Source: Paraflavitalea devenefica
GTDB lineage: Bacteria; Bacteroidota; Bacteroidia; Chitinophagales; Chitinophagaceae
Assembly (NCBI RefSeq): GCF_011759375.1
Contig: NZ_JAARML010000002.1
Location: 124,001 to 188,000, forward strand
Length of the DNA: 64,000 nt
Reading direction: 5' to 3'
Shown here piece after piece: positions 1 through 64,000 of the stretch (its first letter is position 1; every line of letters starts with the position of its first letter). The position numbers and the translations under genes are program-made. A model generated the notes under the pieces. The model was given only the letters and a program-made list of their open reading frames with translations. It was not told the DNA's origin and searched no databases.

Positions 1-1
1 C

Positions 2-862
2 AATACCACACCTGCCGGCCTGTGGCAGGAACTACAGGAAAAAGCTACCGGTGTATTGGAAGCTGCAGACTTTAATATGGTAAAGGAAGAAATGGTCATG
101 GATGAGAATGTAGCCCGCATGGGCGCCTACATCATCAGAACCTACAAACCAGCGCTCACTGCCCTGCACTTCGCCTGTACAGATCACTACGAGCATGCAC
201 AGGGCCGGGATGGTTACCTCGTACGGCGTGCAGTAGCCGGGGCCGACAGGGCGCTGGGCACCATTATAGAGGCATTGGAGCGTGCCGGTATTAAAGACAG
301 TACGGCCATCATCGTTACCGGTGATCATGGTTTTGTAAACATCAATACGGCTTTCAATCCCAATGTGCTGCTGGCGCAGAATGGCCTTATGAAAGATGTT
401 AAGAAAGACGACTGGAAAGCGCAGTTCTATCCTTCAGGAGGCTCCGCCTTCCTGCACCTGAAAGATAAGAATGATGTGCAAACGCTTAACCAGGTGCGTC
501 AATTGCTCAACAGTTTGCCGCAGGAACAAAAGGAGCTATTCAAAATAATAGAGCGCAAGCAACTGGATCAGGTGGGCGCCGATCCGCATGCGGCCCTGGC
601 TATTGCAGCTGTAGGGAATGTTACCATTGGCGGCGCTGCCACAGGCGCCATCGTAAAACCTGCCAAGGGTGGCACGCATGGTTATTATCCCGATTTTAAA
701 GAAATACAGACAGGCTTTGTGGCGTATGGCCCCGGTTTGTCAAAGGGAGTCATCATCAATGAAATGAACCTTACTGATATTGCCCCGGTGGTAGCACAAC
801 TGCTGGGCCTTGACTTCACTACTTCCTCCAAAGCCCCTGCCGGTATCCTGAAAAAGAATTAA
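2..862 (+). CDS. Alkaline phosphatase/phosphodiesterase superfamily hydrolase, 3' part
   Basis: The frame is open from base 2, so the gene begins upstream and only the last 286 codons are seen. The metal-binding core of the alkaline phosphatase / nucleotide pyrophosphatase (ENPP-like) fold is visible: a TDHYEHAQG segment, a TGDHGF segment (Asp-His ligands) and GGTHGYYPD (His ligand), followed by the closing LTDIAPVVAQLLGL segment typical of these enzymes. It probably hydrolyses phosphomono- or diesters in the periplasm, but the N-terminus with the nucleophile and any signal peptide is outside the window, so substrate and location cannot be told. A terminator-like palindrome follows at 879-918. 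Confidence 0.85.
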   Translation, partial: NTTPAGLWQELQEKATGVLEAADFNMVKEEMVMDENVARMGAYIIRTYKPALTALHFACTDHYEHAQGRDGYLVRRAVAGADRALGTIIEALERAGIKDSTAIIVTGDHGFVNINTAFNPNVLLAQNGLMKDVKKDDWKAQFYPSGGSAFLHLKDKNDVQTLNQVRQLLNSLPQEQKELFKIIERKQLDQVGADPHAALAIAAVGNVTIGGAATGAIVKPAKGGTHGYYPDFKEIQTGFVAYGPGLSKGVIINEMNLTDIAPVVAQLLGLDFTTSSKAPAGILKKN

Positions 863-878
863 TCGTTTCAATCATAGT

Positions 879-918
879 AAAAAGGTGGGTCGCCCTCCAA
901 AGGTGGCTCACCTTTTTC
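879..918 (+). terminator. Terminator-like palindrome, AAGGTGGG family
   Basis: An 11-base arm starting AAAAAGGTGGG pairs with CTCACCTTTTT across a loop, ending in a T run 17 bases after the hydrolase stop codon. It would act as an intrinsic terminator for that gene. The same arm and the adjoining YCGCCCT reappear in the element at 58051-58108, so it also belongs to a dispersed repeat family. Confidence 0.7.
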
Positions 919-935
919 GTTGTACATCTTTTTCC

Positions 936-965
936 CCGCAGAGTCTCCCGCAGGGGACTCTGCGG
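936..965. repeat. CCGCAG/CTGCGG palindromic repeat, copy 1
   Basis: Ten-base arms (CCGCAGAGTC and GACTCTGCGG) form a perfect inverted repeat around TCCCGCAGGG. Near-identical elements occur at 16708-16737 and, expanded, inside the GH2 gene at 61583-61634, which defines a REP-like dispersed family in this genome. Confidence 0.75.
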
Positions 966-1098
966 CTATCGAAGCAAACGACCCGCAGCCCGAGCTCACA
1001 ACTTCTCTTGTACATCTCATCGTTTCTCTTGTTAATACCCGGAAAGGGCCTCCTGCTATCAAAAAATCAAGGTAAATTTATCAGGTAAATCGCCGCAC

Positions 1099-1791
1099 AT
1101 GGAAGAATCTGACAAACTAAAAAGGGTAGTGGAAGCACGCATGAAACTCAAAGCCCGCTTTGAGGACAAAATACAATCAACTCCTTCTGTGGCAGATGAT
1201 AGGCCCCTGGGGTCTGGTAAGCCCAATCGCCATGGCATGCCGGTGGTACCCATCGGGCAGGTCGTAACCAAAAAATGGCCCGTGCTCGACCTCGGCATTC
1301 AACCCGATATACCCTTACACGAATGGCGGCTCACACTGGACGGAGAGGTGGAACATCCTGTTCAACTAAACTGGGATGAATTCATGGCACTCCCCCAAAC
1401 CGATGATACTTCCGACTTCCATTGCGTGACTACCTGGTCCAAACTGGACATGAACTGGCGAGGCGTGCGCCTGCTTGATCTGGCCGCCCTGGTACAACCC
1501 AAAGAAACAGCCACCCATATTTTATGTTATGGCTATGATGATTATACTACCAACGTTTCGCTCGAAGAAGCCCTGAAGCCTGATGTATTGCTGGCACATA
1601 CTGTGGAAGGAAACCCATTACCCAAAGAACATGGCGGACCTGTACGCATGATCACACCGCAACTCTATGCCTGGAAGGGTTCCAAATGGATCAGCCGCAT
1701 ACAATTTCTGTCCCACAATGTATTGGGCTTTTGGGAAGAAAGAGGCTATTCCAATACAGCCTATCCCTGGCGCAATGACCGTTATAGTTAA
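1099..1791 (+). CDS. Sulfite-oxidase-like molybdopterin oxidoreductase
   Basis: This 230-aa protein has the oxidoreductase molybdopterin-binding fold of the sulfite oxidase family. The segment FHCVTTWSKLDMNWRGV carries the conserved Cys that ligates molybdenum, and GYDDYTTNVSLEEAL and HGGPVRMITPQLYAWKGSKW are typical later motifs. There is no Tat or Sec signal and no haem or dimerisation domain, so it fits the compact cytoplasmic sulfite-oxidase-like group rather than true sulfite oxidase or MsrP. An FNR-type flavin reductase lies 1.2 kb downstream and could supply electrons; that link is inferred. The physiological substrate is unknown. Confidence 0.88.
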   Translation: MEESDKLKRVVEARMKLKARFEDKIQSTPSVADDRPLGSGKPNRHGMPVVPIGQVVTKKWPVLDLGIQPDIPLHEWRLTLDGEVEHPVQLNWDEFMALPQTDDTSDFHCVTTWSKLDMNWRGVRLLDLAALVQPKETATHILCYGYDDYTTNVSLEEALKPDVLLAHTVEGNPLPKEHGGPVRMITPQLYAWKGSKWISRIQFLSHNVLGFWEERGYSNTAYPWRNDRYS

Positions 1792-2082
1792 CTAATACCT
1801 GCTGGAATATTGACTAAAATCATTTAATCGGCCTGCTTCGTTTCCCTGTTAGCTTCATACTGCGTCAATTCTATCATATGTGCGTAAAAACAGTGGTTCT
1901 ACGTTTGTATGTATTGTATTATACGCTTATATTAGTGTTGTAATTCTTCTGCTCTGTTAGTACAACCCCCTTATCCCATTCCCTCAATGAAAATAGATGT
2001 CACCATATCCTTTGTAAATGCGTTCATAGCATTTGCACGGGGAGCCTGTTAGCACAAGAGGACTGTTAACTACTAAACATCT

Positions 2083-2937
2083 ATGTCCATCAACGACGTT
2101 ATTAATGTATTCCTGACTGCCACCTTGCTTGTCATAAGCATAACGGCAAGCTTCATCCTGCTCATGAAGTACATAAAGAAAAACAAGAACAGCGCTGCAC
2201 AGCAGGAGCTATATATTGGGAATGAAAAGGAAACACAATTGCTCAAAACCCAACTGGAGTTACAGGAACAAACTATTCAGAACATCAGCCAGGAAATTCA
2301 TGACAACATCGGGCAGGCGCTGACCTTTGTGAAGCTCAACATCAATACCATTGACCTGCATAAGGTGGAGGAAACGCAGAATAAACTGGCCGAATCAAAA
2401 GAGCTCATCTCCAAAGCCATCATGGACCTGCGTCACCTTGCCAAAGCGCTCAACACCGATTTTATTAAAGAGGCCGGGCTGGCAGCCTGCATAGAATACC
2501 AGCTTCATTTCCTGGAGAAAACAGGATTATATACCACCCGCTTTCACATGTCAGAATCCTGGTGTAAGAGCCAGCCGGAAACAGAGCTGGTGTTGTTCCG
2601 GGTAGTGCAGGAATTGCTCAATAATATTGTAAAACATGCTGAAGCCTCTGTTATTGAGGTGGGTATGGATTGCCGGAAAGACAAATTGCTCGTTACCGTA
2701 ACTGATAACGGGAAAGGCTTTGAGCAATCTGCCGCATCGCTAACCAGTGGCGACAAGGGGATGGGGCTGGGCAATATGAAAAAACGCATTGCCATCATAC
2801 AGGGCAATATATCCATAGATAGCGCGCCGGGCAGGGGCACCAGCGTGTTCATAGAAGTTCCGCAGAAAACCTACAGTGCCAATAGTCAGCATACAGCCAA
2901 CAAAAGCAGTGATATATACAACTATTTACCTGCCTGA
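2083..2937 (+). CDS. Sensor histidine kinase, HisKA_3 type
   Basis: This 284-aa protein has one transmembrane helix near residues 8-29, a coiled linker, and a NarX/LiaS-type phosphoacceptor domain with His73 in QEIHDNIGQAL, followed by an HATPase domain (ELLNNIVKHAEA N-box, TDNGKGF, KGMGLGNMKKR G-boxes, GRGTSVFIEVP). It lacks an extracellular sensor domain, so sensing is probably intramembrane or through partners. No response regulator is adjacent; a NarL-type partner would be expected elsewhere. The next gene starts 56 bp on and has its own -7-like box, so the two need not be cotranscribed. Confidence 0.9.
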   Translation: MSINDVINVFLTATLLVISITASFILLMKYIKKNKNSAAQQELYIGNEKETQLLKTQLELQEQTIQNISQEIHDNIGQALTFVKLNINTIDLHKVEETQNKLAESKELISKAIMDLRHLAKALNTDFIKEAGLAACIEYQLHFLEKTGLYTTRFHMSESWCKSQPETELVLFRVVQELLNNIVKHAEASVIEVGMDCRKDKLLVTVTDNGKGFEQSAASLTSGDKGMGLGNMKKRIAIIQGNISIDSAPGRGTSVFIEVPQKTYSANSQHTANKSSDIYNYLPA

Positions 2938-2943
2938 CCCGTA

Positions 2944-2951
2944 TATCTTTG
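2944..2951 (+). promoter_or_regulatory. Bacteroidota -7 box before the flavin reductase
   Basis: TATCTTTG matches the TAnnTTTG -7 consensus exactly, 43 bases before the ATG at 2994. The -33 TTTG is not clear at the usual distance (a TTTA lies 15 bases upstream), so this is a half-supported promoter. Confidence 0.45.
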
Positions 2952-2993
2952 TGTTCGGATAGTTTTCTTTATTGATTACATAAATTTTCCTGT

Positions 2994-3671
2994 ATGTCAG
3001 CAGAAGAACACATCGTGAAAATATTGGCGGCTGAATTTGTTACCCACAACGTACGACGCTTTACCCTGGAGAAACCTGTTGGCTATCGCTTTGAACCGGG
3101 ACAGGCCACTGAAATAAGCATCAATAAGCCGGATTGGAAAAACGAGCGCCGGCCATTTACCTTTACCAGCCTCAATGAATGGGAGCATCTTGAGTTTACC
3201 ATCAAAATATATTCCGATCGCCAGGGGGTGACCAATGAGCTGGGCAAGCTACAGCCCGATGATGAGCTTATCCTGCACGATGTGTGGGGTACCATTCACT
3301 ACGAGGGGCCTGGCACCTTCATTGCCGGTGGGGCAGGGGTAACGCCTTTTATAGCCATCCTGCGGCAACTGTACAATACAGGCAAGCTGGGCAATAACCA
3401 GCTCATCTTTTCCAACCGTACTGAAAAAGACATCATCCTGAAAGAGGAGTTCACGGCCATGCTGGGCGATCGTTTCATCAACACCCTTACACAGGAGAAG
3501 ACCACTCAATACGATAACCATAAAATTGATGCTGCCTATCTGCAGGAAGTAGTAAAAGACTTTAACCAATATTTCTACATCTGCGGCCCTGATGCTATGG
3601 TAGATGAACTGGAACAAACGCTTATCGGGCTGGGCGTGCCAAAGGAGAAAGTGGTGCGGGAGCAGTTTTGA
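2994..3671 (+). CDS. FNR-type FAD-binding oxidoreductase
   Basis: This 225-aa ferredoxin-NADP-reductase fold protein has an FAD-binding barrel with the RPFTFTS motif (residues about 46-52), then an NAD(P) domain with GGAGVTPFIAIL and the YICGPDAMVDEL motif near the C-terminus. It has no 2Fe-2S domain, so it resembles stand-alone flavodoxin/ferredoxin reductase modules that pass electrons to a partner. The last 65-130 bases of this gene recur twice downstream (4578-4709 and 4962-5026), each copy next to toxin-antitoxin-type genes, suggesting that its 3' end has served as an integration target. The intact gene ends normally with TGA. Confidence 0.9.
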   Translation: MSAEEHIVKILAAEFVTHNVRRFTLEKPVGYRFEPGQATEISINKPDWKNERRPFTFTSLNEWEHLEFTIKIYSDRQGVTNELGKLQPDDELILHDVWGTIHYEGPGTFIAGGAGVTPFIAILRQLYNTGKLGNNQLIFSNRTEKDIILKEEFTAMLGDRFINTLTQEKTTQYDNHKIDAAYLQEVVKDFNQYFYICGPDAMVDELEQTLIGLGVPKEKVVREQF

Positions 3672-3707
3672 GAAAGATGATAATTAACTCGATATTCAGG
3701 TAGTGTA

Positions 3708-4010
3708 TTAAGCTGAATGCTTGTATTGATATGGCTTTAGCTTTAGCCGCTTTACCTTCTTCTCCGCCTGCTCCAGATCATAACTGGCCTGTAATCTCAA
3801 CCATATATCTGCCGTACCACCAAAAACGGTAGCAAATCGTACAGCAAATTCAGGGGTAACTGCTGCCTTTTCATTTAACACGTTAGAAACAGCAACACGG
3901 GATAAACCCATTGCTTTTGCAATTTCCGTAATAGTCAATCCCCGTTCTTCAACCAATTCACTCTTTAAGATTTCTCCAGGATGAGTATGTGGTAAACCTC
4001 TTTTTAACAT
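3708..4010 (-). CDS. higA: HigA-family antitoxin
   Basis: This 100-aa protein has an XRE-type helix-turn-helix (LTITEIAKAMGLSRVAVSNVLN, written here in two parts as LTITEIAKAMG and LSRVAVSNVLN, about residues 25-45) preceded by the typical PHTHPGEILKSEL of HigA addiction-module antidotes. It binds and neutralises HigB and represses the operon. It lies 9 bp after higB on the same strand, the toxin-first order characteristic of higBA. Confidence 0.9.
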   Translation of the reverse strand: MLKRGLPHTHPGEILKSELVEERGLTITEIAKAMGLSRVAVSNVLNEKAAVTPEFAVRFATVFGGTADIWLRLQASYDLEQAEKKVKRLKLKPYQYKHSA

Positions 4011-4019
4011 GTTGCAAAA

Positions 4020-4304
4020 TTAGTGATAATCAATATAGTCCACATCATTAACATTAGTGCCATCCCACGTAAATATTATTCTCCAGTTCTCTTTAACAGT
4101 CAAAGACCAGTAACCTTTTAAATTCCCTACAAGTGGATGTATCCTGAACATTTGTAGGGATGTAAAATCTTGCGGAATAACCTTTGCCTCATCAAGAAGT
4201 TTCAAAATTTGAGATATCCGCTTTAGCTGATCTTTGGGCAATTTCGCCGTTTTTCCTTCTTCCCATAATTGTCGCAGGGCCTTGTGCCTGATACTTTTTA
4301 TCAT
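4020..4304 (-). CDS. higB: HigB-type toxin (RelE/ParE superfamily)
   Basis: This 94-aa protein matches the plasmid-maintenance killer-protein form of the RelE fold. It has IRHKALRQLWEEGK at the N-terminus, FRIHPLVGNLKGYWSLTV in the centre and ENWRIIFTWDGTNVNDVDYIDYH at the C-terminus. Such toxins cleave mRNA at the ribosome. It is full length, with the conserved Arg and aromatic residues of the C-terminal strand retained, so it is probably active. The antitoxin gene follows after 9 bp. Confidence 0.9.
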   Translation of the reverse strand: MIKSIRHKALRQLWEEGKTAKLPKDQLKRISQILKLLDEAKVIPQDFTSLQMFRIHPLVGNLKGYWSLTVKENWRIIFTWDGTNVNDVDYIDYH

Positions 4305-4721
4305 TTCTTCCGGTGTAAAGTTACGCTTTACAGCTTAAATATTTGTCTTTTTCATTTTCGGAAAAACTATCCAGTTTTTTCTGCCAATAGGCATGGTATC
4401 CCTTTAAAGTTTATATTGGTTAACCATGCCATTACGTAATCCATCCTTAAGGGAGATGTTGTATACCATGAGTTCGAGCATATAATATAATTTATTTAAA
4501 ACTAATGAATAATGTATTGCCAGACAATACCTTGAAATGGGTATAAGTACGGAAAGAGGCTTGTTGCTGTTTTCTAACTGCAGGATGTAGTAAAACACTA
4601 TAACCAGTATTTCTACATTTGTGGTCCCGATGTCATCATAGTGGATGAACTGGAACAACGCTTACCGAGCTGGGTGTGCCGAAGGAGAAAGCGGTGAGGG
4701 AGCAGTTTTTGGACCGGTACA
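4305..4721. other. Gene-poor stretch with decayed gene ends
   Basis: No intact gene is seen. On the minus strand 4321-4409 encodes about 29 residues ending in a stop (contains KGYHAYWQKKLDSFSENEK), which has protein-like composition but no start and may be a gene remnant. The end of the stretch holds the second copy of the flavin-reductase 3' end. Confidence 0.5.
4578..4709 (+). pseudogene. Displaced, frameshifted 3' end of the flavin reductase gene
   Basis: About 130 bases align with 3541-3671. The translated start (LQDVVKHYNQYFYICGPD) matches LQEVVKDFNQYFYICGPD of the parent. It has one extra codon after GPD and loses one base in the run corresponding to CAAACGC, which shifts the frame, and the stop codon is lost. 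It is clearly more diverged than the copy at 4962-5026, so it is either older or derived from a related allele. Confidence 0.85.
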
Positions 4722-4892
4722 TTAATTTCTCTCCCAGGTTACCTTTCCTCTAAGAGCCAGAAGCTGTTTTTTCTTCATCCAAGCTACATAGTTTTTCAAT
4801 GCTTCCTGCACTACCTCTTTTTTAGTCCTCAACTTGCTGAGCTTAATGGCCTGCTGAACAAGGGCATCATCTAATTCAATATTTGTTCGCAT
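4722..4892 (-). CDS. VapB-type (ribbon-helix-helix) orphan antitoxin
   Basis: A 56-codon gene starting MRTNIELDDALVQQAIKLS, then KLRTKKEVVQEALKNYVAW. This is the typical start of the short VapB antitoxin family (DUF2191-like), in which the first strand binds DNA and the tail binds a VapC toxin. It ends with TAA 12 bases past the end of the flavin-reductase fragment. No PIN-domain gene follows, so the toxin partner seems lost, leaving an orphan. The gene lies exactly between the two displaced 3'-end copies. Confidence 0.85.
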   Translation of the reverse strand: MRTNIELDDALVQQAIKLSKLRTKKEVVQEALKNYVAWMKKKQLLALRGKVTWERN

Positions 4893-4961
4893 AAAACATT
4901 ATTTAGGTGTAATGCCTATAAAAATCATAAACATTCGGAGTTCCCCTGAAGACATGCTGAG

Positions 4962-5026
4962 GAACTGGAACAAACGTTTACCGGGCTGGGCGTGCCAAAG
5001 GAGAAAGTGGTGCGGGAGCAGTTTTA
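4962..5026 (+). pseudogene. Second displaced 3' end of the flavin reductase gene
   Basis: These 65 bases are nearly identical to 3607-3671. I count two mismatches in the coding part, and the stop is TAA instead of TGA. The fragment starts abruptly at the codons for ELEQT and keeps the frame to the stop. Its high identity indicates a recent duplication or continuing exchange with the parent gene 1.3 kb upstream. Confidence 0.85.
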
Positions 5027-5083
5027 AAAAGGATAAGCAATAAAGGGCAGTGGTAAGTAGTCCGTTTCCGGGGATACAATAGA

Positions 5084-5374
5084 TTACTTCACTCTTTTTG
5101 TCTTCCTGTTTTGCTGTATCAGGTACGCAGCTTCTGTCAGGCTTTCCACATGCTCATACAGGAAAAGCAGGTTGCTGCGACTGCGGGCCGTTGTATAAGC
5201 GCCTTGATCATTAGTGAGGCCGGCTGTTAGCCATTCCCACAGTACTTCCCGGACTTCATTCAAGTGATAGGTATCAAAAAATGTATCCAGTACAGAGAGG
5301 GGATCTTCCTGCTCTTGCTTCGTTAGCCGTACAGGCTGGTTAGGCACTGCAACCTTTTTGTTGGTTTTTCTCAT
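5084..5374 (-). CDS. Small protein of unrecognised family (member A)
   Basis: I do not recognise this 96-aa protein. Its core (DPLSVLDTFFDTYHLNEVR... then LYEHVESLTEAAYLI) aligns with the proteins at 45194-45505 and 45516-45872: a DP-x-x-V/I-x-x-x-F-F start, an aromatic-x-L-x-x-V-R helix, and a closing (T/E)AAY-hydrophobic-I helix. It looks all-helical and has no signal or membrane segment. It is transcribed divergently from an XRE regulator, with a 28-bp perfect palindrome between them, so it is probably repressed or activated by that protein. The location beside toxin-antitoxin remnants suggests an accessory or mobile function. Confidence 0.7.
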   Translation of the reverse strand: MRKTNKKVAVPNQPVRLTKQEQEDPLSVLDTFFDTYHLNEVREVLWEWLTAGLTNDQGAYTTARSRSNLLFLYEHVESLTEAAYLIQQNRKTKRVK

Positions 5375-5420
5375 AGCTATTGTTTTTTAAAGTGATAATC
5401 TAAGATAAGAAAGATATTTC

Positions 5421-5448
5421 ATAAATCATCCTTATAAGGATGATTTAT
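5421..5448. promoter_or_regulatory. 28-bp perfect palindrome, candidate XRE operator
   Basis: Two 14-base arms (ATAAATCATCCTTA and its exact complement) meet without a spacer, midway between divergent genes 5084-5374 and 5485-5733. Shorter AAGATAA / TTATCTT motifs flank it near 5402, 5453 and 5470. Position and symmetry fit an operator of the adjacent XRE protein controlling both directions. Confidence 0.7.
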
Positions 5449-5484
5449 TTATAAGATAATTCAGCACCTTATCTTTAATAGAAG

Positions 5485-5733
5485 ATGGAGCCTGAAAAGT
5501 TAACATACCACTTAATGAGGTTTGGTCAACGCATGCGTGAAATTCGCAAGCACAAAAAGTTGACCCTTCAGGACTTGGAGGCCACTACTGGAATGCAGAA
5601 TAGTAAAATCAGCAGAATTGAGAATGGGTTGACCAATGTGGAGTTTTTTACTATTGTACGTATGGCAGAAGCGCTGGACGTAGAAATTATGGATCTCTTC
5701 GATTACGACGGCCCGCTCCCCAAAAGCAAATAA
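5485..5733 (+). CDS. XRE-family transcriptional regulator
   Basis: This 82-aa protein is almost entirely a Cro/CI helix-turn-helix: FGQRMREIRKHKKLTLQDLE, then TTGMQNSKISRIENG, with a short acidic tail (MDLFDYDGPLPK). It is a single-domain repressor of the kind that controls small mobile or toxin-antitoxin modules. The gene faces the small protein at 5084-5374, with the 28-bp palindrome 36 bases before its ATG. The neighbouring gene could be its functional partner; whether the pair is a toxin-antitoxin system is inference. Confidence 0.88.
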   Translation: MEPEKLTYHLMRFGQRMREIRKHKKLTLQDLEATTGMQNSKISRIENGLTNVEFFTIVRMAEALDVEIMDLFDYDGPLPKSK

Positions 5734-5766
5734 CTACTTAAAGCAGATGATGTCCAAACGATAGTG

Positions 5767-6324
5767 CTATTGTGTTGGTTCTTCAGACAGGTTGGGTGAC
5801 TGCAGGTCAATTTCAGTAGGTAGCGTTGGTTCTTTTTGGACAAGAGGTTCAGGAGGGGGCAGTTCTTGTATATCCATAACAGTGTAGTGTGAAGCAACGT
5901 CTTGTTCAATCTGGTCAAGTATTTCCTTCTCCCGTTGTTCATTTCCGTTTGCATCCCTTTTGGCCATATATTTCAATCGGGCCATCTCATAGGCAAAAGA
6001 TTTTTTCTGATTCTCCTGGATAACTTTTAAATCTTTACGGATATCATGCAATAATTCATATCTACCCTTATCCTCTTTTACAGCTTGGTCCTCCTCCTGT
6101 GGTTTTACATATGGAGGCATATCTTCCAAAATGTGCGCATATCTTCTTTTTACCGCATCAAGCAAAGTCTCGCTCTGCTTTGCAGGATCTTTCTCAGACT
6201 TTTGATTCTTAATGTGATTGTATCCCAACCCAGTGTCCTTAGCGATCTGGATCATAAAAATTCCATGGGCCCGTAATTGCCGAATTATATGATCAAGTTC
6301 GTTAACTGGTTCTGACTTAGCCAC
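5767..6324 (-). CDS. Hypothetical protein with N-terminal helix-turn-helix-like region
   Basis: The start is taken as GTG at 6324 (VAKSEPVNELDHIIRQL), since the frame upstream of it codes for low-quality hydrophobic residues; an ATG at 6420 or 6513 cannot be excluded. The N-terminal 60 residues (LRAHGIFMIQIAKDTGLGYN, then HIKNQKSEKD) look like a DNA-binding helix-turn-helix. The middle is charged and probably coiled coil (about residues 85-150), and the tail is Pro/Glu-rich. It ends 33 bp from the XRE gene, convergent with it. The function is unknown; a regulator is the best guess. Confidence 0.6.
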   Translation of the reverse strand: MAKSEPVNELDHIIRQLRAHGIFMIQIAKDTGLGYNHIKNQKSEKDPAKQSETLLDAVKRRYAHILEDMPPYVKPQEEDQAVKEDKGRYELLHDIRKDLKVIQENQKKSFAYEMARLKYMAKRDANGNEQREKEILDQIEQDVASHYTVMDIQELPPPEPLVQKEPTLPTEIDLQSPNLSEEPTQ

Positions 6325-6336
6325 TAAAAAATAATT

Positions 6337-6366
6337 ACAAAATGTTACAAAAAATGACAAAACATG
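6337..6366. repeat. Three 10-bp phased A-tract repeats
   Basis: ACAAAATGTT, ACAAAAAATG and ACAAAACATG follow directly on one another just upstream of the start at 6324. A-tracts in helical phase usually bend DNA, and the spot fits a promoter or regulator site for the minus-strand gene. Confidence 0.45.
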
Positions 6367-6657
6367 TCTTATTTGCCCTATATTTGCCTTGTTATTAGCC
6401 TTTGACCGATCCAATACCATAGCCTCAATAAGGCTTGATAAGACTTTTTTTGTCCAAACAAACACACCCGGTACGGCGTAAACCTTCCCGCTGTATTGCA
6501 GTGTACAGAACAAACCATCTCCGTTACATCCGTAAAAACGAGTATAACGGCCCTCACCACTATGGTGAGCGGTTAATCTTGTCTGTATTATGACAAAGCT
6601 AACTTATGAAGAAATATCGGAAAAAAGACACTTCTGAGAAGTCGTAGCGGTAGGCAC

Positions 6658-6692
6658 ATAAAAAAAGCCGGTAGTTAACCGGCTCCTTTTTT
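6658..6692. terminator. Bidirectional intrinsic terminator
   Basis: AGCCGGT and ACCGGCT arms (6666-6672 and 6678-6684) with an A run on one side and a T run on the other. On the minus strand it follows the stop of the 40-aa peptide gene by only a few bases, which supports that this gene is transcribed. Confidence 0.75.
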
Positions 6693-6697
6693 GACAT

Positions 6698-6820
6698 CTA
6701 ATGGCTCACAGTTACCAGGATAATGATGTCAAGTGTAATACGAACACATTGTAGAATTACCGTGATGATCCGTAAAGTCTCGCGTGACTTGGCGGTTGTT
6801 TTCAGCGGTTCTGGTTCCAT
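6698..6820 (-). CDS. Small membrane peptide (40 aa)
   Basis: ATG at 6820 opens a 40-codon frame: a charged start (MEPEPLKTTAKSRETLR), then a hydrophobic stretch (IITVILQCVRITLDIIILVTV) long enough to span a membrane, ending SH. The stop is followed within a few bases by a strong terminator (6658-6692). I know no family for it. Size, single membrane segment and isolation resemble type I toxin peptides or small membrane regulators, but no antisense RNA promoter is evident. Length alone does not exclude chance. Confidence 0.5.
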   Translation of the reverse strand: MEPEPLKTTAKSRETLRIITVILQCVRITLDIIILVTVSH

Positions 6821-7182
6821 AGTAATCAAGCTGGCGCTTTTACAGAGGCGAACCTTCTCCCTGTGCCAGTATCTTTAGCTACTGCATAATCTAAGGACAA
6901 AACAATCCCATACCGGGCCATACATGGCATGTATAGCTCAATAGCATTCCTATGCCTGCTCAGGCATGGGATCTCTGTCTTTTATCACGTCGGGAAAATC
7001 AGCACTATGGGGATGCTGCTTGGAAGTACTTTTCTTTTATCACTAACAGGAGAGAGAAACAAAAAACATTGTTCTCAGGTAAATACACCAGCAAGATAAA
7101 TAAAAAGCCATAAAAAAACGGCTCTTGGTGAGTCTTTTTTGACAGCCAGCCAAAAGACTGAAAAGGGAAAGTCATATTCGAC

Positions 7183-7242
7183 CGGTCATTATAGGACATT
7201 ACCGGACATAATAGGTCATATCAGGTCACTTCCGGACATTAC
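7183..7242. repeat. Six contiguous 10-bp repeats
   Basis: Six units in direct succession fit [AC]GG[AT]CA followed by four mostly A/T bases: CGGTCATTAT, AGGACATTAC, CGGACATAAT, AGGTCATATC, AGGTCACTTC, CGGACATTAC. The period of 10 places every GG on roughly the same DNA face, as in arrays bound cooperatively by one protein. Confidence 0.8.
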
Positions 7243-7320
7243 TTTTTGAAAGACCTGCCTTCCTCTTCTTATGTTTGTGATGTCAATGCATCTCAAATAA
7301 GGGGAGATTGGATATATAGA

Positions 7321-7386
7321 GTGTATGGATAGTGTATGGATGGTGTATAGATGGTGTATGGATGGTGTATGGATAGTGTATGAAAA
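7321..7386. repeat. Six 11-bp tandem repeats
   Basis: GTGTATGGATA, GTGTATGGATG, GTGTATAGATG, GTGTATGGATG, GTGTATGGATA and GTGTATGAAAA lie head to tail, 240 bp before the SigJ-type gene. Because 11 is not a multiple of 3 and copy number can vary, they are more likely a regulatory or slippage-prone array than coding. Confidence 0.85.
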
Positions 7387-7627
7387 TAGCACAAAAACAA
7401 AATCAGCGGTTTTGAATACAAATCAGTATTGGTTTACCATGTCAGGCTATACAATTCCGGCATTCCGTACAAGAAGCCGTCATCATAAATCAGTTCTTTG
7501 TCAGGCAGAACATATTCTCCACATGCAGGTATTAACATTTTCCGCCTTCCCGGCCTAAATCTCAAAATATTTCCTCCTTTGGTCACATTTTTGCTGATTG
7601 AGGTGTCTTACAAGGATTACTTTAAAA

Positions 7628-8476
7628 ATGTCTGTTGTGAAGGATTATCAGCGTACTTTATTCTCTTATGCCTACAATATCCTTGGTTCTTCGGAAGATG
7701 CCAAAGATGCCATCCAGGATGTGCTCGTTAAATACATATCGGGTCCCAAAAAAGACCTGGAGAATGAAAAAGCCTACCTTATCCGGGGTGTCATCAACCA
7801 ATCCATCAACCTCAAAAAGAAGAAACAACGCATAGCCGGCGATCCTATGTGGCTGCCCGAACCGGTAGCCACCGAAAAAGCCGATGCCGGCATCAACCGG
7901 GAGGAGATCATCTCTTACTCCATGATGGTACTGCTGGAAAACCTCAATCCCAAAGAAAGAGCAGCCTTCATCCTCAAGGAAGCCTACGACTATTCGCATG
8001 AAGACATTGCCCAGGCCCTTTCTATCACCGTAGAGAACTCCCGCAAGCTGCTCAGTCGCGCCAAAAATAAATTAGCTACACCGGCAAAATCAATGGAAGA
8101 AACCTCCTTGCAGGCGCCTGTCTACCTTGAAAATTACATAGCTGTCATAAAAAGCGGGGACATCAAATCCCTCGAAAAAATGCTGGCGCAGGATGTATCT
8201 GTAGCAACCGATGGCGGCGGGAAGATCAAGATCGTCCGGGAACTCACGGAAGGCTTCCAGGCTACTGCCGAACTCATCTTGTATGTATATCATCATTATC
8301 AGCAGCAACACAACATCAGGCTGTCCTTTGTGAATCACCAGCCTGCCCTGCTGTTTTATGATAAGGAGAAGATCTTTAACTGCCAGGTTTTTGAAATAGA
8401 CCCCGCCACGGGGAAGATAACCCATATCTGGTCGATGGTAGATCCGGAAAAACTAAAAAATCTTTCATTGGGTTAA
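7628..8476 (+). CDS. SigJ-type RNA polymerase sigma factor
   Basis: The ATG at 7628 (MSVVKDYQRTLFSYAYNILG) is preferred over the TTG 30 bases upstream because sigma region 2 starts there. Regions: sigma2 with SSEDAKDAIQDVLVKY (residues about 21-40), sigma4 with LLENLNPKERAAFILKEAYD and YSHEDIAQALSITVENSRKLLSRAK (about 100-150; the latter written as YSHEDIAQALSI and TVENSRKLLSRAK), then a C-terminal SnoaL-like domain (about 165-280). SnoaL-tailed ECF factors are often self-regulated without an anti-sigma factor. The small ABM-like protein 70 bp downstream is probably in the same operon. Confidence 0.88.
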   Translation: MSVVKDYQRTLFSYAYNILGSSEDAKDAIQDVLVKYISGPKKDLENEKAYLIRGVINQSINLKKKKQRIAGDPMWLPEPVATEKADAGINREEIISYSMMVLLENLNPKERAAFILKEAYDYSHEDIAQALSITVENSRKLLSRAKNKLATPAKSMEETSLQAPVYLENYIAVIKSGDIKSLEKMLAQDVSVATDGGGKIKIVRELTEGFQATAELILYVYHHYQQQHNIRLSFVNHQPALLFYDKEKIFNCQVFEIDPATGKITHIWSMVDPEKLKNLSLG

Positions 8477-8546
8477 AGAATGGGTCACGTTTCACGGCGT
8501 CTTGCTGTTTTATTGATAGAAAATAGTAAACAATAAAACAAACGTT

Positions 8547-8870
8547 ATGAAACAGACACCAGGTATGATCAGCGTAAAAGTAACTTACACCGTAAAGCCA
8601 GGATTTGCAGCAAAGAACAAGGAAAACATTCAACAGTTTATGAACGACTTCAAAACACTGGGCAATGATTTCCGGTATACCATATTTACCAGTGCGGATG
8701 GCCATACCTTCATTCACCTGTCGCAATACAAAAATGAAGACATTCAGAAAAAGCTCCTCGACGTGCCCTCTTTCAAATCATTCCAGCAGCAAAGGGATGA
8801 CAGTGGCCTCGTAGTAGCGCCACAGATAGAGGTACTTACCTTCGTAGAAGCTTCACATAATAGCTTTTAA
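8547..8870 (+). CDS. Small dimeric alpha/beta-barrel (ABM-like) protein
   Basis: This 107-aa protein has the look of an antibiotic-biosynthesis-monooxygenase / ferredoxin-like fold: a strand (MISVKVTYTVKPGF), a helix (NIQQFMNDFKTLG), a strand (FRYTIFTSADGHTFIHLSQY), a helix with FKSFQQQRDD, and a final strand (APQIEVLTFVEA). The pattern is characteristic but the catalytic role is not predictable. It follows the SigJ-type sigma gene at 70 bp and is probably its target or operon partner. Confidence 0.65.
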   Translation: MKQTPGMISVKVTYTVKPGFAAKNKENIQQFMNDFKTLGNDFRYTIFTSADGHTFIHLSQYKNEDIQKKLLDVPSFKSFQQQRDDSGLVVAPQIEVLTFVEASHNSF

Positions 8871-8898
8871 GTCGTCCGTAAAACGAACGGTCCACGTA

Positions 8899-9039
8899 TC
8901 AAAACCGGACATCAGCATTGGCTGGACCATCTTTGCCCTGGCTGGATCGCTGGCTATTTTAATAGCCCTGGTAACCGTCAGTTTCCAATCCATCAAAGCT
9001 GCCCTTGCCAACCCGGTGAAGAGCTTGAGAGCGGAGTAG
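8899..9039 (+). pseudogene. C-terminal fragment of an FtsX/MacB-type permease
   Basis: These 46 codons end in TAG and encode the last transmembrane helix and tail of a MacB-like ABC permease: ISIGWTIFALAGSLAILIAL, then VTVSFQSIKAALANPVKSLR. No start or remaining permease sequence is present. It lies between the SigJ cassette and a PIN-type toxin-antitoxin pair, repeating the pattern at 3.7-5.0 kb where gene 3' ends adjoin toxin-antitoxin genes. Confidence 0.85.
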
Positions 9040-9162
9040 TTGGCTATTTCGTATATGTAATGAAGCGATGATACTGATCTTGTATCTCATTGCTTGTCAA
9101 TTAAATAAACGAGTATGGGAAGTGGGTGGTTTTTTGTAAATTTGCTTAAATTCATTGTGTAT

Positions 9163-9372
9163 ATGATTGGCATTAATCTACCGCTTAATAACGTTCAGAT
9201 GGAGCTTATGAAGCTTTTTAGTACCGGTTTAAGCGATAAAGATCTTACCGAATTGAAAAAGGTATTGGCAAAATTTTATAGTGACAAAGCTGTTGCCCAG
9301 GCAAACGAAATCTGGGATCAAAAGGGGCTTACCGATGAGGATATGGACAAATGGTTAAATCAAAAATCATAG
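9163..9372 (+). CDS. Antitoxin of a PIN-family toxin-antitoxin pair
   Basis: Start chosen at ATG 9163 (MIGINLPLNNVQMELMKLFS) because an ATG 48 bases upstream (9115) would add an unlikely hydrophobic leader. This 69-aa helical protein has the LTELKKVLAKFYSDKAVAQA and IWDQKGLTDEDMDKWLN segments seen in short Bacteroidota antitoxins paired with PIN toxins. Its stop TAG at 9370 is directly in frame with the toxin gene, which starts 3 bases later. Confidence 0.75.
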   Translation: MIGINLPLNNVQMELMKLFSTGLSDKDLTELKKVLAKFYSDKAVAQANEIWDQKGLTDEDMDKWLNQKS

Positions 9373-9375
9373 CCT

Positions 9376-9786
9376 TTGCTGGCCGTCATAGACACAAATG
9401 TTCTTTTAGTCTCTATATCTGAACGATCAAAGTATCATTGGCTTTACAAAGCAATTGTTGAAAACCGCTATTCAATAGCGATTACCCATGATATTCTCAT
9501 TGAATACGAAGAAAAAATAGGGCAACACTGGCATCCTGATGTTGCTGCAAATGTTATCCGTACACTTCTTGAACTTCCCAATGTAAAGCTGGCAACTTCT
9601 TATTTCTCCCTCAACATCATAACGGCAGACCCGGACGACAATAAATTCGTTGATTGTGCTTTTGCTTCAAATGCCGATTACATAGTTACAAATGATAGTG
9701 ATTTTAATGCACTAAAAAAGATCAATTTTCCTGTGATCAAGGTGGTAAATATGGATGCTTTCAAAGATATAGTACAGCAGTTGTAA
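9376..9786 (+). CDS. PIN-domain toxin, putative toxin-antitoxin component
   Basis: This 136-aa PIN-domain RNase has the acidic quartet of the family: VIDTNVLL (Asp at the start), YEEKIG (Glu), TADPDDNKFVDCAFA (Asp), and ADYIVTNDSDF (Asp). It belongs to the COG1569-type putative toxins. No ATG is available: TTG at 9376 lies exactly where the usual Met would be, and the frame directly upstream is closed by the antitoxin TAG. The toxin is therefore translated from TTG or by coupling. A perfect hairpin terminator follows. Confidence 0.85.
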   Translation: MLAVIDTNVLLVSISERSKYHWLYKAIVENRYSIAITHDILIEYEEKIGQHWHPDVAANVIRTLLELPNVKLATSYFSLNIITADPDDNKFVDCAFASNADYIVTNDSDFNALKKINFPVIKVVNMDAFKDIVQQL

Positions 9787-9792
9787 TTATTT

Positions 9793-9835
9793 AATAGGAT
9801 AATCGGTTTATTTCCGATTATCCTATTATTTTTTA
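9793..9835 (+). terminator. Intrinsic terminator after the PIN toxin
   Basis: Perfect 14-base arms (AATAGGATAATCGG and its complement) with a 7-base loop, followed by ATTATTTTTT. It ends the antitoxin-toxin operon. Confidence 0.85.
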
Positions 9836-9861
9836 CATTTTTGGTGTGAATATTAATACAA

Positions 9862-10275
9862 TCATCGAATGAGGATAACCGTCCCTGCCACAATCAGCAG
9901 GGCGCCGGCAATTGTTTTCCAGTCAACAGATTCTTTCAATAGCAAAACAGATAACCCGATCGCAATGGGTACGCTCAGCTTGTCAATGGGCGCTACTTTC
10001 GATACGGGGCCGGTTTCCAGGGCCTTGAAATAAAAGATCCAGGAAAGCCCCGTGGCTACACCGGATAAGATCAAGAACAGCAGGTTATGCCGGCTCAGGT
10101 TCTTTACTTCTCGCATCTGTCCGGCGGCCAGCACAATACCCCAGGATATAAATAAGATCACTACCGTACGTACGGCAGTGGCCAGGTTGCCACTGATACC
10201 TTTCAGGCCCATCTTCGCCAGGATGGCGGTAAGGCCGGCAAAGAAAGCCGACAGAACCGCATAGTACTTCCACAT
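9862..10275 (-). CDS. EamA-domain (DMT superfamily) membrane protein
   Basis: This 137-aa protein has one EamA repeat, about four to five transmembrane helices, from MWKYYAVLSAFFAGLTAILA to a final LLIVAGTVILIR. Characteristic pieces are GVATGLSWIFYFKALETGPV and APIDKLSVPIAI. Single-repeat members act as dimers in drug/metabolite transport. It is a stand-alone gene. The 247 bp between it and the PAP2 gene show no further features that I can name. Confidence 0.88.
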   Translation of the reverse strand: MWKYYAVLSAFFAGLTAILAKMGLKGISGNLATAVRTVVILFISWGIVLAAGQMREVKNLSRHNLLFLILSGVATGLSWIFYFKALETGPVSKVAPIDKLSVPIAIGLSVLLLKESVDWKTIAGALLIVAGTVILIR

Positions 10276-10522
10276 ACTGTTATTATTTGGTTAAGGAACT
10301 ATACCCCTACATACCTATAAGTTAACACAAATCAAGTACAGGATACTAAAGAAACTTTGAAGTAGTTGATAATCATCTCGCACACTTGCTGCATACGGTA
10401 ATTAAGTTAAAAAGCGTATTGCCTGCACCGGTTTCCCCTTCAGTTTTTCTATAGAATCACGTTAGAGGTTTGTTGAGGAGGTTTCCCGTTTTTAGTCCTT
10501 CCCCTTACCACAAACAACAACC

Positions 10523-11326
10523 ATGTTTAAATCGCCTACGCACCTCTTGCCTGTATTATTATTGGCCACGTTCTGCACGTATGGCCAGTCGTTGGATTCC
10601 ACAAAAAACATATTGCCCGGGAAAGATACACTACCTGTTGCCGTAATAAGGTCCGTACAGCCGGTAAAAAGATCATTCCCGGTGAGTATGCTCATCATAC
10701 CGGCTGCCTGCATTTCCTATGGCATTACTTCCCTGGAAAGTGATGGATTAAAATCAGTAAATGAGGGAATAAGGGAAGAATTGTGGGAAGAGGAAGAGCC
10801 GCATCCAAAAACAAAGATTGACAACTATTTGCAGTGGACCCCTGCTGCTGCTGTATATGTGCTGAATGCATTCGGTATAAAAGGAGCACATGATTTTGGT
10901 GACCGCACCATCATCTATGGACTTTCCACGGCGATTATGGGCGCCACCGTATATGTCACCAAAGACCTCAGTAAACAATGGCGGCCTGACATTTCCGACC
11001 GGCATTCTTTCCCTTCCGGCCATACGGCCACTGCTTTTGCGGCAGCAGAATTCCTGCGCAAAGAATACTGGCAGGTTTCGCCCTGGTATGGCATAGCGGG
11101 TTATGCGGTGGCTGCTACTACGGGTTACCTGCGTATGTACAACAACAAGCACTGGTTTAGCGATGTGGTGGCCGGTGCAGGCATCGGCATCCTGTCTACC
11201 GACCTCGCTTATTACCTGTATCCTACTGTTAAAAAACTGTTCGTTAAAAAGGGGAAGGGAACTACCGTAGCGGCTCCTTTTTATCAACAAGGGGCTATGG
11301 GGCTGTCCCTTGTACACCGGTTTTAA
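10523..11326 (+). CDS. PAP2-family phosphatase
   Basis: This 267-aa protein has a signal peptide (MFKSPTHLLPVLLLATFCTYG) and the phosphatidic-acid-phosphatase type 2 motifs: KDLSKQWRPD (motif 1), PSGHTATAF (motif 2), and a motif-3-like YLRMYNNKHWFSDVVAG with the catalytic His and Asp. It should dephosphorylate lipid or undecaprenyl-type phosphates on the periplasmic face. The hydrophobic segments in the C-terminal half make it membrane-associated. It is convergent with the helicase gene, whose stop lies 3 bp away. Confidence 0.9.
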   Translation: MFKSPTHLLPVLLLATFCTYGQSLDSTKNILPGKDTLPVAVIRSVQPVKRSFPVSMLIIPAACISYGITSLESDGLKSVNEGIREELWEEEEPHPKTKIDNYLQWTPAAAVYVLNAFGIKGAHDFGDRTIIYGLSTAIMGATVYVTKDLSKQWRPDISDRHSFPSGHTATAFAAAEFLRKEYWQVSPWYGIAGYAVAATTGYLRMYNNKHWFSDVVAGAGIGILSTDLAYYLYPTVKKLFVKKGKGTTVAAPFYQQGAMGLSLVHRF

Positions 11327-11329
11327 TGG

Positions 11330-13237
11330 TCACCCCTCCACAAATTCCCAGGCGCTTTGCCAGGCATTCCGCTGCTCGGCATACGTAATAAAGTCGGCAT
11401 AAAAGGGTAGCTGGGAAAGGGTGGCGCTGTCGCCAATGACTACCAGCTTTTTCCGTGCCCTTGTCATCGCTACATTCATGCGCCGTATATCGGAGAGGAA
11501 ACCGATCTTACTGTCTGCATTACTGCGGGTCATACCGATATACACAATATCCCGCTCCTGTCCCTGGAAGCTGTCAATCGTATTCACGGAGATATTGCCA
11601 TTATACCCCAGCAGGGTGGGGGAGTGCTGCAATTGTTCTTTTAGCAATTCCACCTGTTGTTTATAAGGAGAGATCACGGCAATAGTAGGAAAGGCGGCAG
11701 GCTCATACCGGGTAGACAATTCGGCTACCAGTTGTGTGAGGTGTTTAAACAGGAAAGCTGCTTCTTCGGGATTGGTGGTGCTGGTGCCATCCTGCTTTTC
11801 ATCAAAGCCACAACCGGCCGTATCTATAAAAGTCAGTGGCTTGTCTGCATCAAACAATAAATGCCCCGCTACTGAGGCATGGGCCTTTAACCTGTTTTCA
11901 TAAAATACACCGGAAGAATAACCCATGATCATTTCGTGCATACGGTATTGCTCTTCCAGTAAGGTTACTGTTTCCGGATGCAGTTGTACACACTTCTCCA
12001 GCAAGGTGGTGGCCAATCCTTTGTTTGCTGCTTCATTTGACTTGATAGTGGGGGGCAACTGGCAATGGTCGCCGGCCAGTATTACCTTTCTTGCTTTCAG
12101 AATAGGTATCCAGCACGCAGGTTCCAATGCCTGACCGGCCTCATCAATCACCACTGTTTTATACTTCAGGTGGCGTACCGTATAATGATTGGCGCCTACC
12201 AGCGTAGCGGTGATCACCTGCGCCCGCGCCAGCAGATCATTCACAATATATTGCTCCGTATTCTCCACCTCCTTCATGATCTTATGCGCTTCATCAAACA
12301 GTGCCTTGCGCTGTTCCCTTTCTGCCTTACCAAAATTCCGCTTGTACTTATGCGCCATATCTTTATAGGAGGCCGCCTGTTTTTTCAATCGCTTTATTTC
12401 CTTCATGCTGGGATGCTCTGATGCTTTGCTGTCCAGTGTGAGCGACATCAGCTTCTCCGATACACGGGCAGGGTTACCCACCCGTAATACATTCAGTCCT
12501 TCATCCGACAGCTTTTCACTCAGCAGGTCAACAGCAGTATTGCTCGGCGCTACTACCAGTATTTGCTGCGGCTCCTGTTTGATCAATGCTTTAATGGCCT
12601 GCACCAGCGTGGTGGTTTTGCCGGTACCCGGAGGGCCATGTACAATGGCCAGGTCATTGGCCGATAGTATTTTATGGACCGCTGCCTGCTGGGAAGCATT
12701 TAACCGGGGGATATTATACTGGAAAATATCGGACTCAAAAGTGGGGGACTGACCGCCGGTGAGTATTTGTATCAAACGTCCTTCTTCCTTTTTCTCACTG
12801 CGGGTAATGGCCAGTTTAAGGGCCTGTTGCATCTCCTCATAGCTGTTATCGTCAAACAGCAGGTCAATGCCCAACTTGCCATCACGTGCCCAGTCGGGCA
12901 GCTCATCGGTGCGTAAAGTGATCTTCAGCTTATTGCCTCCCTGGAAAGTGACGACGCCTTCTACACGGTCGTGCCGGGGATCATGGTTGGAGAACAGGGC
13001 GGCAGAAGCGCCAAACCGCAACTGGTGCACAACGTCCTGGTGGGTGGAGCGTTCCACCTCTACGGAAAGATAATCTCCCCGGGTCATTTCTGTATCCCGG
13101 ATGGCGATGGGATACCAGGTAAGTCCATAGGCCCGGCGCTCAGATACCGACAGTGTTTCAGCCTGTTGCTGATACAGCTTCTTATCTTCTTCCTGCTCAA
13201 TCTTCAGCAACTCCTGCAGCTTTTTGAAATATTCCAT
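11330..13237 (-). CDS. SF1B (UPF1/IGHMBP2-like) helicase
   Basis: This 635-aa AAA-domain helicase has an N-terminal beta-barrel region, Walker A VHGPPGTGKTTTLVQ (about residue 200), Walker B VIDEAGQALEP, motif III AGDHCQLPPT, and the C-terminal motifs VNTIDSFQGQERD and NVAMTRARKKLVVIGD. It should unwind DNA and/or RNA with 5'-3' polarity as the family does. Bacterial members are common in Bacteroidota and are thought to act in nucleic-acid maintenance; the specific role here is unknown. Confidence 0.92.
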   Translation of the reverse strand: MEYFKKLQELLKIEQEEDKKLYQQQAETLSVSERRAYGLTWYPIAIRDTEMTRGDYLSVEVERSTHQDVVHQLRFGASAALFSNHDPRHDRVEGVVTFQGGNKLKITLRTDELPDWARDGKLGIDLLFDDNSYEEMQQALKLAITRSEKKEEGRLIQILTGGQSPTFESDIFQYNIPRLNASQQAAVHKILSANDLAIVHGPPGTGKTTTLVQAIKALIKQEPQQILVVAPSNTAVDLLSEKLSDEGLNVLRVGNPARVSEKLMSLTLDSKASEHPSMKEIKRLKKQAASYKDMAHKYKRNFGKAEREQRKALFDEAHKIMKEVENTEQYIVNDLLARAQVITATLVGANHYTVRHLKYKTVVIDEAGQALEPACWIPILKARKVILAGDHCQLPPTIKSNEAANKGLATTLLEKCVQLHPETVTLLEEQYRMHEMIMGYSSGVFYENRLKAHASVAGHLLFDADKPLTFIDTAGCGFDEKQDGTSTTNPEEAAFLFKHLTQLVAELSTRYEPAAFPTIAVISPYKQQVELLKEQLQHSPTLLGYNGNISVNTIDSFQGQERDIVYIGMTRSNADSKIGFLSDIRRMNVAMTRARKKLVVIGDSATLSQLPFYADFITYAEQRNAWQSAWEFVEG

Positions 13238-13286
13238 GCCTGCAAAGGTAATTATAGCGGGTCAATTGTTCCCTGCCTGTTAAAAC

Positions 13287-13322
13287 GAAAAAAAGCCCGC
13301 CCGTGTTACCGGGAAGGCTTTC
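13287..13322 (-). terminator. Intrinsic terminator
   Basis: Read on the minus strand, AAGCC and GGCTT arms with an inner CGGG/CCCG stem are followed by a run of seven T. It lies between the 194-aa protein gene and the helicase gene and ends the former. Confidence 0.75.
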
Positions 13323-13376
13323 TGATAACCCTAACCTCGCCTTTATGAGAAGTGAAACGTATGTTTAAATGGTTAG

Positions 13377-13961
13377 TTATTGCATGGTGGTGAAGAAAGA
13401 TACTTCGCCACTCATGTCTACCTGCAATACGATATCTTTAGTGCCTTGCTGCAATTCTACAAAGTAATTGTCTTCGTCGTCAAACTGGTGATTGTACAGC
13501 AGCATGTCTGTTTCATTGATCTCATTGTCATTAAACAGGATCACTTTCCCTACATGAGCATCTTTATATTTTTTGTTGATAAATTGCTGTGCTGTAGCCG
13601 GCAGGTTGGTAAATGACTTTACTTGCGTAGTTCCCACCAGTTCATTTTTGTAGTCATAAAAAGCGGTCATCTTTTGTCCGTCCTGAACAAAAGTGGCTTC
13701 ATCGAAATACTTGGTACGCTTCCAGTGAACATCGGACGCTTTATCAAAGTCATCTTCAAAATGCTCCCTGGATTGATAGCTCGGTTGCGGACCTTCCAGC
13801 TTTCTCAGTGCCTTTCTTTCTTCTCTTTTTTCCTTTTTCGTAATGCCTCCTTCCTTATTGGCTTTTGCTACATCTTGTTTAACAGAAGCATATTCTTCCT
13901 GGGCTTGTATAGCGGCAGCTGAGAGTAAAATTGCCAGAGAGGCGATTATCAGCGTTTTCAT
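13377..13961 (-). CDS. Secreted hypothetical protein, PepSY-like
   Basis: This 194-aa protein has a clear signal peptide (MKTLIIASLAILLSAAAIQA), a Lys/Glu-rich linker, then a repeated beta-rich domain (HFEDDFDKASDVHWKRTKYF, FTNLPATAQQFINKKYKD, YFVELQQGTKDIVLQVDMSG) similar to periplasmic PepSY-like/BLIP-like proteins of Bacteroidota. Its function is unknown. Its leader contains the motif CTTTACATCAGCAA that recurs upstream of the 35-aa membrane protein gene at 16338. Confidence 0.7.
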   Translation of the reverse strand: MKTLIIASLAILLSAAAIQAQEEYASVKQDVAKANKEGGITKKEKREERKALRKLEGPQPSYQSREHFEDDFDKASDVHWKRTKYFDEATFVQDGQKMTAFYDYKNELVGTTQVKSFTNLPATAQQFINKKYKDAHVGKVILFNDNEINETDMLLYNHQFDDEDNYFVELQQGTKDIVLQVDMSGEVSFFTTMQ

Positions 13962-13991
13962 TGTTAACTATTTTTAATGGTTATGAATTAT

Positions 13992-14005
13992 TTGCTGATG
14001 TAAAG
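13992..14005 (-). promoter_or_regulatory. Shared upstream motif, copy 1
   Basis: Minus-strand CTTTACATCAGCAA, ending about 31 bases before the ATG at 13961. The same 14 bases occur at 16543-16556, and a variant (TTACATTAGCAT) lies before the hybrid kinase at 16313-16324. This may be a promoter or operator common to the three genes. Confidence 0.45.
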
Positions 14006-14103
14006 CTACCTCGTGTAAAAGCTTCCGTCAACAGCGTGTCGGCCAACAGGCAAAAATGATCGTTGGCCGGGCATAGGTGATACGTGTACTTATGGCAGGA
14101 TGA

Positions 14104-16299
14104 CTATAATGTAGTATAAAAATGGCGGGCTTCTTTCAGTGCGGGAATACAAATGTGCTGCACGGCGGTAATATTATTCCAGAGGGCTTCTTCATCCGTA
14201 TCTATTTGCTCAAGCATATCCAGGTAAGGTTGCAGTTTCTCTGTAAGTCCCATTACGGATACGGATGTCTTCATATTGTGGGCCAGCACCCTTATCATAA
14301 TAAAATCTTTTCTCCGCCAGGCAAGTTCCAGGCTCTTCAGGTCTTCCGGTATCATTTCCAGGAATTGCTCTGTTACTGTCTTTTCATATTCTTTATTGCC
14401 ATTGCTAACTTCCTGCATATACCCCAGGTCAATATGCCGGTAGTTGCCGGGCGTGGGTTGATAGACAGGTTTTTGCAGCGGGACTGCCAACTGCTGATGA
14501 CCGGTCAGTTTGCTGATCAGCCGGTATAATTCTTCTTCCTGTATGGGTTTGGATATATATTCATTCATGCCGGCGCTGAGGCATTTCTCCCGTTCACCTG
14601 CCAGCGCATGGGCTGTCATAGCAATAACAGGCGTATTCAGGTGCAGGGTATGTCTTATCTGTGCGGTAGCGGTATACCCATCCATGCCGGGCATCTGGAT
14701 ATCCATCAGGATCAGGTCGTAATGTTGGTCCTGCAGTTTAGTGATCGCTTCCTTGCCATTTCCCGCAAGATCAAATGATAGTTTCCAATAACTGAGAAGA
14801 TGCTTCATCAGTTGCTGGTTGATCTCATTGTCTTCCACTACCAGTATCCGGATATGGTCAGGCACTGTATTTTTCAGCGCAGGACTATTCCACCGGGTCT
14901 GACTGTTAATCGCCTCATTGGTGATTTTATAGGGGATCGTCAGGCGGAACGTGCTGCCTTTATCAGGTTCGCTCATTACCTGTATAGTGCCACCCTGTAG
15001 CTCCACCAGGTCTTTTACGATCGAAAGACCAAGTCCGGTGCCACCGTACTTGCGGGTAATGGAATCTTCCGCCTGCCGGAACCGTTCAAAAATATCGGAT
15101 AGTTTATCACTTTCAATACCGATACCGGTATCGCTTACCGTGATGGCCAGCAGGATCGTTTTTTCTTTAATGCCTTCATTGTTGACGATTACCGTAATGG
15201 CGCCCTGCTGGGTAAACTTCGCCGCATTGCCGATCAGGTTTACCAATACCTGGGTGAGCCGGGTTGCATCGCCGTTAAGGGTATCAGGAACGGTATCTTC
15301 TACCGTTGTGATCAATTGCAATCCTTTTTCTTTGATCTTTTCGAGGAACATGGTTTCAACTGAATAAAACAGTTCCCGCACACTGAAAGGAGTAGGCTCT
15401 ATGCGCATCATGCCTGCTTCTATCTTGGAAAGATCGAGGATATCGTTAATGATCGTAAGCAGATTGTCGCCTGATCGTTGTATGGCCTGTACATAACCTT
15501 TGGATACTGTATCCATCTCGTGCTTTTGCAGCAGGCTGGTAAAGCCCAGGATGGCATTCATGGGTGTGCGTATTTCATGGCTCATATTGGCCATGAAGTT
15601 TTCTTTGATCCGGGCCGCCTCCCGCACCTTTTTCTCTGAGGCATCGAGGCGATGGATCAGTTGGTTTTGCTGTCCGATCCTGTTGATGATAAACCAGAAT
15701 AACACAGCACCGCTGACCAATACCAGCATGATCAGCACCATTCCTGCCGTGCGGGCCTCGCGGCCATTTCTATCTACCTCATCGGTAAGTGTGGCCAGCA
15801 ATTGCTGCCGGCTGCTGTCTATCTTCCGGGCTGTAGTGGAGATATCGAGGGTAAGCTGCCTGTTTTGTGTGGTGGCAAATAGCCTGGCGGCAGACGCCTT
15901 TCCGCGGTGGTGAAAAGTATCCAGTACCTGGTGGCTGAGTATCAGCTTTTGGTGCACCAGTGTATCCAGTTCATCAATGAACTTCACCGAGCTGTCGTCA
16001 TCATTGATCTTTTGAAGCATACCCAGGTCTCTTTCCACTTCCGTTACCTGGCGCTCTATGCCTTCAATATCAACGGTATCTTTTGTAGTGATCGTGTGCA
16101 GTACCCCGTTTTCTATGGCCTGTACGCCCTTCTCCAATGCCCGTAATTCATTGTCAACCTTGAATTCGTTCATCAGCCGTTCATTGCCGGTAATGAGGCC
16201 ATTGATACTTTTAGCGGAATTGTATTGTAGATAGATCAGCAATAAGTTACCTGCAATAAAGGCAGCCAGTATATAATAGATGATCTTTTTACTGGTCAT
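14104..16299 (-). CDS. Hybrid sensor histidine kinase with REC and HPt domains
   Basis: This 731-aa protein has a transmembrane helix at about residues 6-24, a helical CHASE3-like periplasmic domain, a second helix at about 186-206, HisKA with His241 in ANMSHEIRTPMNAI, HATPase (NLIGNAAKFT, DTGIGI, GTGLGLSIV), a receiver domain (ILVVEDNEINQQ, Asp in ILMDIQMPGMDG, Lys in YISKPI), and a C-terminal HPt with VLAHNMKTSVSVMG. A complete phosphorelay in one chain is usual for BarA-like kinases. A 35-aa membrane protein gene ends 38 bases upstream and is probably cotranscribed. Confidence 0.92.
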   Translation of the reverse strand: MTSKKIIYYILAAFIAGNLLLIYLQYNSAKSINGLITGNERLMNEFKVDNELRALEKGVQAIENGVLHTITTKDTVDIEGIERQVTEVERDLGMLQKINDDDSSVKFIDELDTLVHQKLILSHQVLDTFHHRGKASAARLFATTQNRQLTLDISTTARKIDSSRQQLLATLTDEVDRNGREARTAGMVLIMLVLVSGAVLFWFIINRIGQQNQLIHRLDASEKKVREAARIKENFMANMSHEIRTPMNAILGFTSLLQKHEMDTVSKGYVQAIQRSGDNLLTIINDILDLSKIEAGMMRIEPTPFSVRELFYSVETMFLEKIKEKGLQLITTVEDTVPDTLNGDATRLTQVLVNLIGNAAKFTQQGAITVIVNNEGIKEKTILLAITVSDTGIGIESDKLSDIFERFRQAEDSITRKYGGTGLGLSIVKDLVELQGGTIQVMSEPDKGSTFRLTIPYKITNEAINSQTRWNSPALKNTVPDHIRILVVEDNEINQQLMKHLLSYWKLSFDLAGNGKEAITKLQDQHYDLILMDIQMPGMDGYTATAQIRHTLHLNTPVIAMTAHALAGEREKCLSAGMNEYISKPIQEEELYRLISKLTGHQQLAVPLQKPVYQPTPGNYRHIDLGYMQEVSNGNKEYEKTVTEQFLEMIPEDLKSLELAWRRKDFIMIRVLAHNMKTSVSVMGLTEKLQPYLDMLEQIDTDEEALWNNITAVQHICIPALKEARHFYTTL

Positions 16300-16337
16300 T
16301 ACTGATAAATATTATGCTAATGTAATTCAAAAAATGA

Positions 16338-16445
16338 TCATGCCTGATCATGCTTTTTCTTGTCCCGTATCTTCTGGAACAGGTACGTTAGCGCAATCAG
16401 TAAAAGCGCATCTGCAAAGAATAATATGATAAAAAGCATCTTCAT
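16338..16445 (-). CDS. Small single-pass membrane protein (35 aa)
   Basis: An ATG at 16445 opens 35 codons: MKMLFIILFFADALLLIALT, then YLFQKIRDKKKHDQA, a hydrophobic helix followed by a positively charged tail (N-out/C-in style). It is too clean to be likely noise. It lies 38 bases upstream of the hybrid kinase gene on the same strand, so it may modulate that kinase, as other small membrane peptides do. Immediately upstream is a hairpin with a T run (16450-16479) that could attenuate its expression. No family is known to me. Confidence 0.6.
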   Translation of the reverse strand: MKMLFIILFFADALLLIALTYLFQKIRDKKKHDQA

Positions 16446-16449
16446 GGGT

Positions 16450-16479
16450 AAAAAAACAAGCCCCGGTAGAAACCGGGGC
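16450..16479 (-). terminator. Terminator or attenuator before the 35-aa gene
   Basis: On the minus strand GCCCCGGT and ACCGGGGC arms with a 4-base loop are followed by a run of T that ends a few bases before the ATG at 16445. It may end a short leader transcript starting near the motif at 16543-16556, or control read-through into the small gene and the hybrid kinase. Confidence 0.65.
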
Positions 16480-16542
16480 CGTAAACCAAAACTAACTGCT
16501 TATGAAAAAAGTAAGAAAAGAACTTGTGTATTTATTATGCTC

Positions 16543-16556
16543 TTGCTGATGTAAAG
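16543..16556 (-). promoter_or_regulatory. Shared upstream motif, copy 2
   Basis: Minus-strand CTTTACATCAGCAA, identical to 13992-14005, about 100 bases before the 35-aa gene and upstream of the leader hairpin. The same leader has a 26-codon frame starting at the ATG near 16573, which could be a leader peptide or chance. Confidence 0.45.
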
Positions 16557-16649
16557 TTGCACCAGATTTCATGGCAAAAAAAGCCTCTCCCGGCGATTGG
16601 GGGAAATTCATCGGTGAAAAAGGAAATCCGGTCGGTGGGAACCATGTCA

Positions 16650-16737
16650 GTCGCCAGCCTCTGGCTGGTGACGGCTATTTCAAAGCCTCTGGCTTTGCTT
16701 TACTTCTCCGCAGTGTCTCCCGCAGGGGACGCTGCGG
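16650..16737. repeat. Cluster of three palindromes including CCGCAG copy 2
   Basis: Three hairpins in a row: GTCGCCAGCC/GGCTGGTGAC (16650-16672), CAAAGCC/GGCTTTG (16681-16697), and CCGCAGTGTC/GACGCTGCGG (16708-16737). The last is nearly identical to 936-965. The cluster lies just after the LytTR regulator stop and looks like a composite REP-like element. Confidence 0.75.
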
Positions 16738-16745
16738 ACATCAGG

Positions 16746-17441
16746 TTACAGAATATTCATACGCTTATTGAGGGCGCTGCGGTAGGCATCTGCCACGGGT
16801 AAAGGTTTTCCATTGATAATCAGGGCGCCATCCTGTATCGTCTCTATCTTGCTTACCGCCACAATATAGGAACGGTGTACCCGCAGGAATTTACCGGATG
16901 GCAATCTTTCCTCTACCGCTTTCAGGGTGGTATGGATGGCATAGAACTTACCGCGTGTGTGCAGCTTCACATAGTCGCCCATGGCTTCTGCAAACAAGAT
17001 ATCATCCAGGCCAAGCCTGCGCACAATATTGGAATCCCGGATGAATATAAATTCATCTTCCGAGAAGGTAACATCCTCTTTACCACTGTCCAGTATGTCG
17101 CGCACTTTATCAATGGCCTGTATAAAACGGGCCGGTGTTACCGGCTTTACAATATAGTCGGCTACATTCAGCTCAAAGGCTTCTGCCGCATACTCTTTTT
17201 TGGAGGTGGTGAATACAATAACAGGTCTTTTATTGCCGAGGTTGCGGGTCAGTTCAAGGCCGCTCATGCCCTGCATCTCTATATCCAGCAGGAGCAGGTC
17301 TACCGGCTGTTCCCGGATGAAATTCCAGGCTTCCATAGCATCGCTGCATTCGCCAATGACAGTAAGGTCTTTTACCTGGCTGGCCAGTTGTTTGAGGGTG
17401 GTCCGGGCTATCTTATTATCGTCAATGATCAGGCAGTTCAT
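16746..17441 (-). CDS. LytTR-family response regulator
   Basis: The start is ATG 17441 (MNCLIIDDNKIARTTLKQL), the true beginning of the receiver domain; the frame upstream is spurious. This 231-aa protein has a receiver domain with Asp in LLLDIEMQGMSGLEL and Lys in YIVKPVTP, then a LytTR DNA-binding domain (FIFIRDSNIVRRLGLDDILF, LRVHRSYIVAVSKIETI). It would be phosphorylated by a LytS/YehU-type kinase, which is not next to it. LytTR proteins bind direct repeats; a candidate pair lies at 37890-37920, though a link is untested. Confidence 0.92.
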   Translation of the reverse strand: MNCLIIDDNKIARTTLKQLASQVKDLTVIGECSDAMEAWNFIREQPVDLLLLDIEMQGMSGLELTRNLGNKRPVIVFTTSKKEYAAEAFELNVADYIVKPVTPARFIQAIDKVRDILDSGKEDVTFSEDEFIFIRDSNIVRRLGLDDILFAEAMGDYVKLHTRGKFYAIHTTLKAVEERLPSGKFLRVHRSYIVAVSKIETIQDGALIINGKPLPVADAYRSALNKRMNIL

Positions 17442-17486
17442 ATAATAAATATAGCTATTTTCCCACCGTGGGGCCTTCACATATCC

Positions 17487-18467
17487 TTAACAATTCACCA
17501 GGCCGCAGGGCATGCCATCCGGTTCTACCTGGATGGTGGGGTGCTGAACATTTTGCGCCAGTATAATTTCGCGGGCTTTTTGCAGCAGGTTGCTGAGCCG
17601 GGAAGTATCAATAGGTTGTTTTACTACCAGGTGCAGGGAAAGGATATTCTTTTCGCCATCCATCGTCCAGCTATGCACATCATGCACACCGGTTACCTCA
17701 GGCAGCTTTTTAAGCTCAGTAACAATCGTTTCCTCATCCACCGATGCCGGTGCAGCCTGCAGGAAGATCTTTAAGGTGGCAATAATATTCCTGACTGCAT
17801 TATAAAGAACGAATACGGCAATACCGACCGACAATAAAGGGTCTATCCAATACCATTGTGTAAAATACATGATCACAGCGCCAATCAGTACGGCTATCCA
17901 GCCCAGTGCATCTTCTACCAGGTGCAGCATCACGGCGCGTTGGTTCAATGACCGGCCCTGACCACCCCTGCGCAGCCTTAGTACAGCCAGGCCATTGAAA
18001 AGGACACCTGCTATTGCCAGCCACAATACGCCGGTGGTTTTCACCGGTTCTACGGCAAAAAAGCGCGGCACAGCTTCAGTTAAGATCACAACAGAACCGG
18101 TTACCAGTATCATGGAAGTGATCAGTGCTGCCAATGTGGAGAACCTCCTTTTGCCATAACTGAAAGTAGATGTTCTGCCCTGACCCGATTGTTTCTCCAG
18201 GAATAAAGCGGCCGCAATGGCAATACTGTCGCCCAGGTCATGGATAGCGTCTGAAAGAATGGCAACCGAATTGGTATACAGCCCGCCGGCAAATTCTATA
18301 ATGGTGAAAAGCACGTTCAGGAGCAGTGCGGCACGCATATTGTTTACTACCGGGTGCACATGCAATGCGCCGCCGCCATCGTGGTGATGTTCCCCGTGCG
18401 TACAATTGCCATGCCCGTGTTCATGCTTATGATTATGATCATATCCTTTTTCTGTGGTTGGTGTCAT
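17487..18467 (-). CDS. Cation diffusion facilitator (zinc/cadmium exporter, CzcD/ZitB type)
   Basis: This 326-aa protein starts with a His-rich cytosolic segment (DHNHKHEHGHGNCTHGEHHH, a metal-sensing or loading stretch), followed by six transmembrane helices carrying the two metal-site motifs DAIHDLGD (helix 2) and HLVEDALG (helix 5), and a C-terminal ferredoxin-like domain (VTGVHDVHSWTMDGEKNIL). It should export Zn2+ or similar ions by proton antiport. It ends with Cys-containing MPCGLVNC. The gene is 45 bp upstream of the LytTR regulator in the same direction, possibly one transcript. Confidence 0.92.
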   Translation of the reverse strand: MTPTTEKGYDHNHKHEHGHGNCTHGEHHHDGGGALHVHPVVNNMRAALLLNVLFTIIEFAGGLYTNSVAILSDAIHDLGDSIAIAAALFLEKQSGQGRTSTFSYGKRRFSTLAALITSMILVTGSVVILTEAVPRFFAVEPVKTTGVLWLAIAGVLFNGLAVLRLRRGGQGRSLNQRAVMLHLVEDALGWIAVLIGAVIMYFTQWYWIDPLLSVGIAVFVLYNAVRNIIATLKIFLQAAPASVDEETIVTELKKLPEVTGVHDVHSWTMDGEKNILSLHLVVKQPIDTSRLSNLLQKAREIILAQNVQHPTIQVEPDGMPCGLVNC

Positions 18468-18508
18468 AGCCTGATAAATTTAAGTGCCTGTAGTTCACAC
18501 AGCAGAAG

Positions 18509-18880
18509 CTATACTTTTTCTCCTGCTATAGACATCTTCCGGTGCCGCAATCCCCACACGGCCATCGTATCCAGCACCATCGTGAGTGTCTTACCCGATT
18601 TGGTAAGTTCATATTCTACGGTGACGGGAATGGTATCATACACCGTACGTTTTACCATTCCATTCAGTTCCAGTTCCTTTAATTCTTTCGACAACATGCG
18701 GGCCGTGATGTTGGGAATACAACGTTCCAGCTCCTTAAAACGTTTCTTGCCAAACAATAAACCGCCTATGATGGGTAGTTTCCATTTGCCATTCAACACG
18801 TTGAGCGTATCATTGATAGCAAGGATAAACTCAGAAGAGCAATGTTTAACATTTTTTAACTCTTTTTCGTACGTAGACAT
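18509..18880 (-). CDS. HxlR-family transcriptional regulator
   Basis: This 123-aa winged-helix protein has the family signature near the N-terminus (HCSSEF... with a single Cys as in redox/aldehyde sensors), LNGKWKLPIIGGLLFGKKRF, and ITARMLSKELKELELNGMV with a wing YELTKSGKTL. It is divergent from two YceI genes, with a palindromic operator region between them (18903-18958). The Cys near residue 14 suggests control by thiol-reactive or redox signals, as in HypR/YodB relatives; that is inferred. Confidence 0.92.
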   Translation of the reverse strand: MSTYEKELKNVKHCSSEFILAINDTLNVLNGKWKLPIIGGLLFGKKRFKELERCIPNITARMLSKELKELELNGMVKRTVYDTIPVTVEYELTKSGKTLTMVLDTMAVWGLRHRKMSIAGEKV

Positions 18881-18902
18881 GTTAACTTAATTTTGAAAGT
18901 AG

Positions 18903-18958
18903 CTATACTAAAGTATACCGGTATCCTTTTGTATAGTGCTTACTTTTGTATAGTAAAG
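18903..18958. promoter_or_regulatory. Operator region between hxlR-type and yceI-type genes
   Basis: CTATACTAAAGTATAC (18903-18918), TTTTGTATAG at 18927-18936 and CTTTTGTATAGTAAAG (18943-18958) form related, partly palindromic sites with TATAC/GTATA cores. This fits two or three binding sites of the divergent HxlR regulator. Confidence 0.65.
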
Positions 18959-18963
18959 GTACG

Positions 18964-18971
18964 TATTTTTG
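18964..18971 (+). promoter_or_regulatory. -7 box of the yceI promoter
   Basis: TATTTTTG matches TAnnTTTG, 62 bases before the ATG at 19033; a TTTG lies 15 bases upstream within the HxlR operator. Repressor binding there would block the promoter. Confidence 0.5.
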
Positions 18972-19032
18972 TTGGCAGAAATAAATACCTGAAAAAAGAG
19001 CTTACATTAAAAATCGATAAAAACAATCACCC

Positions 19033-19605
19033 ATGTTTAAATCAATTACAGTTTTAGTAGCAGTTGCACTCTTATCCTTTACACTTCCTAACAGCTCCTG
19101 GAAATCAGACGCTGTGCATTCAAGATTTGGTTTCAGTGTTACCCATATGGGCATTGCCAGCGCCAATGGGCAGTTTAAAGATTACACCATCTCCATTACC
19201 AATACGGCTGCCGATTTTTCTGATGCAGTAGTAGAGCTGAATGCAAAAGTAGCCAGCATTGACACTTACAATGAAATGAGGAATGAGCACCTGAAGGGCG
19301 CTGATTTCTTTGATGCTGCCAAATACCCTGAGCTTACTTTCAAGAGCACTTCCTTCAAAAAGGTAAAGGACAAAACTTTCAAAGTAACCGGCGATCTTAC
19401 CCTGCATGGCGTTACTAAGAAAATAGAATTGAATGCTGTACTGGTTGGTACTGCTGTTAACCCGCAAAGCAAAAAAGAACTGGTTGGCTTCAAAGTGACC
19501 GGAACTATCAAGCGTACTGATTTCGGTATCGCTACCGGTATGCCGGTTGCCATGCTGGCTGACGAAGTAGCCATCACGGGCGACTTTGAATTTGTTAAAG
19601 ACTAA
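19033..19605 (+). CDS. YceI-family periplasmic lipid-binding protein (1)
   Basis: This 190-aa protein has a signal peptide (MFKSITVLVAVALLSFTLPN) and then the YceI lipocalin-like beta barrel: SRFGFSVTHMGIASANGQFK, HLKGADFFDAAKYPELTFKS, GDLTLHGVTKKIELNAV, GFKVTGTIKRTDFGIA. Such proteins bind isoprenoid-type lipids in the periplasm. It is first of a three-gene cluster with a second YceI and a small membrane protein, and divergent from the HxlR regulator, which suggests an inducible stress response. Confidence 0.93.
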   Translation: MFKSITVLVAVALLSFTLPNSSWKSDAVHSRFGFSVTHMGIASANGQFKDYTISITNTAADFSDAVVELNAKVASIDTYNEMRNEHLKGADFFDAAKYPELTFKSTSFKKVKDKTFKVTGDLTLHGVTKKIELNAVLVGTAVNPQSKKELVGFKVTGTIKRTDFGIATGMPVAMLADEVAITGDFEFVKD

Positions 19606-19616
19606 TCCGGTAACAG

Positions 19617-20150
19617 ATGAAGAAAATCGTTTTATCCTTTGCAACACTGCTTGTTCTTACAGCAGTGTTTGCTTTCTCTGTAGCCAAGAACTGGGACATC
19701 AAAAAAGATTATAGTATCAAATTCTCCGGGGAGGATGCTTCCGGCATATTTAAAACCTTTACCGGTACGATCGTTTTTGATGAGCAGAACCTGGCAACTT
19801 CCAAATTTACGGTGAGTATTGATGTGGCCTCTATTAATACCGGCAATGGCATGCAGAACAAACATGCCAAAGGCGCCGATTGGTTTGATGCCACCAAATA
19901 CCCACAGATCACATTTACCTCTTCCAAAATCAGCAAGGCTGGCAGTAGCTGGCAAACCACCGGTACACTGGAAATGCATGGTGTAAAGAAAGAGATCACC
20001 ATTCCTTTCTCCTTTGTACCCAAAGGCAATGAAGCGGTGTTTTCCGGTTCCTTCAGTGTGAACCGCAGCGATTATGGAATTGGAAAACCGGCAGCAGGTG
20101 CAGCAGGACAGGTGAAGATTGAAGTATATGTACCTGTTACCAAAAAATAA
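19617..20150 (+). CDS. YceI-family periplasmic lipid-binding protein (2)
   Basis: This 177-aa paralogue of the preceding gene starts 11 bp after its stop. It has a signal peptide (MKKIVLSFATLLVLTAVFAF), an initial WDIKKDYSIKFSGEDASG strand, KHAKGADWFDATKYPQITFT, GTLEMHGVKKEITIPF and GSFSVNRSDYGIG. The sequences differ enough to be an old duplication, and tandem pairs may form heterodimers or bind different lipids. Confidence 0.92.
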   Translation: MKKIVLSFATLLVLTAVFAFSVAKNWDIKKDYSIKFSGEDASGIFKTFTGTIVFDEQNLATSKFTVSIDVASINTGNGMQNKHAKGADWFDATKYPQITFTSSKISKAGSSWQTTGTLEMHGVKKEITIPFSFVPKGNEAVFSGSFSVNRSDYGIGKPAAGAAGQVKIEVYVPVTKK

Positions 20151-20161
20151 AAGGTACGTCC

Positions 20162-20584
20162 ATGTTTAAAAGATCATTCTTATTAGGGCTTTTGGCCGGT
20201 GTTTTGGCCGGTGTGGCTTCCCTGATCTATGTCCGGGTATACACCTCATCGCTGGGCGCCGATTTCTCCACCGTAGCCAGCACTACTTCTATCATAGTAG
20301 GCTCGGTATTAGGTGGCGTATTGGCAGGAGTAGGATACTGGCTTTTGAACAAGCTCCTGAAAAACAAAGGAGAGATTGTATTCAACTTCTTATTGACCAT
20401 ATTGAGCTTTGCGAGCATATTGGCTCCGCTGGCCGCCCGGCTTCCGCTGGATGTGGAGATGCCGGAGCTGTTCCCGGGACTTACAGTGCCCATGCACTTC
20501 TTCCCGGCACTGGCCTGGTTCACGCTCAAGCCCCTGTTTATTCAACAGGTAACAAAGAATTATGATAAACCGGCAGGCATTTAA
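20162..20584 (+). CDS. Small integral membrane protein
   Basis: This 140-aa protein has about four transmembrane helices: LLGLLAGVLAGVASLIYVRV, TSIIVGSVLGGVLAGVGYWL, FLLTILSFASILAPLAARLP and a re-entrant PGLTVPMHFFPALAWFTLKP. It resembles DUF6069-type proteins. It closes the YceI operon (12 bp after the second YceI) and is followed by a strong terminator. The function is unknown. Confidence 0.75.
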   Translation: MFKRSFLLGLLAGVLAGVASLIYVRVYTSSLGADFSTVASTTSIIVGSVLGGVLAGVGYWLLNKLLKNKGEIVFNFLLTILSFASILAPLAARLPLDVEMPELFPGLTVPMHFFPALAWFTLKPLFIQQVTKNYDKPAGI

Positions 20585-20611
20585 TTGGTAGGCATTGTAG
20601 GTAAGATATAT

Positions 20612-20640
20612 AAGGCTGCTCCGTAAAGGGCAGCCTTTTT
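20612..20640 (+). terminator. Intrinsic terminator of the YceI operon
   Basis: AAGGCTGC and GCAGCCTT arms with a 10-base loop followed by a T run, 27 bases after the membrane-protein stop. It also separates this operon from the convergent molybdoenzyme gene. Confidence 0.85.
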
Positions 20641-20642
20641 GT

Positions 20643-22949
20643 TTATATATGTTTCTTTACCTGTAATATCACATACTTGGAAGTAGGCGTATTGCTTTTA
20701 TCGGCCACGCTGCTAATAGGCACCAGTACATTGGTTTCAGGAAAGTACGTAGCGGTGCAACCGGCCGGAATAGGATAGGGCACTACAATAAACCGCCGGG
20801 CTACTCTTTCCACGCCATCATGGTAATTGAACAGGTCCACTACATCACCGCTTTGTAATCCCCGCTTATTCATATCGCCCTGGTTCATTAGTATTACCCG
20901 GCGCTCATGGTAAATGCCGCGATAGCGGTCGTCCAGTCCATAAATAGTGGTATTGAACTGGTCATGGCTGCGGATCGTCATCATCAGCAACTCATCGGGC
21001 GCTAATTGCAGAGTGAGTGGCGTAGCAATATTGAAATGTGCTTTCCGGCTGGCTGTGTCAAAATTCCCTTCCCGGTTGCAATTGGGCAGGTAAAATCCGC
21101 CCGGTATACGCACCCGTTCATTATATTGCTCAAAACCAGGAATGGTCCGTTCTATATCTTCCCGTATGCGATCATAATGCTGCAGATACTTATCCCAGTC
21201 TATGGTGCTGCGGTTGCCCAGCGTCGCTTTGGCGAGGCGGCAAACAATAACCGGTTCACTCAGCAGCTCATGGGATACAGGCGATAAAACGCCTTTGGAG
21301 GATTGAACAACGCCCATGGAGTTTTCACAACTCACAAATTGTTCTTCGCCATGCAGCATATCCTTATCGCTGCGTCCCAGGCAGGGGAGTATCAACGCTT
21401 CTTCTCCATGCACCAGGTGACTGCGGTTCAGTTTGGTAGATACCTGCACCGTCAACAGGCATTTTCGCAAAGCGGCTGCCGTGTATTGCGTGTCGGGCGT
21501 AGCAGACAGGAAATTACCGCCCATCGCAAAGAATACCTTCCCCTTCCCACCATACATAGCCTTGATAGCTTCCACCACATCCCATCCGGGCGCTGCCGGT
21601 GGCGTAAATCCAAAACTGTGCTGAATGGCCTGCAGGAAGCGCACAGAGGGTTTTTCATAAATGCCCATCGTTCTGTCGCCCTGTACATTGCTGTGTCCAC
21701 GTACCGGGCAGGTGCCTGCTCCTTTTTTCCCGATACTTCCCTTGAGCAGTAATAAATTCACAATCTCCTTGATCGTATCTACGGCATTCTTATGTTGGGT
21801 GAGGCCCATGGCCCAGCATACGATCATCTTCTTTTTATACTTCAGCAAGCCGGCTACTTCCTGCAACTGTGGCAGGTCAATACCACAGGCTTGTACCAAC
21901 GCTTCCATATCCTGCTGTTGCAGGTGTTGTGCAAACTCTGTATATCCTGTAGTACGGCTGCTGATAAAACCAGGGTCCAGCACCTTGCCCGGTTCCTGTG
22001 CTTCCGCCTGCAGCAATAGTTTTTCAAGCGCCTGCAGCAGGGCCATATCGCCATTGATCTTCACGGGCAGGAACACATCGGTAAGCGCCGTTCCCCTATT
22101 CAGCAGGCCTTTCAGTTGCTGCGGATTATTAAATCCCATCAATCCCGCTTCGGGCAGTGGATTCGCCGATATGATCAGCGCGCCATTGGCCTTTGCTTTC
22201 TGCAGGGCCGTAAGCATGCGTGGATGATTGGTGCCGGGATTTTGTCCCAGGATCATGATCACTTCCGCTTCATAAAAATCTTCCAGTTTTACCGATCCCT
22301 TGCCAATGCCCAGCGATTCCCCCAATGCTACGCCACTGCTTTCATGACACATATTGCTGCAATCGGGCAGGTTATTGGTGCCATAAGCGCGTACAAACAA
22401 CTGGTAGAGGAAAGCCGCTTCATTACTGGTGCGTCCTGATGTATAAAAGATAGCTTCATTGGGCGAAGCAAGGCTGTTTAGCGCGACTGCTATCTTGTCA
22501 AAAGCAGCTTCCCAGGAAATAGGCTGGTAATGGGTAGCGCCTTGGGGAAGATACAGGGGCTGCGCTATGCGTCCCTGCCGTCCGATCTCATAATCGGTAA
22601 GTGCCGCCAATTCTGATACACTATGTTGAGAAAAGAATGCTGCTGTTAACTTCTTTGCTGTAGCTTCTTCGGCTACTGCCTTGGCGCCATTTTCACAATA
22701 CTCTGCTATACCGCTGCGTTCATCATCCGGATCGGGCCAGGCGCAACTGGGACAGTCAAAGCCTCCCTTTTGGTTCAGTTGTGCCAACGCTTTCAGTCCA
22801 CGCACAATCCCTGCCTCCCGGAATACGTGTTTGAAGCTGTTCAGTACAGCCGGCATACCGGCGGCTGTTGTTTTTACAGGCTCCAGTTTTAATCCTGTAA
22901 AAAGCTCAGGATTTTCTGCTCCCGGTATGGGTGATGTATGCTCATTCAT
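20643..22949 (-). CDS. FdhF/YdeP-type molybdopterin oxidoreductase
   Basis: Start ATG 22949 (MNEHTSPIPG) overlaps the fdhD stop as ATGA; the eight-residue longer reading is unlikely. This 768-aa bis-MGD enzyme has an N-terminal CPSCAWPDPD segment, FYTSGRTSNEAAFLYQLFV, NMCHESSGVALGESL (Cys at the molybdenum-ligand position that is Sec in FdhF), GHSNVQGDRTMG, and a C-terminal dinucleotide domain ending SNTPTSKYVILQVKK. It belongs to the YdeP-like group related to formate dehydrogenase H; formate as substrate is not certain. Coupling to FdhD supports a sulfurated cofactor. Confidence 0.88.
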   Translation of the reverse strand: MNEHTSPIPGAENPELFTGLKLEPVKTTAAGMPAVLNSFKHVFREAGIVRGLKALAQLNQKGGFDCPSCAWPDPDDERSGIAEYCENGAKAVAEEATAKKLTAAFFSQHSVSELAALTDYEIGRQGRIAQPLYLPQGATHYQPISWEAAFDKIAVALNSLASPNEAIFYTSGRTSNEAAFLYQLFVRAYGTNNLPDCSNMCHESSGVALGESLGIGKGSVKLEDFYEAEVIMILGQNPGTNHPRMLTALQKAKANGALIISANPLPEAGLMGFNNPQQLKGLLNRGTALTDVFLPVKINGDMALLQALEKLLLQAEAQEPGKVLDPGFISSRTTGYTEFAQHLQQQDMEALVQACGIDLPQLQEVAGLLKYKKKMIVCWAMGLTQHKNAVDTIKEIVNLLLLKGSIGKKGAGTCPVRGHSNVQGDRTMGIYEKPSVRFLQAIQHSFGFTPPAAPGWDVVEAIKAMYGGKGKVFFAMGGNFLSATPDTQYTAAALRKCLLTVQVSTKLNRSHLVHGEEALILPCLGRSDKDMLHGEEQFVSCENSMGVVQSSKGVLSPVSHELLSEPVIVCRLAKATLGNRSTIDWDKYLQHYDRIREDIERTIPGFEQYNERVRIPGGFYLPNCNREGNFDTASRKAHFNIATPLTLQLAPDELLMMTIRSHDQFNTTIYGLDDRYRGIYHERRVILMNQGDMNKRGLQSGDVVDLFNYHDGVERVARRFIVVPYPIPAGCTATYFPETNVLVPISSVADKSNTPTSKYVILQVKKHI

Positions 22950-23770
22950 AGCTGTATGCGTTTGGAGCCACAATAAATATTAAAACGTTCATTCCGTAAA
23001 AAGCCTATCAGCGTCATATCATATTCCTGTGCCAGTGATACGGCCAGGCTGGAAGGGGCGCCCACGGCCGCCACTACCTTAATGCCTGCCATTGCCGCCT
23101 TCTGTATCAGTTCAAAGCTGGCGCGACCGCTGAGTAACAGTATCCTGTTATGCAGCGGCAACTGGTCCTGCAGCAAAGCGGCACCGATCAGTTTGTCCAG
23201 CGCATTATGCCGGCCCACATCTTCCCGCAACATACAGAAATGGCCATCCGGTGTAAACAGGGCAGAAGCATGCAGGCCGCCTGTGCTGTCAAAGATTGCC
23301 TGTTGCTTCAACAGACTGGCATGCAAGCCATGCAATACAGCTTCTGTGATCAGCAGCTCATCGGGCAGGGTATTAAAAACTGTTACCGTTTTAATGGCAT
23401 CAATACTGGCCTTGCCGCATACGCCGCAACTGGAGGTAGTATAAAAATTACGGTCGGCCTGCTGCAGCCGGGGCGTAATAGCAGGTTGGAGGATTACCTG
23501 TACCGTATTCATGCCCGGCAATACCTGTGGTATGCTTGCTATCTCCTGCCGGCTTTGAATAATCCCTTCTGTAAACAGGAAGCCGGCGGCCAGTTCTTCA
23601 TCCTGTCCCGGCGTACGCATGGTAACGGATACATTCCGTTGTTTACGTTCAGCACCATATACTAATTGTAGCTCCAATGGTTCCTCAATAGCCAGCACAT
23701 CATCTGACAATGATACCTGCCCGGCCTGCACTTTCCGGATGGTTAAGGTGGTAACTGCACTGATTTCCAT
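22946..23770 (-). CDS. fdhD: FdhD sulfurtransferase for formate dehydrogenase maturation
   Basis: This 274-aa protein carries the FdhD signature TTSSCGVCGK with the two catalytic Cys (CxxC) that pass sulfur from a desulfurase to the molybdenum cofactor. Other matches are EEPLELQLVYG, AGFLFTEGII, REDVGRHNALDKLIGA, LLSGRASFELIQKAAMAGI and APSSLAVSLAQE. It is followed by the FdhF/YdeP-type gene through a 4-base ATGA overlap, so the two are translationally coupled. Confidence 0.95.
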   Translation of the reverse strand: MEISAVTTLTIRKVQAGQVSLSDDVLAIEEPLELQLVYGAERKQRNVSVTMRTPGQDEELAAGFLFTEGIIQSRQEIASIPQVLPGMNTVQVILQPAITPRLQQADRNFYTTSSCGVCGKASIDAIKTVTVFNTLPDELLITEAVLHGLHASLLKQQAIFDSTGGLHASALFTPDGHFCMLREDVGRHNALDKLIGAALLQDQLPLHNRILLLSGRASFELIQKAAMAGIKVVAAVGAPSSLAVSLAQEYDMTLIGFLRNERFNIYCGSKRIQL

Positions 23771-23807
23771 AATTACCCTGTTAATTGATACCTGAAAGTT
23801 ACCTCTA

Positions 23808-23840
23808 TTTTAACACTTCAACCTTAGCGGGTTATCTTTG
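23808..23840 (+). promoter_or_regulatory. Promoter of the GH63-like glucosidase gene
   Basis: TATCTTTG at 23833-23840 matches TAnnTTTG exactly, with a weak -33 (TTTT, 23808-23811) 21 bases upstream. The start site would be near 23846, so the dispersed repeat at 23854-23880 falls in the 5' leader. Confidence 0.6.
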
Positions 23841-23853
23841 TTATGTCTTTCAT

Positions 23854-23880
23854 GTCAGGCTGAGCCTGTCGAAGCCCGTG
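23854..23880. repeat. Dispersed GTCAGGCTGAGCCTGTCGAA repeat
   Basis: The leader contains GTCAGGCTGAGCCTGTC followed by GAAGCCC, an intergenic motif I recall as frequent in Bacteroidota and other genomes. Only this copy is seen in the window. AGGCTGAGCCT is a small palindrome. Confidence 0.6.
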
Positions 23881-23901
23881 TAATAAGAAGAAAGTAATAC
23901 C

Positions 23902-26508
23902 ATGAATGCAGAACAGCAACGTTTAGAACAGCTTGAATGGAAAAGATGGGGATCGTATGTGTCCGACAGGCAATGGGGGACCGTACGGGAGGATTACAGC
24001 GCCAATGGCGATGCCTGGAACTATACCACCCACGATATGGCGCGCAGCAGGGCCTGGCGCTGGGGAGAAGAAGGCATTGCCGGCATCAGTGATGACAAGC
24101 AACTGTTGTGTTTTGCACTGGCGTTATGGAATAAAAGAGACCCCATTATAAAAGAACGTTTCTTTGGTCTTACCAATCAGCAAGGTAATCATGGGGAGGA
24201 TGTAAAAGAGCTTTACTATTACCTCGATGCCACGCCTACCCACTCCTATATGAAGATGCTGTACAAGTACCCGCAGCAGGAATTTCCGTATGAATGGCTG
24301 GTACAGGAAAATGGCCGACGCTCTCGCCTGGAAGAAGAGTTTGAATTACTGGATACAGGCCTTTTCAATGAAGACAAATATTTTGATGTGTTGGTGGAAT
24401 ATGCCAAGACAGGTCCCGATGATATACTGGTAAAAATAACCATTCACAACCGGGGGCCGGAAACGGCCAGCCTGCATGTACTACCCACTGCCTGGTTTCG
24501 CAATACCTGGAGCTGGGGCCGGCAGGATTATAAACCCGTGTTGTATCAGGTAGATGATAATGCCATCGGTATTAAGCACAAAGATGTAGCGGTTTCTTTC
24601 CTGTACTATGAAGAAAAGGCCAATGCCTTGTTTTGTGAAAATGAAACCAATACCCTTCGCCTGTACAACTATGATAATAAGCATCCTTATCCCAAGGATG
24701 GCATTGCCGATCACCTCATACATGGCAAAGATTCCGTGAATCCTACCATGGAAGGCACCAAGGCGGCGATTGACTTTGACATCGTAGTACCTGCCAGGCA
24801 ATCGCATACCATCAGACTCCGCCTTTGTGATCATAAAACAGCCACTCCCTTCAATGATTTTGATAAGCTGTTTGAAGAGCGGGTAAGGGAGGCTGATAGT
24901 TATTATGACCACTTGCAGCACACCATTAAGGATGCGGATGAGAAGCTGGTGCACCGGCAGGCCATTGCCGGCATGTTGTGGAACAAACAATTCTATTCCT
25001 ATAAAGTACAGCAATGGCTGGATGGAGATCCTGCCATGCCACCTCCACCGGCCGAACGGTTGAAGGGACGCAATGCCGACTGGCGGCAGGTGAACAATGA
25101 GCACATTTTATCGGTACCCGACAAATGGGAGTTTCCCTGGTATGCAGCCTGGGACCTGGGTTTTCATTGCGTTACCCTTGGTATGGTAGATCCGGACTTT
25201 GCCAAGCACCAGTTACAATTGCTCACGGAAGAGTGGTACATGCAGCCCGCCGGCATGTTGCCGGCTTATGAGTGGGCGTTGGGTGACGTCAATCCTCCTA
25301 TACATGCAGGCGCGGTGTACCGGGTATTCCGGCAGGATGCCCGGGCCAAAGGGAAAAAAGACTATGACTTTCTGGAGTCTCTCTTCCATAAATTGCTCAT
25401 CAATTTTACCTGGTGGGTAAACCGGAAAGACAGGCAGGGAAGCAATATTTTCGAAGGCGGCTTCCTGGGCCTGGATAATATCGGGGTGTTTGACAGAAGC
25501 GCCCCCTTACCGGAAGGGGTAACGGCGGAACAGGCTGATGCCACCAGTTGGATGGCTTCGTATGCCCTCAACATGCTGCACATTTCACTGGAACTGTCTA
25601 CCCACAACAAGGCCTATACCGGCATGGCCACCAAATTCTTTGAGCATTTCCTGTACATAGCGGGCGCCATGGCCAGCATGGGCCGGGGGAATACCGGTTT
25701 GTGGGATGAAGAAGACGAATTCTTTTATGACCAGATCCGCGTGCAGAACAAAAGCATCACGAAACTAAAGGTGAGGAGCATGGTGGGATTGATACCGTTG
25801 TTTGCCGTAGAAGTGATCACCGAAGAAACACTCCAGAACAATCCTGTATTTGCAGAACGCATGCAGTGGTTCCTCGATCACCGGCCCGATCTTGCTTTGC
25901 TGGTATCCCGCTGGTATGAAGATGGCAAAGGGGATGTGCACCTGCTGGGCCTGCTGCGTGGGTACCGTATGAAAAGATTGCTCAGCCGCATGCTGGATGA
26001 AACAGAGTTCCTGAGTGACTATGGCATACGGTCGTTGTCAAAAAAACATGGGGAACATCCATATAGCATTCATGTCAATGGTGGTGAGCTGAAAGTACAG
26101 TATGTGCCCGGGGAAAGTGACAGTGGTATGTATGGCGGCAATTCCAACTGGCGTGGGCCTATCTGGATGCAGATGAACTTTCTCATCATTGAAAGTCTGC
26201 GTAAATACCATTTTTATTATAGTGATGACTTCAAAATAGAGTATCCTACTGCGTCAGGCCAGTATATGACGCTCAAAGAGGTGGGCACTGAGCTGGCCAA
26301 CCGGTTGTTGAAAATATTCCTGAAAGACGGGCAGGGCAGGAGGGCCGTTTTCGGCAACAATGAAAAGCTGCAGCAAGACCCTCACTTCAAAGACCATATC
26401 CTGTTCTATGAATACTTTCATGGCGATAGCGGCAAAGGCCTTGGCGCCTCCCATCAAACCGGCTGGACGGGCCTGATAGCCAACCTTATCATCATGAAAA
26501 ACAGTTGA
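23902..26508 (+). CDS. GH63-like (MGH1-type) glucosidase
   Basis: This 868-aa cytoplasmic protein has no signal peptide. It matches the bacterial MGH1-like glycoside hydrolase group: RWGSYVSDRQWGTVREDYS at the start, FPWYAAWDLGFHCVTLGMVD (catalytic Asp region), PPAYEWALGD-like AYEWALGDVNPP, GLDNIGVFDRS, and SNWRGPIWMQMNFLIIESL. The (alpha/alpha)6 barrel of GH63 enzymes cleaves alpha-glucosides such as glucosylglycerate or mannosylglycerate, or oligosaccharides; the exact substrate is unknown. It stands alone with its own promoter. Confidence 0.88.
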   Translation: MNAEQQRLEQLEWKRWGSYVSDRQWGTVREDYSANGDAWNYTTHDMARSRAWRWGEEGIAGISDDKQLLCFALALWNKRDPIIKERFFGLTNQQGNHGEDVKELYYYLDATPTHSYMKMLYKYPQQEFPYEWLVQENGRRSRLEEEFELLDTGLFNEDKYFDVLVEYAKTGPDDILVKITIHNRGPETASLHVLPTAWFRNTWSWGRQDYKPVLYQVDDNAIGIKHKDVAVSFLYYEEKANALFCENETNTLRLYNYDNKHPYPKDGIADHLIHGKDSVNPTMEGTKAAIDFDIVVPARQSHTIRLRLCDHKTATPFNDFDKLFEERVREADSYYDHLQHTIKDADEKLVHRQAIAGMLWNKQFYSYKVQQWLDGDPAMPPPPAERLKGRNADWRQVNNEHILSVPDKWEFPWYAAWDLGFHCVTLGMVDPDFAKHQLQLLTEEWYMQPAGMLPAYEWALGDVNPPIHAGAVYRVFRQDARAKGKKDYDFLESLFHKLLINFTWWVNRKDRQGSNIFEGGFLGLDNIGVFDRSAPLPEGVTAEQADATSWMASYALNMLHISLELSTHNKAYTGMATKFFEHFLYIAGAMASMGRGNTGLWDEEDEFFYDQIRVQNKSITKLKVRSMVGLIPLFAVEVITEETLQNNPVFAERMQWFLDHRPDLALLVSRWYEDGKGDVHLLGLLRGYRMKRLLSRMLDETEFLSDYGIRSLSKKHGEHPYSIHVNGGELKVQYVPGESDSGMYGGNSNWRGPIWMQMNFLIIESLRKYHFYYSDDFKIEYPTASGQYMTLKEVGTELANRLLKIFLKDGQGRRAVFGNNEKLQQDPHFKDHILFYEYFHGDSGKGLGASHQTGWTGLIANLIIMKNS

Positions 26509-26516
26509 GGAGCTTT

Positions 26517-26549
26517 TTTGTAATTGATGACGGAAATTATTACTTTAGG
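26517..26549 (+). promoter_or_regulatory. Possible promoter of the sigma-FecR-SusCD operon
   Basis: TTTG (26517-26520), about 20 bases, then ATTACTTTAG close to the -7 form TAnnTTTG. It overlaps the end of the glucosidase gene and lies 15 bases before the sigma-factor ATG. Confidence 0.4.
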
Positions 26550-26563
26550 CGCAGGCCTACAAT

Positions 26564-27115
26564 ATGACATCATCAACTAATACTGCTTTATGGGATCAGC
26601 TACGCCATGGTGATGAAAAAGCTTTGTATGCCTTGTACCAGTTACATTATGATGAATTGCTGCAATATGGCCTGAGGCTTTGTGGCAATATTAATGACAG
26701 CAAAGATTCCATCAACCTCGTATTTGCAGGCCTCTGGGCCAACCGCCATAAATTGCCCGAAGCCACACATCCCAAAGCCTACCTGTTTACCTGTTTTAAG
26801 AACAGGATGCTGCGCGCGATCCAAAAGCAGGACCATAAACTGGTACCCATTCACACCAACACCGAGAATTTTATTGCTTCCACTGCTTCCGTGGAAGAAA
26901 CCCTCATTGAGCTACAGGAATATGAATTGCTCAAACAACGGGCCGCACAGCTTTTAAACCATCTTACCCTGCGGCAACAGGAGCTCATCAAACTCCGGTT
27001 TATAGAAGAAATGAGCTACGAGAAAATTGCCCTTCAACTGGATCTTTCCGTCCGCACCGTGTACAACAGCATCCACGAAAGCATCAAGGCCCTGAAGAAA
27101 ATATTTGAGCAGTAG
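26564..27115 (+). CDS. FecI-type ECF sigma factor
   Basis: This 183-aa sigma-70 factor has region 2 (LRHGDEKALYALYQLHYDEL, SKDSINLVFAGLWANRH) and region 4 (LTLRQQELIKLRFIEEMSYE, KIALQLDLSVRTVYNSIHES). It would be held inactive by the FecR protein encoded 113 bp downstream and released when the SusC-type transducer binds its ligand, then transcribe the SusCD operon. The length and lack of extra domains are typical of Bacteroidota FecI-type factors. Confidence 0.92.
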   Translation: MTSSTNTALWDQLRHGDEKALYALYQLHYDELLQYGLRLCGNINDSKDSINLVFAGLWANRHKLPEATHPKAYLFTCFKNRMLRAIQKQDHKLVPIHTNTENFIASTASVEETLIELQEYELLKQRAAQLLNHLTLRQQELIKLRFIEEMSYEKIALQLDLSVRTVYNSIHESIKALKKIFEQ

Positions 27116-27228
27116 GCAAAAAAAACTTTCCCAAACGGCGGTAAAAACATTCCCTGCCCGGTATCTTATATAAATATAGGGGATGGTTTGCCGGTGTAGG
27201 CATGGCTTTTTACCCTATAACCTTTTGT

Positions 27229-28266
27229 ATGCCTGATTATAAGAACTACACAACAGAAGACTATCTGTCCGACGGATCCTTTGTAAACTACCTGCTTCAG
27301 AACAATGAGGCCGATGTGGTGCAATGGAAAAACCGGAAGGATAGGGGCCAGGTGAACCAGGAAGTGTTTATGCAGGCCTCCCACCTCTTCTTTATACTGA
27401 AGGAGCAGCAGGCGATCAACGTCAATAAAGAGGTAGAGTTGGCAAAACTGCGGCAATTGATCAGCGCCGGAAGTGAACCGGTGCAGGTCCAGGCAATCAT
27501 AGCCAATGCAAACCGGCGGAAACAACCGTTCTTGCGTTATGCATGGCCGGCTGCTGCCGCAGTATTCATCATAGCAGTAGCTACCTGGTTCTTCTTTCCC
27601 TCCTCCGGCGAACGCCGTACACCGGAGAAAGATTTTGTAGCATTCGCGGTTACACAGGGCGATATCAGGCATATTACCCTGCCCGACGGAAGTGAAGTAA
27701 TATTAAATGGAAACTCTTCCATCAGCCTGGCGCCTGGCTTTAATAATAAGAACCGGGAAGTGTTGCTGAATGGAACTGCTTTTTTCCAGGTAACCAAAAA
27801 TCCGGATAAGCCATTTACGGTTATCAGTGGCGAGGTGAATACGACGGCGCTGGGTACCTCCTTTTACATACATCAGTCTTCCAACGCGGCTCCTACTACC
27901 GTATCACTGCTCACCGGTAAGGTAAGGATTGACGTGAAAGGGCAATCATCTGTTCACCTGGTGCCTTATGAAAAGGCCATCTATGATCAGGAAAAACAAT
28001 TGGTAAAATCAACATTCGATAAAGACGCGCTCGTTAACTGGACCAAAGGATTGATCATCTTCAGAAAAGCAAACTGGGAACAGGTAAAAAGCATCATTGA
28101 AGAGTATTTTGATAAAAAGCTCGTCATTACCGCCAACAACGTAAAGGACATCAGTTTTACAGGAGAGTTCAGGGCAGACCAACTGGAATCAATACTGTCG
28201 TCCCTGGAATTTACCTATGATCTAAAATATACGATCCAAAACCAAACCGTCAACATCGCCTTTTAA
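27229..28266 (+). CDS. FecR-type anti-sigma factor
   Basis: Start ATG 27229 (MPDYKNYTTEDYLSDGSFVN); the 27202 start adds nine unlikely residues. This 345-aa protein has a cytosolic anti-sigma part, one transmembrane helix (FLRYAWPAAAAVFIIAVATW, about residues 100-120), a periplasmic FecR domain (VTQGDIRHITLPDGSEVILN, LLNGTAFFQVTKNPDKPFTV) and a C-terminal DUF4974 (LIIFRKANWEQVKSIIEEYF). It senses the transducer domain of the adjacent SusC receptor. Confidence 0.93.
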   Translation: MPDYKNYTTEDYLSDGSFVNYLLQNNEADVVQWKNRKDRGQVNQEVFMQASHLFFILKEQQAINVNKEVELAKLRQLISAGSEPVQVQAIIANANRRKQPFLRYAWPAAAAVFIIAVATWFFFPSSGERRTPEKDFVAFAVTQGDIRHITLPDGSEVILNGNSSISLAPGFNNKNREVLLNGTAFFQVTKNPDKPFTVISGEVNTTALGTSFYIHQSSNAAPTTVSLLTGKVRIDVKGQSSVHLVPYEKAIYDQEKQLVKSTFDKDALVNWTKGLIIFRKANWEQVKSIIEEYFDKKLVITANNVKDISFTGEFRADQLESILSSLEFTYDLKYTIQNQTVNIAF

Positions 28267-28291
28267 CCAGGCTGCTTAAACAAAACTGCTT

Positions 28292-31200
28292 ATGACCTAC
28301 ACAACCAAAGCTGTGGGCAAGGGCCTCCTTTTGCTCAGCGTCGCCGCCCTGTTTTTATTTTCATTGTTGCCTGTATCAGGCTTCTCCCAGGAGAGCCCCA
28401 TGGTGCAGATCGGTTTTACAAATACACCGGTGGAAAAGGTCTTCAGTGAAATTACCCAAAAGGCAGGCGTTCGTTTTGCCTATGATGCAGGCAAAGTAAA
28501 CCTCACCAAAAAGATCTCCCTGCCTGCGGCCAGTTACCGGTTAAAGGACCTGCTGGATAAAGTATGCGCCCTGGCAGGGTTTACCTATCAATTAAAGAAC
28601 AATACCGTAACGGTAAAGGCCATCAGCGTGGATAGCCCTGAGATCAATACGGTATTGAAAGGTAAAGTGCTTACTGAAACAGGCGAACCACTGCCCTCGG
28701 TAAGTATTCATAATGCCAGATTAAAGATCACCGTTGTCTCTGATAAGGGGGGCGCTTTTGAAATACCGGCTGAATTAAGGACCCGGCTGGTGTTCACCTG
28801 TATTGGCTATGAAGATAAAATGATGCAGGTGGAATCGCTCAATCAGCCGGTAACGATCACGTTGGTATCTTCTGCAAAGAACCTGAGTGAAGTAGTGGTT
28901 ACGGGGCTCGGTATTAAGCGGGAGAAAAAGGCCCTCAGCTATGCGGTAGGAGAAGTTAAAGGAGATGCCATTGACAAAGCCCGTGAGCCCAATGTGATCA
29001 ATACATTGGCCGGCAGGGTTCCCGGTCTCATCATCAGCAATACGGCAGGCGGCCCCGGAGGCGCGGCCAAAGTACTCATAAGAGGGAATACTGATATTAC
29101 CGGCAATAACCAGCCCCTGTATGTAGTGGATGGAGTGCCTATGGATAATTCCAACTACGGCGCTTCCAGCAATGATAAATATGCATCGGGTTTTGACCTG
29201 GGCGATGCCATCTCCGCCATTGACCCCAATGATGTAGAAACCATTTCCATACTCAAGGGGCCCGCCGCTTCTGCCCTCTATGGAAGCCGTGCAGGCCATG
29301 GTGTCATTATGATCACTACCAAAAAAGGATCAGCGCGTAAAACCCTGGGCGTGGAGATCAATTCAACCGCCACCTTTGAAACCCTGCTCACCCGCGCCGA
29401 TGATAACCAGTATGAATACGGACAGGGCATGAATGGCAATATCCCTACCAGTCAGCTCATTTCCAGGAATACCTTATTCTCCAACTTCGGCGCCAGGCTC
29501 GATCGCAATCTTACCATTCCTTCCTTCGATGGAGGTACGGCTCCCTATGGCCTTGTAAAGAACAACATTGAAAACTTCTTCCGTACCGGCACCACTTTTG
29601 CCAATAATATTTCCCTCACCGGGGGTAATGAGAACAGCAGTTTCCGGTTCTCTTACAGCAACCTGTACAATAATGATATAGTACCCAAAAGCTACCTCAA
29701 CCGTAACACCTTTACGCTACGGGGTACCAGTAAAATAGGTACGCAATTCAACATCGATGTACGGGCTACTTATATGAATGAATACGTTAAGAACAGGCCC
29801 GGCCTGGCCGATGACCCCAGTAACATAGGCTTCAATTTCGTGGGTCTTGCCAATAATGTTGATCAGCAGGTTTTTGAAAAAGGTTACCAGGATCAGTTTG
29901 GCCAATACGTAGAGTGGGGCGGTGGTCAATACCACCTCAATCCCTATTGGGTTATTAACCGTATGAGCAATGTCACCCGGAAAGACCGGCTCATGAGCAT
30001 CATACAGCTCAACTATAACCCAACCTATTGGCTCTCTCTGCAAGGCAGGATCAATAATGACTTTACCTTCCTGGGCTTCCAGAAATTCAGTCCGCCCACT
30101 ACACCCGGTGCATTGACCGGCCGGTTGGACGGCACAGATACCAGGTTCTCCTATACTTCAGCAGACATGTTGATCACTATGAAAAAGCAGGTTGGCCGTT
30201 TCGATGGCGCTGTTAATATTGGCGGAAGCATGGAGTTCTATAGGAACCGGGGTACCGCCAAGGCTGGCACCAATATGGTGGTCACGGATGCCGTAGCTTT
30301 CAACAGCTTCAAAACAAATACCGTTACTGAAACCAATATCAGGAAAAGGAACAATTCATTCTATTCAACCCTCAGCCTCGGCTATCATGGTTACCTGTTC
30401 CTGGATGCCACCATCAGGCGGGATATCTCTTCCTCCCTGCCTGTTGCCAACAATAGTTACTGGTATCCTTCACTGGGCGCCTCCTTCATTGTGTCGGATG
30501 CACTGGATATAAAGAGCAAATTCCTGAACTACCTGAAAGTACGGGCTTCTGCAGCGGAAGTAGGCAATGACACTGATCCTTACCAGCTAAACCTGAACTA
30601 TGTATTAAATCCCCTGCAGCCTTCCTCCACCGTTATTGGTGCTATTGCCAATACGTCCAACCCCAACCCTTACCTGAGGCCTACCCGTACCCGCAGTTTT
30701 GAAGCCGGTACAGATATGAAATTCCTGGATAACAGGCTCGGACTGGAATTTACCTGGTATACGCAAAACTCCAGGGACCAGATCAACCAGATCAATATCC
30801 CCTTTTCCGGTGGATTTGCCACACGGATCATTAATGCCGGTAACATTACCAATACAGGCATTGAAATACTAATAACCGGTAAGCCGGTGGTTACCAAAAA
30901 TTTTACCTGGGAGGTGGCAGCCAATGCTGCGCATAATAAGAATACCGTCAAATCACTCGCTGAGGGGGTTACCTATATTACCCTCTCCGATGCAAGATGG
31001 CTGGGTATTTCAGTGATCGCGGAACCCAACCTGCCGTATGGTACCATGCTGGGTTATGATTACCAGCGTACACCCACCGGACAGATCATTCTTGATCCCA
31101 TTACCCTGCATCCATTGGCCGGCGATGAGCGCGTACCGGTGGGCAAAGGGACCTGGGACTGGACAGGCGGTCTCACCAATACATTCCGCTACAGGAACAT

Positions 31201-31780
31201 TTCCCTGACCGCTGTAATTGATATAAAAACAGGCGCCGATCTGTTTTCCATGACCAACCTGTTTGCAGTAACACGCGGTCAGCATAAAATGACATTGGCA
31301 GGCAGGAAAGAATGGATCCAATCCGAAGAAGCAAGGCTGGCAGCAAATAAAACAATAGAGGAATGGATGGCATCGGGCAACGCACAGGGATACGTTCCCC
31401 AGGGCGTGGTACAAACAGGAACAGACCCGGATGGTAAACCAATCTATAGCACCAACACAAAACCCGTTGATCCCAATGTTTATTGGCCTCTTTACTACGG
31501 AGATGATAAAGGTATTGCCCCTCCGTTTGTCTACGATGCCAGCTACATCAAAATGCGGGAAATTGTACTCTCCTGTGTATTGCCCGCCCGGTGGTCAAAG
31601 AAAATAAGTGCCCAATCTATTTCGCTGGCTGTAGTAAGCCGCAATCCTTTCATCATTCATAAAAGCGTTCCCAACGTTGACCCTGATTCCAACTATAACA
31701 ATGGTAACGGACAGGGGCTGGAATACGGCTCATTGCCGGGCAGAAGAAGCTGGGGCATCAACCTGAACGTAAAGTTTTAA
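28292..31780 (+). CDS. SusC-type TonB-dependent receptor with STN transducer domain
   Basis: This 1162-aa outer-membrane receptor has a signal peptide, an STN signalling domain (VQIGFTNTPVEKVFSEITQK, residues about 40-110), a carboxypeptidase-regulatory-like domain (LKGKVLTETGEPLPSVSIHN), a TonB-box-like region, the plug (GRVPGLIISNTAGGPGGAAK, VDGVPMDNSNYG) and the beta barrel ending in NLNVKF. The STN domain and the adjacent FecI/FecR pair indicate that ligand binding induces its own operon. It forms the import pore for an oligosaccharide with the SusD lipoprotein 30 bp downstream. Confidence 0.95.
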   Translation: MTYTTKAVGKGLLLLSVAALFLFSLLPVSGFSQESPMVQIGFTNTPVEKVFSEITQKAGVRFAYDAGKVNLTKKISLPAASYRLKDLLDKVCALAGFTYQLKNNTVTVKAISVDSPEINTVLKGKVLTETGEPLPSVSIHNARLKITVVSDKGGAFEIPAELRTRLVFTCIGYEDKMMQVESLNQPVTITLVSSAKNLSEVVVTGLGIKREKKALSYAVGEVKGDAIDKAREPNVINTLAGRVPGLIISNTAGGPGGAAKVLIRGNTDITGNNQPLYVVDGVPMDNSNYGASSNDKYASGFDLGDAISAIDPNDVETISILKGPAASALYGSRAGHGVIMITTKKGSARKTLGVEINSTATFETLLTRADDNQYEYGQGMNGNIPTSQLISRNTLFSNFGARLDRNLTIPSFDGGTAPYGLVKNNIENFFRTGTTFANNISLTGGNENSSFRFSYSNLYNNDIVPKSYLNRNTFTLRGTSKIGTQFNIDVRATYMNEYVKNRPGLADDPSNIGFNFVGLANNVDQQVFEKGYQDQFGQYVEWGGGQYHLNPYWVINRMSNVTRKDRLMSIIQLNYNPTYWLSLQGRINNDFTFLGFQKFSPPTTPGALTGRLDGTDTRFSYTSADMLITMKKQVGRFDGAVNIGGSMEFYRNRGTAKAGTNMVVTDAVAFNSFKTNTVTETNIRKRNNSFYSTLSLGYHGYLFLDATIRRDISSSLPVANNSYWYPSLGASFIVSDALDIKSKFLNYLKVRASAAEVGNDTDPYQLNLNYVLNPLQPSSTVIGAIANTSNPNPYLRPTRTRSFEAGTDMKFLDNRLGLEFTWYTQNSRDQINQINIPFSGGFATRIINAGNITNTGIEILITGKPVVTKNFTWEVAANAAHNKNTVKSLAEGVTYITLSDARWLGISVIAEPNLPYGTMLGYDYQRTPTGQIILDPITLHPLAGDERVPVGKGTWDWTGGLTNTFRYRNISLTAVIDIKTGADLFSMTNLFAVTRGQHKMTLAGRKEWIQSEEARLAANKTIEEWMASGNAQGYVPQGVVQTGTDPDGKPIYSTNTKPVDPNVYWPLYYGDDKGIAPPFVYDASYIKMREIVLSCVLPARWSKKISAQSISLAVVSRNPFIIHKSVPNVDPDSNYNNGNGQGLEYGSLPGRRSWGINLNVKF

Positions 31781-31810
31781 AAGGAAGTCAACAACCAATA
31801 ATAAACTGTT

Positions 31811-33391
31811 ATGAAAAAATATATATGCCTCCTGGTATTTACAGTGATGTTGGTAACCTCCTGTAAGAAATTTGGCGACATCAATACAGACCCTACCAAA
31901 TCTTCCAACCTTGATCCCGCTATTCAACTGGGTTATGTACAGCAGAAGTTCTCCGGAGATCTGAATGTACAGGAAAGACTGGGCGTAATACTTACGATGC
32001 CGTTGGTAGGACATATCGGCGGTGCATGGGTCAATCAATACGGCCAGTTCTATGTAAAGCAGGAACGCTATGCCTCCCTCTTGTGGGAAGATAATTATGT
32101 GAACGAGATCAAGAACATATTGGATGCCGAAGAGCGCAGCCGCAACAATAACACCGCGAAGAACCTCAATGGTATGTGCCGTGTAATGAAGGTGTACCTG
32201 TTTGCCCGCCTCACCGATCTGTATGGCGACATTCCTTATGCAGAAGCATCCGCCGCTTATTCAAAGGGAAAATCTTCTCCCCGGTATGATAAGCAGGAAG
32301 ACATTTACAATGATTTTTTCAAACAACTGGATACCGCCGTTATCAAATTCAGCGAGGGGCAGGACCTGGTGAGCAACGACGCATTTTACCAGGGCAAAGT
32401 GGCCAAATGGAGAAAGTTCACCGCTTCCCTCCGCCTGCGCCTCGCTTTACGCCTGGCAAAACGGAACCCGGCTAAAGCAAAAGAAGAAGTGCAGAAGGCG
32501 TACAATGCAGGCGTAATGGATACACAGGATGATAACTGTCTGCTGCGGCATGATAATGTGCAGAATGATTACAGTGATCTTCGCGGCAATGGCTTATCCG
32601 CAGCCCTCAACCAGGGAGACCTCATTGGCTATAGAATGACCAGCACCTTTATTACCCACCTTCAAAACACCAACGACCCACGCCTCTATGTGATGGCGCG
32701 TAATTACCTCGACAAGCCATTCAAGCCTTTTGAGCGCGTTGATATTACAGAACAGGTAAAAGCACAGGTAGGTTCTTTTGGCGTACGGCCTGCTGACTTT
32801 ATCTGGGACAACTGGCAAAACACCATTTATATCAATACACCCGATGCGCAGGGCGTACCGGTTTCCAATAACGAACAGTTTATACAGGTATCTAATTTCC
32901 TGATAGCGTCCAATGCGCCCTTTCTTCATTTGGGCTACGCGGAAACCGAACTATTGCTGGCAGATGCGTCAGTAAGGTTCAACATACAGTTGGGCGTAAC
33001 AGCCGAAGAGCATTACAAAAATGGCCTGACTGCAGCTTGTCGCCAGTTGAGCATCTACCCCAATGCCCCCGCGATCAGCGACGACGCCATCACCCAATTC
33101 ATAGCTGATAATGCCCTGCAGCCAGGTAAAGAGCTGCAGCAGATCAATACACAATTATGGATCGTCTATTTTATGAATGGCCCTGAAGCCTATGCCAACG
33201 TGCGGAGAAGCGGATTTCCTGTGCTGCCATCCGGATTCAAAAGTGGTTACTCTGATGCCCCCCAGATGCCGAGGCGTATGGAATATCCCATCTCCGAAAA
33301 ATCACTCAATGCCACCAATGCCGGTGAAGCCATTACCCGCATGGGTGGTAAAGACGACTGGAGCAACAGGGTTTGGTGGGATATGCCATAA
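31811..33391 (+). CDS. SusD/RagB-type glycan-binding lipoprotein
   Basis: This 526-aa protein has a lipoprotein signal (MKKYICLLVFTVMLVTSC, Cys18 as lipidation site) and SusD features such as NGMCRVMKVYLFARLTDLYG, DIPYAEA, KWRKFTASLRLRLALRLAKR and a C-terminal NRVWWDMP. It is the lid and binding subunit for the SusC barrel encoded just upstream. This version is of the SusD-like (RagB) class with TPR-like helices. Confidence 0.94.
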   Translation: MKKYICLLVFTVMLVTSCKKFGDINTDPTKSSNLDPAIQLGYVQQKFSGDLNVQERLGVILTMPLVGHIGGAWVNQYGQFYVKQERYASLLWEDNYVNEIKNILDAEERSRNNNTAKNLNGMCRVMKVYLFARLTDLYGDIPYAEASAAYSKGKSSPRYDKQEDIYNDFFKQLDTAVIKFSEGQDLVSNDAFYQGKVAKWRKFTASLRLRLALRLAKRNPAKAKEEVQKAYNAGVMDTQDDNCLLRHDNVQNDYSDLRGNGLSAALNQGDLIGYRMTSTFITHLQNTNDPRLYVMARNYLDKPFKPFERVDITEQVKAQVGSFGVRPADFIWDNWQNTIYINTPDAQGVPVSNNEQFIQVSNFLIASNAPFLHLGYAETELLLADASVRFNIQLGVTAEEHYKNGLTAACRQLSIYPNAPAISDDAITQFIADNALQPGKELQQINTQLWIVYFMNGPEAYANVRRSGFPVLPSGFKSGYSDAPQMPRRMEYPISEKSLNATNAGEAITRMGGKDDWSNRVWWDMP

Positions 33392-33453
33392 GTAATGAAG
33401 GCGACCCCCTCTGATAATAGTTCACATTTTTGAACATCATCAATCACAATAGT

Positions 33454-34815
33454 ATGCGCATCATCAATAAAAAACTGCTGCCTTTTTTCACTCGGACCAT
33501 TTTTGTGATCGTATGCATCACCTTGTTGCATGCCTGTAAAAAGAACATTGCAGATGATCCTGAATTTGGCGAGGGGGATTATCCAAGGATCTTTTATGCC
33601 CAGGGTAATTTTCCCCAGGCGATCATCATAGATCAGGATGATACGGCAAAATATGGTGGTATTACCTATTCTCCAGCCGGCAAAGTAAAGATCAGTTGGA
33701 AAGTAAATGACCAGGTAAAATCAACCGATACCAGTTTTGCCTTTGTGCCAACAGCGGGCGGAGAATACAATATAAAGCTGGAAGTGGAACACAATGGCCT
33801 GGTGTCTACCCGCAGCTCGCAGGTGGTGGTAAAGCCGGCGGCTTATACCCGTAAGCATTTCAATAAAGTGGTCATGGGTTATTTAAGTTATGACGGCCTG
33901 GGTACCGACGTAAAATGGCCTTTTATTACTCACCTCGCAGCGCAGATCGGTAGAATAAGTGCAGACGGAGCGCTGGATATTACCAGGGGCAATGCTAACC
34001 AGTTGACAGATGAACTGGTGGCCAGGGGGCATATCCGTGGTATACCTGTATTGCTTACCCTGTTTGGACGGCTTACGCCGGTGGATGGCTGGGCGCTCTA
34101 TGAAAGTGATGATATGGGTACGGCGCTGCGTAATGCCACACTCCGGGGAGGGTTGGTAACACAGGTAAAAAACTACCTGGCAGCAACCAGGATGGACGGG
34201 GTGGATGTGATGATGACCGATTTCAATGGCTCACCCAATTATAGCGCCAACCTGGCGGCACTGGGTTTGTTTATTACAGAACTCAGGGCAGCCTTACCGG
34301 CCAATGCTATTATTACCATTACAGCAGGGACCGGATGGCAGCATTGGGAATATCCTGATCTTACGCCGCTTGACTGGGTGAATGTGCGGGCATTCGAAGA
34401 CGGTACTCACGTTGGTCCGGGTGCACCCGTAGGACAAGCCTCTTCCCTCGACTATATGAAGACGGCCGCGGGTATATGGCAGCAGTTTCACCTGCCTGCA
34501 GAAAAGATCGTGGTGGGTCTTCCGGTATTTGGGTTAAGGTATAATGAGCTGGATGCAAATGGTAACTGCGCCAGTTGGGGCGCCTATGATTACGCCACCT
34601 ACAAAAGTATATTGGCATTGGATGCGGCGGCCGATAACAAAGAATTTATCAACTCTTCAAAAGGCATCTACTACAACGGGGTGCCTTTAATTAAGGAGAA
34701 AGCCACCTTCATTAAAGGAAGTAATTACAAGGGTGTATATGGCTGGTACCTGGATGCCGACGCGGCCGATAGCACCAAATCATTATTCCGTGCCGCTTTC
34801 AGGGCATTGAATTAA
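33454..34815 (+). CDS. GH18-like lipoprotein with degenerate catalytic motif
   Basis: Start ATG 33454 (MRIINKKLLPFFTRTIFVIV...) gives a lipoprotein signal ending LLHAC. An Ig/PKD-like domain (about residues 45-130) precedes a GH18 fold (KVVMGYLSYDGLG, GIPVLLTLFGRLTPVDGWAL, KIVVGLPVFGLRYNELD, GVYGWYLDAD). The catalytic DGxDxDxE motif is changed to DGVDVMMTD, so the acid/base Glu is missing. It may bind rather than cleave chitin- or N-glycan-like sugars, or be an unusual enzyme. It is the third gene of the SusCD operon, the place of a surface glycan-binding protein. Confidence 0.85.
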   Translation: MRIINKKLLPFFTRTIFVIVCITLLHACKKNIADDPEFGEGDYPRIFYAQGNFPQAIIIDQDDTAKYGGITYSPAGKVKISWKVNDQVKSTDTSFAFVPTAGGEYNIKLEVEHNGLVSTRSSQVVVKPAAYTRKHFNKVVMGYLSYDGLGTDVKWPFITHLAAQIGRISADGALDITRGNANQLTDELVARGHIRGIPVLLTLFGRLTPVDGWALYESDDMGTALRNATLRGGLVTQVKNYLAATRMDGVDVMMTDFNGSPNYSANLAALGLFITELRAALPANAIITITAGTGWQHWEYPDLTPLDWVNVRAFEDGTHVGPGAPVGQASSLDYMKTAAGIWQQFHLPAEKIVVGLPVFGLRYNELDANGNCASWGAYDYATYKSILALDAAADNKEFINSSKGIYYNGVPLIKEKATFIKGSNYKGVYGWYLDADAADSTKSLFRAAFRALN

Positions 34816-34923
34816 ACACATGGCCCATGAAGAATAATCCATGAGACAGGCATATATAGTAAAAATATTTTTTATTATTAAATCTCACTGTTTACCTCGC
34901 ACGTAAGTTGTTAAAACTTTTAT

Positions 34924-35490
34924 ATGCAGATAATCAGGAGTATTCAGAACAGGATTTATGAAGTACGAGGTGAGCGGGTAATGCTGGACAGGGATCTGGC
35001 AGCCTTATATGAAACTGAAACTAAAATTCTAAACCTTGCTGTTAAACGGAATATTCAACGGTTTCCACAAGACTTTATGTTTCAGCTTACTAAAGAAGAA
35101 ACCGAATGTCTAAGGTTTCAATTTGAAACCTTAGACAACGATAAAAAGCCTTTGAGGTTGCAAATTGAAACCTCAAAGAGTGGCAGGGGGCAATACAGCA
35201 AATATTTGCCCTATGCCTTTACCGAGCAGGGAATAGCAATGTTAAGCGGTATCCTTAATTCAGATAAGGCCATAAACATGAACATTGCTATTATGAGAGC
35301 TTTTGTGGAAATAAGGCGTATAACATTGATGCAGAATGATTTAAGGGCCCAGTTTCATGAAATAAAACAGCGTCTGGGGGAGCACGATGTTCAACTGTCT
35401 GCCATTTATGATGCTATTGAAAACTTATTAGATGAAAAAGTAGAACAAAAGAAATGGGAAGACCGGCAACGAATAGGATTTAAGAAATAG
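34924..35490 (+). CDS. ORF6N-domain protein
   Basis: This 188-aa protein has an N-terminal ORF6N (KilA-N related) DNA-binding domain: IQNRIYEVRGERVMLDRDLA, ALYETETKILNLAVKRN, RFPQDFMFQLTKEE, YAFTEQGIAMLSGIL. The C-terminal half is a coiled coil (MQNDLRAQFHEIKQRLGEH). ORF6N proteins occur in phages and mobile elements and as solitary genes in Bacteroidota; the role is not established. Confidence 0.9.
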   Translation: MQIIRSIQNRIYEVRGERVMLDRDLAALYETETKILNLAVKRNIQRFPQDFMFQLTKEETECLRFQFETLDNDKKPLRLQIETSKSGRGQYSKYLPYAFTEQGIAMLSGILNSDKAINMNIAIMRAFVEIRRITLMQNDLRAQFHEIKQRLGEHDVQLSAIYDAIENLLDEKVEQKKWEDRQRIGFKK

Positions 35491-35533
35491 CAACGGAAAT
35501 GACCAATAGTGTAAAGCTACTCAGAGCCGATCC

Positions 35534-36622
35534 TTACCCCTGTGAAAACACAGCAATAGCCGCGATAATCAGCAACACAACCAGGATGGTCAACACCACC
35601 TTGGTGGCGGAAACTGGCTTCTTGCCATGGATCTTGCCGGTTTGGCCGTTGATCAGGAAGTGATACGTTTTATTTTTGTAGGCATAAGTACAGAGCCAGA
35701 TAGGCAAAAGAATATGCTTATACGTTTGATCGGAATAGGAAGTACTTACCTCCAATCCTTTATAGGTATCAATACGGAGCAGGTCGGCGCAGGCATCATG
35801 AATAGCATCATTCATCATAGCCTCCGCTTTTTCATAACCCTCATTCACAGCAATATCATATACATCCGCCTTCCAGCCTGATAAATACTTTGCATCAAAA
35901 TTCACCAGTTCCCCTAATTGATAAGGGAAAACGCTCTCGTATTCCTCTTGTGATAATTCTGTAGCGCCACCGATCAGGATGTCATCAAAGAAATGATCAT
36001 AGGTACCGGTGCGGTAGATCCAATCCGTTTTCTGCACCCGCCTTGACTGACGGTTGCCCTGTGCATCGGTATAATATTCTGTTTCGTAATAATAGCGTCC
36101 ACCATAACCGCTCCACTCACTGTGGGTTTGCGCATCATAGGTCCAGAAGGGAAGATAAATGCCATGTAGGGCATCATGCCGGGCAAACTGCTGCAGGTCG
36201 CCGGGCGCCCACCAGCCTTTCCCGAGCCAGGTTTTGAAGATGTCAAGGGAATGCTGCCGGTCTACCACAAAAGGGACCATGCCCGATGGCTGTATAATCC
36301 GGGTCTTATAGGCCACGGGATTCACCGCCTCATAATTGCAAAAACTACAGGTAAAGGTGGGCATTTCGGTAGTAAACACGGATTGGGAACCACAGCGGCC
36401 GCACTTATATACCAGTTGCTCTACAGTAACCGTAGTATCTGTAGCGCCGGCAAATTGTTGCCGCAGGTTATTTTCCTTGATCAGGTCTGTTGCTTTATCA
36501 ATAGCTACTTTGGTGCCGCAGTGTTCGCACTCCAGTTGTTGTGCCCGGGGATTGAAATACAATTGTGAGTTACAGCCGGGACAGGGAAAAAGTAAAAGGG
36601 GTTCTTGTGTCGATGTTTCCAT
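35534..36622 (-). CDS. Zinc-ribbon membrane protein (YdjG-like)
   Basis: This 362-aa protein has two zinc-ribbon pairs (FPCPGCNSQL with CEHCG; YKCGRCGSQ with CSFC, residues about 13-36 and 73-95), a central domain rich in Trp and Tyr (WLGKGWWAPGDLQQFARHDA, YLPFWTYDAQTHSEWSGYGG), LLPIWLCTYAYKNKTYHFLI, and a C-terminal transmembrane helix (VVLTILVVLLIIAAIAVF). It is next to an SPFH protein gene in the same direction, the pairing known for B. subtilis YdjG/YdjI, which work with PspA in membrane stress. The function in Bacteroidota is inferred. Confidence 0.82.
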   Translation of the reverse strand: METSTQEPLLLFPCPGCNSQLYFNPRAQQLECEHCGTKVAIDKATDLIKENNLRQQFAGATDTTVTVEQLVYKCGRCGSQSVFTTEMPTFTCSFCNYEAVNPVAYKTRIIQPSGMVPFVVDRQHSLDIFKTWLGKGWWAPGDLQQFARHDALHGIYLPFWTYDAQTHSEWSGYGGRYYYETEYYTDAQGNRQSRRVQKTDWIYRTGTYDHFFDDILIGGATELSQEEYESVFPYQLGELVNFDAKYLSGWKADVYDIAVNEGYEKAEAMMNDAIHDACADLLRIDTYKGLEVSTSYSDQTYKHILLPIWLCTYAYKNKTYHFLINGQTGKIHGKKPVSATKVVLTILVVLLIIAAIAVFSQG

Positions 36623-36668
36623 GAATAGTGTTATCGTATCAATCCAGGATTAAATCCTCGCAAACCGT

Positions 36669-36731
36669 ATTCAAATCAATGTAATCGGTGTTCAAATCTG
36701 CGTAATCTGCATTCAAGTCTGTGTAATCTGC
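36669..36731. repeat. Three 21-bp tandem repeats
   Basis: Units starting ATTCAAATCAATGTAATCGG, GTTCAAATCTGCGTAATCTG and ATTCAAGTCTGTGTAATCTG lie head to tail and abut the stop codon of the SPFH gene at 36733. The 21-bp period is two helical turns. A related ATCTGCGTAATCTGCG-type repeat is, from memory, widespread in Bacteroidota. Confidence 0.8.
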
Positions 36732-36732
36732 G

Positions 36733-37728
36733 TTACAGCTTGCCCAGTATCTCTGCTTTCTTTTGGTTGAATTCATCTTCAGTTAAAACACCCTGGGCTT
36801 TTAATTCGCCCAATTGCTTCAGCAGGTCTACCAGCTTTTGCTTTTCATTGGGATCAGTAACGGGCGTATTATTGCTCTGTTGCTGTTGTGGCTGTAACAG
36901 GTTGGTTAAAATAACGCCTGCGCCAATACCTGCCGTGCTGGCTGCGCCGGGATTGTTTGACAGGTTTTCGATAGCGATGCCACCCTGCATTTGGTTGAAC
37001 TGGTTCAGCTTGTCGCTCAGCATATTCAACTGGGTGGTCTTGTCCAGCATCTTCTCCACTTCTTCGGGCAGGGTTACATTCTCTATATAGAACTTACCCA
37101 GCTCAATGCCCCAGGTATCAAACTCTTTCTGGAAAACAGGTTTTAACTTCTCACCGATCTCGGTGAAGTTGGCAGCCAGGTCAAGTACCGAAATACCAGC
37201 TTCTGCCAGGCCTTCGGCCAGTTTGCTGACAATCGTATTCCTTAACTGTTCGCTTACGTCATCGATCCGTACCCAGGGGTTGGTGCCGGCAAACTCCTTA
37301 ATAAACTTTTTGGGATCAATGATCCGCATGGTGTACGTACCAAAAGAACGCAGGCGCACCTGCTTAAACTCAGGATCACGTACAATGACAGGGTTGGAGG
37401 TGCCCCATTTCAGGTTGGTAAACTGTTTGGTGCTTACGTAGAAAATATCCACCTTGAAAGGCGAATTAAACAGGTATTTCCACGACTTCAGCGTAGTGGT
37501 GATGGGCATGTTCTGTGTGGTCAGTTCATGTCGGCCGGGAATATATACATCGCCAAACTCTCCTTCATTCATCAATACGGCTACCTGCGATTCGCGTACG
37601 GTGAGCTGTGCGCCATTCATGATCTTGTTACCCTTGTCAGGAAACTTGTAAATAACGGTGTCATTGGTATCATCTACCCATTCAATGACCTCAATAAACT
37701 CGTTCCTGATAAAATCAAACAGTCCCAT
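36733..37728 (-). CDS. SPFH-domain protein with C-terminal SHOCT motif (YdjI-like)
   Basis: This 331-aa protein starts with the virion-core/YdjI-type SPFH domain (MGLFDFIRNEFIEVIEWVDD, GQAL-like AQLTVRESQVAVLMNEGEFG, MPITTTLKSWKYLFNSPFKV) and ends with a short SHOCT motif (LKQLGELKAQGVLTEDEFNQ, KKAEILGKL). It would form membrane-associated scaffolds. The zinc-ribbon gene downstream suggests a two-protein YdjG/YdjI-like module, which in B. subtilis assembles with PspA. Confidence 0.88.
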   Translation of the reverse strand: MGLFDFIRNEFIEVIEWVDDTNDTVIYKFPDKGNKIMNGAQLTVRESQVAVLMNEGEFGDVYIPGRHELTTQNMPITTTLKSWKYLFNSPFKVDIFYVSTKQFTNLKWGTSNPVIVRDPEFKQVRLRSFGTYTMRIIDPKKFIKEFAGTNPWVRIDDVSEQLRNTIVSKLAEGLAEAGISVLDLAANFTEIGEKLKPVFQKEFDTWGIELGKFYIENVTLPEEVEKMLDKTTQLNMLSDKLNQFNQMQGGIAIENLSNNPGAASTAGIGAGVILTNLLQPQQQQSNNTPVTDPNEKQKLVDLLKQLGELKAQGVLTEDEFNQKKAEILGKL

Positions 37729-37889
37729 AAAAAGTTGTTTTATACCGTGAAAGGTAAAATAATTTATACAGTTAGTAGCGGGGCGGAGGGAAAAATTACA
37801 GGAAAAGAGGAGGTATTATAAATTATTGATTGGCAAGGCTATTTCTCACTCCCCACTTACCACTAATATAGCGTTTCCCGCTGGCTGCT

Positions 37890-37920
37890 CATCCGTTAAC
37901 CCAAATCCCGCATCCGTTAA
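37890..37920 (+). promoter_or_regulatory. Direct repeats resembling LytTR sites
   Basis: CATCCGTTAA occurs at 37890-37899 and 37911-37920, 21 bases apart, about 60-90 bases before the T9SS protein ATG. LytTR regulators bind paired nine-base sites, [TA][AC][CA]GTTN[AG][TG], at two helical turns; both copies fit closely (TCCGTTAAC with one mismatch, TCCGTTAAG fully). Confidence 0.5.
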
Positions 37921-37981
37921 GCGTCTATTGAACCAGCTTACCGCCCATACTAATTTCGGGGCTCCTTAAAACACCATTAGT

Positions 37982-40900
37982 ATGAAAAAATTATACGTAG
38001 TATGTTTCGCGATGCTGCTGGGCTTTATCCACTGTACAGCTCAAGGCATTTACCAGTTCTGGGGCATCGCCGAAGAAGGCGGCTCTGATAACCAGGGTGT
38101 CCTGTTCTCTTCCAAATACGATGGCACCGGCGTAAGAACGCACAATGCGTTTGAGATAGAAACGCCAGGGGCTTCCCCGTCGCGCAATGGACTGGTATAC
38201 TGCAATGGCCGGTTATATGGGGTAACACCCGAAGCTGGTCAGCTCAATATGGGATTGATCTATGAATACAACCCTGCTACCAATACCTATACTAAAAAGG
38301 TTGACTTCTACAGCATCGGTGGCCGCTACCCGCAGGGAAGCATGGTGGTATTTCAAAACCGGTTGTATGGTGTTGTAAGTGCCGGCGTCGCTAATAATGG
38401 CTATGGCATGTTGTATGAATATGATCCCGCTACCAACAGCCTGACGGTAAAGCATTATTTCCAGGATGGCAACGGTGAAAATCCCGCTGCAGGACTTGTG
38501 TTATACAACAATAAACTATATGGTACCGGCGGAGGAGCAGACGGCGAGATATTTTCTTATGACCCGGTGAATAACGTGTATGCAAAGCTGGCAGAATTGA
38601 ACAGTACGGTGGGACATAGTGTACACAGCCCATTGTTGCCTTATAATAACCGGTTGTATGGTGTGGGTTTCGGTGGAGGATTGCTGGACGACGGTACTCT
38701 ATTCGAGTTCAATCCCGTTACCAACACCGTGGTTAAAAAGGCAGATATGAATACAATAGACGCGGAGGGGCCGATGGGCGGACTGGTACTATTCAACAAC
38801 AAACTATACGGTGGTACCCGGGCAAAAGGCGCCAATGGTGACGGTGTGATCTATGAATACAATCCGGCACAAAATACCCTCGTTAAAAAGATCGACCTTT
38901 CGGAAACGAACGGCTCGACCATCAGTACAGAAATGCTCTTGTACAATAACAAGCTTTACGGTGTTACGCTGCTTGGTGGTTCAAGTAGCGAGGGTGTCCT
39001 TTTTGAATATGATCCTGCTACCAATACTTACCTCAAAAAGGTCAACTTCAGTGGCCTTTCTATGGGTAAATATCCTCATGCCACACTGGTATTGCTGAAT
39101 GATAAATTCTACGGCGTTACGAATCAAGGCGGGTTGAGGGGTTTCGGCACTTTGTTTGAATACAACCCGGCTGCCAATGGAATTATCAAAAAGAAAGACT
39201 TTAAGGTGGTCAATGACGGATATGAGCCGCTGGGCAAGCTCACCTATTACAGCGGTAAGCTGTATGGCATTACAGCGAAGGGAGGGGCCAATGATTGGGG
39301 AACTATCTTCTCTTATGACCTGGCCACCGGCACCTACGTGGTAAGGTATAATATGGCAGAAGCTACTGGTCGTATCGACAACCAGGGAGGGATGCTGTTG
39401 TACAATAATAAATTATATGGTGTTACCAGGTACGGTAATGGCGGTGACGGCGTATTGTATGAATTTGATCCATTGAACGACAATTATACCGTGAAGCATT
39501 ATTTCAGCGAAGCTACCGGCAAGCAACCGACAGGTGTACCGGTATTCTACAACAATAAGCTGTATGGTACTACCACCCTTGGTGGGAGTAATGGTGCGGG
39601 CGTGTTGTATGAATATGATCCTGCTACCAATACGTATACTGTGCGGGTTCACTTCGGTGGTTCCTTTGGCAGGATTCCTGAGGCCACACTTACCCTACAC
39701 AATGGGAGACTATATGGTACCTGCAATGCAGGAGGTACTAATGACAAGGGTACTTTGTTTGAGTACATACCGGCAGGTAATGGTTTTATCAAAAGGTTTG
39801 ATTTTTCAACTGAGACTGGCTGGAGACCTTCGGGTACCATAGCAGTGTTCAATAATAAATTGTATGGTACAACGGTCTATGAGGGCGGCGCAGGGGTAGA
39901 TGGTGTGTTGTATGAATACGACCTGGCTACCAATGCCTATACCCAAAAGCATCAATTCAAGATGCCTGGTGGCATTTCTCCGAATGGTGGTACGATACTG
40001 CACAATAACAAACTATATGGCGTAGCCAGTAATGGCGCCAGCCAGATATACGGGGGTGCCTTGTATGAGTACAACCCAGCTCTTAATACCTATAACGAGC
40101 AAACCATTTTTACTTCCCTCAATGGGTACAGGCCCACTACCACACATCTTATCACAGTGCCCGCGCTGGTAGCGCCTGGCACACCCGGCTCCTGCAGTAA
40201 TATTGGTATTACGCCTATTACTGCGGCTAATGCCGGCCAGTGGGTACCCTTTACGGATGAAGGCGGCAACGCCGTCCTGGAGATCAATGCCAATGGCAAT
40301 GTGCTGGGCAATGTGACTGTGCAGTTCTATACACACAACGGCGCTACCCGCAAAGATGCGGCCGGCCGCTTTTACCTCGACCGCAATATTACCATCACGG
40401 TCGACAATCAGCCGGTTACACCTGTAAGCATTCGCTTTTACATCCGTAAAACAGAATTTGAATCACTCAAAAATACGGCAGGCTCCGGCATCCTCAATGT
40501 GAGCGATATTACTCCCTTCAAAAGCAGCGCAGCCTGTTCCAACAGTGTAGGGGGCACGGCCCTGCCGCTTACCTCAGGCGCTACTACCTGGGGATTGGAT
40601 TATGTGTATACAGCGCAGGTAAGTTCTTTCTCTACTTTTTATTTTGCCAGCAAGGCCTACTCGGCCCTACCCGTGAAGCTGGAATATTTTAAAGGTGTGG
40701 CAGAAGCTACGGCCAACAGGTTGCACTGGAATGCCTCCTGCACCGAAAACACTGATTTTATTGTAGAGCGCAGCACAGATGGTGTTCACTTCAGCCAGAT
40801 AGGCATTGTATTGGCTACTGTAACCGACTGCGGCAAGCCTTTTCAGTTTCCCGATCAACACCCTGTGCCTGGTAAAACGTACTACCGCCTGCAAATGAAG

Positions 40901-41215
40901 GAAAGTAACGGCGCCATTACTTATTCGTCAATTATTACCCTGGAACGGGAACAAGGCCAGGCATTAAGTATACAATTGACACTTAATCCTGTAGCGGGCC
41001 CCGACGCTATATTTACCGTTTATTCCCCCGGCAGTAAAACAATTCCTATAGCTATTTATGATGCAACAGGCAGACTGATGATGCGTGCACAGTGGCAGGT
41101 TCAGCCAGGCAGCCAGGTAAGGCGGATTAATATGCAGCAAGCGCCGGCAGGCATATACCATGTTGTATTTCAGGGCACTGAAAAAGTGCAACCGGTACGG
41201 TTGATGCGCCAATAA
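37982..41215 (+). CDS. GloVer-repeat T9SS cargo protein
   Basis: This 1077-aa secreted protein has a signal peptide (MKKLYVVCFAMLLGFIHC), about fifteen GloVer-type repeats (tandem beta-propeller-like units; form YNNKLYGVT-x(n)-GVLYEYDPATNTYTKK) over residues about 25-710, then an immunoglobulin-like region (VQFYTHNGATRKDAAGRFYL...), and a C-terminal type A T9SS sorting domain (IPIAIYDATGRLMMRAQWQV, INMQQAPAGIYHVVFQGTEK). It should be exported by the Por secretion system and anchored or released at the surface. The substrate or function is unknown. Confidence 0.9.
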   Translation: MKKLYVVCFAMLLGFIHCTAQGIYQFWGIAEEGGSDNQGVLFSSKYDGTGVRTHNAFEIETPGASPSRNGLVYCNGRLYGVTPEAGQLNMGLIYEYNPATNTYTKKVDFYSIGGRYPQGSMVVFQNRLYGVVSAGVANNGYGMLYEYDPATNSLTVKHYFQDGNGENPAAGLVLYNNKLYGTGGGADGEIFSYDPVNNVYAKLAELNSTVGHSVHSPLLPYNNRLYGVGFGGGLLDDGTLFEFNPVTNTVVKKADMNTIDAEGPMGGLVLFNNKLYGGTRAKGANGDGVIYEYNPAQNTLVKKIDLSETNGSTISTEMLLYNNKLYGVTLLGGSSSEGVLFEYDPATNTYLKKVNFSGLSMGKYPHATLVLLNDKFYGVTNQGGLRGFGTLFEYNPAANGIIKKKDFKVVNDGYEPLGKLTYYSGKLYGITAKGGANDWGTIFSYDLATGTYVVRYNMAEATGRIDNQGGMLLYNNKLYGVTRYGNGGDGVLYEFDPLNDNYTVKHYFSEATGKQPTGVPVFYNNKLYGTTTLGGSNGAGVLYEYDPATNTYTVRVHFGGSFGRIPEATLTLHNGRLYGTCNAGGTNDKGTLFEYIPAGNGFIKRFDFSTETGWRPSGTIAVFNNKLYGTTVYEGGAGVDGVLYEYDLATNAYTQKHQFKMPGGISPNGGTILHNNKLYGVASNGASQIYGGALYEYNPALNTYNEQTIFTSLNGYRPTTTHLITVPALVAPGTPGSCSNIGITPITAANAGQWVPFTDEGGNAVLEINANGNVLGNVTVQFYTHNGATRKDAAGRFYLDRNITITVDNQPVTPVSIRFYIRKTEFESLKNTAGSGILNVSDITPFKSSAACSNSVGGTALPLTSGATTWGLDYVYTAQVSSFSTFYFASKAYSALPVKLEYFKGVAEATANRLHWNASCTENTDFIVERSTDGVHFSQIGIVLATVTDCGKPFQFPDQHPVPGKTYYRLQMKESNGAITYSSIITLEREQGQALSIQLTLNPVAGPDAIFTVYSPGSKTIPIAIYDATGRLMMRAQWQVQPGSQVRRINMQQAPAGIYHVVFQGTEKVQPVRLMRQ

Positions 41216-41230
41216 GGCGGAAAGCTTCCT

Positions 41231-41278
41231 CATACCTGAAGGTTCCGTTTGCGTCGCAGGCAAAACCTGTCAGGTATG
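41231..41278. repeat. Palindrome after the T9SS gene
   Basis: Perfect arms CATACCTGA / TCAGGTATG enclose AGGTT / AACCT arms, 15 bases after the stop. It could serve as a weak terminator or be another dispersed palindrome; no T run follows. Confidence 0.6.
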
Positions 41279-41426
41279 TTTCCGGTGAGTATATTTTACG
41301 GGATTGTCGTTGTTGTTTTCACGGGGGATGTTACCGGAGAATTAACGGGATTTTATATATATGTTATCAGATTGATTCCTGATCAATTTGTTTGTCGTAA
41401 TTTTCAGGTTCATAACGCTTATCCCT

Positions 41427-41663
41427 ATGAGCCTGATCACAAATAACGAAGTGAATAAATTCCTGGAAGTAGCCGCCACAGAAACTTCTACCCGCATGAA
41501 AGCAATAGCAGAAGTTAGAAAGGCACATCATGATTTTCACAGCCTCTATAAATTTGTAAGCAGCCAATACAACGATAATATACCTCCCGATGTATTGCAA
41601 ATGCTGCAGGAGGAAGCCCACTATTTTGCTGCCAAATACAATTCCAATCCCGGCAAAAAATAG
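41427..41663 (+). CDS. Small hypothetical protein
   Basis: ATG 41427 (MSLITNNEVNKFLEVAATET) is preferred over a start 13 codons upstream because the longer reading is a hydrophobic run without support. This 78-aa protein looks helical (STRMKAIAEVRKAHHDFHSL, PPDVLQMLQEEAHYF) and ends PGKK. I recognise no family. A terminator-like hairpin follows at 41758-41785. Confidence 0.5.
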   Translation: MSLITNNEVNKFLEVAATETSTRMKAIAEVRKAHHDFHSLYKFVSSQYNDNIPPDVLQMLQEEAHYFAAKYNSNPGKK

Positions 41664-41757
41664 ATTCGGCCTAACGGCCCATCGCATGACCGATGGCTTC
41701 AACACCTTGTGGAAAAAGGTGCTATAGTCAACATAACCTTACTTAATAATATGCAGC

Positions 41758-41785
41758 AGCCCCGCCTATACCAGGCGGGGCTTTT
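41758..41785 (+). terminator. Intrinsic terminator
   Basis: AGCCCCGCCT and AGGCGGGGCT, a perfect 10-bp stem with a 5-base loop, followed by TTTT, about 95 bases after the 78-aa protein stop. Confidence 0.8.
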
Positions 41786-41819
41786 AGCTTATGGAGCCTT
41801 ATTGATTACAATAGGATAC

Positions 41820-41896
41820 AGCATAGATACAGCATATATCCAGCATAAGTACAACATAGATGCAGCTTCCCTATATAAATATGCTGCATCTATGCT
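41820..41896. repeat. Long imperfect inverted repeat
   Basis: AGCATAGATACAGCATA (41820-41836) and TATGCTGCATCTATGCT (41880-41896) pair at 16 of 17 positions; a third CATAGATGCAG lies in the loop. It sits 117 bases before the gene at 42013 and could be an operator or leader structure. Confidence 0.65.
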
Positions 41897-41947
41897 GAAA
41901 AAGCGCTTAAAATATATTTGCTTTATATTTAAATTATTAATTATAGT

Positions 41948-41955
41948 TATATTTG
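41948..41955 (+). promoter_or_regulatory. -7 box before the gene at 42013
   Basis: TATATTTG matches TAnnTTTG exactly; TTTG at 41917-41920 is 27 bases upstream, longer than usual, so the -33 element is doubtful. Confidence 0.4.
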
Positions 41956-42012
41956 GATAAGCTATGGCTTACCTATAGGTAGGCTGTCCTATAACCTTTA
42001 AATTTTATTACT

Positions 42013-42816
42013 ATGGGAACAATTGATGGCGGCCTCGGAGAGGGGCTGCGCGGGAAATTTGACGGTCTTTCCTTCTACAAAATGAGGGGTGTGGATAAGA
42101 CCATTGTCCGTAAAAGTGGCGGTCACTCCAAAGATAAAATTAAATATGATCCTGATCTTGACCAATTCCGGCGGGCAGGATCTGAATTTGGCGGCAGGGC
42201 TACGACAGCCAAATTCATTATGGGGGCGCTCTATTATCACAAGCCCCTGGCCGATTACAATATTGCAGGGCCATTGATCGCTTTGCTGAAGCCTGTGCAG
42301 GAGCGCGACCTGGTGAGTGAACTGGGAGCGCGCAATGTCTACCTCTCTGCCAATACTCATTACCTGAAAGGTTTTTCGCTCAACCGTCAACATCCTTTCG
42401 ACTCTGTGATCAGGTACCCCGTGACGGGTACATTAAACAGGGAAGAGCTGAATGCCAGTGTGCAATTTCCGGAACTGATACCCCAGGTCAATTTCATTCC
42501 TCCTGTGACCCTTCCTTATTATTCTCTTCGGATAGGCCTTGGTGTCGTACCTGATATTGTACGTGACCCCAAACGCTATGTACCGGTTCACCCGGATTAT
42601 TCGTCCATCTGCGCTGTTTATGCAGACACAGCCTGGCTTCCCCTGCTACAGGGGGCAGAAGCGAGGGAGGTAAAGATTCAATATGATCTGCGCCCGCCCG
42701 ATAATAACTTTACACTGGTACTCACCGTGGGCATTCGCTATGGTATAGTAAAAGATATAAACCAGATCAGACAGGCTCCTTATGTGGGCAGCGCCAAAGT
42801 GCTGGAAGTGGGATAA
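42013..42816 (+). CDS. Hypothetical protein resembling DUF6266
   Basis: This 267-aa protein begins MGTIDGGLGEGLRGKFDGLS, then FYKMRGVDKTIVRKSGG, the layout of DUF6266 proteins (MGT...GG..GKVG...) common in Bacteroidota, and continues with an RRAGSEFGGRATTAKFIMGA segment and a beta-rich C-terminal domain (YSLRIGLGVVPDIVRD, EVKIQYDLRPPDNNFTLVLT). No signal peptide or membrane segment is seen. The family role is unknown. An M23 peptidase gene starts 49 bp downstream with its own promoter-like sequence. Confidence 0.6.
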   Translation: MGTIDGGLGEGLRGKFDGLSFYKMRGVDKTIVRKSGGHSKDKIKYDPDLDQFRRAGSEFGGRATTAKFIMGALYYHKPLADYNIAGPLIALLKPVQERDLVSELGARNVYLSANTHYLKGFSLNRQHPFDSVIRYPVTGTLNREELNASVQFPELIPQVNFIPPVTLPYYSLRIGLGVVPDIVRDPKRYVPVHPDYSSICAVYADTAWLPLLQGAEAREVKIQYDLRPPDNNFTLVLTVGIRYGIVKDINQIRQAPYVGSAKVLEVG

Positions 42817-42828
42817 GGTATTTCACGA

Positions 42829-42860
42829 TTTGTCGCTCTTGTATAAACGAGGTACATTTA
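42829..42860 (+). promoter_or_regulatory. Promoter of the M23 peptidase gene, perhaps leaderless
   Basis: TTTG (42829-42832), 20 bases, then TACATTTA (42853-42860), a seven-of-eight match to TAnnTTTG. The start codon at 42866 is where transcription should begin, so the mRNA may be leaderless. Confidence 0.55.
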
Positions 42861-42865
42861 TCTGT

Positions 42866-43999
42866 ATGAAGCTGATAAAAGTACTGGCCTTGTTCATTGC
42901 CGCAAACATCAGTTGCATTGCACCTGCTCTTAGTCAGCCAACTAAGTCATCGCTGGCAATGACGGTATTGTTTGATCCGGAAATGGTACTGATCGGCGGG
43001 AAGCCCACTGTTTATTATGAACTTCATCTCACCAGCCAGACCAGCGATTCCCTGTTCCTGCAAAAACTCGATGTATTTACAGCCGATGGTGCTTTGGTAA
43101 TGTCGGTTGATAAAAATGAATTCGCGAAAAAGTATGGCAGGAAAAAGGAAATACAGGGCGAACAGCAGTGCCTCCTTCTGCCCGGGGCAACAGGTATTAT
43201 TTACATGGAGGTCATTTTGCCTGGTAATAAACCGGTTGGACTTAAGCACCGGCTTGTGTATGAAACATTGCATAAAAATACAACCTGGCCTGGATCTGTT
43301 GCAGGGGCCGTAATAAGCGATGTTCAGCAAACTCCCGTAATAGTGGGACCGCCGGTAGGAGGAGGTGCATGGGCTGCGGTGTATGATCCATCGTGGGAGC
43401 GCGGGCACCGCAGAGTTGTGTATGCTCCTGATGGTAAACAAAGAATACCCGGGCGCTTTGCCATCGACTTTATACTGCTCGACACGCTGGGCCGGTCTGC
43501 AGCCGGGGATAAAAACGAAATAAAGAACTGGTACGGGTATGGAGTCCCTATAATAGCAGTAGCAGATGGAGTAGTGGCCTCCACCCGGGATGATTTTCCG
43601 GAGAGTGCTACCTTATCCGGGCATCCGGCTTATCCTTCCGATAAAGCAACGGGCAATTACGTTTCAATAGACATCGGCAACGGCCGCATCGTATTTTATG
43701 AGCACCTGAAGCCGGGTAGCATTACCGTGAAAGCAGGGCAGGCGGTAAAAAAAGGAGAAGTGGTAGCTACGCTTGGCTTTACCGGCCAAACCACGGGGCC
43801 GCATCTTCACTTTCATATTGCCAATGCCAATTCCCCATTGGGCGCAGAAGGGATTCCCTTTGCCTTTGAGCGGTTTACCCTGCTGGGTAACTATCCCGAT
43901 TTTAGTCAATTCGGAAAAGCGCCCTGGACGCCTGTATCACCCATTATAATAACCGGTGAGCGTCCTGCGCCCAATACCGTGATCAGGTTTGAGCGTTGA
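42866..43999 (+). CDS. M23-family metallopeptidase, secreted
   Basis: Start ATG 42866 (MKLIKVLALFIAANISCIAP) gives a signal peptide; the longer frame is spurious. This 377-aa protein has an N-terminal beta-rich domain, FAIDFILLDTLGRSA, then the LytM/M23 domain with VPIIAVADGVVAS, ATGNYVSIDIGNGRIVFYEH, LGFTGQTTGPHLHFHI (HxH zinc ligands). It would cleave peptidoglycan cross-links in the periplasm or cut foreign peptides. The 3' end is overlapped by the convergent gene from the recombinase islet. Confidence 0.9.
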   Translation: MKLIKVLALFIAANISCIAPALSQPTKSSLAMTVLFDPEMVLIGGKPTVYYELHLTSQTSDSLFLQKLDVFTADGALVMSVDKNEFAKKYGRKKEIQGEQQCLLLPGATGIIYMEVILPGNKPVGLKHRLVYETLHKNTTWPGSVAGAVISDVQQTPVIVGPPVGGGAWAAVYDPSWERGHRRVVYAPDGKQRIPGRFAIDFILLDTLGRSAAGDKNEIKNWYGYGVPIIAVADGVVASTRDDFPESATLSGHPAYPSDKATGNYVSIDIGNGRIVFYEHLKPGSITVKAGQAVKKGEVVATLGFTGQTTGPHLHFHIANANSPLGAEGIPFAFERFTLLGNYPDFSQFGKAPWTPVSPIIITGERPAPNTVIRFER

Positions 44000-44329
44000 A
44001 TGGTTGATTATTAATCGGGGGCGCTGGTTCAAGTCCAACAAGGGGAAGTAAACAGGCTCCCGCCCCCACAAACGCCACGGGTCGAAAAACGGATCATCCT
44101 TCAGTAGCTGAATGGATGCCATACGCACATGCTGTAAGATTTGCGAAACATGGCTAAGCTGATCCGTAGGCTTTGCCAAGATGATGGGAATGTCCCACAT
44201 AACGTTATCACAGACTTTCGCCGCTTTGAGATCGTCTTCGGTGAACATTTTCGCCTGGAACATAATCAAGGCTCCGTATTTGTCGGCGGCTCCGACAACT
44301 TGTTCTTTTGTGACTGTTCTTTCGTTCAT
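43937..44329 (-). CDS. Hypothetical protein of the recombinase islet
   Basis: This 130-aa protein starts 10 bp after the recombinase gene. The first about 95 residues look genuine (MNERTVTKEQVVGAADKYGA, MFTEDDLKAAKVCDNVMWD, LSHVSQILQHVRMASIQLL). The last about 35 residues run antisense through the 3' end of the M23 gene and are probably a random extension beyond the insertion boundary. No family is recognised. Cotranscription with the recombinase suggests a role in the element. Confidence 0.6.
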   Translation of the reverse strand: MNERTVTKEQVVGAADKYGALIMFQAKMFTEDDLKAAKVCDNVMWDIPIILAKPTDQLSHVSQILQHVRMASIQLLKDDPFFDPWRLWGREPVYFPLLDLNQRPRLIINHSTLKPDHGIGRRTLTGYYNG

Positions 44330-44339
44330 GGTATGTCAG

Positions 44340-44981
44340 TTAAGGTTTAATCGTCGTGCTGCGCTTCCAAGTTTCGTACACGGTCGAGGCGTGCCATTTG
44401 CAACCTTCATGAAATGATCCAATACGCTCCTTGTTCCATTTTTTCGCAATTTTCTCATAGCTATACCCTTCGTCATGCAATGCCTGAATGATTGGCCCTT
44501 TCTCCTGGGCGAATGCGTTGGCTAATGCTATGTTCTTCGCCGCTTGGATTTTGCCATACTTTCCTAATTCAACTCCTTTCGCGCTGGCCTCCCGTAAGCC
44601 ATCCTTTGTCCGCCTACTAATATCTTCCCGTTCTTCTTGTACCCTGATGGCTTCCTTTAAATTTTCAAGCTCCGTGGCATAAGGTTTATCCGCTGCGATG
44701 AATGGAATTTTCTTTATCATCATGTCAGCGACAAGCAATGCATACCGTGACAAACGGCTCATGGTTGAAAAGATCAGTGTTGCGCCGATCCGCTTACAAT
44801 AACGTATTGCCTTTCTAAGCTCCGGCCTGCGTACCTTTTTCCCGCTTTCCTTTTCGTAATAGGATTTTATGGCCGTCATGCCGGAAACTTTCAGGAAGTT
44901 TTCAACAAACCGCTTTTGAGCCTCCATGCCGTATATCTGGCTTTCGCGTGAAACTCTGAAATACAACACTGCCTTTTTCAT
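44340..44981 (-). CDS. Resolvase/invertase-type serine recombinase
   Basis: This 213-aa protein has a resolvase catalytic domain: AVLYFRVSRESQIYGMEAQK (Ser in RVSRES as nucleophile), ELRKAIRYCKRIGATLIFST, MSRLSRYALLVADMMIKK, then EREDISRRTKDGLREASAKG and a C-terminal helix-turn-helix (ALHDEGYSYEKIAKKWNKER). It is the size of small resolvases. Direct repeats at 45002-45062 upstream of its start may be binding or crossover sites. Confidence 0.92.
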   Translation of the reverse strand: MKKAVLYFRVSRESQIYGMEAQKRFVENFLKVSGMTAIKSYYEKESGKKVRRPELRKAIRYCKRIGATLIFSTMSRLSRYALLVADMMIKKIPFIAADKPYATELENLKEAIRVQEEREDISRRTKDGLREASAKGVELGKYGKIQAAKNIALANAFAQEKGPIIQALHDEGYSYEKIAKKWNKERIGSFHEGCKWHASTVYETWKRSTTIKP

Positions 44982-45001
44982 GACGTAAATTCATTTTACG
45001 C

Positions 45002-45062
45002 TTCGGCAGTAAACGAACGATTATTTTTGAATAAATTTTTCAATTCGGCAGTAACGGAACGG
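45002..45062. promoter_or_regulatory. Direct repeats upstream of the recombinase
   Basis: TTCGGCAGTAAACGAACG (45002-45019) and TTCGGCAGTAACGGAACGG (45044-45062), 42 bases apart (four helical turns), start 20 bp before the recombinase ATG. They fit a res-like or autoregulatory site. Confidence 0.6.
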
Positions 45063-45104
45063 TTGATATGATGGTGTTTTCATGAGCTGGTAGAACTCAA
45101 ATCA

Positions 45105-45134
45105 TTCGTATACTAACGTTCATATACATACGAA
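45105..45134. promoter_or_regulatory. TTCGTAT/ATACGAA inverted repeat, likely operator
   Basis: Seven-base arms TTCGTAT and ATACGAA flank 16 bases between the divergent recombinase and the small-protein operon at 45194. A regulator binding site is likely. Confidence 0.5.
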
Positions 45135-45193
45135 CCAAATTTATTTTCTCCTAACTTAGTGATGACATTCATTTATCCATTAAACCATCACTT

Positions 45194-45505
45194 ATGATGA
45201 CACCTAAAAAAGAGCCATATTTGACGCTCTTTGCACTCCATCCGCCAGACTGCGCCGTTGATAGTGAAACGTATGATCCCATTGCTGTCTTTGAAGAATT
45301 GTTCGGTTATTACAATTTGGTTGATGTGCGAAACCATTTATATGAGATGTTCAAGATGGCATCCAGCCGACCGGACTTAGAAGAATGTTGTGACAGTGAA
45401 GACAACTTCTTCTTCACTTTTGAGTTCCTGAATGATGTAGTAACTGCTGCGTATATGATAGCCAGATCGAGGCATGACTCGAGCAACTTACTTCTTACTC
45501 AATAA
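45194..45505 (+). CDS. Small protein of unrecognised family (member B)
   Basis: This 103-aa protein shares its core with the genes at 5084-5374 and 45516-45872: YDPIAVFEELFGYYNLVDVR, then FEFLNDVVTAAYMIARSR. It has no signal or membrane segment and is mostly helical and acidic. It starts after the inverted repeat at 45105-45134 and is followed by member C at 10 bp, so the two form an operon. The function is unknown; the association with a recombinase points to a mobile accessory system. Confidence 0.7.
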   Translation: MMTPKKEPYLTLFALHPPDCAVDSETYDPIAVFEELFGYYNLVDVRNHLYEMFKMASSRPDLEECCDSEDNFFFTFEFLNDVVTAAYMIARSRHDSSNLLLTQ

Positions 45506-45515
45506 ACTTAGTGCT

Positions 45516-45872
45516 ATGTATGTACATGATTGGGAATACAGAATAAAATGGTTCAAGGAAGTTAGCGGCGTTGGCCCCACAGATAACAAACCATTTGATA
45601 TACTATACGATATATTCTGCCTGGATGGGTATGATCTGTATCAAATCCATGATGAAATCTACGGCATTCTGAAGCTGGCATTAGATGACGAAAACGTTTA
45701 TGAGATCAAATCCCAACACCGGGTATTCGTCTATGAGATGCTGTGCGACATTACAACGGCAGCCTATTTGATTGCTAAAGATCATTTTTTAAGCAACCCT
45801 AAAAATCATGAAAGAAGCGCTGGAAAAAATCGCTCAAAAAATCGTCGAAAATTTATCCGAAAAACTGCCTGA
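45516..45872 (+). CDS. Small protein of unrecognised family (member C)
   Basis: ATG 45516 (MYVHDWEYRIKWFKEVSG) is chosen over the upstream start because it follows member B by 10 bp. This 118-aa protein aligns in its core with members A and B (KPFDILYDIFCLDGYDLYQI, FVYEMLCDITTAAYLIAKDH) and adds a basic C-terminal tail (GKNRSKNRRKFIRKTA), which may bind nucleic acid. In another frame at 45808-45882 the same bases encode a 24-residue amphipathic helix, possibly chance. Confidence 0.68.
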   Translation: MYVHDWEYRIKWFKEVSGVGPTDNKPFDILYDIFCLDGYDLYQIHDEIYGILKLALDDENVYEIKSQHRVFVYEMLCDITTAAYLIAKDHFLSNPKNHERSAGKNRSKNRRKFIRKTA

Positions 45873-45898
45873 CCGTTTTTAGTCCGTGCCCTAATCTT

Positions 45899-45947
45899 AA
45901 AGCGGCTGTGAAGGAGTTTCCCAATTCTCCCAAACAGCCGCTTTTTC
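45899..45947 (+). terminator. Intrinsic terminator of the small-protein operon
   Basis: AAAGCGGCTGT and ACAGCCGCTTT arms flank a loop and are followed by a T run, 27 bases after the stop of member C. Confidence 0.85.
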
Positions 45948-45994
45948 TATGGCGCCATTCATTTTTATTTTTTTAATGCGTCAGGGTTTTTGGG

Positions 45995-46002
45995 TATTTT
46001 TG
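45995..46002 (+). promoter_or_regulatory. -7 box before the gene at 46041
   Basis: TATTTTTG fits TAnnTTTG, 38 bases before the ATG; a T-rich stretch at 45970-45974 is in place of the -33 TTTG. Confidence 0.45.
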
Positions 46003-46040
46003 CGCCTATCAATAATCTAAAACCTAAATCGTAGAAAAAA

Positions 46041-46445
46041 ATGAAAAAGATTTTCATCAATTACATCCACACGGATAATGGCGTGGATCATGGTATTGCT
46101 GCATTGAATAAGACAGTTATTGAGAACATGCCGATCGTCTTTTCTCCGACGGTCGAAAACAACTTGAAAGTCATTATCTCGAATAACCCAGGGCAGAGCT
46201 TCTACTCCTTTACGCGTTTCTGCCAGTATGTAATGTACTTTCAATACCAGCCAGGGTTAGGAATTACGCTGAAATTCTCCGACTTCAAGAATGATATTGA
46301 TCTCGCCCTCGATGAATATTCCACTTTAGGCGGCAAGCAATGGAAAAAGGAAGACCGCGATAAGATCATGAAGATTTTCGAAGACATTCGGAATAACCCT
46401 ACCGAACTGGCCGAATTTGTGATTAAAGACCCAGTGGCTGCATAG
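46041..46445 (+). CDS. Hypothetical protein of the islet
   Basis: This 134-aa protein starts MKKIFINYIHTDNGVDHGIA and contains FYSFTRFCQYVMYFQYQPGL and EDRDKIMKIFEDIRNNPTEL. It is probably cytosolic alpha/beta, with no signal or membrane segment. I do not recognise it. It has its own promoter-like box and follows the small-protein operon, which suggests it is part of the same recombinase-bearing islet. Confidence 0.6.
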   Translation: MKKIFINYIHTDNGVDHGIAALNKTVIENMPIVFSPTVENNLKVIISNNPGQSFYSFTRFCQYVMYFQYQPGLGITLKFSDFKNDIDLALDEYSTLGGKQWKKEDRDKIMKIFEDIRNNPTELAEFVIKDPVAA

Positions 46446-46555
46446 CGATTCCGTCACTCTGTCATGTCGGGTAAATCTGCAAAAGCCTGTAAATCATCGA
46501 TCAATTTATTCAATGCTTGTCTACTTGGGGGAAGCGAGTAAAGGCAGACAGTCAA

Positions 46556-47449
46556 CTATTCCTTCTTAAACTTTTTAGGCGATACACCGATCGTATTCTT
46601 AAATACCCGCGAAAAGTGATATTGGTCATCATAGCCCAGGCTATGGGCGATGGTCTTTATATTATGCTGGCCATCCATGAGCAACTGGCAGGCCCTTTGC
46701 ATTTTGAAGGAAGTGAAAAGATGAATGGGAGAGTACTTCATCCTGTTCCTGAAAACAGCGGATAAATGACTGGCTGATAAATTAACGGCTTTGCTCAGGT
46801 CTTCCAGCCGCAGGCTTTTGTGCAGGTTCTGTTTCATATAGGCAATACACTGCTGTATCAGGTCATTTTCATTGATGGAGATCTTCATTTCCGATACCTG
46901 GAAGGAAGAAAGGAAAGCATACAGGCAGCTATTGCTGTAAATGATGTTGTCATTATTATTCATCAGCTCCAGGTGTTGCAGGATATCTTCAAACAACATC
47001 AGCCTGGTGGCATTGGCAATGGCAACAGCCGGCGCCTGTGCCTGTGAGCCGGTTAACAGCTTGTGGTAAAACCCTGCCACCTTCCCCGTAAAATGCACCC
47101 AGTAAATGCTCCACGGATTGTCAACATCAGCTCCGTATTGATGGCCCACACCAGCCGGTATAATAAAGAACTGGTTGGCCCCCACCTGGTGTGTTTTATT
47201 ATGGAGCGTGTACCATCCCTTGCCGCTTACGCAGTAGATCAGGATATACTGGGCACAGCCGTTTTTCCTTTCGCGGTTGTGCAGCGCCGCTGTAGGATAA
47301 AAGCCAATGTCCGTAATGTAGAGTTGCTGACAAAAAGGGTGTTTGGCGCAAAAGTTCCTTTTGGCATGGGTGAGGATGCAGGCTTTCTGCCCTTCAAAGC
47401 CTTCTTTTTTCCTGATGGTACCGGCAACAGGTTTCGTAATTTTATCCAT
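46556..47449 (-). CDS. AraC-family transcriptional regulator
   Basis: Start ATG 47449 (MDKITKPVAGTIRKKEGFEG); the longer reading starts within a poor segment. This 297-aa protein has an N-terminal AraC-type cupin sugar-sensing domain (YILIYCVSGKGWYTLHNKTH, FIIPAGVGHQYGAD) and two helix-turn-helix motifs (LRLEDLSKAVNLSASHLSAV; IKTIAHSLGYDDQYHFSRVF). It is divergent from the sugar porter at 47597 and the whole polysaccharide-utilisation locus, so it is likely the locus activator responding to a mono- or disaccharide. Confidence 0.92.
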   Translation of the reverse strand: MDKITKPVAGTIRKKEGFEGQKACILTHAKRNFCAKHPFCQQLYITDIGFYPTAALHNRERKNGCAQYILIYCVSGKGWYTLHNKTHQVGANQFFIIPAGVGHQYGADVDNPWSIYWVHFTGKVAGFYHKLLTGSQAQAPAVAIANATRLMLFEDILQHLELMNNNDNIIYSNSCLYAFLSSFQVSEMKISINENDLIQQCIAYMKQNLHKSLRLEDLSKAVNLSASHLSAVFRNRMKYSPIHLFTSFKMQRACQLLMDGQHNIKTIAHSLGYDDQYHFSRVFKNTIGVSPKKFKKE

Positions 47450-47596
47450 GTAAATCCTCTTTAGGGAAGCAAACAAAAAGGGATACCGACTATTTAATTT
47501 TATAAATTTCGTAATAATATCCATCATTTGCATCTTTTTTTCCATTGTCCTTTGTATTTAATAAACTCATTTTTGTTATAACAACTGCTTGCTACC

Positions 47597-48937
47597 ATGG
47601 AAATGACACGATACGCGTTTAAGCACGGATATATTCTGGCCATCTCTTTTATCTCGGCATTGGGTGGTTACTTATTTGGTTTTGACTTTGCCGTTATTTC
47701 CGGCGCACTTCCATTTTTGAAAGAGCAGTTTTCCTTTAATGAATACTGGGAAGGTTTTGCCACAGCATCACTGGCATTGGGCTGTGTGATCGGTTGCCTC
47801 GTGGCAGGAACGGCGGCGGATAAATATGGCCGCCGGCCAGGGCTCATGATCGCTGCGGCTATCTTCTTCGTTTCCTCACTGGCCATGGCCTTTTCAGCTA
47901 CGCGGGGTTTATTCATTGGCGCCCGCCTGATGGCCGGCATTGGGGTAGGAATGGCATCTATGCTGTCGCCGCTTTATATCGCAGAGATTGCGCCTGCAAA
48001 GATCCGGGGAAGAATGGTGGCCATCAATCAACTGACCATTGTAATAGGTATCCTCATCACCAACCTGGTCAATTATTCACTCCGCAATGAGGGGGTGGAT
48101 GCCTGGCGGTGGATGGTAGGACTTGGCGCGGTGCCTTCCCTGTTGTTCCTGGTGGGCGTAGCCTGGCTGCCGGAGAGTCCCCGCTGGTTATTGACCATGG
48201 GTCTTCACAAAAAGGCGGAAGGGATATTAACAAAGATAGGCGGCCCTGATTATGCAAAAGATACGGTAGCGGCTATTGCCAATACGGTGAAAAGCATTAC
48301 GAAAGTGAATTATGCTTCTGTATTTGAGAAATCAGTATTGCCTGCTGTGATCATAGGAATTGGACTGGCAGTGTTCCAGCAATTCTGCGGCATCAATGTG
48401 GTATTCAATTTTGCCACTACCATTTTTGAAAGTGTTGGCTTCAGCCAGGATGACCAGTTAAAGCAAACGGTTTTTGTGGGACTGATCAACCTCGTTTTCA
48501 CCTTCCTGGCCATGTGGCAGGTGGACAAGATCGGCAGGAAACCGTTGATGTTGTTTGGCGCCGGGGCGCTGGCCCTACTATACCTCATCAGTGCCTTTTT
48601 ATTGCAGCAAAAATCGCCTGCGGCCGCATGGCCCCTGCTGGCAGCTATTGCCACCTATGCCATGTCGCTGGCGCCTGTAACCTGGGTATTGATATCAGAA
48701 ATATTTCCCGATAAAGTAAGAGGCGTGGCCACCTCTGTGGCGGTTATTTCTTTATGGCTCTCTTACGCATTACTGGTATTTACTTTTCCCATACTGGCCA
48801 GGAATATGGGCGCCTTCACGCCCTTCTATATCTATGCAGGTATTTGCGTAGTGGGTTTTTGGTTCGTATGGCGCAAGATCAGGGAAACAAAAGGCAAATC
48901 ACTGGAAGACCTGGAAAATATATTTACGGGACATTAG
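47597..48937 (+). CDS. Sugar porter (MFS) symporter
   Basis: This 446-aa, twelve-helix major facilitator of the sugar porter family has ISALGGYLFGFDFAVISGAL, the D(R/K)xGRR-like AADKYGRRPGLM, PESPRWLL, and the C-terminal half motif QVDKIGRKPLML and SLAPVTWVLISEIFPDKVRG. It should import a monosaccharide (xylose/glucose/arabinose type) with H+ into the cytoplasm, the last step of the glycan pathway encoded downstream. It follows the divergent AraC regulator. Confidence 0.93.
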   Translation: MEMTRYAFKHGYILAISFISALGGYLFGFDFAVISGALPFLKEQFSFNEYWEGFATASLALGCVIGCLVAGTAADKYGRRPGLMIAAAIFFVSSLAMAFSATRGLFIGARLMAGIGVGMASMLSPLYIAEIAPAKIRGRMVAINQLTIVIGILITNLVNYSLRNEGVDAWRWMVGLGAVPSLLFLVGVAWLPESPRWLLTMGLHKKAEGILTKIGGPDYAKDTVAAIANTVKSITKVNYASVFEKSVLPAVIIGIGLAVFQQFCGINVVFNFATTIFESVGFSQDDQLKQTVFVGLINLVFTFLAMWQVDKIGRKPLMLFGAGALALLYLISAFLLQQKSPAAAWPLLAAIATYAMSLAPVTWVLISEIFPDKVRGVATSVAVISLWLSYALLVFTFPILARNMGAFTPFYIYAGICVVGFWFVWRKIRETKGKSLEDLENIFTGH

Positions 48938-48939
48938 AG

Positions 48940-49081
48940 GTGCGCCAGCGGTTGTGCACCTACGGCGCACAATTGTTGTTAATGAATAATTCTACAAAGC
49001 GATAGCCCCGCTGGGGCTAAGCAGCAGGGTATTCCCTGCTCCGTAGGAGCAAAAGCTTTGTAGAAACGATCGTTGTATCGT
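48940..49081. repeat. Cloverleaf-like composite palindrome
   Basis: Between the porter and DUF5107 genes are GTGCGCC/GGCGCAC (48940-48970) and then a closed structure: outer arms TCTACAAAGC and GCTTTGTAGA (48991-49000, 49055-49064) enclosing hairpins AGCCCC-GCT-GGGGCT, CAGGG-TATT-CCCTG and GCTCC-GTA-GGAGC. ACGAT/ATCGT follows (49066-49081). This resembles a multibranched RNA, or a dispersed element read as DNA. Confidence 0.8.
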
Positions 49082-49150
49082 AATGGGCGGACCCGTCAGG
49101 GGACGCACCAAAAGATTTCGACAAACATTCAATAAGCAAATCAGCATATA

Positions 49151-52100
49151 ATGGAGGTTAAAGCGTGGAAGGAATTGGTTACCATTCCCACTTACAAGAT
49201 TGGTGATCCCGATAAGAATCCTATGTTCCTGGAAAAAAGAGTGTACCAGGGTAGCAGCGGTGTGGTGTACCCCCATCCGGTTATTGATAAGGTATTTGAT
49301 GAAAAAGAAGAAAAAGAATGGACAGCCCTGTATATCGAAAATGAATACCTGAAGGTGATGATCCTGCCGGAACTGGGCGGACGTATTCAAATGGCTTATG
49401 ATAAAACCAACGATTACCATTTTATTTATTATAACAGTGTGATCAAACCGGCACTGGTAGGATTGACCGGCCCCTGGATCAGTGGCGGTATTGAATTTAA
49501 CTGGCCACAGCACCACCGCCCCTCCACTTTTGATGCTACGGATTATACCATTGAAGAAAATGCAGATGGTAGTAAAACGGTATGGGTGAATGAATACGAG
49601 ATCATGTTCCGCACTAAATGTGCTTTAGGTTTCACACTGTATCCGGGTAGGGCTTATATTGAACTGCATGCGAAGCTATATAACCGTACGCCTTTCCCGC
49701 AAACGTTTTTGTGGTGGGCCAATCCTGCAGTAGCGGTGGATGAGCATTACCAAAGCGTTTTCCCGCCCGATGTGCAGGCGGTGTATGACCATGGCAAAAG
49801 GGATGTGAGCGCTTTCCCCATCGCCACCGGCACTTATTATAAAGTAGATTATTCGCCCGGCACCGATATATCGAGGTATAGCAATATTCCCGTACCTACT
49901 TCCTATATGGCGGTGAACAGCGCTTTCAATTTTGTAGGAGGGTATCATCACCGGAAGAAAGCCGGTATGATGCACGTGGCCGATCATACTATTAGTCCGG
50001 GTAAGAAACAATGGACCTGGGGATCGGGTGATTTTGGTAAAGCATGGGACCGGCAGTTAACAGATAACGACGGACCTTATATTGAGCTGATGTGTGGCGT
50101 GTATACTGATAATCAGCCCGACTTTAGCTGGATCATGGCCAATGAGGCCCGGGAGTTCAGGCAATACTTCATGCCTTACAAGGAAATTGGCTATGTAAAG
50201 AATGCTTCCATGGAGGCGATGGTGAACCTGGAGATCAATGATGATAAGGCAGAGATAGGTGTATATGTTACCCAACAACGCGCAGTTACCATCGTATTGC
50301 TGAAGCAGCAGGAGATCATCTACAGGAAGGCCCTGCAGTTGTCGCCGGCAATAACTTTTTCAGAAAGCGTACAGTTGTCATCACCGGTACATCGCCCGGA
50401 AGATTATAGTATTGAAATACTGGACGCGCAGGGTAATATACTGGTGAGCTACCGGCCTGTGACCAAGAAAGGAGATGCGGTACCCGAACCTGCGAAACCC
50501 ATGCTGATGCCGGGCGAGCTGGCTACTGCTGAAGAACTGTACCTGGCAGGACTTCACCTGGAGCAATACCGTCATGCTACTTATGTGGCCGAAGATTATT
50601 ATACAGAAGCCATCCGCAGAGACCCTTCTGATATCCGGAATAACAATGCACTGGGGCTTTTATACCTGCGGAGGGGTGAATACAAAAAGTGTGAACTGTT
50701 CTTCAGGAAAGCCGTTGAAAAACTCAACAAGTATAATCCCAATCCCTATGAGGCAGAACCGTTGTACAACCTGGGCCTTTCTTTAAAGTACCAGGGGCGC
50801 TATGATGAAGCCAGTGTGGCCTTCCATAAAAGCGCCTGGAGCGCTGCCATGCAGGACAATGCGTACCTGCAACTGGCCTATATTGAATGCAGGCGGCTCA
50901 ACTGGCATAATGCGCTGTTGCTGGTGGAAAAATCCCTGGTACGCAATAGCCATAGCGGAAAAGCCAGGAACCTGAAGACAATTATTCTCCGCCAACTGAA
51001 AGATTATGAGGGGGCGGCTCAATGGATCAATGCGTCGCTGCAGATAGATCATTTTGATTTTGGCAGCCGGTATGAACTGCACAGGATATGGCTGGAAAAA
51101 GGAGATGCCAGTGAAGCAACCAGGGTATTGAATACACTCAAAACATTGATGCGCGATTCAGGCCATAACTATATTGAAATAGCTATTGATTATGCCAATG
51201 CCGGCGCGTATGCAGATGCTTACCAATTGTTGTTGCCTGCCGGTGCCGCCAAAAAAGACCCGCTGGTATTTTATTACCTGAGCTGCTATGCTGCCCAGCA
51301 TGGCAATCATACAGCAGCCAAAGACTGGTTATTCGATGCTTTTGAATGCTCGCCCGATAAGGTGTTTCCCAACAGGCTGGAAGATATTGAAGTGCTGGAA
51401 AAAGCAGTGGCCATGAATCCCGGCGATTATAAGGCACTGTATTACCTGGGCAATTTTTATTACGCTAAGCGCCGGTATGCGGATGCGGGCGACTGCTGGA
51501 AAAAGTCAATCGCTGTGTATGATGGTTTTGCTACCACGCACAGGAATATGGGTGTTGCTTATTACAATAAGTTTAATAAGATAGAAAAAGCGCTTGCTTC
51601 CTACGAGAGGGCTTTTGCCTGCGACCCGACCGATGCGCGGGTGCTGTTTGAACTGGACCAATTGTACAAGCGGTTCAACAGAGCGCCACAGGACCGGTTG
51701 GCATTTTTGAAGTCCTATGAATCACTGATTGAAGAGCGGGATGACCTGTATACTGAATATGTGCTGTTGCATGTGATCACAGGTCAATATGAACCCGCCA
51801 GGCAATTACTGGCTGCCAGGAATTTCCATCCCTGGGAGGGTGGGGAAGGCAAAACATCCGGATTGCACCTGCATATACAGGTGGAGCTGGCCAGGCAGGC
51901 TATGCAGCAAAACCGGTTTAAAGAGGCGCTTGCTTTATTACAGGAAGCAAAACATTATCCCGACCGGTTAGGGGAGGGGAAGTTATATGGTGCCCAGGAA
52001 AATGATATCCACTATTGGATGGGGTGTAGCTATGAAAAACTGAATGAGCCCGGGCTGGCCCGGGAATACTGGACAAAAGCTTCCGTTGGGTTAGCGGTAC

Positions 52101-52483
52101 CTGCCCAGGCCATTTTCTATAATGACCAGCAGCCGGATAAGATATTTTACCAGGGACTGGCCTTATTGAAACTGGGTAAAAAAGAAGAAGCGCATACAAG
52201 GTTTCAAAACCTAATCCGCTATGGCGCGGAGAACACCGGTAAGGATATCAGGATGGACTATTTTGCCGTATCCCTTCCTGATCTTACCATTTTTGATGAT
52301 GACCTGAGCAGGCGCAATAACATTCACTGTCATTTTCTGCAGGGCCTGGGCTACCTCGGTTTGCAGGAGTGGGATCAGGCTGATCATCATTTTACAAAAG
52401 CCGCTGAGCTTGATGTTGCGCACCTGGGTATTACGCTACACCGGGCTATGCTGGAGGCGCAACGGAAAGAAATTGCTGTATAA
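49151..52483 (+). CDS. DUF5107 and TPR-repeat protein
   Basis: This 1110-aa protein has no signal peptide. The first 350 residues form the DUF5107 domain, a beta-sandwich-like galactose-mutarotase-type fold (MILPELGGRIQMAYDKTNDY, ISGGIEFNWPQHHRPSTFDA, WWANPAVAVDEHYQSVFPPD). The rest has several tetratricopeptide repeats (ALGLLYLRRGEYKKCELFFR, LGLSLKYQGRYDEASVAFHK). Such genes commonly sit in carbohydrate loci, and a sugar-binding or mutarotase-like role is inferred. It lies between porter and SusE-like genes in the same direction. Confidence 0.85.
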   Translation: MEVKAWKELVTIPTYKIGDPDKNPMFLEKRVYQGSSGVVYPHPVIDKVFDEKEEKEWTALYIENEYLKVMILPELGGRIQMAYDKTNDYHFIYYNSVIKPALVGLTGPWISGGIEFNWPQHHRPSTFDATDYTIEENADGSKTVWVNEYEIMFRTKCALGFTLYPGRAYIELHAKLYNRTPFPQTFLWWANPAVAVDEHYQSVFPPDVQAVYDHGKRDVSAFPIATGTYYKVDYSPGTDISRYSNIPVPTSYMAVNSAFNFVGGYHHRKKAGMMHVADHTISPGKKQWTWGSGDFGKAWDRQLTDNDGPYIELMCGVYTDNQPDFSWIMANEAREFRQYFMPYKEIGYVKNASMEAMVNLEINDDKAEIGVYVTQQRAVTIVLLKQQEIIYRKALQLSPAITFSESVQLSSPVHRPEDYSIEILDAQGNILVSYRPVTKKGDAVPEPAKPMLMPGELATAEELYLAGLHLEQYRHATYVAEDYYTEAIRRDPSDIRNNNALGLLYLRRGEYKKCELFFRKAVEKLNKYNPNPYEAEPLYNLGLSLKYQGRYDEASVAFHKSAWSAAMQDNAYLQLAYIECRRLNWHNALLLVEKSLVRNSHSGKARNLKTIILRQLKDYEGAAQWINASLQIDHFDFGSRYELHRIWLEKGDASEATRVLNTLKTLMRDSGHNYIEIAIDYANAGAYADAYQLLLPAGAAKKDPLVFYYLSCYAAQHGNHTAAKDWLFDAFECSPDKVFPNRLEDIEVLEKAVAMNPGDYKALYYLGNFYYAKRRYADAGDCWKKSIAVYDGFATTHRNMGVAYYNKFNKIEKALASYERAFACDPTDARVLFELDQLYKRFNRAPQDRLAFLKSYESLIEERDDLYTEYVLLHVITGQYEPARQLLAARNFHPWEGGEGKTSGLHLHIQVELARQAMQQNRFKEALALLQEAKHYPDRLGEGKLYGAQENDIHYWMGCSYEKLNEPGLAREYWTKASVGLAVPAQAIFYNDQQPDKIFYQGLALLKLGKKEEAHTRFQNLIRYGAENTGKDIRMDYFAVSLPDLTIFDDDLSRRNNIHCHFLQGLGYLGLQEWDQADHHFTKAAELDVAHLGITLHRAMLEAQRKEIAV

Positions 52484-52525
52484 CGGATTGCTTCGCTAAC
52501 GATTGCCTTATCCGCTGAAATAGTT

Positions 52526-52632
52526 CACTCGCTCGCCTCTGGCGAGTGAGGGTATTTGCAAGCCTCCGGCTTGTTGTAGCAAGCCGGAGGCTTGCAAATA
52601 CCCGTCCCCAGCGGGACGCTGGCGACTGTGAT
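52526..52632. repeat. Composite palindromic element with 24-bp stem, copy 1
   Basis: CACTCGC/GCGAGTG, then a 24-base arm (from GGGTATTTGCAAG at 52550 to 52573), loop TTGTAG, and its perfect complement (52580-52603), then CCAGCGGGACGCTGGCGA. The same flanks occur at 59732-59836, where the inner loop reads CTACAA, that is, inverted. It lies 32 bases before the SusE-like lipoprotein gene. Confidence 0.85.
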
Positions 52633-52664
52633 TTACAACGATTGCTCACATTTATAATGCCGAT

Positions 52665-53753
52665 ATGAAAAAGTTAACAAAACAACTGATCCCCGTATTA
52701 TGCTTTTCCCTGCTTTGGGTACAGTGCAAAAAGGATGAAGAGGGGGCTCCGGTCTATACCCCGCCGGCCCAATCCATCACCTTCAGTGAGGTAGCTGATT
52801 TCGTAATTGACAGTACCGGAAAGACCATCACCGCCAGCGCGAAGATCACGGCTGCCAATGACCTGCAAAAAGTAGAGGTCACTTACCAGCCCTGGAACAT
52901 TGCGAAAACCATTACCAGTTTTAGTAATCCCAAAGCCTACACGCTGAGCGAGCCCATCGCTATACCTGCCAATGCCGGGCTGAAGATCCATTCCATTGTT
53001 ATTAAAGCGACCGACAAGAGCGGGGCTTCCAACTTCACGGAAATAAAGGTGGGACTGCAGGACCTGAATTATAACAAACTGTATATGGCGGATGTAACAG
53101 AGGCCGCTTCGCTGGATGCCGACCTGTTTGGTGTACCCATGGTGATGGATAAAACAGGGTCGCATACTTACCAGTTGGTATACTATGCCAGGACCGATAA
53201 TGTAAAGGTGCGGTTCATTCCCAATAAAACAACTTTTACACCGGTAGCCATTGGTATGGATCCCAACAATGCGCAGAAGCTCATTACCACCAGCAGCCAG
53301 TCATTACCTATTCAACTGGGCGCAAAAGGATATTACAGGATTACGGTCAATACCCTGCTGTTAACGTACAAGGTGGAGAATGTCAGTCCATCGGCTACTG
53401 CCACCAGCCAGGTAGCGATTGTAGGGCGGGGATTTTATGATTACCCGGCTATGAATTGGCAGAATACATTGCCTGATATTATCCTGATGGACAAAGATCC
53501 GGCCAACAAGTACCTCTTCACCAAACTGGTAAAACTGGGAACGCCGCCGGGACAAACTTATACCACCGCACAATTCATCCTGACCACCAATAATGGCTGG
53601 ACCAATTTCTGGCGCTTTGATGATGGTCTAAGCCCGGAGCTGGCTGTTTATAATGGCGGTGTGAATACGGATATCCCCATTACCACTAACCCGGTTACCT
53701 ACCTGCTGGTATTTGATACCTATACCAACAGGGTTCAGGCCATCAAACAATAA
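52665..53753 (+). CDS. SusE/SusF-like outer-membrane lipoprotein (1)
   Basis: This 362-aa protein has a lipoprotein signal (MKKLTKQLIPVLCFSLLWVQ, then Cys). Two beta-sandwich domains follow; the last has VAIVGRGFYDYPAMNWQNTL, DIILMDKDPANKYLFTKLVK and TTNNGWTNFWRFDDGLSPEL. The next gene encodes a protein of the same length with the same C-terminal motifs, so they are a tandem duplicate pair. Such proteins at the front of SusCD operons bind glycans at the surface; the ligand is unknown. Confidence 0.8.
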   Translation: MKKLTKQLIPVLCFSLLWVQCKKDEEGAPVYTPPAQSITFSEVADFVIDSTGKTITASAKITAANDLQKVEVTYQPWNIAKTITSFSNPKAYTLSEPIAIPANAGLKIHSIVIKATDKSGASNFTEIKVGLQDLNYNKLYMADVTEAASLDADLFGVPMVMDKTGSHTYQLVYYARTDNVKVRFIPNKTTFTPVAIGMDPNNAQKLITTSSQSLPIQLGAKGYYRITVNTLLLTYKVENVSPSATATSQVAIVGRGFYDYPAMNWQNTLPDIILMDKDPANKYLFTKLVKLGTPPGQTYTTAQFILTTNNGWTNFWRFDDGLSPELAVYNGGVNTDIPITTNPVTYLLVFDTYTNRVQAIKQ

Positions 53754-53772
53754 CGATTCAAATACTGCACAT

Positions 53773-54861
53773 ATGAAAAATAGCCTACTTTCTCTTTTTA
53801 TAGCCGGCCTGCTGCTGATAGTGATTGGCTGCAGGAAAGACGGTGAAAAATTGCCCGATGCGCCCAACCCGCCCAATATCACACTGGCCAATGATATTGT
53901 GATCACCTCCCTGGGCGAAGAGTTTTACCTGGAGGCTGATCTGGCCGATTCTGTAGGTCTCAAATCTTTCACGTTACGGTATGACGACTGGTACCTGTAT
54001 AATACAGTTCCTTTGAAGGACAGCATTTACCCTAAAAAATACCATGTGCGGTACAAGTTCCGCATGCCGGATACCGCCGCCAATAAAATACACAGCATTG
54101 TACTCACGGCTACCAATGTGGGGAGCAAGGAAACATCTGCCCAGTTTAAAATACTATTGAATGCCGATTTCCCAAAGATGTACCTCATAGATGATCCCAA
54201 CCCTTCCAAACTCACCAACGACCTCTTTGGCGTACCCCTGCTGATCAAGAAAACAGCTTCTTATACTTATGAAGCTACCTATTATGCCAGTGCGCCCAAC
54301 GCGAAAGTATGGTTCATCCCGGGCAAGACGGCCCTCAAGCCGATCATGTATGGTATTGATCCTGCCAACAACACAAAACTTACCGGTGATTATGCCAAAG
54401 CACAACCTATTGTTTTACCCGGTACCGGTTACTATAAGATCAACCTGCACACATTAAACCTTACCTATTCAGTAACGCCATTGCCTGCACCTAACCCGGC
54501 GAACGCTTTTGCTGAGGTAGCCATTGCGGGACAAGGGTTTTATGACCATCCCGATATGCTGTGGCAAAATGTGATGCCCAACCTTATCCTGCTGGATAAA
54601 GATCCTGTTAACCCTTACCTGTTTACCAAAACAGTAAAACTGGGTGTGCCTCCCGGTCAAACCTATACCGAGGCCTCGTTCATTTTCACCACCAATAACG
54701 GCTGGACCAATTTCTGGCGTTTCGACATTGGCAAAGAACCGGAAGCTACTGTGCCCAACGGTGGAAACAACGGAGGCGGCTTTCCTATTTCAGGTACGCC
54801 TGTTACGTACAAAGTAACCTTTGATACGTATTTGAACAGGGCAAAGTTTGAAAGGCAATAA
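53773..54861 (+). CDS. SusE/SusF-like outer-membrane lipoprotein (2)
   Basis: Start ATG 53773 (MKNSLLSLFIAGLLLIVIGC, Cys as lipidation site); the frame upstream overlaps the previous gene and is not used. This 362-aa protein is a paralogue of the preceding protein (VAIAGQGFYDHPDMLWQNVM, NLILLDKDPVNPYLFTKTVK, TTNNGWTNFWRFDIGKEPEA). It starts 19 bases after its sister and is followed by SusC 17 bases later. Divergence in the binding face may allow different chain lengths or linkages. Confidence 0.8.
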   Translation: MKNSLLSLFIAGLLLIVIGCRKDGEKLPDAPNPPNITLANDIVITSLGEEFYLEADLADSVGLKSFTLRYDDWYLYNTVPLKDSIYPKKYHVRYKFRMPDTAANKIHSIVLTATNVGSKETSAQFKILLNADFPKMYLIDDPNPSKLTNDLFGVPLLIKKTASYTYEATYYASAPNAKVWFIPGKTALKPIMYGIDPANNTKLTGDYAKAQPIVLPGTGYYKINLHTLNLTYSVTPLPAPNPANAFAEVAIAGQGFYDHPDMLWQNVMPNLILLDKDPVNPYLFTKTVKLGVPPGQTYTEASFIFTTNNGWTNFWRFDIGKEPEATVPNGGNNGGGFPISGTPVTYKVTFDTYLNRAKFERQ

Positions 54862-54878
54862 CATTCAAAAAGTCAATT

Positions 54879-57800
54879 ATGAAAATTACAATAAGGTTTG
54901 CTGTTTGTGTAGGGGTGCTGTTGCTGGCGTTTGCGGCGCCTTGCTTTTCACAAATCACCAGCAAGGGTATTGTGAAAGCAGCAGATGGAACGGCACTGTC
55001 GGGCGCTACGGTTGCTGAAAAGAACGGGAAGGCGGTCACCACTACCAACCAGGATGGCTATTTCTCGTTCAAAGTGGCCAGTGGCGCCATACTGGTGGTA
55101 TCCAATATAGGTTATGAAACCAAAGAAGTAGCTGCTGCTGCGAATGTGGAGGTAATGCTTACGCCGCAGTCTACCAACCTGGCCGATGTGGAAGTGATCG
55201 TTGATAAAGGATATGGTAAAAGCAAGCGCATAGCCGTTTCCTCTTCCATCGCTTCGGTGCGTGGCAAGGATATTCAAAACCAGCCTGCCTATAACCTGGG
55301 TACCCTGCTGCAGGGCAAGGCCACGGGTGTGCAGGTGACCAATACCAGCAATGGATATCCTAAAATACTAGTGCGTGGATTTACTACCCTCAATACCAAT
55401 ACCGATCCGTTGGTGATCATGGACGGGATCAACCTGGGCCGGGCCAATTTAAACCTGGTGAATGTAAATGATATTGAAACCATTGATATCTTAAAGGATG
55501 GCGCCGCTGCGGCCATCTATGGAAGCGACGCTTCGGGCGGTGTAATTGTGATCACGACCAAAAGAGGGAAGGCCGGCAGAACCCAAACGGATATGAATGT
55601 GAACTACGGAACAGAGTTCTACGACAACCCGGGTATGGCCGATGCCCATGAATACATCGAGATACAAAAAAGACGTTTCACCAATTATACGGTACCGGCC
55701 TGGGCGCAAAATACCAACTGGTGGAAAACGGTTGTAAAGCCTACTAACATTATCAATGCCAACGTGAGCATGAGTGGCGGCAGTGAAAAATTAACTTCTT
55801 ATGGTAGTGTAGGCTATTACAGAACAGAAGGTCCTTATTATTATGGTTTTTCACAAAGGGCCACGGCCAGGGTGAATATTGATTTTAAGCCCAACAGGTT
55901 TATTAAAGCAGGCACCAGTCTGTACCCACGATGGGAGAACTGGCAAAACTCAGGCCTCGGCGACCTTATGGCGGCTATGCGCACCGAGCCTACCTTGCCC
56001 ATCTTTGTAAGCAGGCCCGGACAAAATGAGTACAGTCAGTATTCCGCTTCCTTTATTGAAAGGAATGCCAATCCTGTGGCAGTGCTTGCCAGGTCCAGGC
56101 ACAACTGGAATTATTTTATTGGCCTCATAGGAGATGTGCATGTTGATATTTCTCCTGTTAAAAACCTCACCTTGCGCAGCCAGGTGGGCGTGAATACCGG
56201 CAATACCTTCTCCCGGTCTTACTCACCGCCATTTTATAACAATGCCAATGGCGCGCGCGACCAGAATTATGACAGCGTAACTTCCAAGCCCGATCAAACG
56301 AAGGACAATTATATGTATGCCTCACGGGCTTATTCATCGGGCAGGTACAATGTTGACTGGCGGCTCACCAACTCGGCCAACTATTTTTACAGCATAGGCG
56401 CTGAGCACAAGTTTAATTTGTTGGTGGGCATGGAGTCGAGGAAAGAAAGCGGCGCCAATAATGGAACGGGCAGGGCTTATATCCCTGTTGACCAGCCGGG
56501 CCTATGGAATCCCAGCAATGCCGGTACACCCATTTTGTCTACTTCTCCCAACAATTTTATCAGTGGCGATGGCAGCCGGTACCGGGAAACATGGCTGTCT
56601 TATTTTGGCAGGCTTAACTATGAATACGACAGCAAGTACTTTATTGAATTGTCGGTAAGAAGGGATGGCTCATCCAGGTTCCCGGTTAATAACAAGTATG
56701 GCACTTTCCCTTCTGTTTCGGGATCGTGGATCGTGTCCAATGAAAAATTTGCACAAGGGCTGAAAGGGCTTTCATTCCTGAAAATACGGGGTGGTTTTGG
56801 TTCAGTGGGTAATGCTTCTTTCAATGATCCTTCCGTGGGCCTCGATCTGTTAAGCACAAGAATTGTAAGTTATGGCGGGCCCAATAACTATTATGTTATT
56901 GGCGGAGCGCCTTCCAGCATATTAGCGCTGGCAAGGCCTGGTAATCCCAACCTGATCTGGGAAACCACACAGGATATTAACGGGGCTATTGAATCTTATT
57001 GGTTAAAGAACAGGCTGTATGTAAACCTCGAAGTATATAACCGCAAATCAAAGGACGTATTGTTCTTTGACGATGCAGGCCGTCCCGACCTCGGCATCCG
57101 CAGTGGTTCCTGGTACAACCTCGGTACGATGGAAGTGCGAGGCATAGAGTCCACCATCGGTTACAAAGAAAAATTAAGGAACGGACTTACCTATGATGTG
57201 AGCGTAGGCCTTTCCAGGAACCGCGTATACCTGAATGAACTGGGTACCAACAAAGTGCCGATACTTGCTACGTCGCAAGGCGCTTACCGCGTAGGTGAGG
57301 ACCTTGGTGGCACGCTTATCAAAGTAGAAAAGAATGGCGGCCTGCTGGGCAACTTCTATGGTTATGATGTACTGGGTGTGTTCCAGAACTGGTTTGAGAT
57401 CAATGCACATACGGATAAGAATGGAAACAAGATCCAGCCCAATGCCATACCCGGCGACTTTAAGTTTGCCGACCTGAATAAAGATGGTATGATCAATGAA
57501 AAAGATAAAACCATCATGGGCAATGCCTATCCCAAACTTGAATTAAGTGTGAACCTGCGGGTAGAGTATAAAGGCTTCGACCTGGCTGTTACCGGTTACG
57601 GACGTTTTGGGCACAAGGTATTTTGGGTGGCCAAGAAATGGTTTGAAATGGGTGCGCTTGGTTCCAATGTGTTCAAAGGGTCTTTGAATAAAGCATGGAA
57701 CGGAGAAGGGTCTACCAATGCATATCCCAGGTTTGTCAATGATGCGCAGGATGCCAATAATAATTTGAAATCATCCAACTCCTGGTTCATTGAGAAAGGT

Positions 57801-58043
57801 GATTATTTCCGGCTGAATAATGTTCAACTGGGGTATACTTTGAACAGCAGGTTATCGGAAAAGCTGCACATCAACCGGCTGCGGGTGTATGTAAACCTGC
57901 AGAATATTGCCACGTTTACCAGCTACAAAGGGCTGAATCCTGAAATATTCAATACCGATTTTGGTTTGCTGGCTCCTGGCTTCGACCTGTCGCAGTCACC
58001 CACCAGGAAGGCGGCCACATTTGGCATAGCAATAGGGTTGTAA
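54879..58043 (+). CDS. SusC-type TonB-dependent receptor
   Basis: This 1054-aa protein has a signal peptide (MKITIRFAVCVGVLLLAFAA), a carboxypeptidase-regulatory-like domain (SKGIVKAADGTALSGATVAE), a plug (LGTLLQGKATGVQVTNTSNG, NDIETIDILKDGAAAAIYGS) and a barrel ending in KAATFGIAIGL. Unlike the receptor at 28292 it lacks an STN domain, so control comes from the AraC regulator and not from a FecI/FecR pair. It pairs with the SusD protein downstream. Confidence 0.94.
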   Translation: MKITIRFAVCVGVLLLAFAAPCFSQITSKGIVKAADGTALSGATVAEKNGKAVTTTNQDGYFSFKVASGAILVVSNIGYETKEVAAAANVEVMLTPQSTNLADVEVIVDKGYGKSKRIAVSSSIASVRGKDIQNQPAYNLGTLLQGKATGVQVTNTSNGYPKILVRGFTTLNTNTDPLVIMDGINLGRANLNLVNVNDIETIDILKDGAAAAIYGSDASGGVIVITTKRGKAGRTQTDMNVNYGTEFYDNPGMADAHEYIEIQKRRFTNYTVPAWAQNTNWWKTVVKPTNIINANVSMSGGSEKLTSYGSVGYYRTEGPYYYGFSQRATARVNIDFKPNRFIKAGTSLYPRWENWQNSGLGDLMAAMRTEPTLPIFVSRPGQNEYSQYSASFIERNANPVAVLARSRHNWNYFIGLIGDVHVDISPVKNLTLRSQVGVNTGNTFSRSYSPPFYNNANGARDQNYDSVTSKPDQTKDNYMYASRAYSSGRYNVDWRLTNSANYFYSIGAEHKFNLLVGMESRKESGANNGTGRAYIPVDQPGLWNPSNAGTPILSTSPNNFISGDGSRYRETWLSYFGRLNYEYDSKYFIELSVRRDGSSRFPVNNKYGTFPSVSGSWIVSNEKFAQGLKGLSFLKIRGGFGSVGNASFNDPSVGLDLLSTRIVSYGGPNNYYVIGGAPSSILALARPGNPNLIWETTQDINGAIESYWLKNRLYVNLEVYNRKSKDVLFFDDAGRPDLGIRSGSWYNLGTMEVRGIESTIGYKEKLRNGLTYDVSVGLSRNRVYLNELGTNKVPILATSQGAYRVGEDLGGTLIKVEKNGGLLGNFYGYDVLGVFQNWFEINAHTDKNGNKIQPNAIPGDFKFADLNKDGMINEKDKTIMGNAYPKLELSVNLRVEYKGFDLAVTGYGRFGHKVFWVAKKWFEMGALGSNVFKGSLNKAWNGEGSTNAYPRFVNDAQDANNNLKSSNSWFIEKGDYFRLNNVQLGYTLNSRLSEKLHINRLRVYVNLQNIATFTSYKGLNPEIFNTDFGLLAPGFDLSQSPTRKAATFGIAIGL

Positions 58044-58050
58044 AATCAGA

Positions 58051-58108
58051 TTAAGGTGGGCCGCCCTGCGGGGCTGCCTTTGCTGCGCGGCAGGGCGACT
58101 CACCTTAA
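58051..58108 (+). terminator. AAGGTGGG-family palindrome after SusC
   Basis: TTAAGGTGGGCCGCCCTGC and GCAGGGCGACTCACCTTAA arms pair over 19 bases with few mismatches, 8 bases after the SusC stop and before SusD. It is the same family as 879-918 but lacks a T run, so in the operon it may cause partial termination or protect the upstream mRNA. Confidence 0.7.
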
Positions 58109-58139
58109 ATAATTATTCAATTTATTAAAAGCGTTTGTC

Positions 58140-59729
58140 ATGAATACAATAAACAGGGCCGTAACAACAGGGTTATCCCTGCTCCTGGTTATACTAACGG
58201 GATGTAGCAAGAGCTTCCTGGATAAAGAATTGATTGGTGTAAACCCGCAGACCGGTTCGATGGAGAACCCCGAGAATGCCAGGGCCGCCGTCAATGCCTG
58301 TTATGCGTACGTGAATGGTGGCGACTGGAACCAGGGCCTGTTCCCGCGGTTGCTGATGGAGTCCAGTACCGATAATGGCTGGGGCGCCAATGATTACCAG
58401 GACAGACCGGCCGAGCTGGGCGTTTGTGATTTTACCGGTGTGAGCCCTAATAATTCTTACATTGATTATTTCTATAAGAATATGCATGAGGGTATCCGTA
58501 ACTGTAATTACGTGATCACCAACCTGGCGGAAGTGAAAACCCTTTCTGAGCAATTGAAGAACCGGTACATTGCAGAGGCCAAGTTCCTGCGCGCCTATTT
58601 CTATTTTGAACTGGTGAAGGATTTTGGGGGTGATGTAATGCACAACAGTTTTGACCCGGCGGATGCCACGTTGTTCCTGGCCAAATCGCCACCCGCTGAG
58701 ATTTACAAACAGATCTATAAAGACCTGGAGGAAGCGATACCCGTATTGCCCGCGAAAGATGAATATGGCCCTGCCGATATTGGCCGGGCTACCAAAGGCG
58801 CCGCTATGGGATACCTGGCGAAAGCTTATTTATTCAATGGTGATTATGCCAATGCAGCCGCTACTGCGCAAACGATTATCAGCTCCAATAAATATGTTTT
58901 GGAAACTACTTTCAGCAAGATATTTGAACCGGAGAACATCAATGGCACGGAAAGCCTTTTTGAGGTGAATTATAAAAATGCCGTAGGCTTTGGCAACGGG
59001 CCCATCCCGGCTGAAGTAACAGGTGCGGCTACGGTGGATGGTGGCTGGGGCTGGTTTGGACTGACCAGCGATCTGGAGAATGCTTATATAGCAGAAGGGG
59101 ATAACGTGCGCAGGAAGGCTACGATCAACAAGGCCGGGGAAGTGGTAGACAATGAAACGCCTTCCCGCATTTTTCCTTCCCATCTGATCAGCGGCAAGCC
59201 GGCACATACTTCTTTCCGTTATTACAGGAAATTCTACATCCCCCTGAACAAGCGGGTGGGTTCGCCCTGGCAGTTCAACGATATCAAAATGCGGTTTGCC
59301 GAAATATTGTTGATCCATGCAGAAGCGGCTGCTTTCAATAACAAGGAGGCAGACGCGCTTACTTCTTTGAACAAGGTGCGTGCCAGGGTAGGACTGGCCG
59401 ACAAAACAGGCTTATCAGGCGATGCCCTGAAGCTGGCCATCTGGAATGAACGGCGGCTGGAGCTGGCTGGTGAAGGTACTTTCCGGTGGGATGATATCCG
59501 GCGCATCACGATCAATGGCAAAAAACTGATCGCGCTCCTGATGGGACCCAATGGCACTTTTGTTAAATACAATACTACCCTCAGTACCGATCCTATTGAA
59601 AAAGCCGGTCACCGGGAAGCCATCAATAAAGGCTATTATTTTAAAGAAGGCGTTCATGAGCTGTGGCCTTTCCCGGCCAGCGCCATTAATGCCAACAGCG
59701 CCCTGGTGCAGAACCCGGGGTATAATTGA
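58140..59729 (+). CDS. SusD/RagB-type glycan-binding lipoprotein
   Basis: This 529-aa protein has a lipoprotein signal (MNTINRAVTTGLSLLLVILT, then GC). SusD features include AKFLRAYFYFELVKDFGGDV, KDLEEAIPVLPAKDEYGPAD, GRATKGAAMGYLAKAYLF, RFAEILLIHAEAAAFN, NERRLELAGEGTFRWDDIRR and a C-terminal LWPFPASAINANSALVQNPG. It pairs with the SusC receptor 97 bp upstream; the palindrome between may lower its transcription. Confidence 0.95.
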   Translation: MNTINRAVTTGLSLLLVILTGCSKSFLDKELIGVNPQTGSMENPENARAAVNACYAYVNGGDWNQGLFPRLLMESSTDNGWGANDYQDRPAELGVCDFTGVSPNNSYIDYFYKNMHEGIRNCNYVITNLAEVKTLSEQLKNRYIAEAKFLRAYFYFELVKDFGGDVMHNSFDPADATLFLAKSPPAEIYKQIYKDLEEAIPVLPAKDEYGPADIGRATKGAAMGYLAKAYLFNGDYANAAATAQTIISSNKYVLETTFSKIFEPENINGTESLFEVNYKNAVGFGNGPIPAEVTGAATVDGGWGWFGLTSDLENAYIAEGDNVRRKATINKAGEVVDNETPSRIFPSHLISGKPAHTSFRYYRKFYIPLNKRVGSPWQFNDIKMRFAEILLIHAEAAAFNNKEADALTSLNKVRARVGLADKTGLSGDALKLAIWNERRLELAGEGTFRWDDIRRITINGKKLIALLMGPNGTFVKYNTTLSTDPIEKAGHREAINKGYYFKEGVHELWPFPASAINANSALVQNPGYN

Positions 59730-59731
59730 TC

Positions 59732-59836
59732 CACTCGCTCGCCTCCGGCGAGTGAGGGTATTTGCAAGCGGCTGGCTTGCTACAACAAGCCGGAGGCTTG
59801 TAAATAAATCTCACCAGCGGGACGCTGGCGAGTGAA
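59732..59836. repeat. Composite palindromic element, copy 2 (inner hairpin inverted)
   Basis: CACTCGC/GCGAGTG, then GCAAGCGGCTGGCTTG, CTACAA, CAAGCCGGAGGCTTG, then CCAGCGGGACGCTGGCGA. The flanks match copy 1 at 52526-52632 in the same orientation, while the loop CTACAA is the reverse complement of TTGTAG in copy 1. It fills the gap between SusD and GH30. Confidence 0.85.
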
Positions 59837-59861
59837 AACAAAAACCTTAAACGTTACACAC

Positions 59862-61541
59862 GTGAAAACCAGATTCCATTTTTATATGATGATCAATTTG
59901 ATTGTAGTGATAGGTCTGCTGGCTTGTAATAAATACGGCCCGCCTACACCGCCTCCGGCACCTGTGGATCCCTGTATGTATAATGGTGTGGATACCTGTG
60001 CTGCCAATACCTCGTTGAATGCCACCATTAACCTCACCGCCGAGAAGCAGACCATCCATAGTTTCGGCGCTTCGGATTGCTGGGGGGTGAAGTTCATTGG
60101 GAAGAACTGGCCACTGGATAAACGCAACCAGATTGCCGACCTGTTGTTCAGCAAGGATATGGATGGTAATGGTAATCCTAAAGGGATCGGTCTTTCGATG
60201 TGGCGCATCAATGTGGGGGCAGGCAGTTATGAACAGGGTTCTGCCAGCAAGATCACTTCAGAGTGGAGAAGGGAAGAATGTTTCCAGGATGCTGGAGGTG
60301 TGTATGACTGGAACAAACAAGCCGGTAACCGCTGGTTTGCCCAGGCGGCCAAAACAAGGGGCGTAGAGAACTTCCTGTTATTCTCTATTGCGCCACCTGT
60401 ACAGATGGCTAAAAATGGCCTGGCCTTTGGCGATGGCGGCGCCGAGTTGGGAAAGCTGAACCTGAAGGCTGATAAGTATGATGACCTGGCCGATTTCCTC
60501 ACAGAGGTGGCTAAGAATTATACGCAGGCCGGTATTCCTGTTAAATACATCAGTCCGTTCAATGAACCACAATGGGATTGGATTGCCAAGAATGGTTCGG
60601 AGGCGAGCCAGGAAGGTTCGTCTGCCACCAATACCGAAGCCCTGCAACTCATCAGGGAACTAAATACCCAAATCACCAATAAAGGGCTTACCCAAAAGCT
60701 CGCTGTTGGTGAAGTGGCGGCACATAATTACGCTTATGGCCCTGTATCCAATAATACCGGCCGCAGTGATGTGATCAATTATTTCTGGAATGCTGCAAGC
60801 GCCGGGTATATTGGCTCCTTGCCTTCAGTAGAGAAGATCATCAGCAGCCACAGTTATTTTTCACAGCCGGATATTACTTCGCTGATCTCCAACCGGGTGA
60901 GCCTGGCCAATAAAGTATCGGCCATCGGGCAGGGATTGAACTATTGGCAATCGGAGTATTGTATCCTCAGCGGTGAAGACAATATTGCGGGGGGCGGCAG
61001 GGACCTGGGCATGACGGCTGCCTTATACATTGCGCGGGTCATTCATACCGACCTGGCCATCGGCAATGCCAGCTCCTGGCAGTGGTGGCTGGGCATCAGT
61101 CCTTCGGATTACAAAGACGGACTGGTATATGTAGCCGACCTGAATGGCAATATGGGTGAGCTGACGGCCACCAAAACAGATGGCCTCATTTATAGATCCA
61201 AAATGCTGTGGGCGCTGGGTAACTATTCAAGATTTATCCGTCCGGGTATGATCAGGGTGGATGCTACGCTGGATGGCATGACCAGTCCGCAGACAGCCGC
61301 TACCAAACTGATGATCTCTGCGTATAAGAATCCTGCTACCAAAGAAGCCGTGATCGTAGTGATCAACATGACCAATAAAGATGAAAACATCAAACTCAGC
61401 GGGTTGAGCTTTGCCAATGCCGCACTGAAAACTTACACTACTTCCGATAATAAGGAATTACAGTACAGTGAGTCCAATGCTGGTGACAAAATAAAGGTTG
61501 GCGCAAGATCCGTTACTACTTTTGTGGGTACTTATAAATAG
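59862..61541 (+). CDS. GH30-family glycoside hydrolase lipoprotein
   Basis: GTG 59862 (VKTRFHFYMMINLIVVIGLL, then AC) gives a normal lipoprotein signal; the upstream GTG at 59832 lies in the palindromic element. This 559-aa enzyme has the GH30 (beta/alpha)8 barrel with side beta domain: HSFGASDCWGVKFIGKNWPL, MWRINVGAGSYEQGS, the acid/base Glu in YISPFNEPQWDW, the nucleophile Glu in YWQSEYCIL, and a C-terminal beta domain. GH30 enzymes cut beta-1,6-glucan, xylan or glucosylceramide-like beta-glycosides; the substrate here is open. Confidence 0.9.
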   Translation: MKTRFHFYMMINLIVVIGLLACNKYGPPTPPPAPVDPCMYNGVDTCAANTSLNATINLTAEKQTIHSFGASDCWGVKFIGKNWPLDKRNQIADLLFSKDMDGNGNPKGIGLSMWRINVGAGSYEQGSASKITSEWRREECFQDAGGVYDWNKQAGNRWFAQAAKTRGVENFLLFSIAPPVQMAKNGLAFGDGGAELGKLNLKADKYDDLADFLTEVAKNYTQAGIPVKYISPFNEPQWDWIAKNGSEASQEGSSATNTEALQLIRELNTQITNKGLTQKLAVGEVAAHNYAYGPVSNNTGRSDVINYFWNAASAGYIGSLPSVEKIISSHSYFSQPDITSLISNRVSLANKVSAIGQGLNYWQSEYCILSGEDNIAGGGRDLGMTAALYIARVIHTDLAIGNASSWQWWLGISPSDYKDGLVYVADLNGNMGELTATKTDGLIYRSKMLWALGNYSRFIRPGMIRVDATLDGMTSPQTAATKLMISAYKNPATKEAVIVVINMTNKDENIKLSGLSFANAALKTYTTSDNKELQYSESNAGDKIKVGARSVTTFVGTYK

Positions 61542-61550
61542 GCGATTAGT

Positions 61551-64000
61551 ATGAAGAACCTTCTTGTTATTGTATTCAATTCCCCGCAGTGTCTCCCGGA
61601 GAGCTTGTCCCGCACCAGCGGGAGGACGCTGCGGCTAAAGAAGAACATTTTTGTTATTGTACTAGGTTGTTTAAGTGTGTATGCGGCACCCGCACAGGAA
61701 TTATCCCTGCAAGGCAAATGGACCGTAAGCCTGGACTCCTCCAATGGCGTAGCGCATGCTATCAGTTTGCCAGGCACGCTCGACGATGCGGGTATCGGTA
61801 CAAAGAATACCGTACAACCGGGGTTGGACATTGCCGCCCTGGCCCACCTGGCACGTAAAGTGGAATTCATCGGCAAGGCTTTTTATACACGGGCGTTTAC
61901 CATCCCTGCCAACTGGCAATCGAAGCAGGTAACCTTAACCCTTGGCCGCGTGTTGTGGAAATCAACCGTGTGGATTGACGGAAAGCCTGTATCCGAAAGC
62001 GGGGAAAGCCTGGTGACCGCACACCAGTATGATATTACCCCTTACATTACGCCCGGCAAAAAGCAAACCATTACCATTTGTGTTGACAACGCCAACATCT
62101 ACCCGGGGATCAATGTATACGCCAAACAATATCCTGCCAAAGAAAGCAGTGAAATGGCGCATGCCTATACCAACCATACCCAGATCAAGTGGAATGGCAT
62201 CATTGGCAGTATCTCGCTGACAGCAAGACCAACCGTTTCTCTTGATAATATAAGGGTGTTGCCAAATCTACAAGGCAAAGAACTGGATATTCAGTACGAG
62301 GTGAATAATCCTGCCGGTACTGCTTTCGATATAAGATCGTACGTACTTGATACAAAAACAGGTAAGCGTTGGCCGGCCGGGTTTACAAAAACCGGTCAAA
62401 CAAGCAGGGAACTGATGGCCAGTATTCCCTTTGCCAAAGAGGTAGTATACTGGAACGAGTTTTCTCCGCAATTGTACCAATTGGTGACCATTGTACAATC
62501 CACTTCTGGTAGGGATACTGTTAAAACCAGTTTTGGTATCAGGGAGTTTACAACAAAGACAGGCGACTTGTACCTCAACGATAACAAGATCTTTATTCGT
62601 GGCAACCTGGAATGTATCATATTCCCCCTGAAAGGGTATCCGCCTATGCAGTTACCCGAATGGAAGGCGCTGTTCAACACGGCCAAAGCTTATGGATTGA
62701 ATTCGTTCAGGTTTCATAGCTGGTGTCCACCGGCAACTGCTTTTAAAGCTGCCGATGAACTAGGCTTCTATTTGCAGGTGGAACTGCCGCATTGGAACCT
62801 GAAAGTTGGCGGCGATACGGCTTCTTTCCATTTTCTTGAACGCGAAGCTCACCGTATACTCGATATGTATGGTAACCATCCCTCTTTCCTGTTTTTCAGC
62901 ATGGGTAATGAACTGGAAGGGGATTTCGGTAAGTTGAATAACCTGGTAGCGGAACTAAAGAAGAAAGATAACCGGCACCTGTACAGCACCACCACATTTA
63001 CTTTTCAAAAAGAGATTACCGGCCTGCCACAACCACAGGATGATTACTACGTAACCCAATGGACCCAAAAAGGCTGGGTAAGAGGGCAGGGTGTCTTCAA
63101 CGATGAGCCACCTAATTTTTCTAAAGATTATACGGGTTCTACTGAGGGACTGGAAGTGCCTCTTATTTCCCATGAGATCGGCCAGTATTCTGTGTTTCCC
63201 GATATGAATGAGATTGCCAAATACAAGGGCAACCTGGTGCCGCAGAATTTTATTGGTGTGCGGGATGATATGGCCAAAAAGGGATTGCTGCACCTGGCTC
63301 CTGCTTACCTGAAAGCCACCGGCAAGTTTGCCACGCTATTGTATAAAGAAGAGATAGAACGGGCTTATAAAACAAAAGGGTTCGACGGATTCCAGTTGTT
63401 ACAACTGCAGGATTTTCCCGGGCAGGGCACAGCACTGGTGGGCCTGTTGAATGCATTTTGGGAAAGCAAGGGCGCTGTGACTGCAAAAGAGTTCCACCAA
63501 TATTGCAGTGAGCTTACCCCTTTGCTTCGCTTTCCGAAGGCAGTATACACCAATGAAGAAACGTTTAAAGCCGGCATGGAGCTGGCTAATTTTTACAAGC
63601 CGTTGAATAAGGCAGAGCTGCTGTGGAAGATAAGCGATGGCCAGGGAAAGGTGTTGAAAGCAGGAACTGCGGGCGTAAAAGATTACCCGGTAGGAAATTG
63701 TTTAGCGGCAGGTGAGATAAACTTTGACCTTCAGCGTATTACTGCAGCTACCAGGCTAACGATTGAGCTGACGGTAAAGGGTACCCCCTATCGCAATGCC
63801 TGGAATGTATGGGTGTATCCTGCCGGTTTGAAAGATAACAGTAAGGAGGTGATGGTTACGGCCTCTGTGCAGGAGGCATTGCAGGCGTTGGAAAACGGAC
63901 GCAAGGTACTGCTGTGTCCTTTACCCGATACCTTGCATGGCATAAAGGGAAAGTTCGTGCCTGTATTCTGGAGCCCCGTGCATTTCCCCAATCAGCCCGG
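61551..64000 (+). CDS. GH2-family glycoside hydrolase, 5' part with inserted palindrome
   Basis: ATG 61551 opens a frame that runs off the window (about 816 codons). Domains: sugar-binding jelly roll (FYTRAFTIPANWQSKQVTLT), an Ig-like domain, then a TIM barrel with LNSFRFHSWCPPATAFKAAD, GNHPSFLFFSMGNELEGDFG (acid/base Glu) and LISHEIGQYSVFPDMN (probable nucleophile Glu). The signal peptide is interrupted: MKNLLVIVF, then about 21 residues encoded by a CCGCAG palindrome, then IFVIVLGCLSVYAAPAQ. Bases 61553-61574 recur at 61640-61661 (20 of 22 identical, offset 87), so the frame is kept. The gene follows GH30 by 9 bp. Confidence 0.85.
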   Translation, partial: MKNLLVIVFNSPQCLPESLSRTSGRTLRLKKNIFVIVLGCLSVYAAPAQELSLQGKWTVSLDSSNGVAHAISLPGTLDDAGIGTKNTVQPGLDIAALAHLARKVEFIGKAFYTRAFTIPANWQSKQVTLTLGRVLWKSTVWIDGKPVSESGESLVTAHQYDITPYITPGKKQTITICVDNANIYPGINVYAKQYPAKESSEMAHAYTNHTQIKWNGIIGSISLTARPTVSLDNIRVLPNLQGKELDIQYEVNNPAGTAFDIRSYVLDTKTGKRWPAGFTKTGQTSRELMASIPFAKEVVYWNEFSPQLYQLVTIVQSTSGRDTVKTSFGIREFTTKTGDLYLNDNKIFIRGNLECIIFPLKGYPPMQLPEWKALFNTAKAYGLNSFRFHSWCPPATAFKAADELGFYLQVELPHWNLKVGGDTASFHFLEREAHRILDMYGNHPSFLFFSMGNELEGDFGKLNNLVAELKKKDNRHLYSTTTFTFQKEITGLPQPQDDYYVTQWTQKGWVRGQGVFNDEPPNFSKDYTGSTEGLEVPLISHEIGQYSVFPDMNEIAKYKGNLVPQNFIGVRDDMAKKGLLHLAPAYLKATGKFATLLYKEEIERAYKTKGFDGFQLLQLQDFPGQGTALVGLLNAFWESKGAVTAKEFHQYCSELTPLLRFPKAVYTNEETFKAGMELANFYKPLNKAELLWKISDGQGKVLKAGTAGVKDYPVGNCLAAGEINFDLQRITAATRLTIELTVKGTPYRNAWNVWVYPAGLKDNSKEVMVTASVQEALQALENGRKVLLCPLPDTLHGIKGKFVPVFWSPVHFPNQP
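61583..61634. repeat. CCGCAG palindromic repeat, copy 3, inside the GH2 gene
   Basis: CCGCAGTGTCTCCC and AGGACGCTGCGG arms as in copies at 936 and 16708, with an extra inner part (CCCGCACCAGCGGG) forming a second stem. It is located within the coding sequence of the signal peptide. Confidence 0.8.

Follow-up and report, generated by a model that had tools for sequence, protein, structure and literature searches.

How small palindromic repeats spread in bacteria is an open question, and it is raised at the start of a GH2 gene near the end of the window (the whole stretch of 64,000 nucleotides analysed here), where a palindrome lies between two copies of a 22-bp sequence in the codons of a signal peptide. 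We asked whether this arrangement is the trace of an insertion, whether it recurs elsewhere in the genome, and by what route the element may have entered.

The probable insertion site and the GH2 signal peptide

The initial annotation had reported a match at 20 of 22 positions between two stretches, 87 bases apart, that enclose a CCGCAG palindrome, and the coordinates bear this out. Copy 1 of the direct repeat (GAAGAACCTTCTTGTTATTGTA, 61553-61574) and copy 2 (GAAGAACATTTTTGTTATTGTA, 61640-61661) differ at two of the 22 positions, with a spacing of 87, and the palindrome CCGCAGTGTC...GGACGCTGCGG lies between them at 61584-61634; these and the other features of the site are on the plus strand. 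The 65-nt unit that separates the copies is made up of TTCAA at its left end (61575-61579), a 55-nt long-form palindromic element (TTCC followed by CCGCAGTGTC...GGACGCTGCGG, 61580-61634) and CTAAA at its right end (61635-61639), and the outer palindrome holds in its loop a second one, AGCTTGTCCCGC-ACCA-GCGGGA (61602-61623). When the strand from 61575 to 61639 was folded with DNA parameters, its energy was -16.6 kcal/mol, whereas shuffled sequences averaged -9.4 (z -3.3) and none of the 200 did as well. The window repeat scored 16, and an adjoining repeat with a score of at least 16 was found at 3 of 6000 random 34-nt stretches in the same genome.

The ORF that carries the insert starts with the ATG at 61551-61553, the sole in-frame ATG before the signal core, occupies 61551-64000 on the plus strand and runs past the end of the window; the complete ORF has 939 aa. 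Its GH2 assignment is based on the translation and on Pfam matches to Glyco_hydro_2_N (44.2 bits, cut-off 28) and Glyco_hydro_2 (25.6 bits, cut-off 23). From this ATG the reading frame remained open across the insert, since the added length of 87 nt is divisible by three and no stop codon occurs within the palindrome in this frame. The insert of 21 residues proposed earlier is an approximation, the 65 nt between the copies being equivalent to about 21.7 codons and the gain to the ORF being 29 codons (87 nt). Between 54879 and 64000, ORFs on the same strand precede the GH2 gene in an arrangement like that of a polysaccharide utilisation locus; from their translations, we take them to be SusC-like, SusD-like and GH30-type glycosidase-like, the GH2 ORF being the only one searched.

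A search for orthologues of the GH2 protein yielded 64 loci, including those of Niastella caeni (66% protein identity), Terrimonas pollutisoli (65%) and a Flavihumibacter MAG (60%). N-termini were obtained for 62 of these loci, the remaining two starting at a contig end. The orthologue signal peptides are ordinary, short and free of the insert, and a scan around the orthologue starts for either palindrome arm with up to one mismatch found a single lone arm-like word (L082). Aligned by eye, the N-termini of the three named relatives (MNTAIIKYFFIVIGVLLSYHNGIAQ, MKTGTLKYFFLAMVALLSYHNGMTQ and MKFGWLLVFLFVGVAYSFAQ, respectively) correspond to the window sequence beginning in copy 2, KNIFVIVLGCLSVYAAPAQ. 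Because the orthologue N-termini align from copy 2 onward, copy 2 is read as part of the native signal-peptide core, whereas copy 1, a surplus copy with the start codon still attached, is read together with the element as an addition. The comparison with relatives for a single-copy empty site gave a divided answer: the insert is missing from the orthologues, but no empty site was found among them at the level of letters, the nearest found having 66 and 65% protein identity.

The suggestion of an alternative start within copy 2, by which the original signal would be regained, is not supported: in frame, copy 2 reads AAG AAC ATT TTT GTT ATT GTA and contains no ATG, GTG or TTG. The only in-frame TTG before the hydrophobic core is within the palindrome (61605-61607), where it is a putative alternative start; translation is likely to begin either there or at the copy 1 ATG at 61551. 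From either position the protein retains a basic stretch (RTLRLKK), the core IFVIVLGCLSV (top 9-residue Kyte-Doolittle mean 3.3) and an APA motif. Impaired export, the other consequence proposed in the initial annotation, is not indicated by such a sequence; export of the GH2 protein is probably kept, because the hydrophobic core and the cleavage motif are intact behind the basic stretch. Translation from the ATG at 61551 would lengthen the n-region by 29 residues in a protein that would still be exported. In the window copy we have a clear example of such a repeat taken into a signal peptide with the reading frame preserved, and both start use and export are directly testable.

The palindrome family and its flanking repeats

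A search of the window's own genome (8.7 Mb, 21 contigs) with the insert region gave at least 44 matches (40 of the 91 candidates were scored), and the palindrome proved to be a dispersed family of roughly a hundred copies, mostly 34-nt hairpins with the arms CCGCAGNGTC and GACNCTGCGG; the copy at the GH2 gene is a 55-nt form that includes the nested second palindrome. The left arm with up to one mismatch occurred 270 times, against 24 for the reversed control, in counts to which both arms of one copy may contribute. The full 34-nt form with up to three mismatches was found at 79 places, a few of them the same palindrome on the opposite strand, and longer forms at 31 places, each read on both strands; the control gave 0 in both cases. 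Some of the long-form places consist of a half copy beside a short full copy. Two further copies, both of the 34-nt short form and on the plus strand, lie in the window at 932-965 and 16704-16737. In an alignment of 16 chosen copies the stem is paired in 99% of cells. Two-sided changes occupied 6 cells against a shuffled mean of 1.9, a number reached in 0 of 500 shuffles, and the pairs with a two-sided change numbered 2, which is no better than the shuffles (237 of 500 reach 2). Judged by eye in the window copy, the ends are TTCC and GCGG, and CGTC is present only within the right arm, on the other strand. Just outside the core there are weakly conserved A/T positions, T being favoured at the first two of five left-end positions. 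Rfam gave no match up to an E value of 1 in 61000-62000 of the window and nothing at the gathering score in four other loci (L212, L213, L181 and L036). At three loci (L047, L148 and L157) left-arm half copies stand immediately upstream of full copies, an arrangement that a second insertion might have produced by taking the place of the remainder of an earlier copy.

The flanks of 111 copies (79 short and 32 long) were read with at least 220 nt on each side; copies with a shorter flank before a fetched stretch ended were left out, as were the outer arms of nested copies, and copies were selected by the palindrome, the flanks not being used. A mechanical rule placed 38 of these copies entirely within ORFs of 100 codons or more, frequently close to the 5' end; the window copy is itself contained in an ORF. 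A duplication was defined as a direct repeat with a score of at least 12 within 30 nt of both ends, and 13 of the 111 copies have such flanking repeats, with lengths from 14 to 131 bp. The longer ones are of 131 bp (L036), 95 bp (L181), 50 bp (L158) and 43 bp (L228); those of middle length are of 27 bp (L220, L173 and L196), 25 bp (L180), 22 bp (the window) and 21 bp (L162); and the shorter ones are of 15 bp (L198 and L024) and 14 bp (L227). A repeat of 82 bp at L219 is beyond the distance limit and was excluded from the 13. Such repeats were far rarer in the controls: 5 in 4000 pairings of the left flank of one copy with the right flank of another, none in 1572 random positions of the same loci, 4 in 6000 random positions drawn from 464 kb that included the window, and none at 38 unrelated hairpins with a stem of at least 9 bp. 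These hairpins replaced a control by other REP families, which were too few, comprising 0 copies (although copies are visible in L079), 5 copies (1 positive) and 8 copies (0 positive), and the positive was the L220 locus, which also carries the palindrome family. The repeats of L024 and L196 recur at other loci, and L158 holds a second element in a tandem array; with these three removed, 10 of 111 are left (Fisher p <1e-12 against both large controls).

In a first set of 31 copies the duplication had been apparent only at the window, with a weaker one at L024 (score 12), but larger sets, of 103 and then 111 copies, overturned this impression. No repeat within the limits was found in 98 of the 111 copies, and duplication is therefore not a regular result. 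Short exact flanking repeats of at least 7 nt are in slight excess (4.5% against 1.2%), and the ends of the inserted unit are ragged, most of the 13 cases showing gaps of 0-18 nt. Because qualifying repeats flank 13 of the family copies and the controls are near zero, the 22-bp window repeat is to be seen as one case of a recurring target duplication of variable length.

Two loci are instructive as to which copy was added. At L036 (around 370-700) a gene with a product that we presume to be like the methyltransferase PrmC has its final 131 bp, at the 3' end, repeated as a fragment beyond the palindrome copy. At L219 (around 690-930) a gene has its initial 82 bp duplicated on the upstream side of the palindrome copy; here the repeat starts inside the presumed start codon, as it does in the window, and the gene copy now begins with TTG. 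One repeat copy belongs to an end of the gene and the other is surplus, as would be expected if the target was duplicated on entry of the element.

These data bear on the view that a long signal peptide simply includes the insert as ordinary coding sequence and that the 22-bp likeness is a coincidence of hydrophobic codons. The two copies do encode similar hydrophobic residues, and a visible duplication is missing at most family copies. Nevertheless, we rejected this explanation as hardly credible, given the palindrome at many unrelated places, the insert-free orthologues and the rarity of such scores beside random places. We consider it likely that the 65-nt unit came into the signal-peptide codons of the GH2 gene by insertion of a small mobile palindrome, itself non-coding, which left a 22-bp target duplication. 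The proposal of a palindromic insertion with target duplication in this region, made in the initial annotation, has gained from the dispersed family, the recurring flanking repeats and the insert-free orthologues, although no letter-for-letter empty site was found. This degree of confidence covers the insertion with its target duplication, and those given below for other explanations mostly concern the moving step and overlap with it.

Possible routes of insertion

In the route that we prefer, the hairpin would be the mobile form. Two single-strand breaks, one in each strand and at a variable distance from each other, would open the target, and the hairpin would be joined in there. Fill-in of the arms would then produce duplications of variable length, too short to see where the breaks are close together. 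Replication template switching is nearly as likely as this combination of two breaks and fill-in. The lengths of 14-131 bp speak against a fixed stagger, and also against transfer of the IS200/IS605 type, as members of that group are reported to leave no larger target duplications (PMC2817692). We tentatively propose that Chitinophagaceae hairpins insert by neither a fixed-stagger DDE route nor a duplication-free HUH route, but by way of two distant breaks or a switching fork, with duplications from 14 to more than 100 bp.

Template switching, a plausible though not the favoured account, would have a stalled strand copy a palindrome elsewhere and then return to its own template farther upstream, so that the intervening stretch is made twice, the palindrome marking the junction, and no transposition enzyme is needed. 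The variable lengths, the many duplication-free copies, the ragged ends and the half copies adjoining full ones are all accounted for in this way. The orientation of the copies is also consistent with it, since it roughly tracks GC skew: in a count over contigs C1 and C2 that used exact left arms and 20 sampled stretches, 32 are on the plus and 8 on the minus strand where the skew is positive, and 6 are on the plus and 12 on the minus strand where it is negative (Fisher p 0.0009), with a cluster of exceptions near 1.07-1.20 Mb of C1. However, the orientation bias may mirror gene orientation only, and clustered copies are not independent; in addition, the sharp-ended shared core and the weak A/T positions outside it suggest a unit and not random stretches. 

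The order of events might also be reversed, a duplication arising first and the palindrome entering later between the tandem copies. Tandem units that contain the palindrome do exist (at L158 and in the related genome G249), and REPIN clusters with repeated flanks, arranged in tandem, are known (PMC3116915). Most of the 13 cases, however, have one element between two target-derived copies, repeats of this strength are rare at random (the 4 of 6000 given above), and the reversed order would call for independent duplications on many occasions, each followed by an insertion exactly between the two copies, which makes it very improbable.

As to enzymes that might move the palindrome, a cellular Y1 (RAYT-like) transposase acting on single-stranded DNA, as proposed for REPs, would suit a hairpin family of REP size, and the genome has three PF01797 matches; nonetheless, a scan of 1.5 kb around these genes (at most two mismatches) showed the palindrome flanking none of them, and the sole nearby copy is about 1 kb from one Y1 gene. 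We regard this route as rather doubtful. Two of the Y1 genes (L079 and L080) stand among other palindromes, of the GCGAGGCT... type near L079 and TGGTTCGTG...CACGAACCA near L080, which are possibly the own REPs of those genes. A DDE transposase like those of IS1634 and IS1549 might act on the palindrome in trans, given that these elements are reported to leave direct repeats of 8-514 bp, for which no mechanistic model is offered (PMC2266710). The IS1634 transposase model NF033559 had no match at an E value of 0.001 in the window's own genome, and although the mobiliser could have been lost, we consider this route improbable. Target-primed reverse transcription is a further candidate; the single reverse transcriptase match (PF00078) in the genome is a 510-aa ORF in L233, which we take to be retron-like.

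Related hairpins and comparison with known elements

Matches to CCGCAGNGTCTCC-N8-32-GACNCTGCGG occur in 8 of 294 sampled genomes of the Chitinophagaceae, including the one studied here, several of them by a single place. In genome G249 (L203-L210) there are tandem arrays whose units, about 100-400 bp long, all contain a CCGCAGGGTCTCCTGCAAAGGGACCCTGCGG palindrome together with others; these arrays look like expansions of a repeat-flanked insertion. In genome G281 (L212 and L213) the CCGCAG hairpin stands at the left end of a longer element, about 165-180 bp in length, that is flanked by direct repeats of 28 and 21 bp. With an enlarged right-hand distance, 2 of 9 hairpin reads in G281 had flanking repeats, one hairpin probably having been read on both strands; the cross-pair control was poor there (53 of 2000 at a score of at least 14), and the repeats are a lead only. 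In G097 (L215) two long matching stretches (alignment score 182) enclose a long-form hairpin, and more hairpins lie nearby. The repeat-flanked hairpins of G281 and G097 suggest that the mechanism extends beyond a single strain.

In-frame capture alone is not new, because REPs within genes and in-frame Rickettsia palindromic elements have already been described. The part that we have not seen in the literature searched, mostly titles and the beginnings of abstracts, is the long, variable target duplication at a small palindromic repeat: none is described there for REP-like elements, and the portion of the RepRanger article that was available (PMC12306157) does not mention duplication. These duplications serve as footprints of the insertion step, in that they give the direction of the event, outline the inserted unit and argue against a fixed stagger.

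The family resembles REPs and REPINs in being short, high in copy number and hairpin-forming, and some REPs are inside ORFs, also at the NH2 end (PMC3733652). It differs from them in its long, variable flanking duplications and in that no Y1 gene is flanked by it. Whereas a REPIN has two opposite REPs as a unit, the short form here is a single hairpin and the long form has a different palindrome within its loop. A REP has GTAG or CGTC at one end (PMC3733652); by eye, the present family has neither at an end. With MITEs it shares a non-coding, dispersed nature, inverted ends (CCGCAGNGTC/GACNCTGCGG) and, in some copies, target duplications, but MITEs are 70-300 bp long (PMC3733652), whereas the family copies are of 34-55 nt and vary in the length of their duplications. 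The likeness to IS1549 and IS1634 (PMC2266710) is in the long direct repeats, variable in length, that insertion produces; unlike the geneless hairpins of 34-55 nt, those elements are 1.5-2 kb long and carry a transposase; the IS1634 end consensus C-----YT is unmatched if the end is set at CCGCAG, the true end position being uncertain.

Capture in frame within a protein gene likens the window copy to the Rickettsia palindromic elements, with which it was compared by description only; those are of about 150 bp and most of the reported ones are in frame (PMC10969869), whereas most copies of the present family are of 34-55 nt and most are not clearly inside genes. The DNA hairpin elements of mitochondria are likewise small and mobile and are sometimes found in genes without a frameshift (PMC2800124), although they belong to other genomes and, in Allomyces, are reported to lack the flanking duplications (PMC2800124) that mark a part of the present family.
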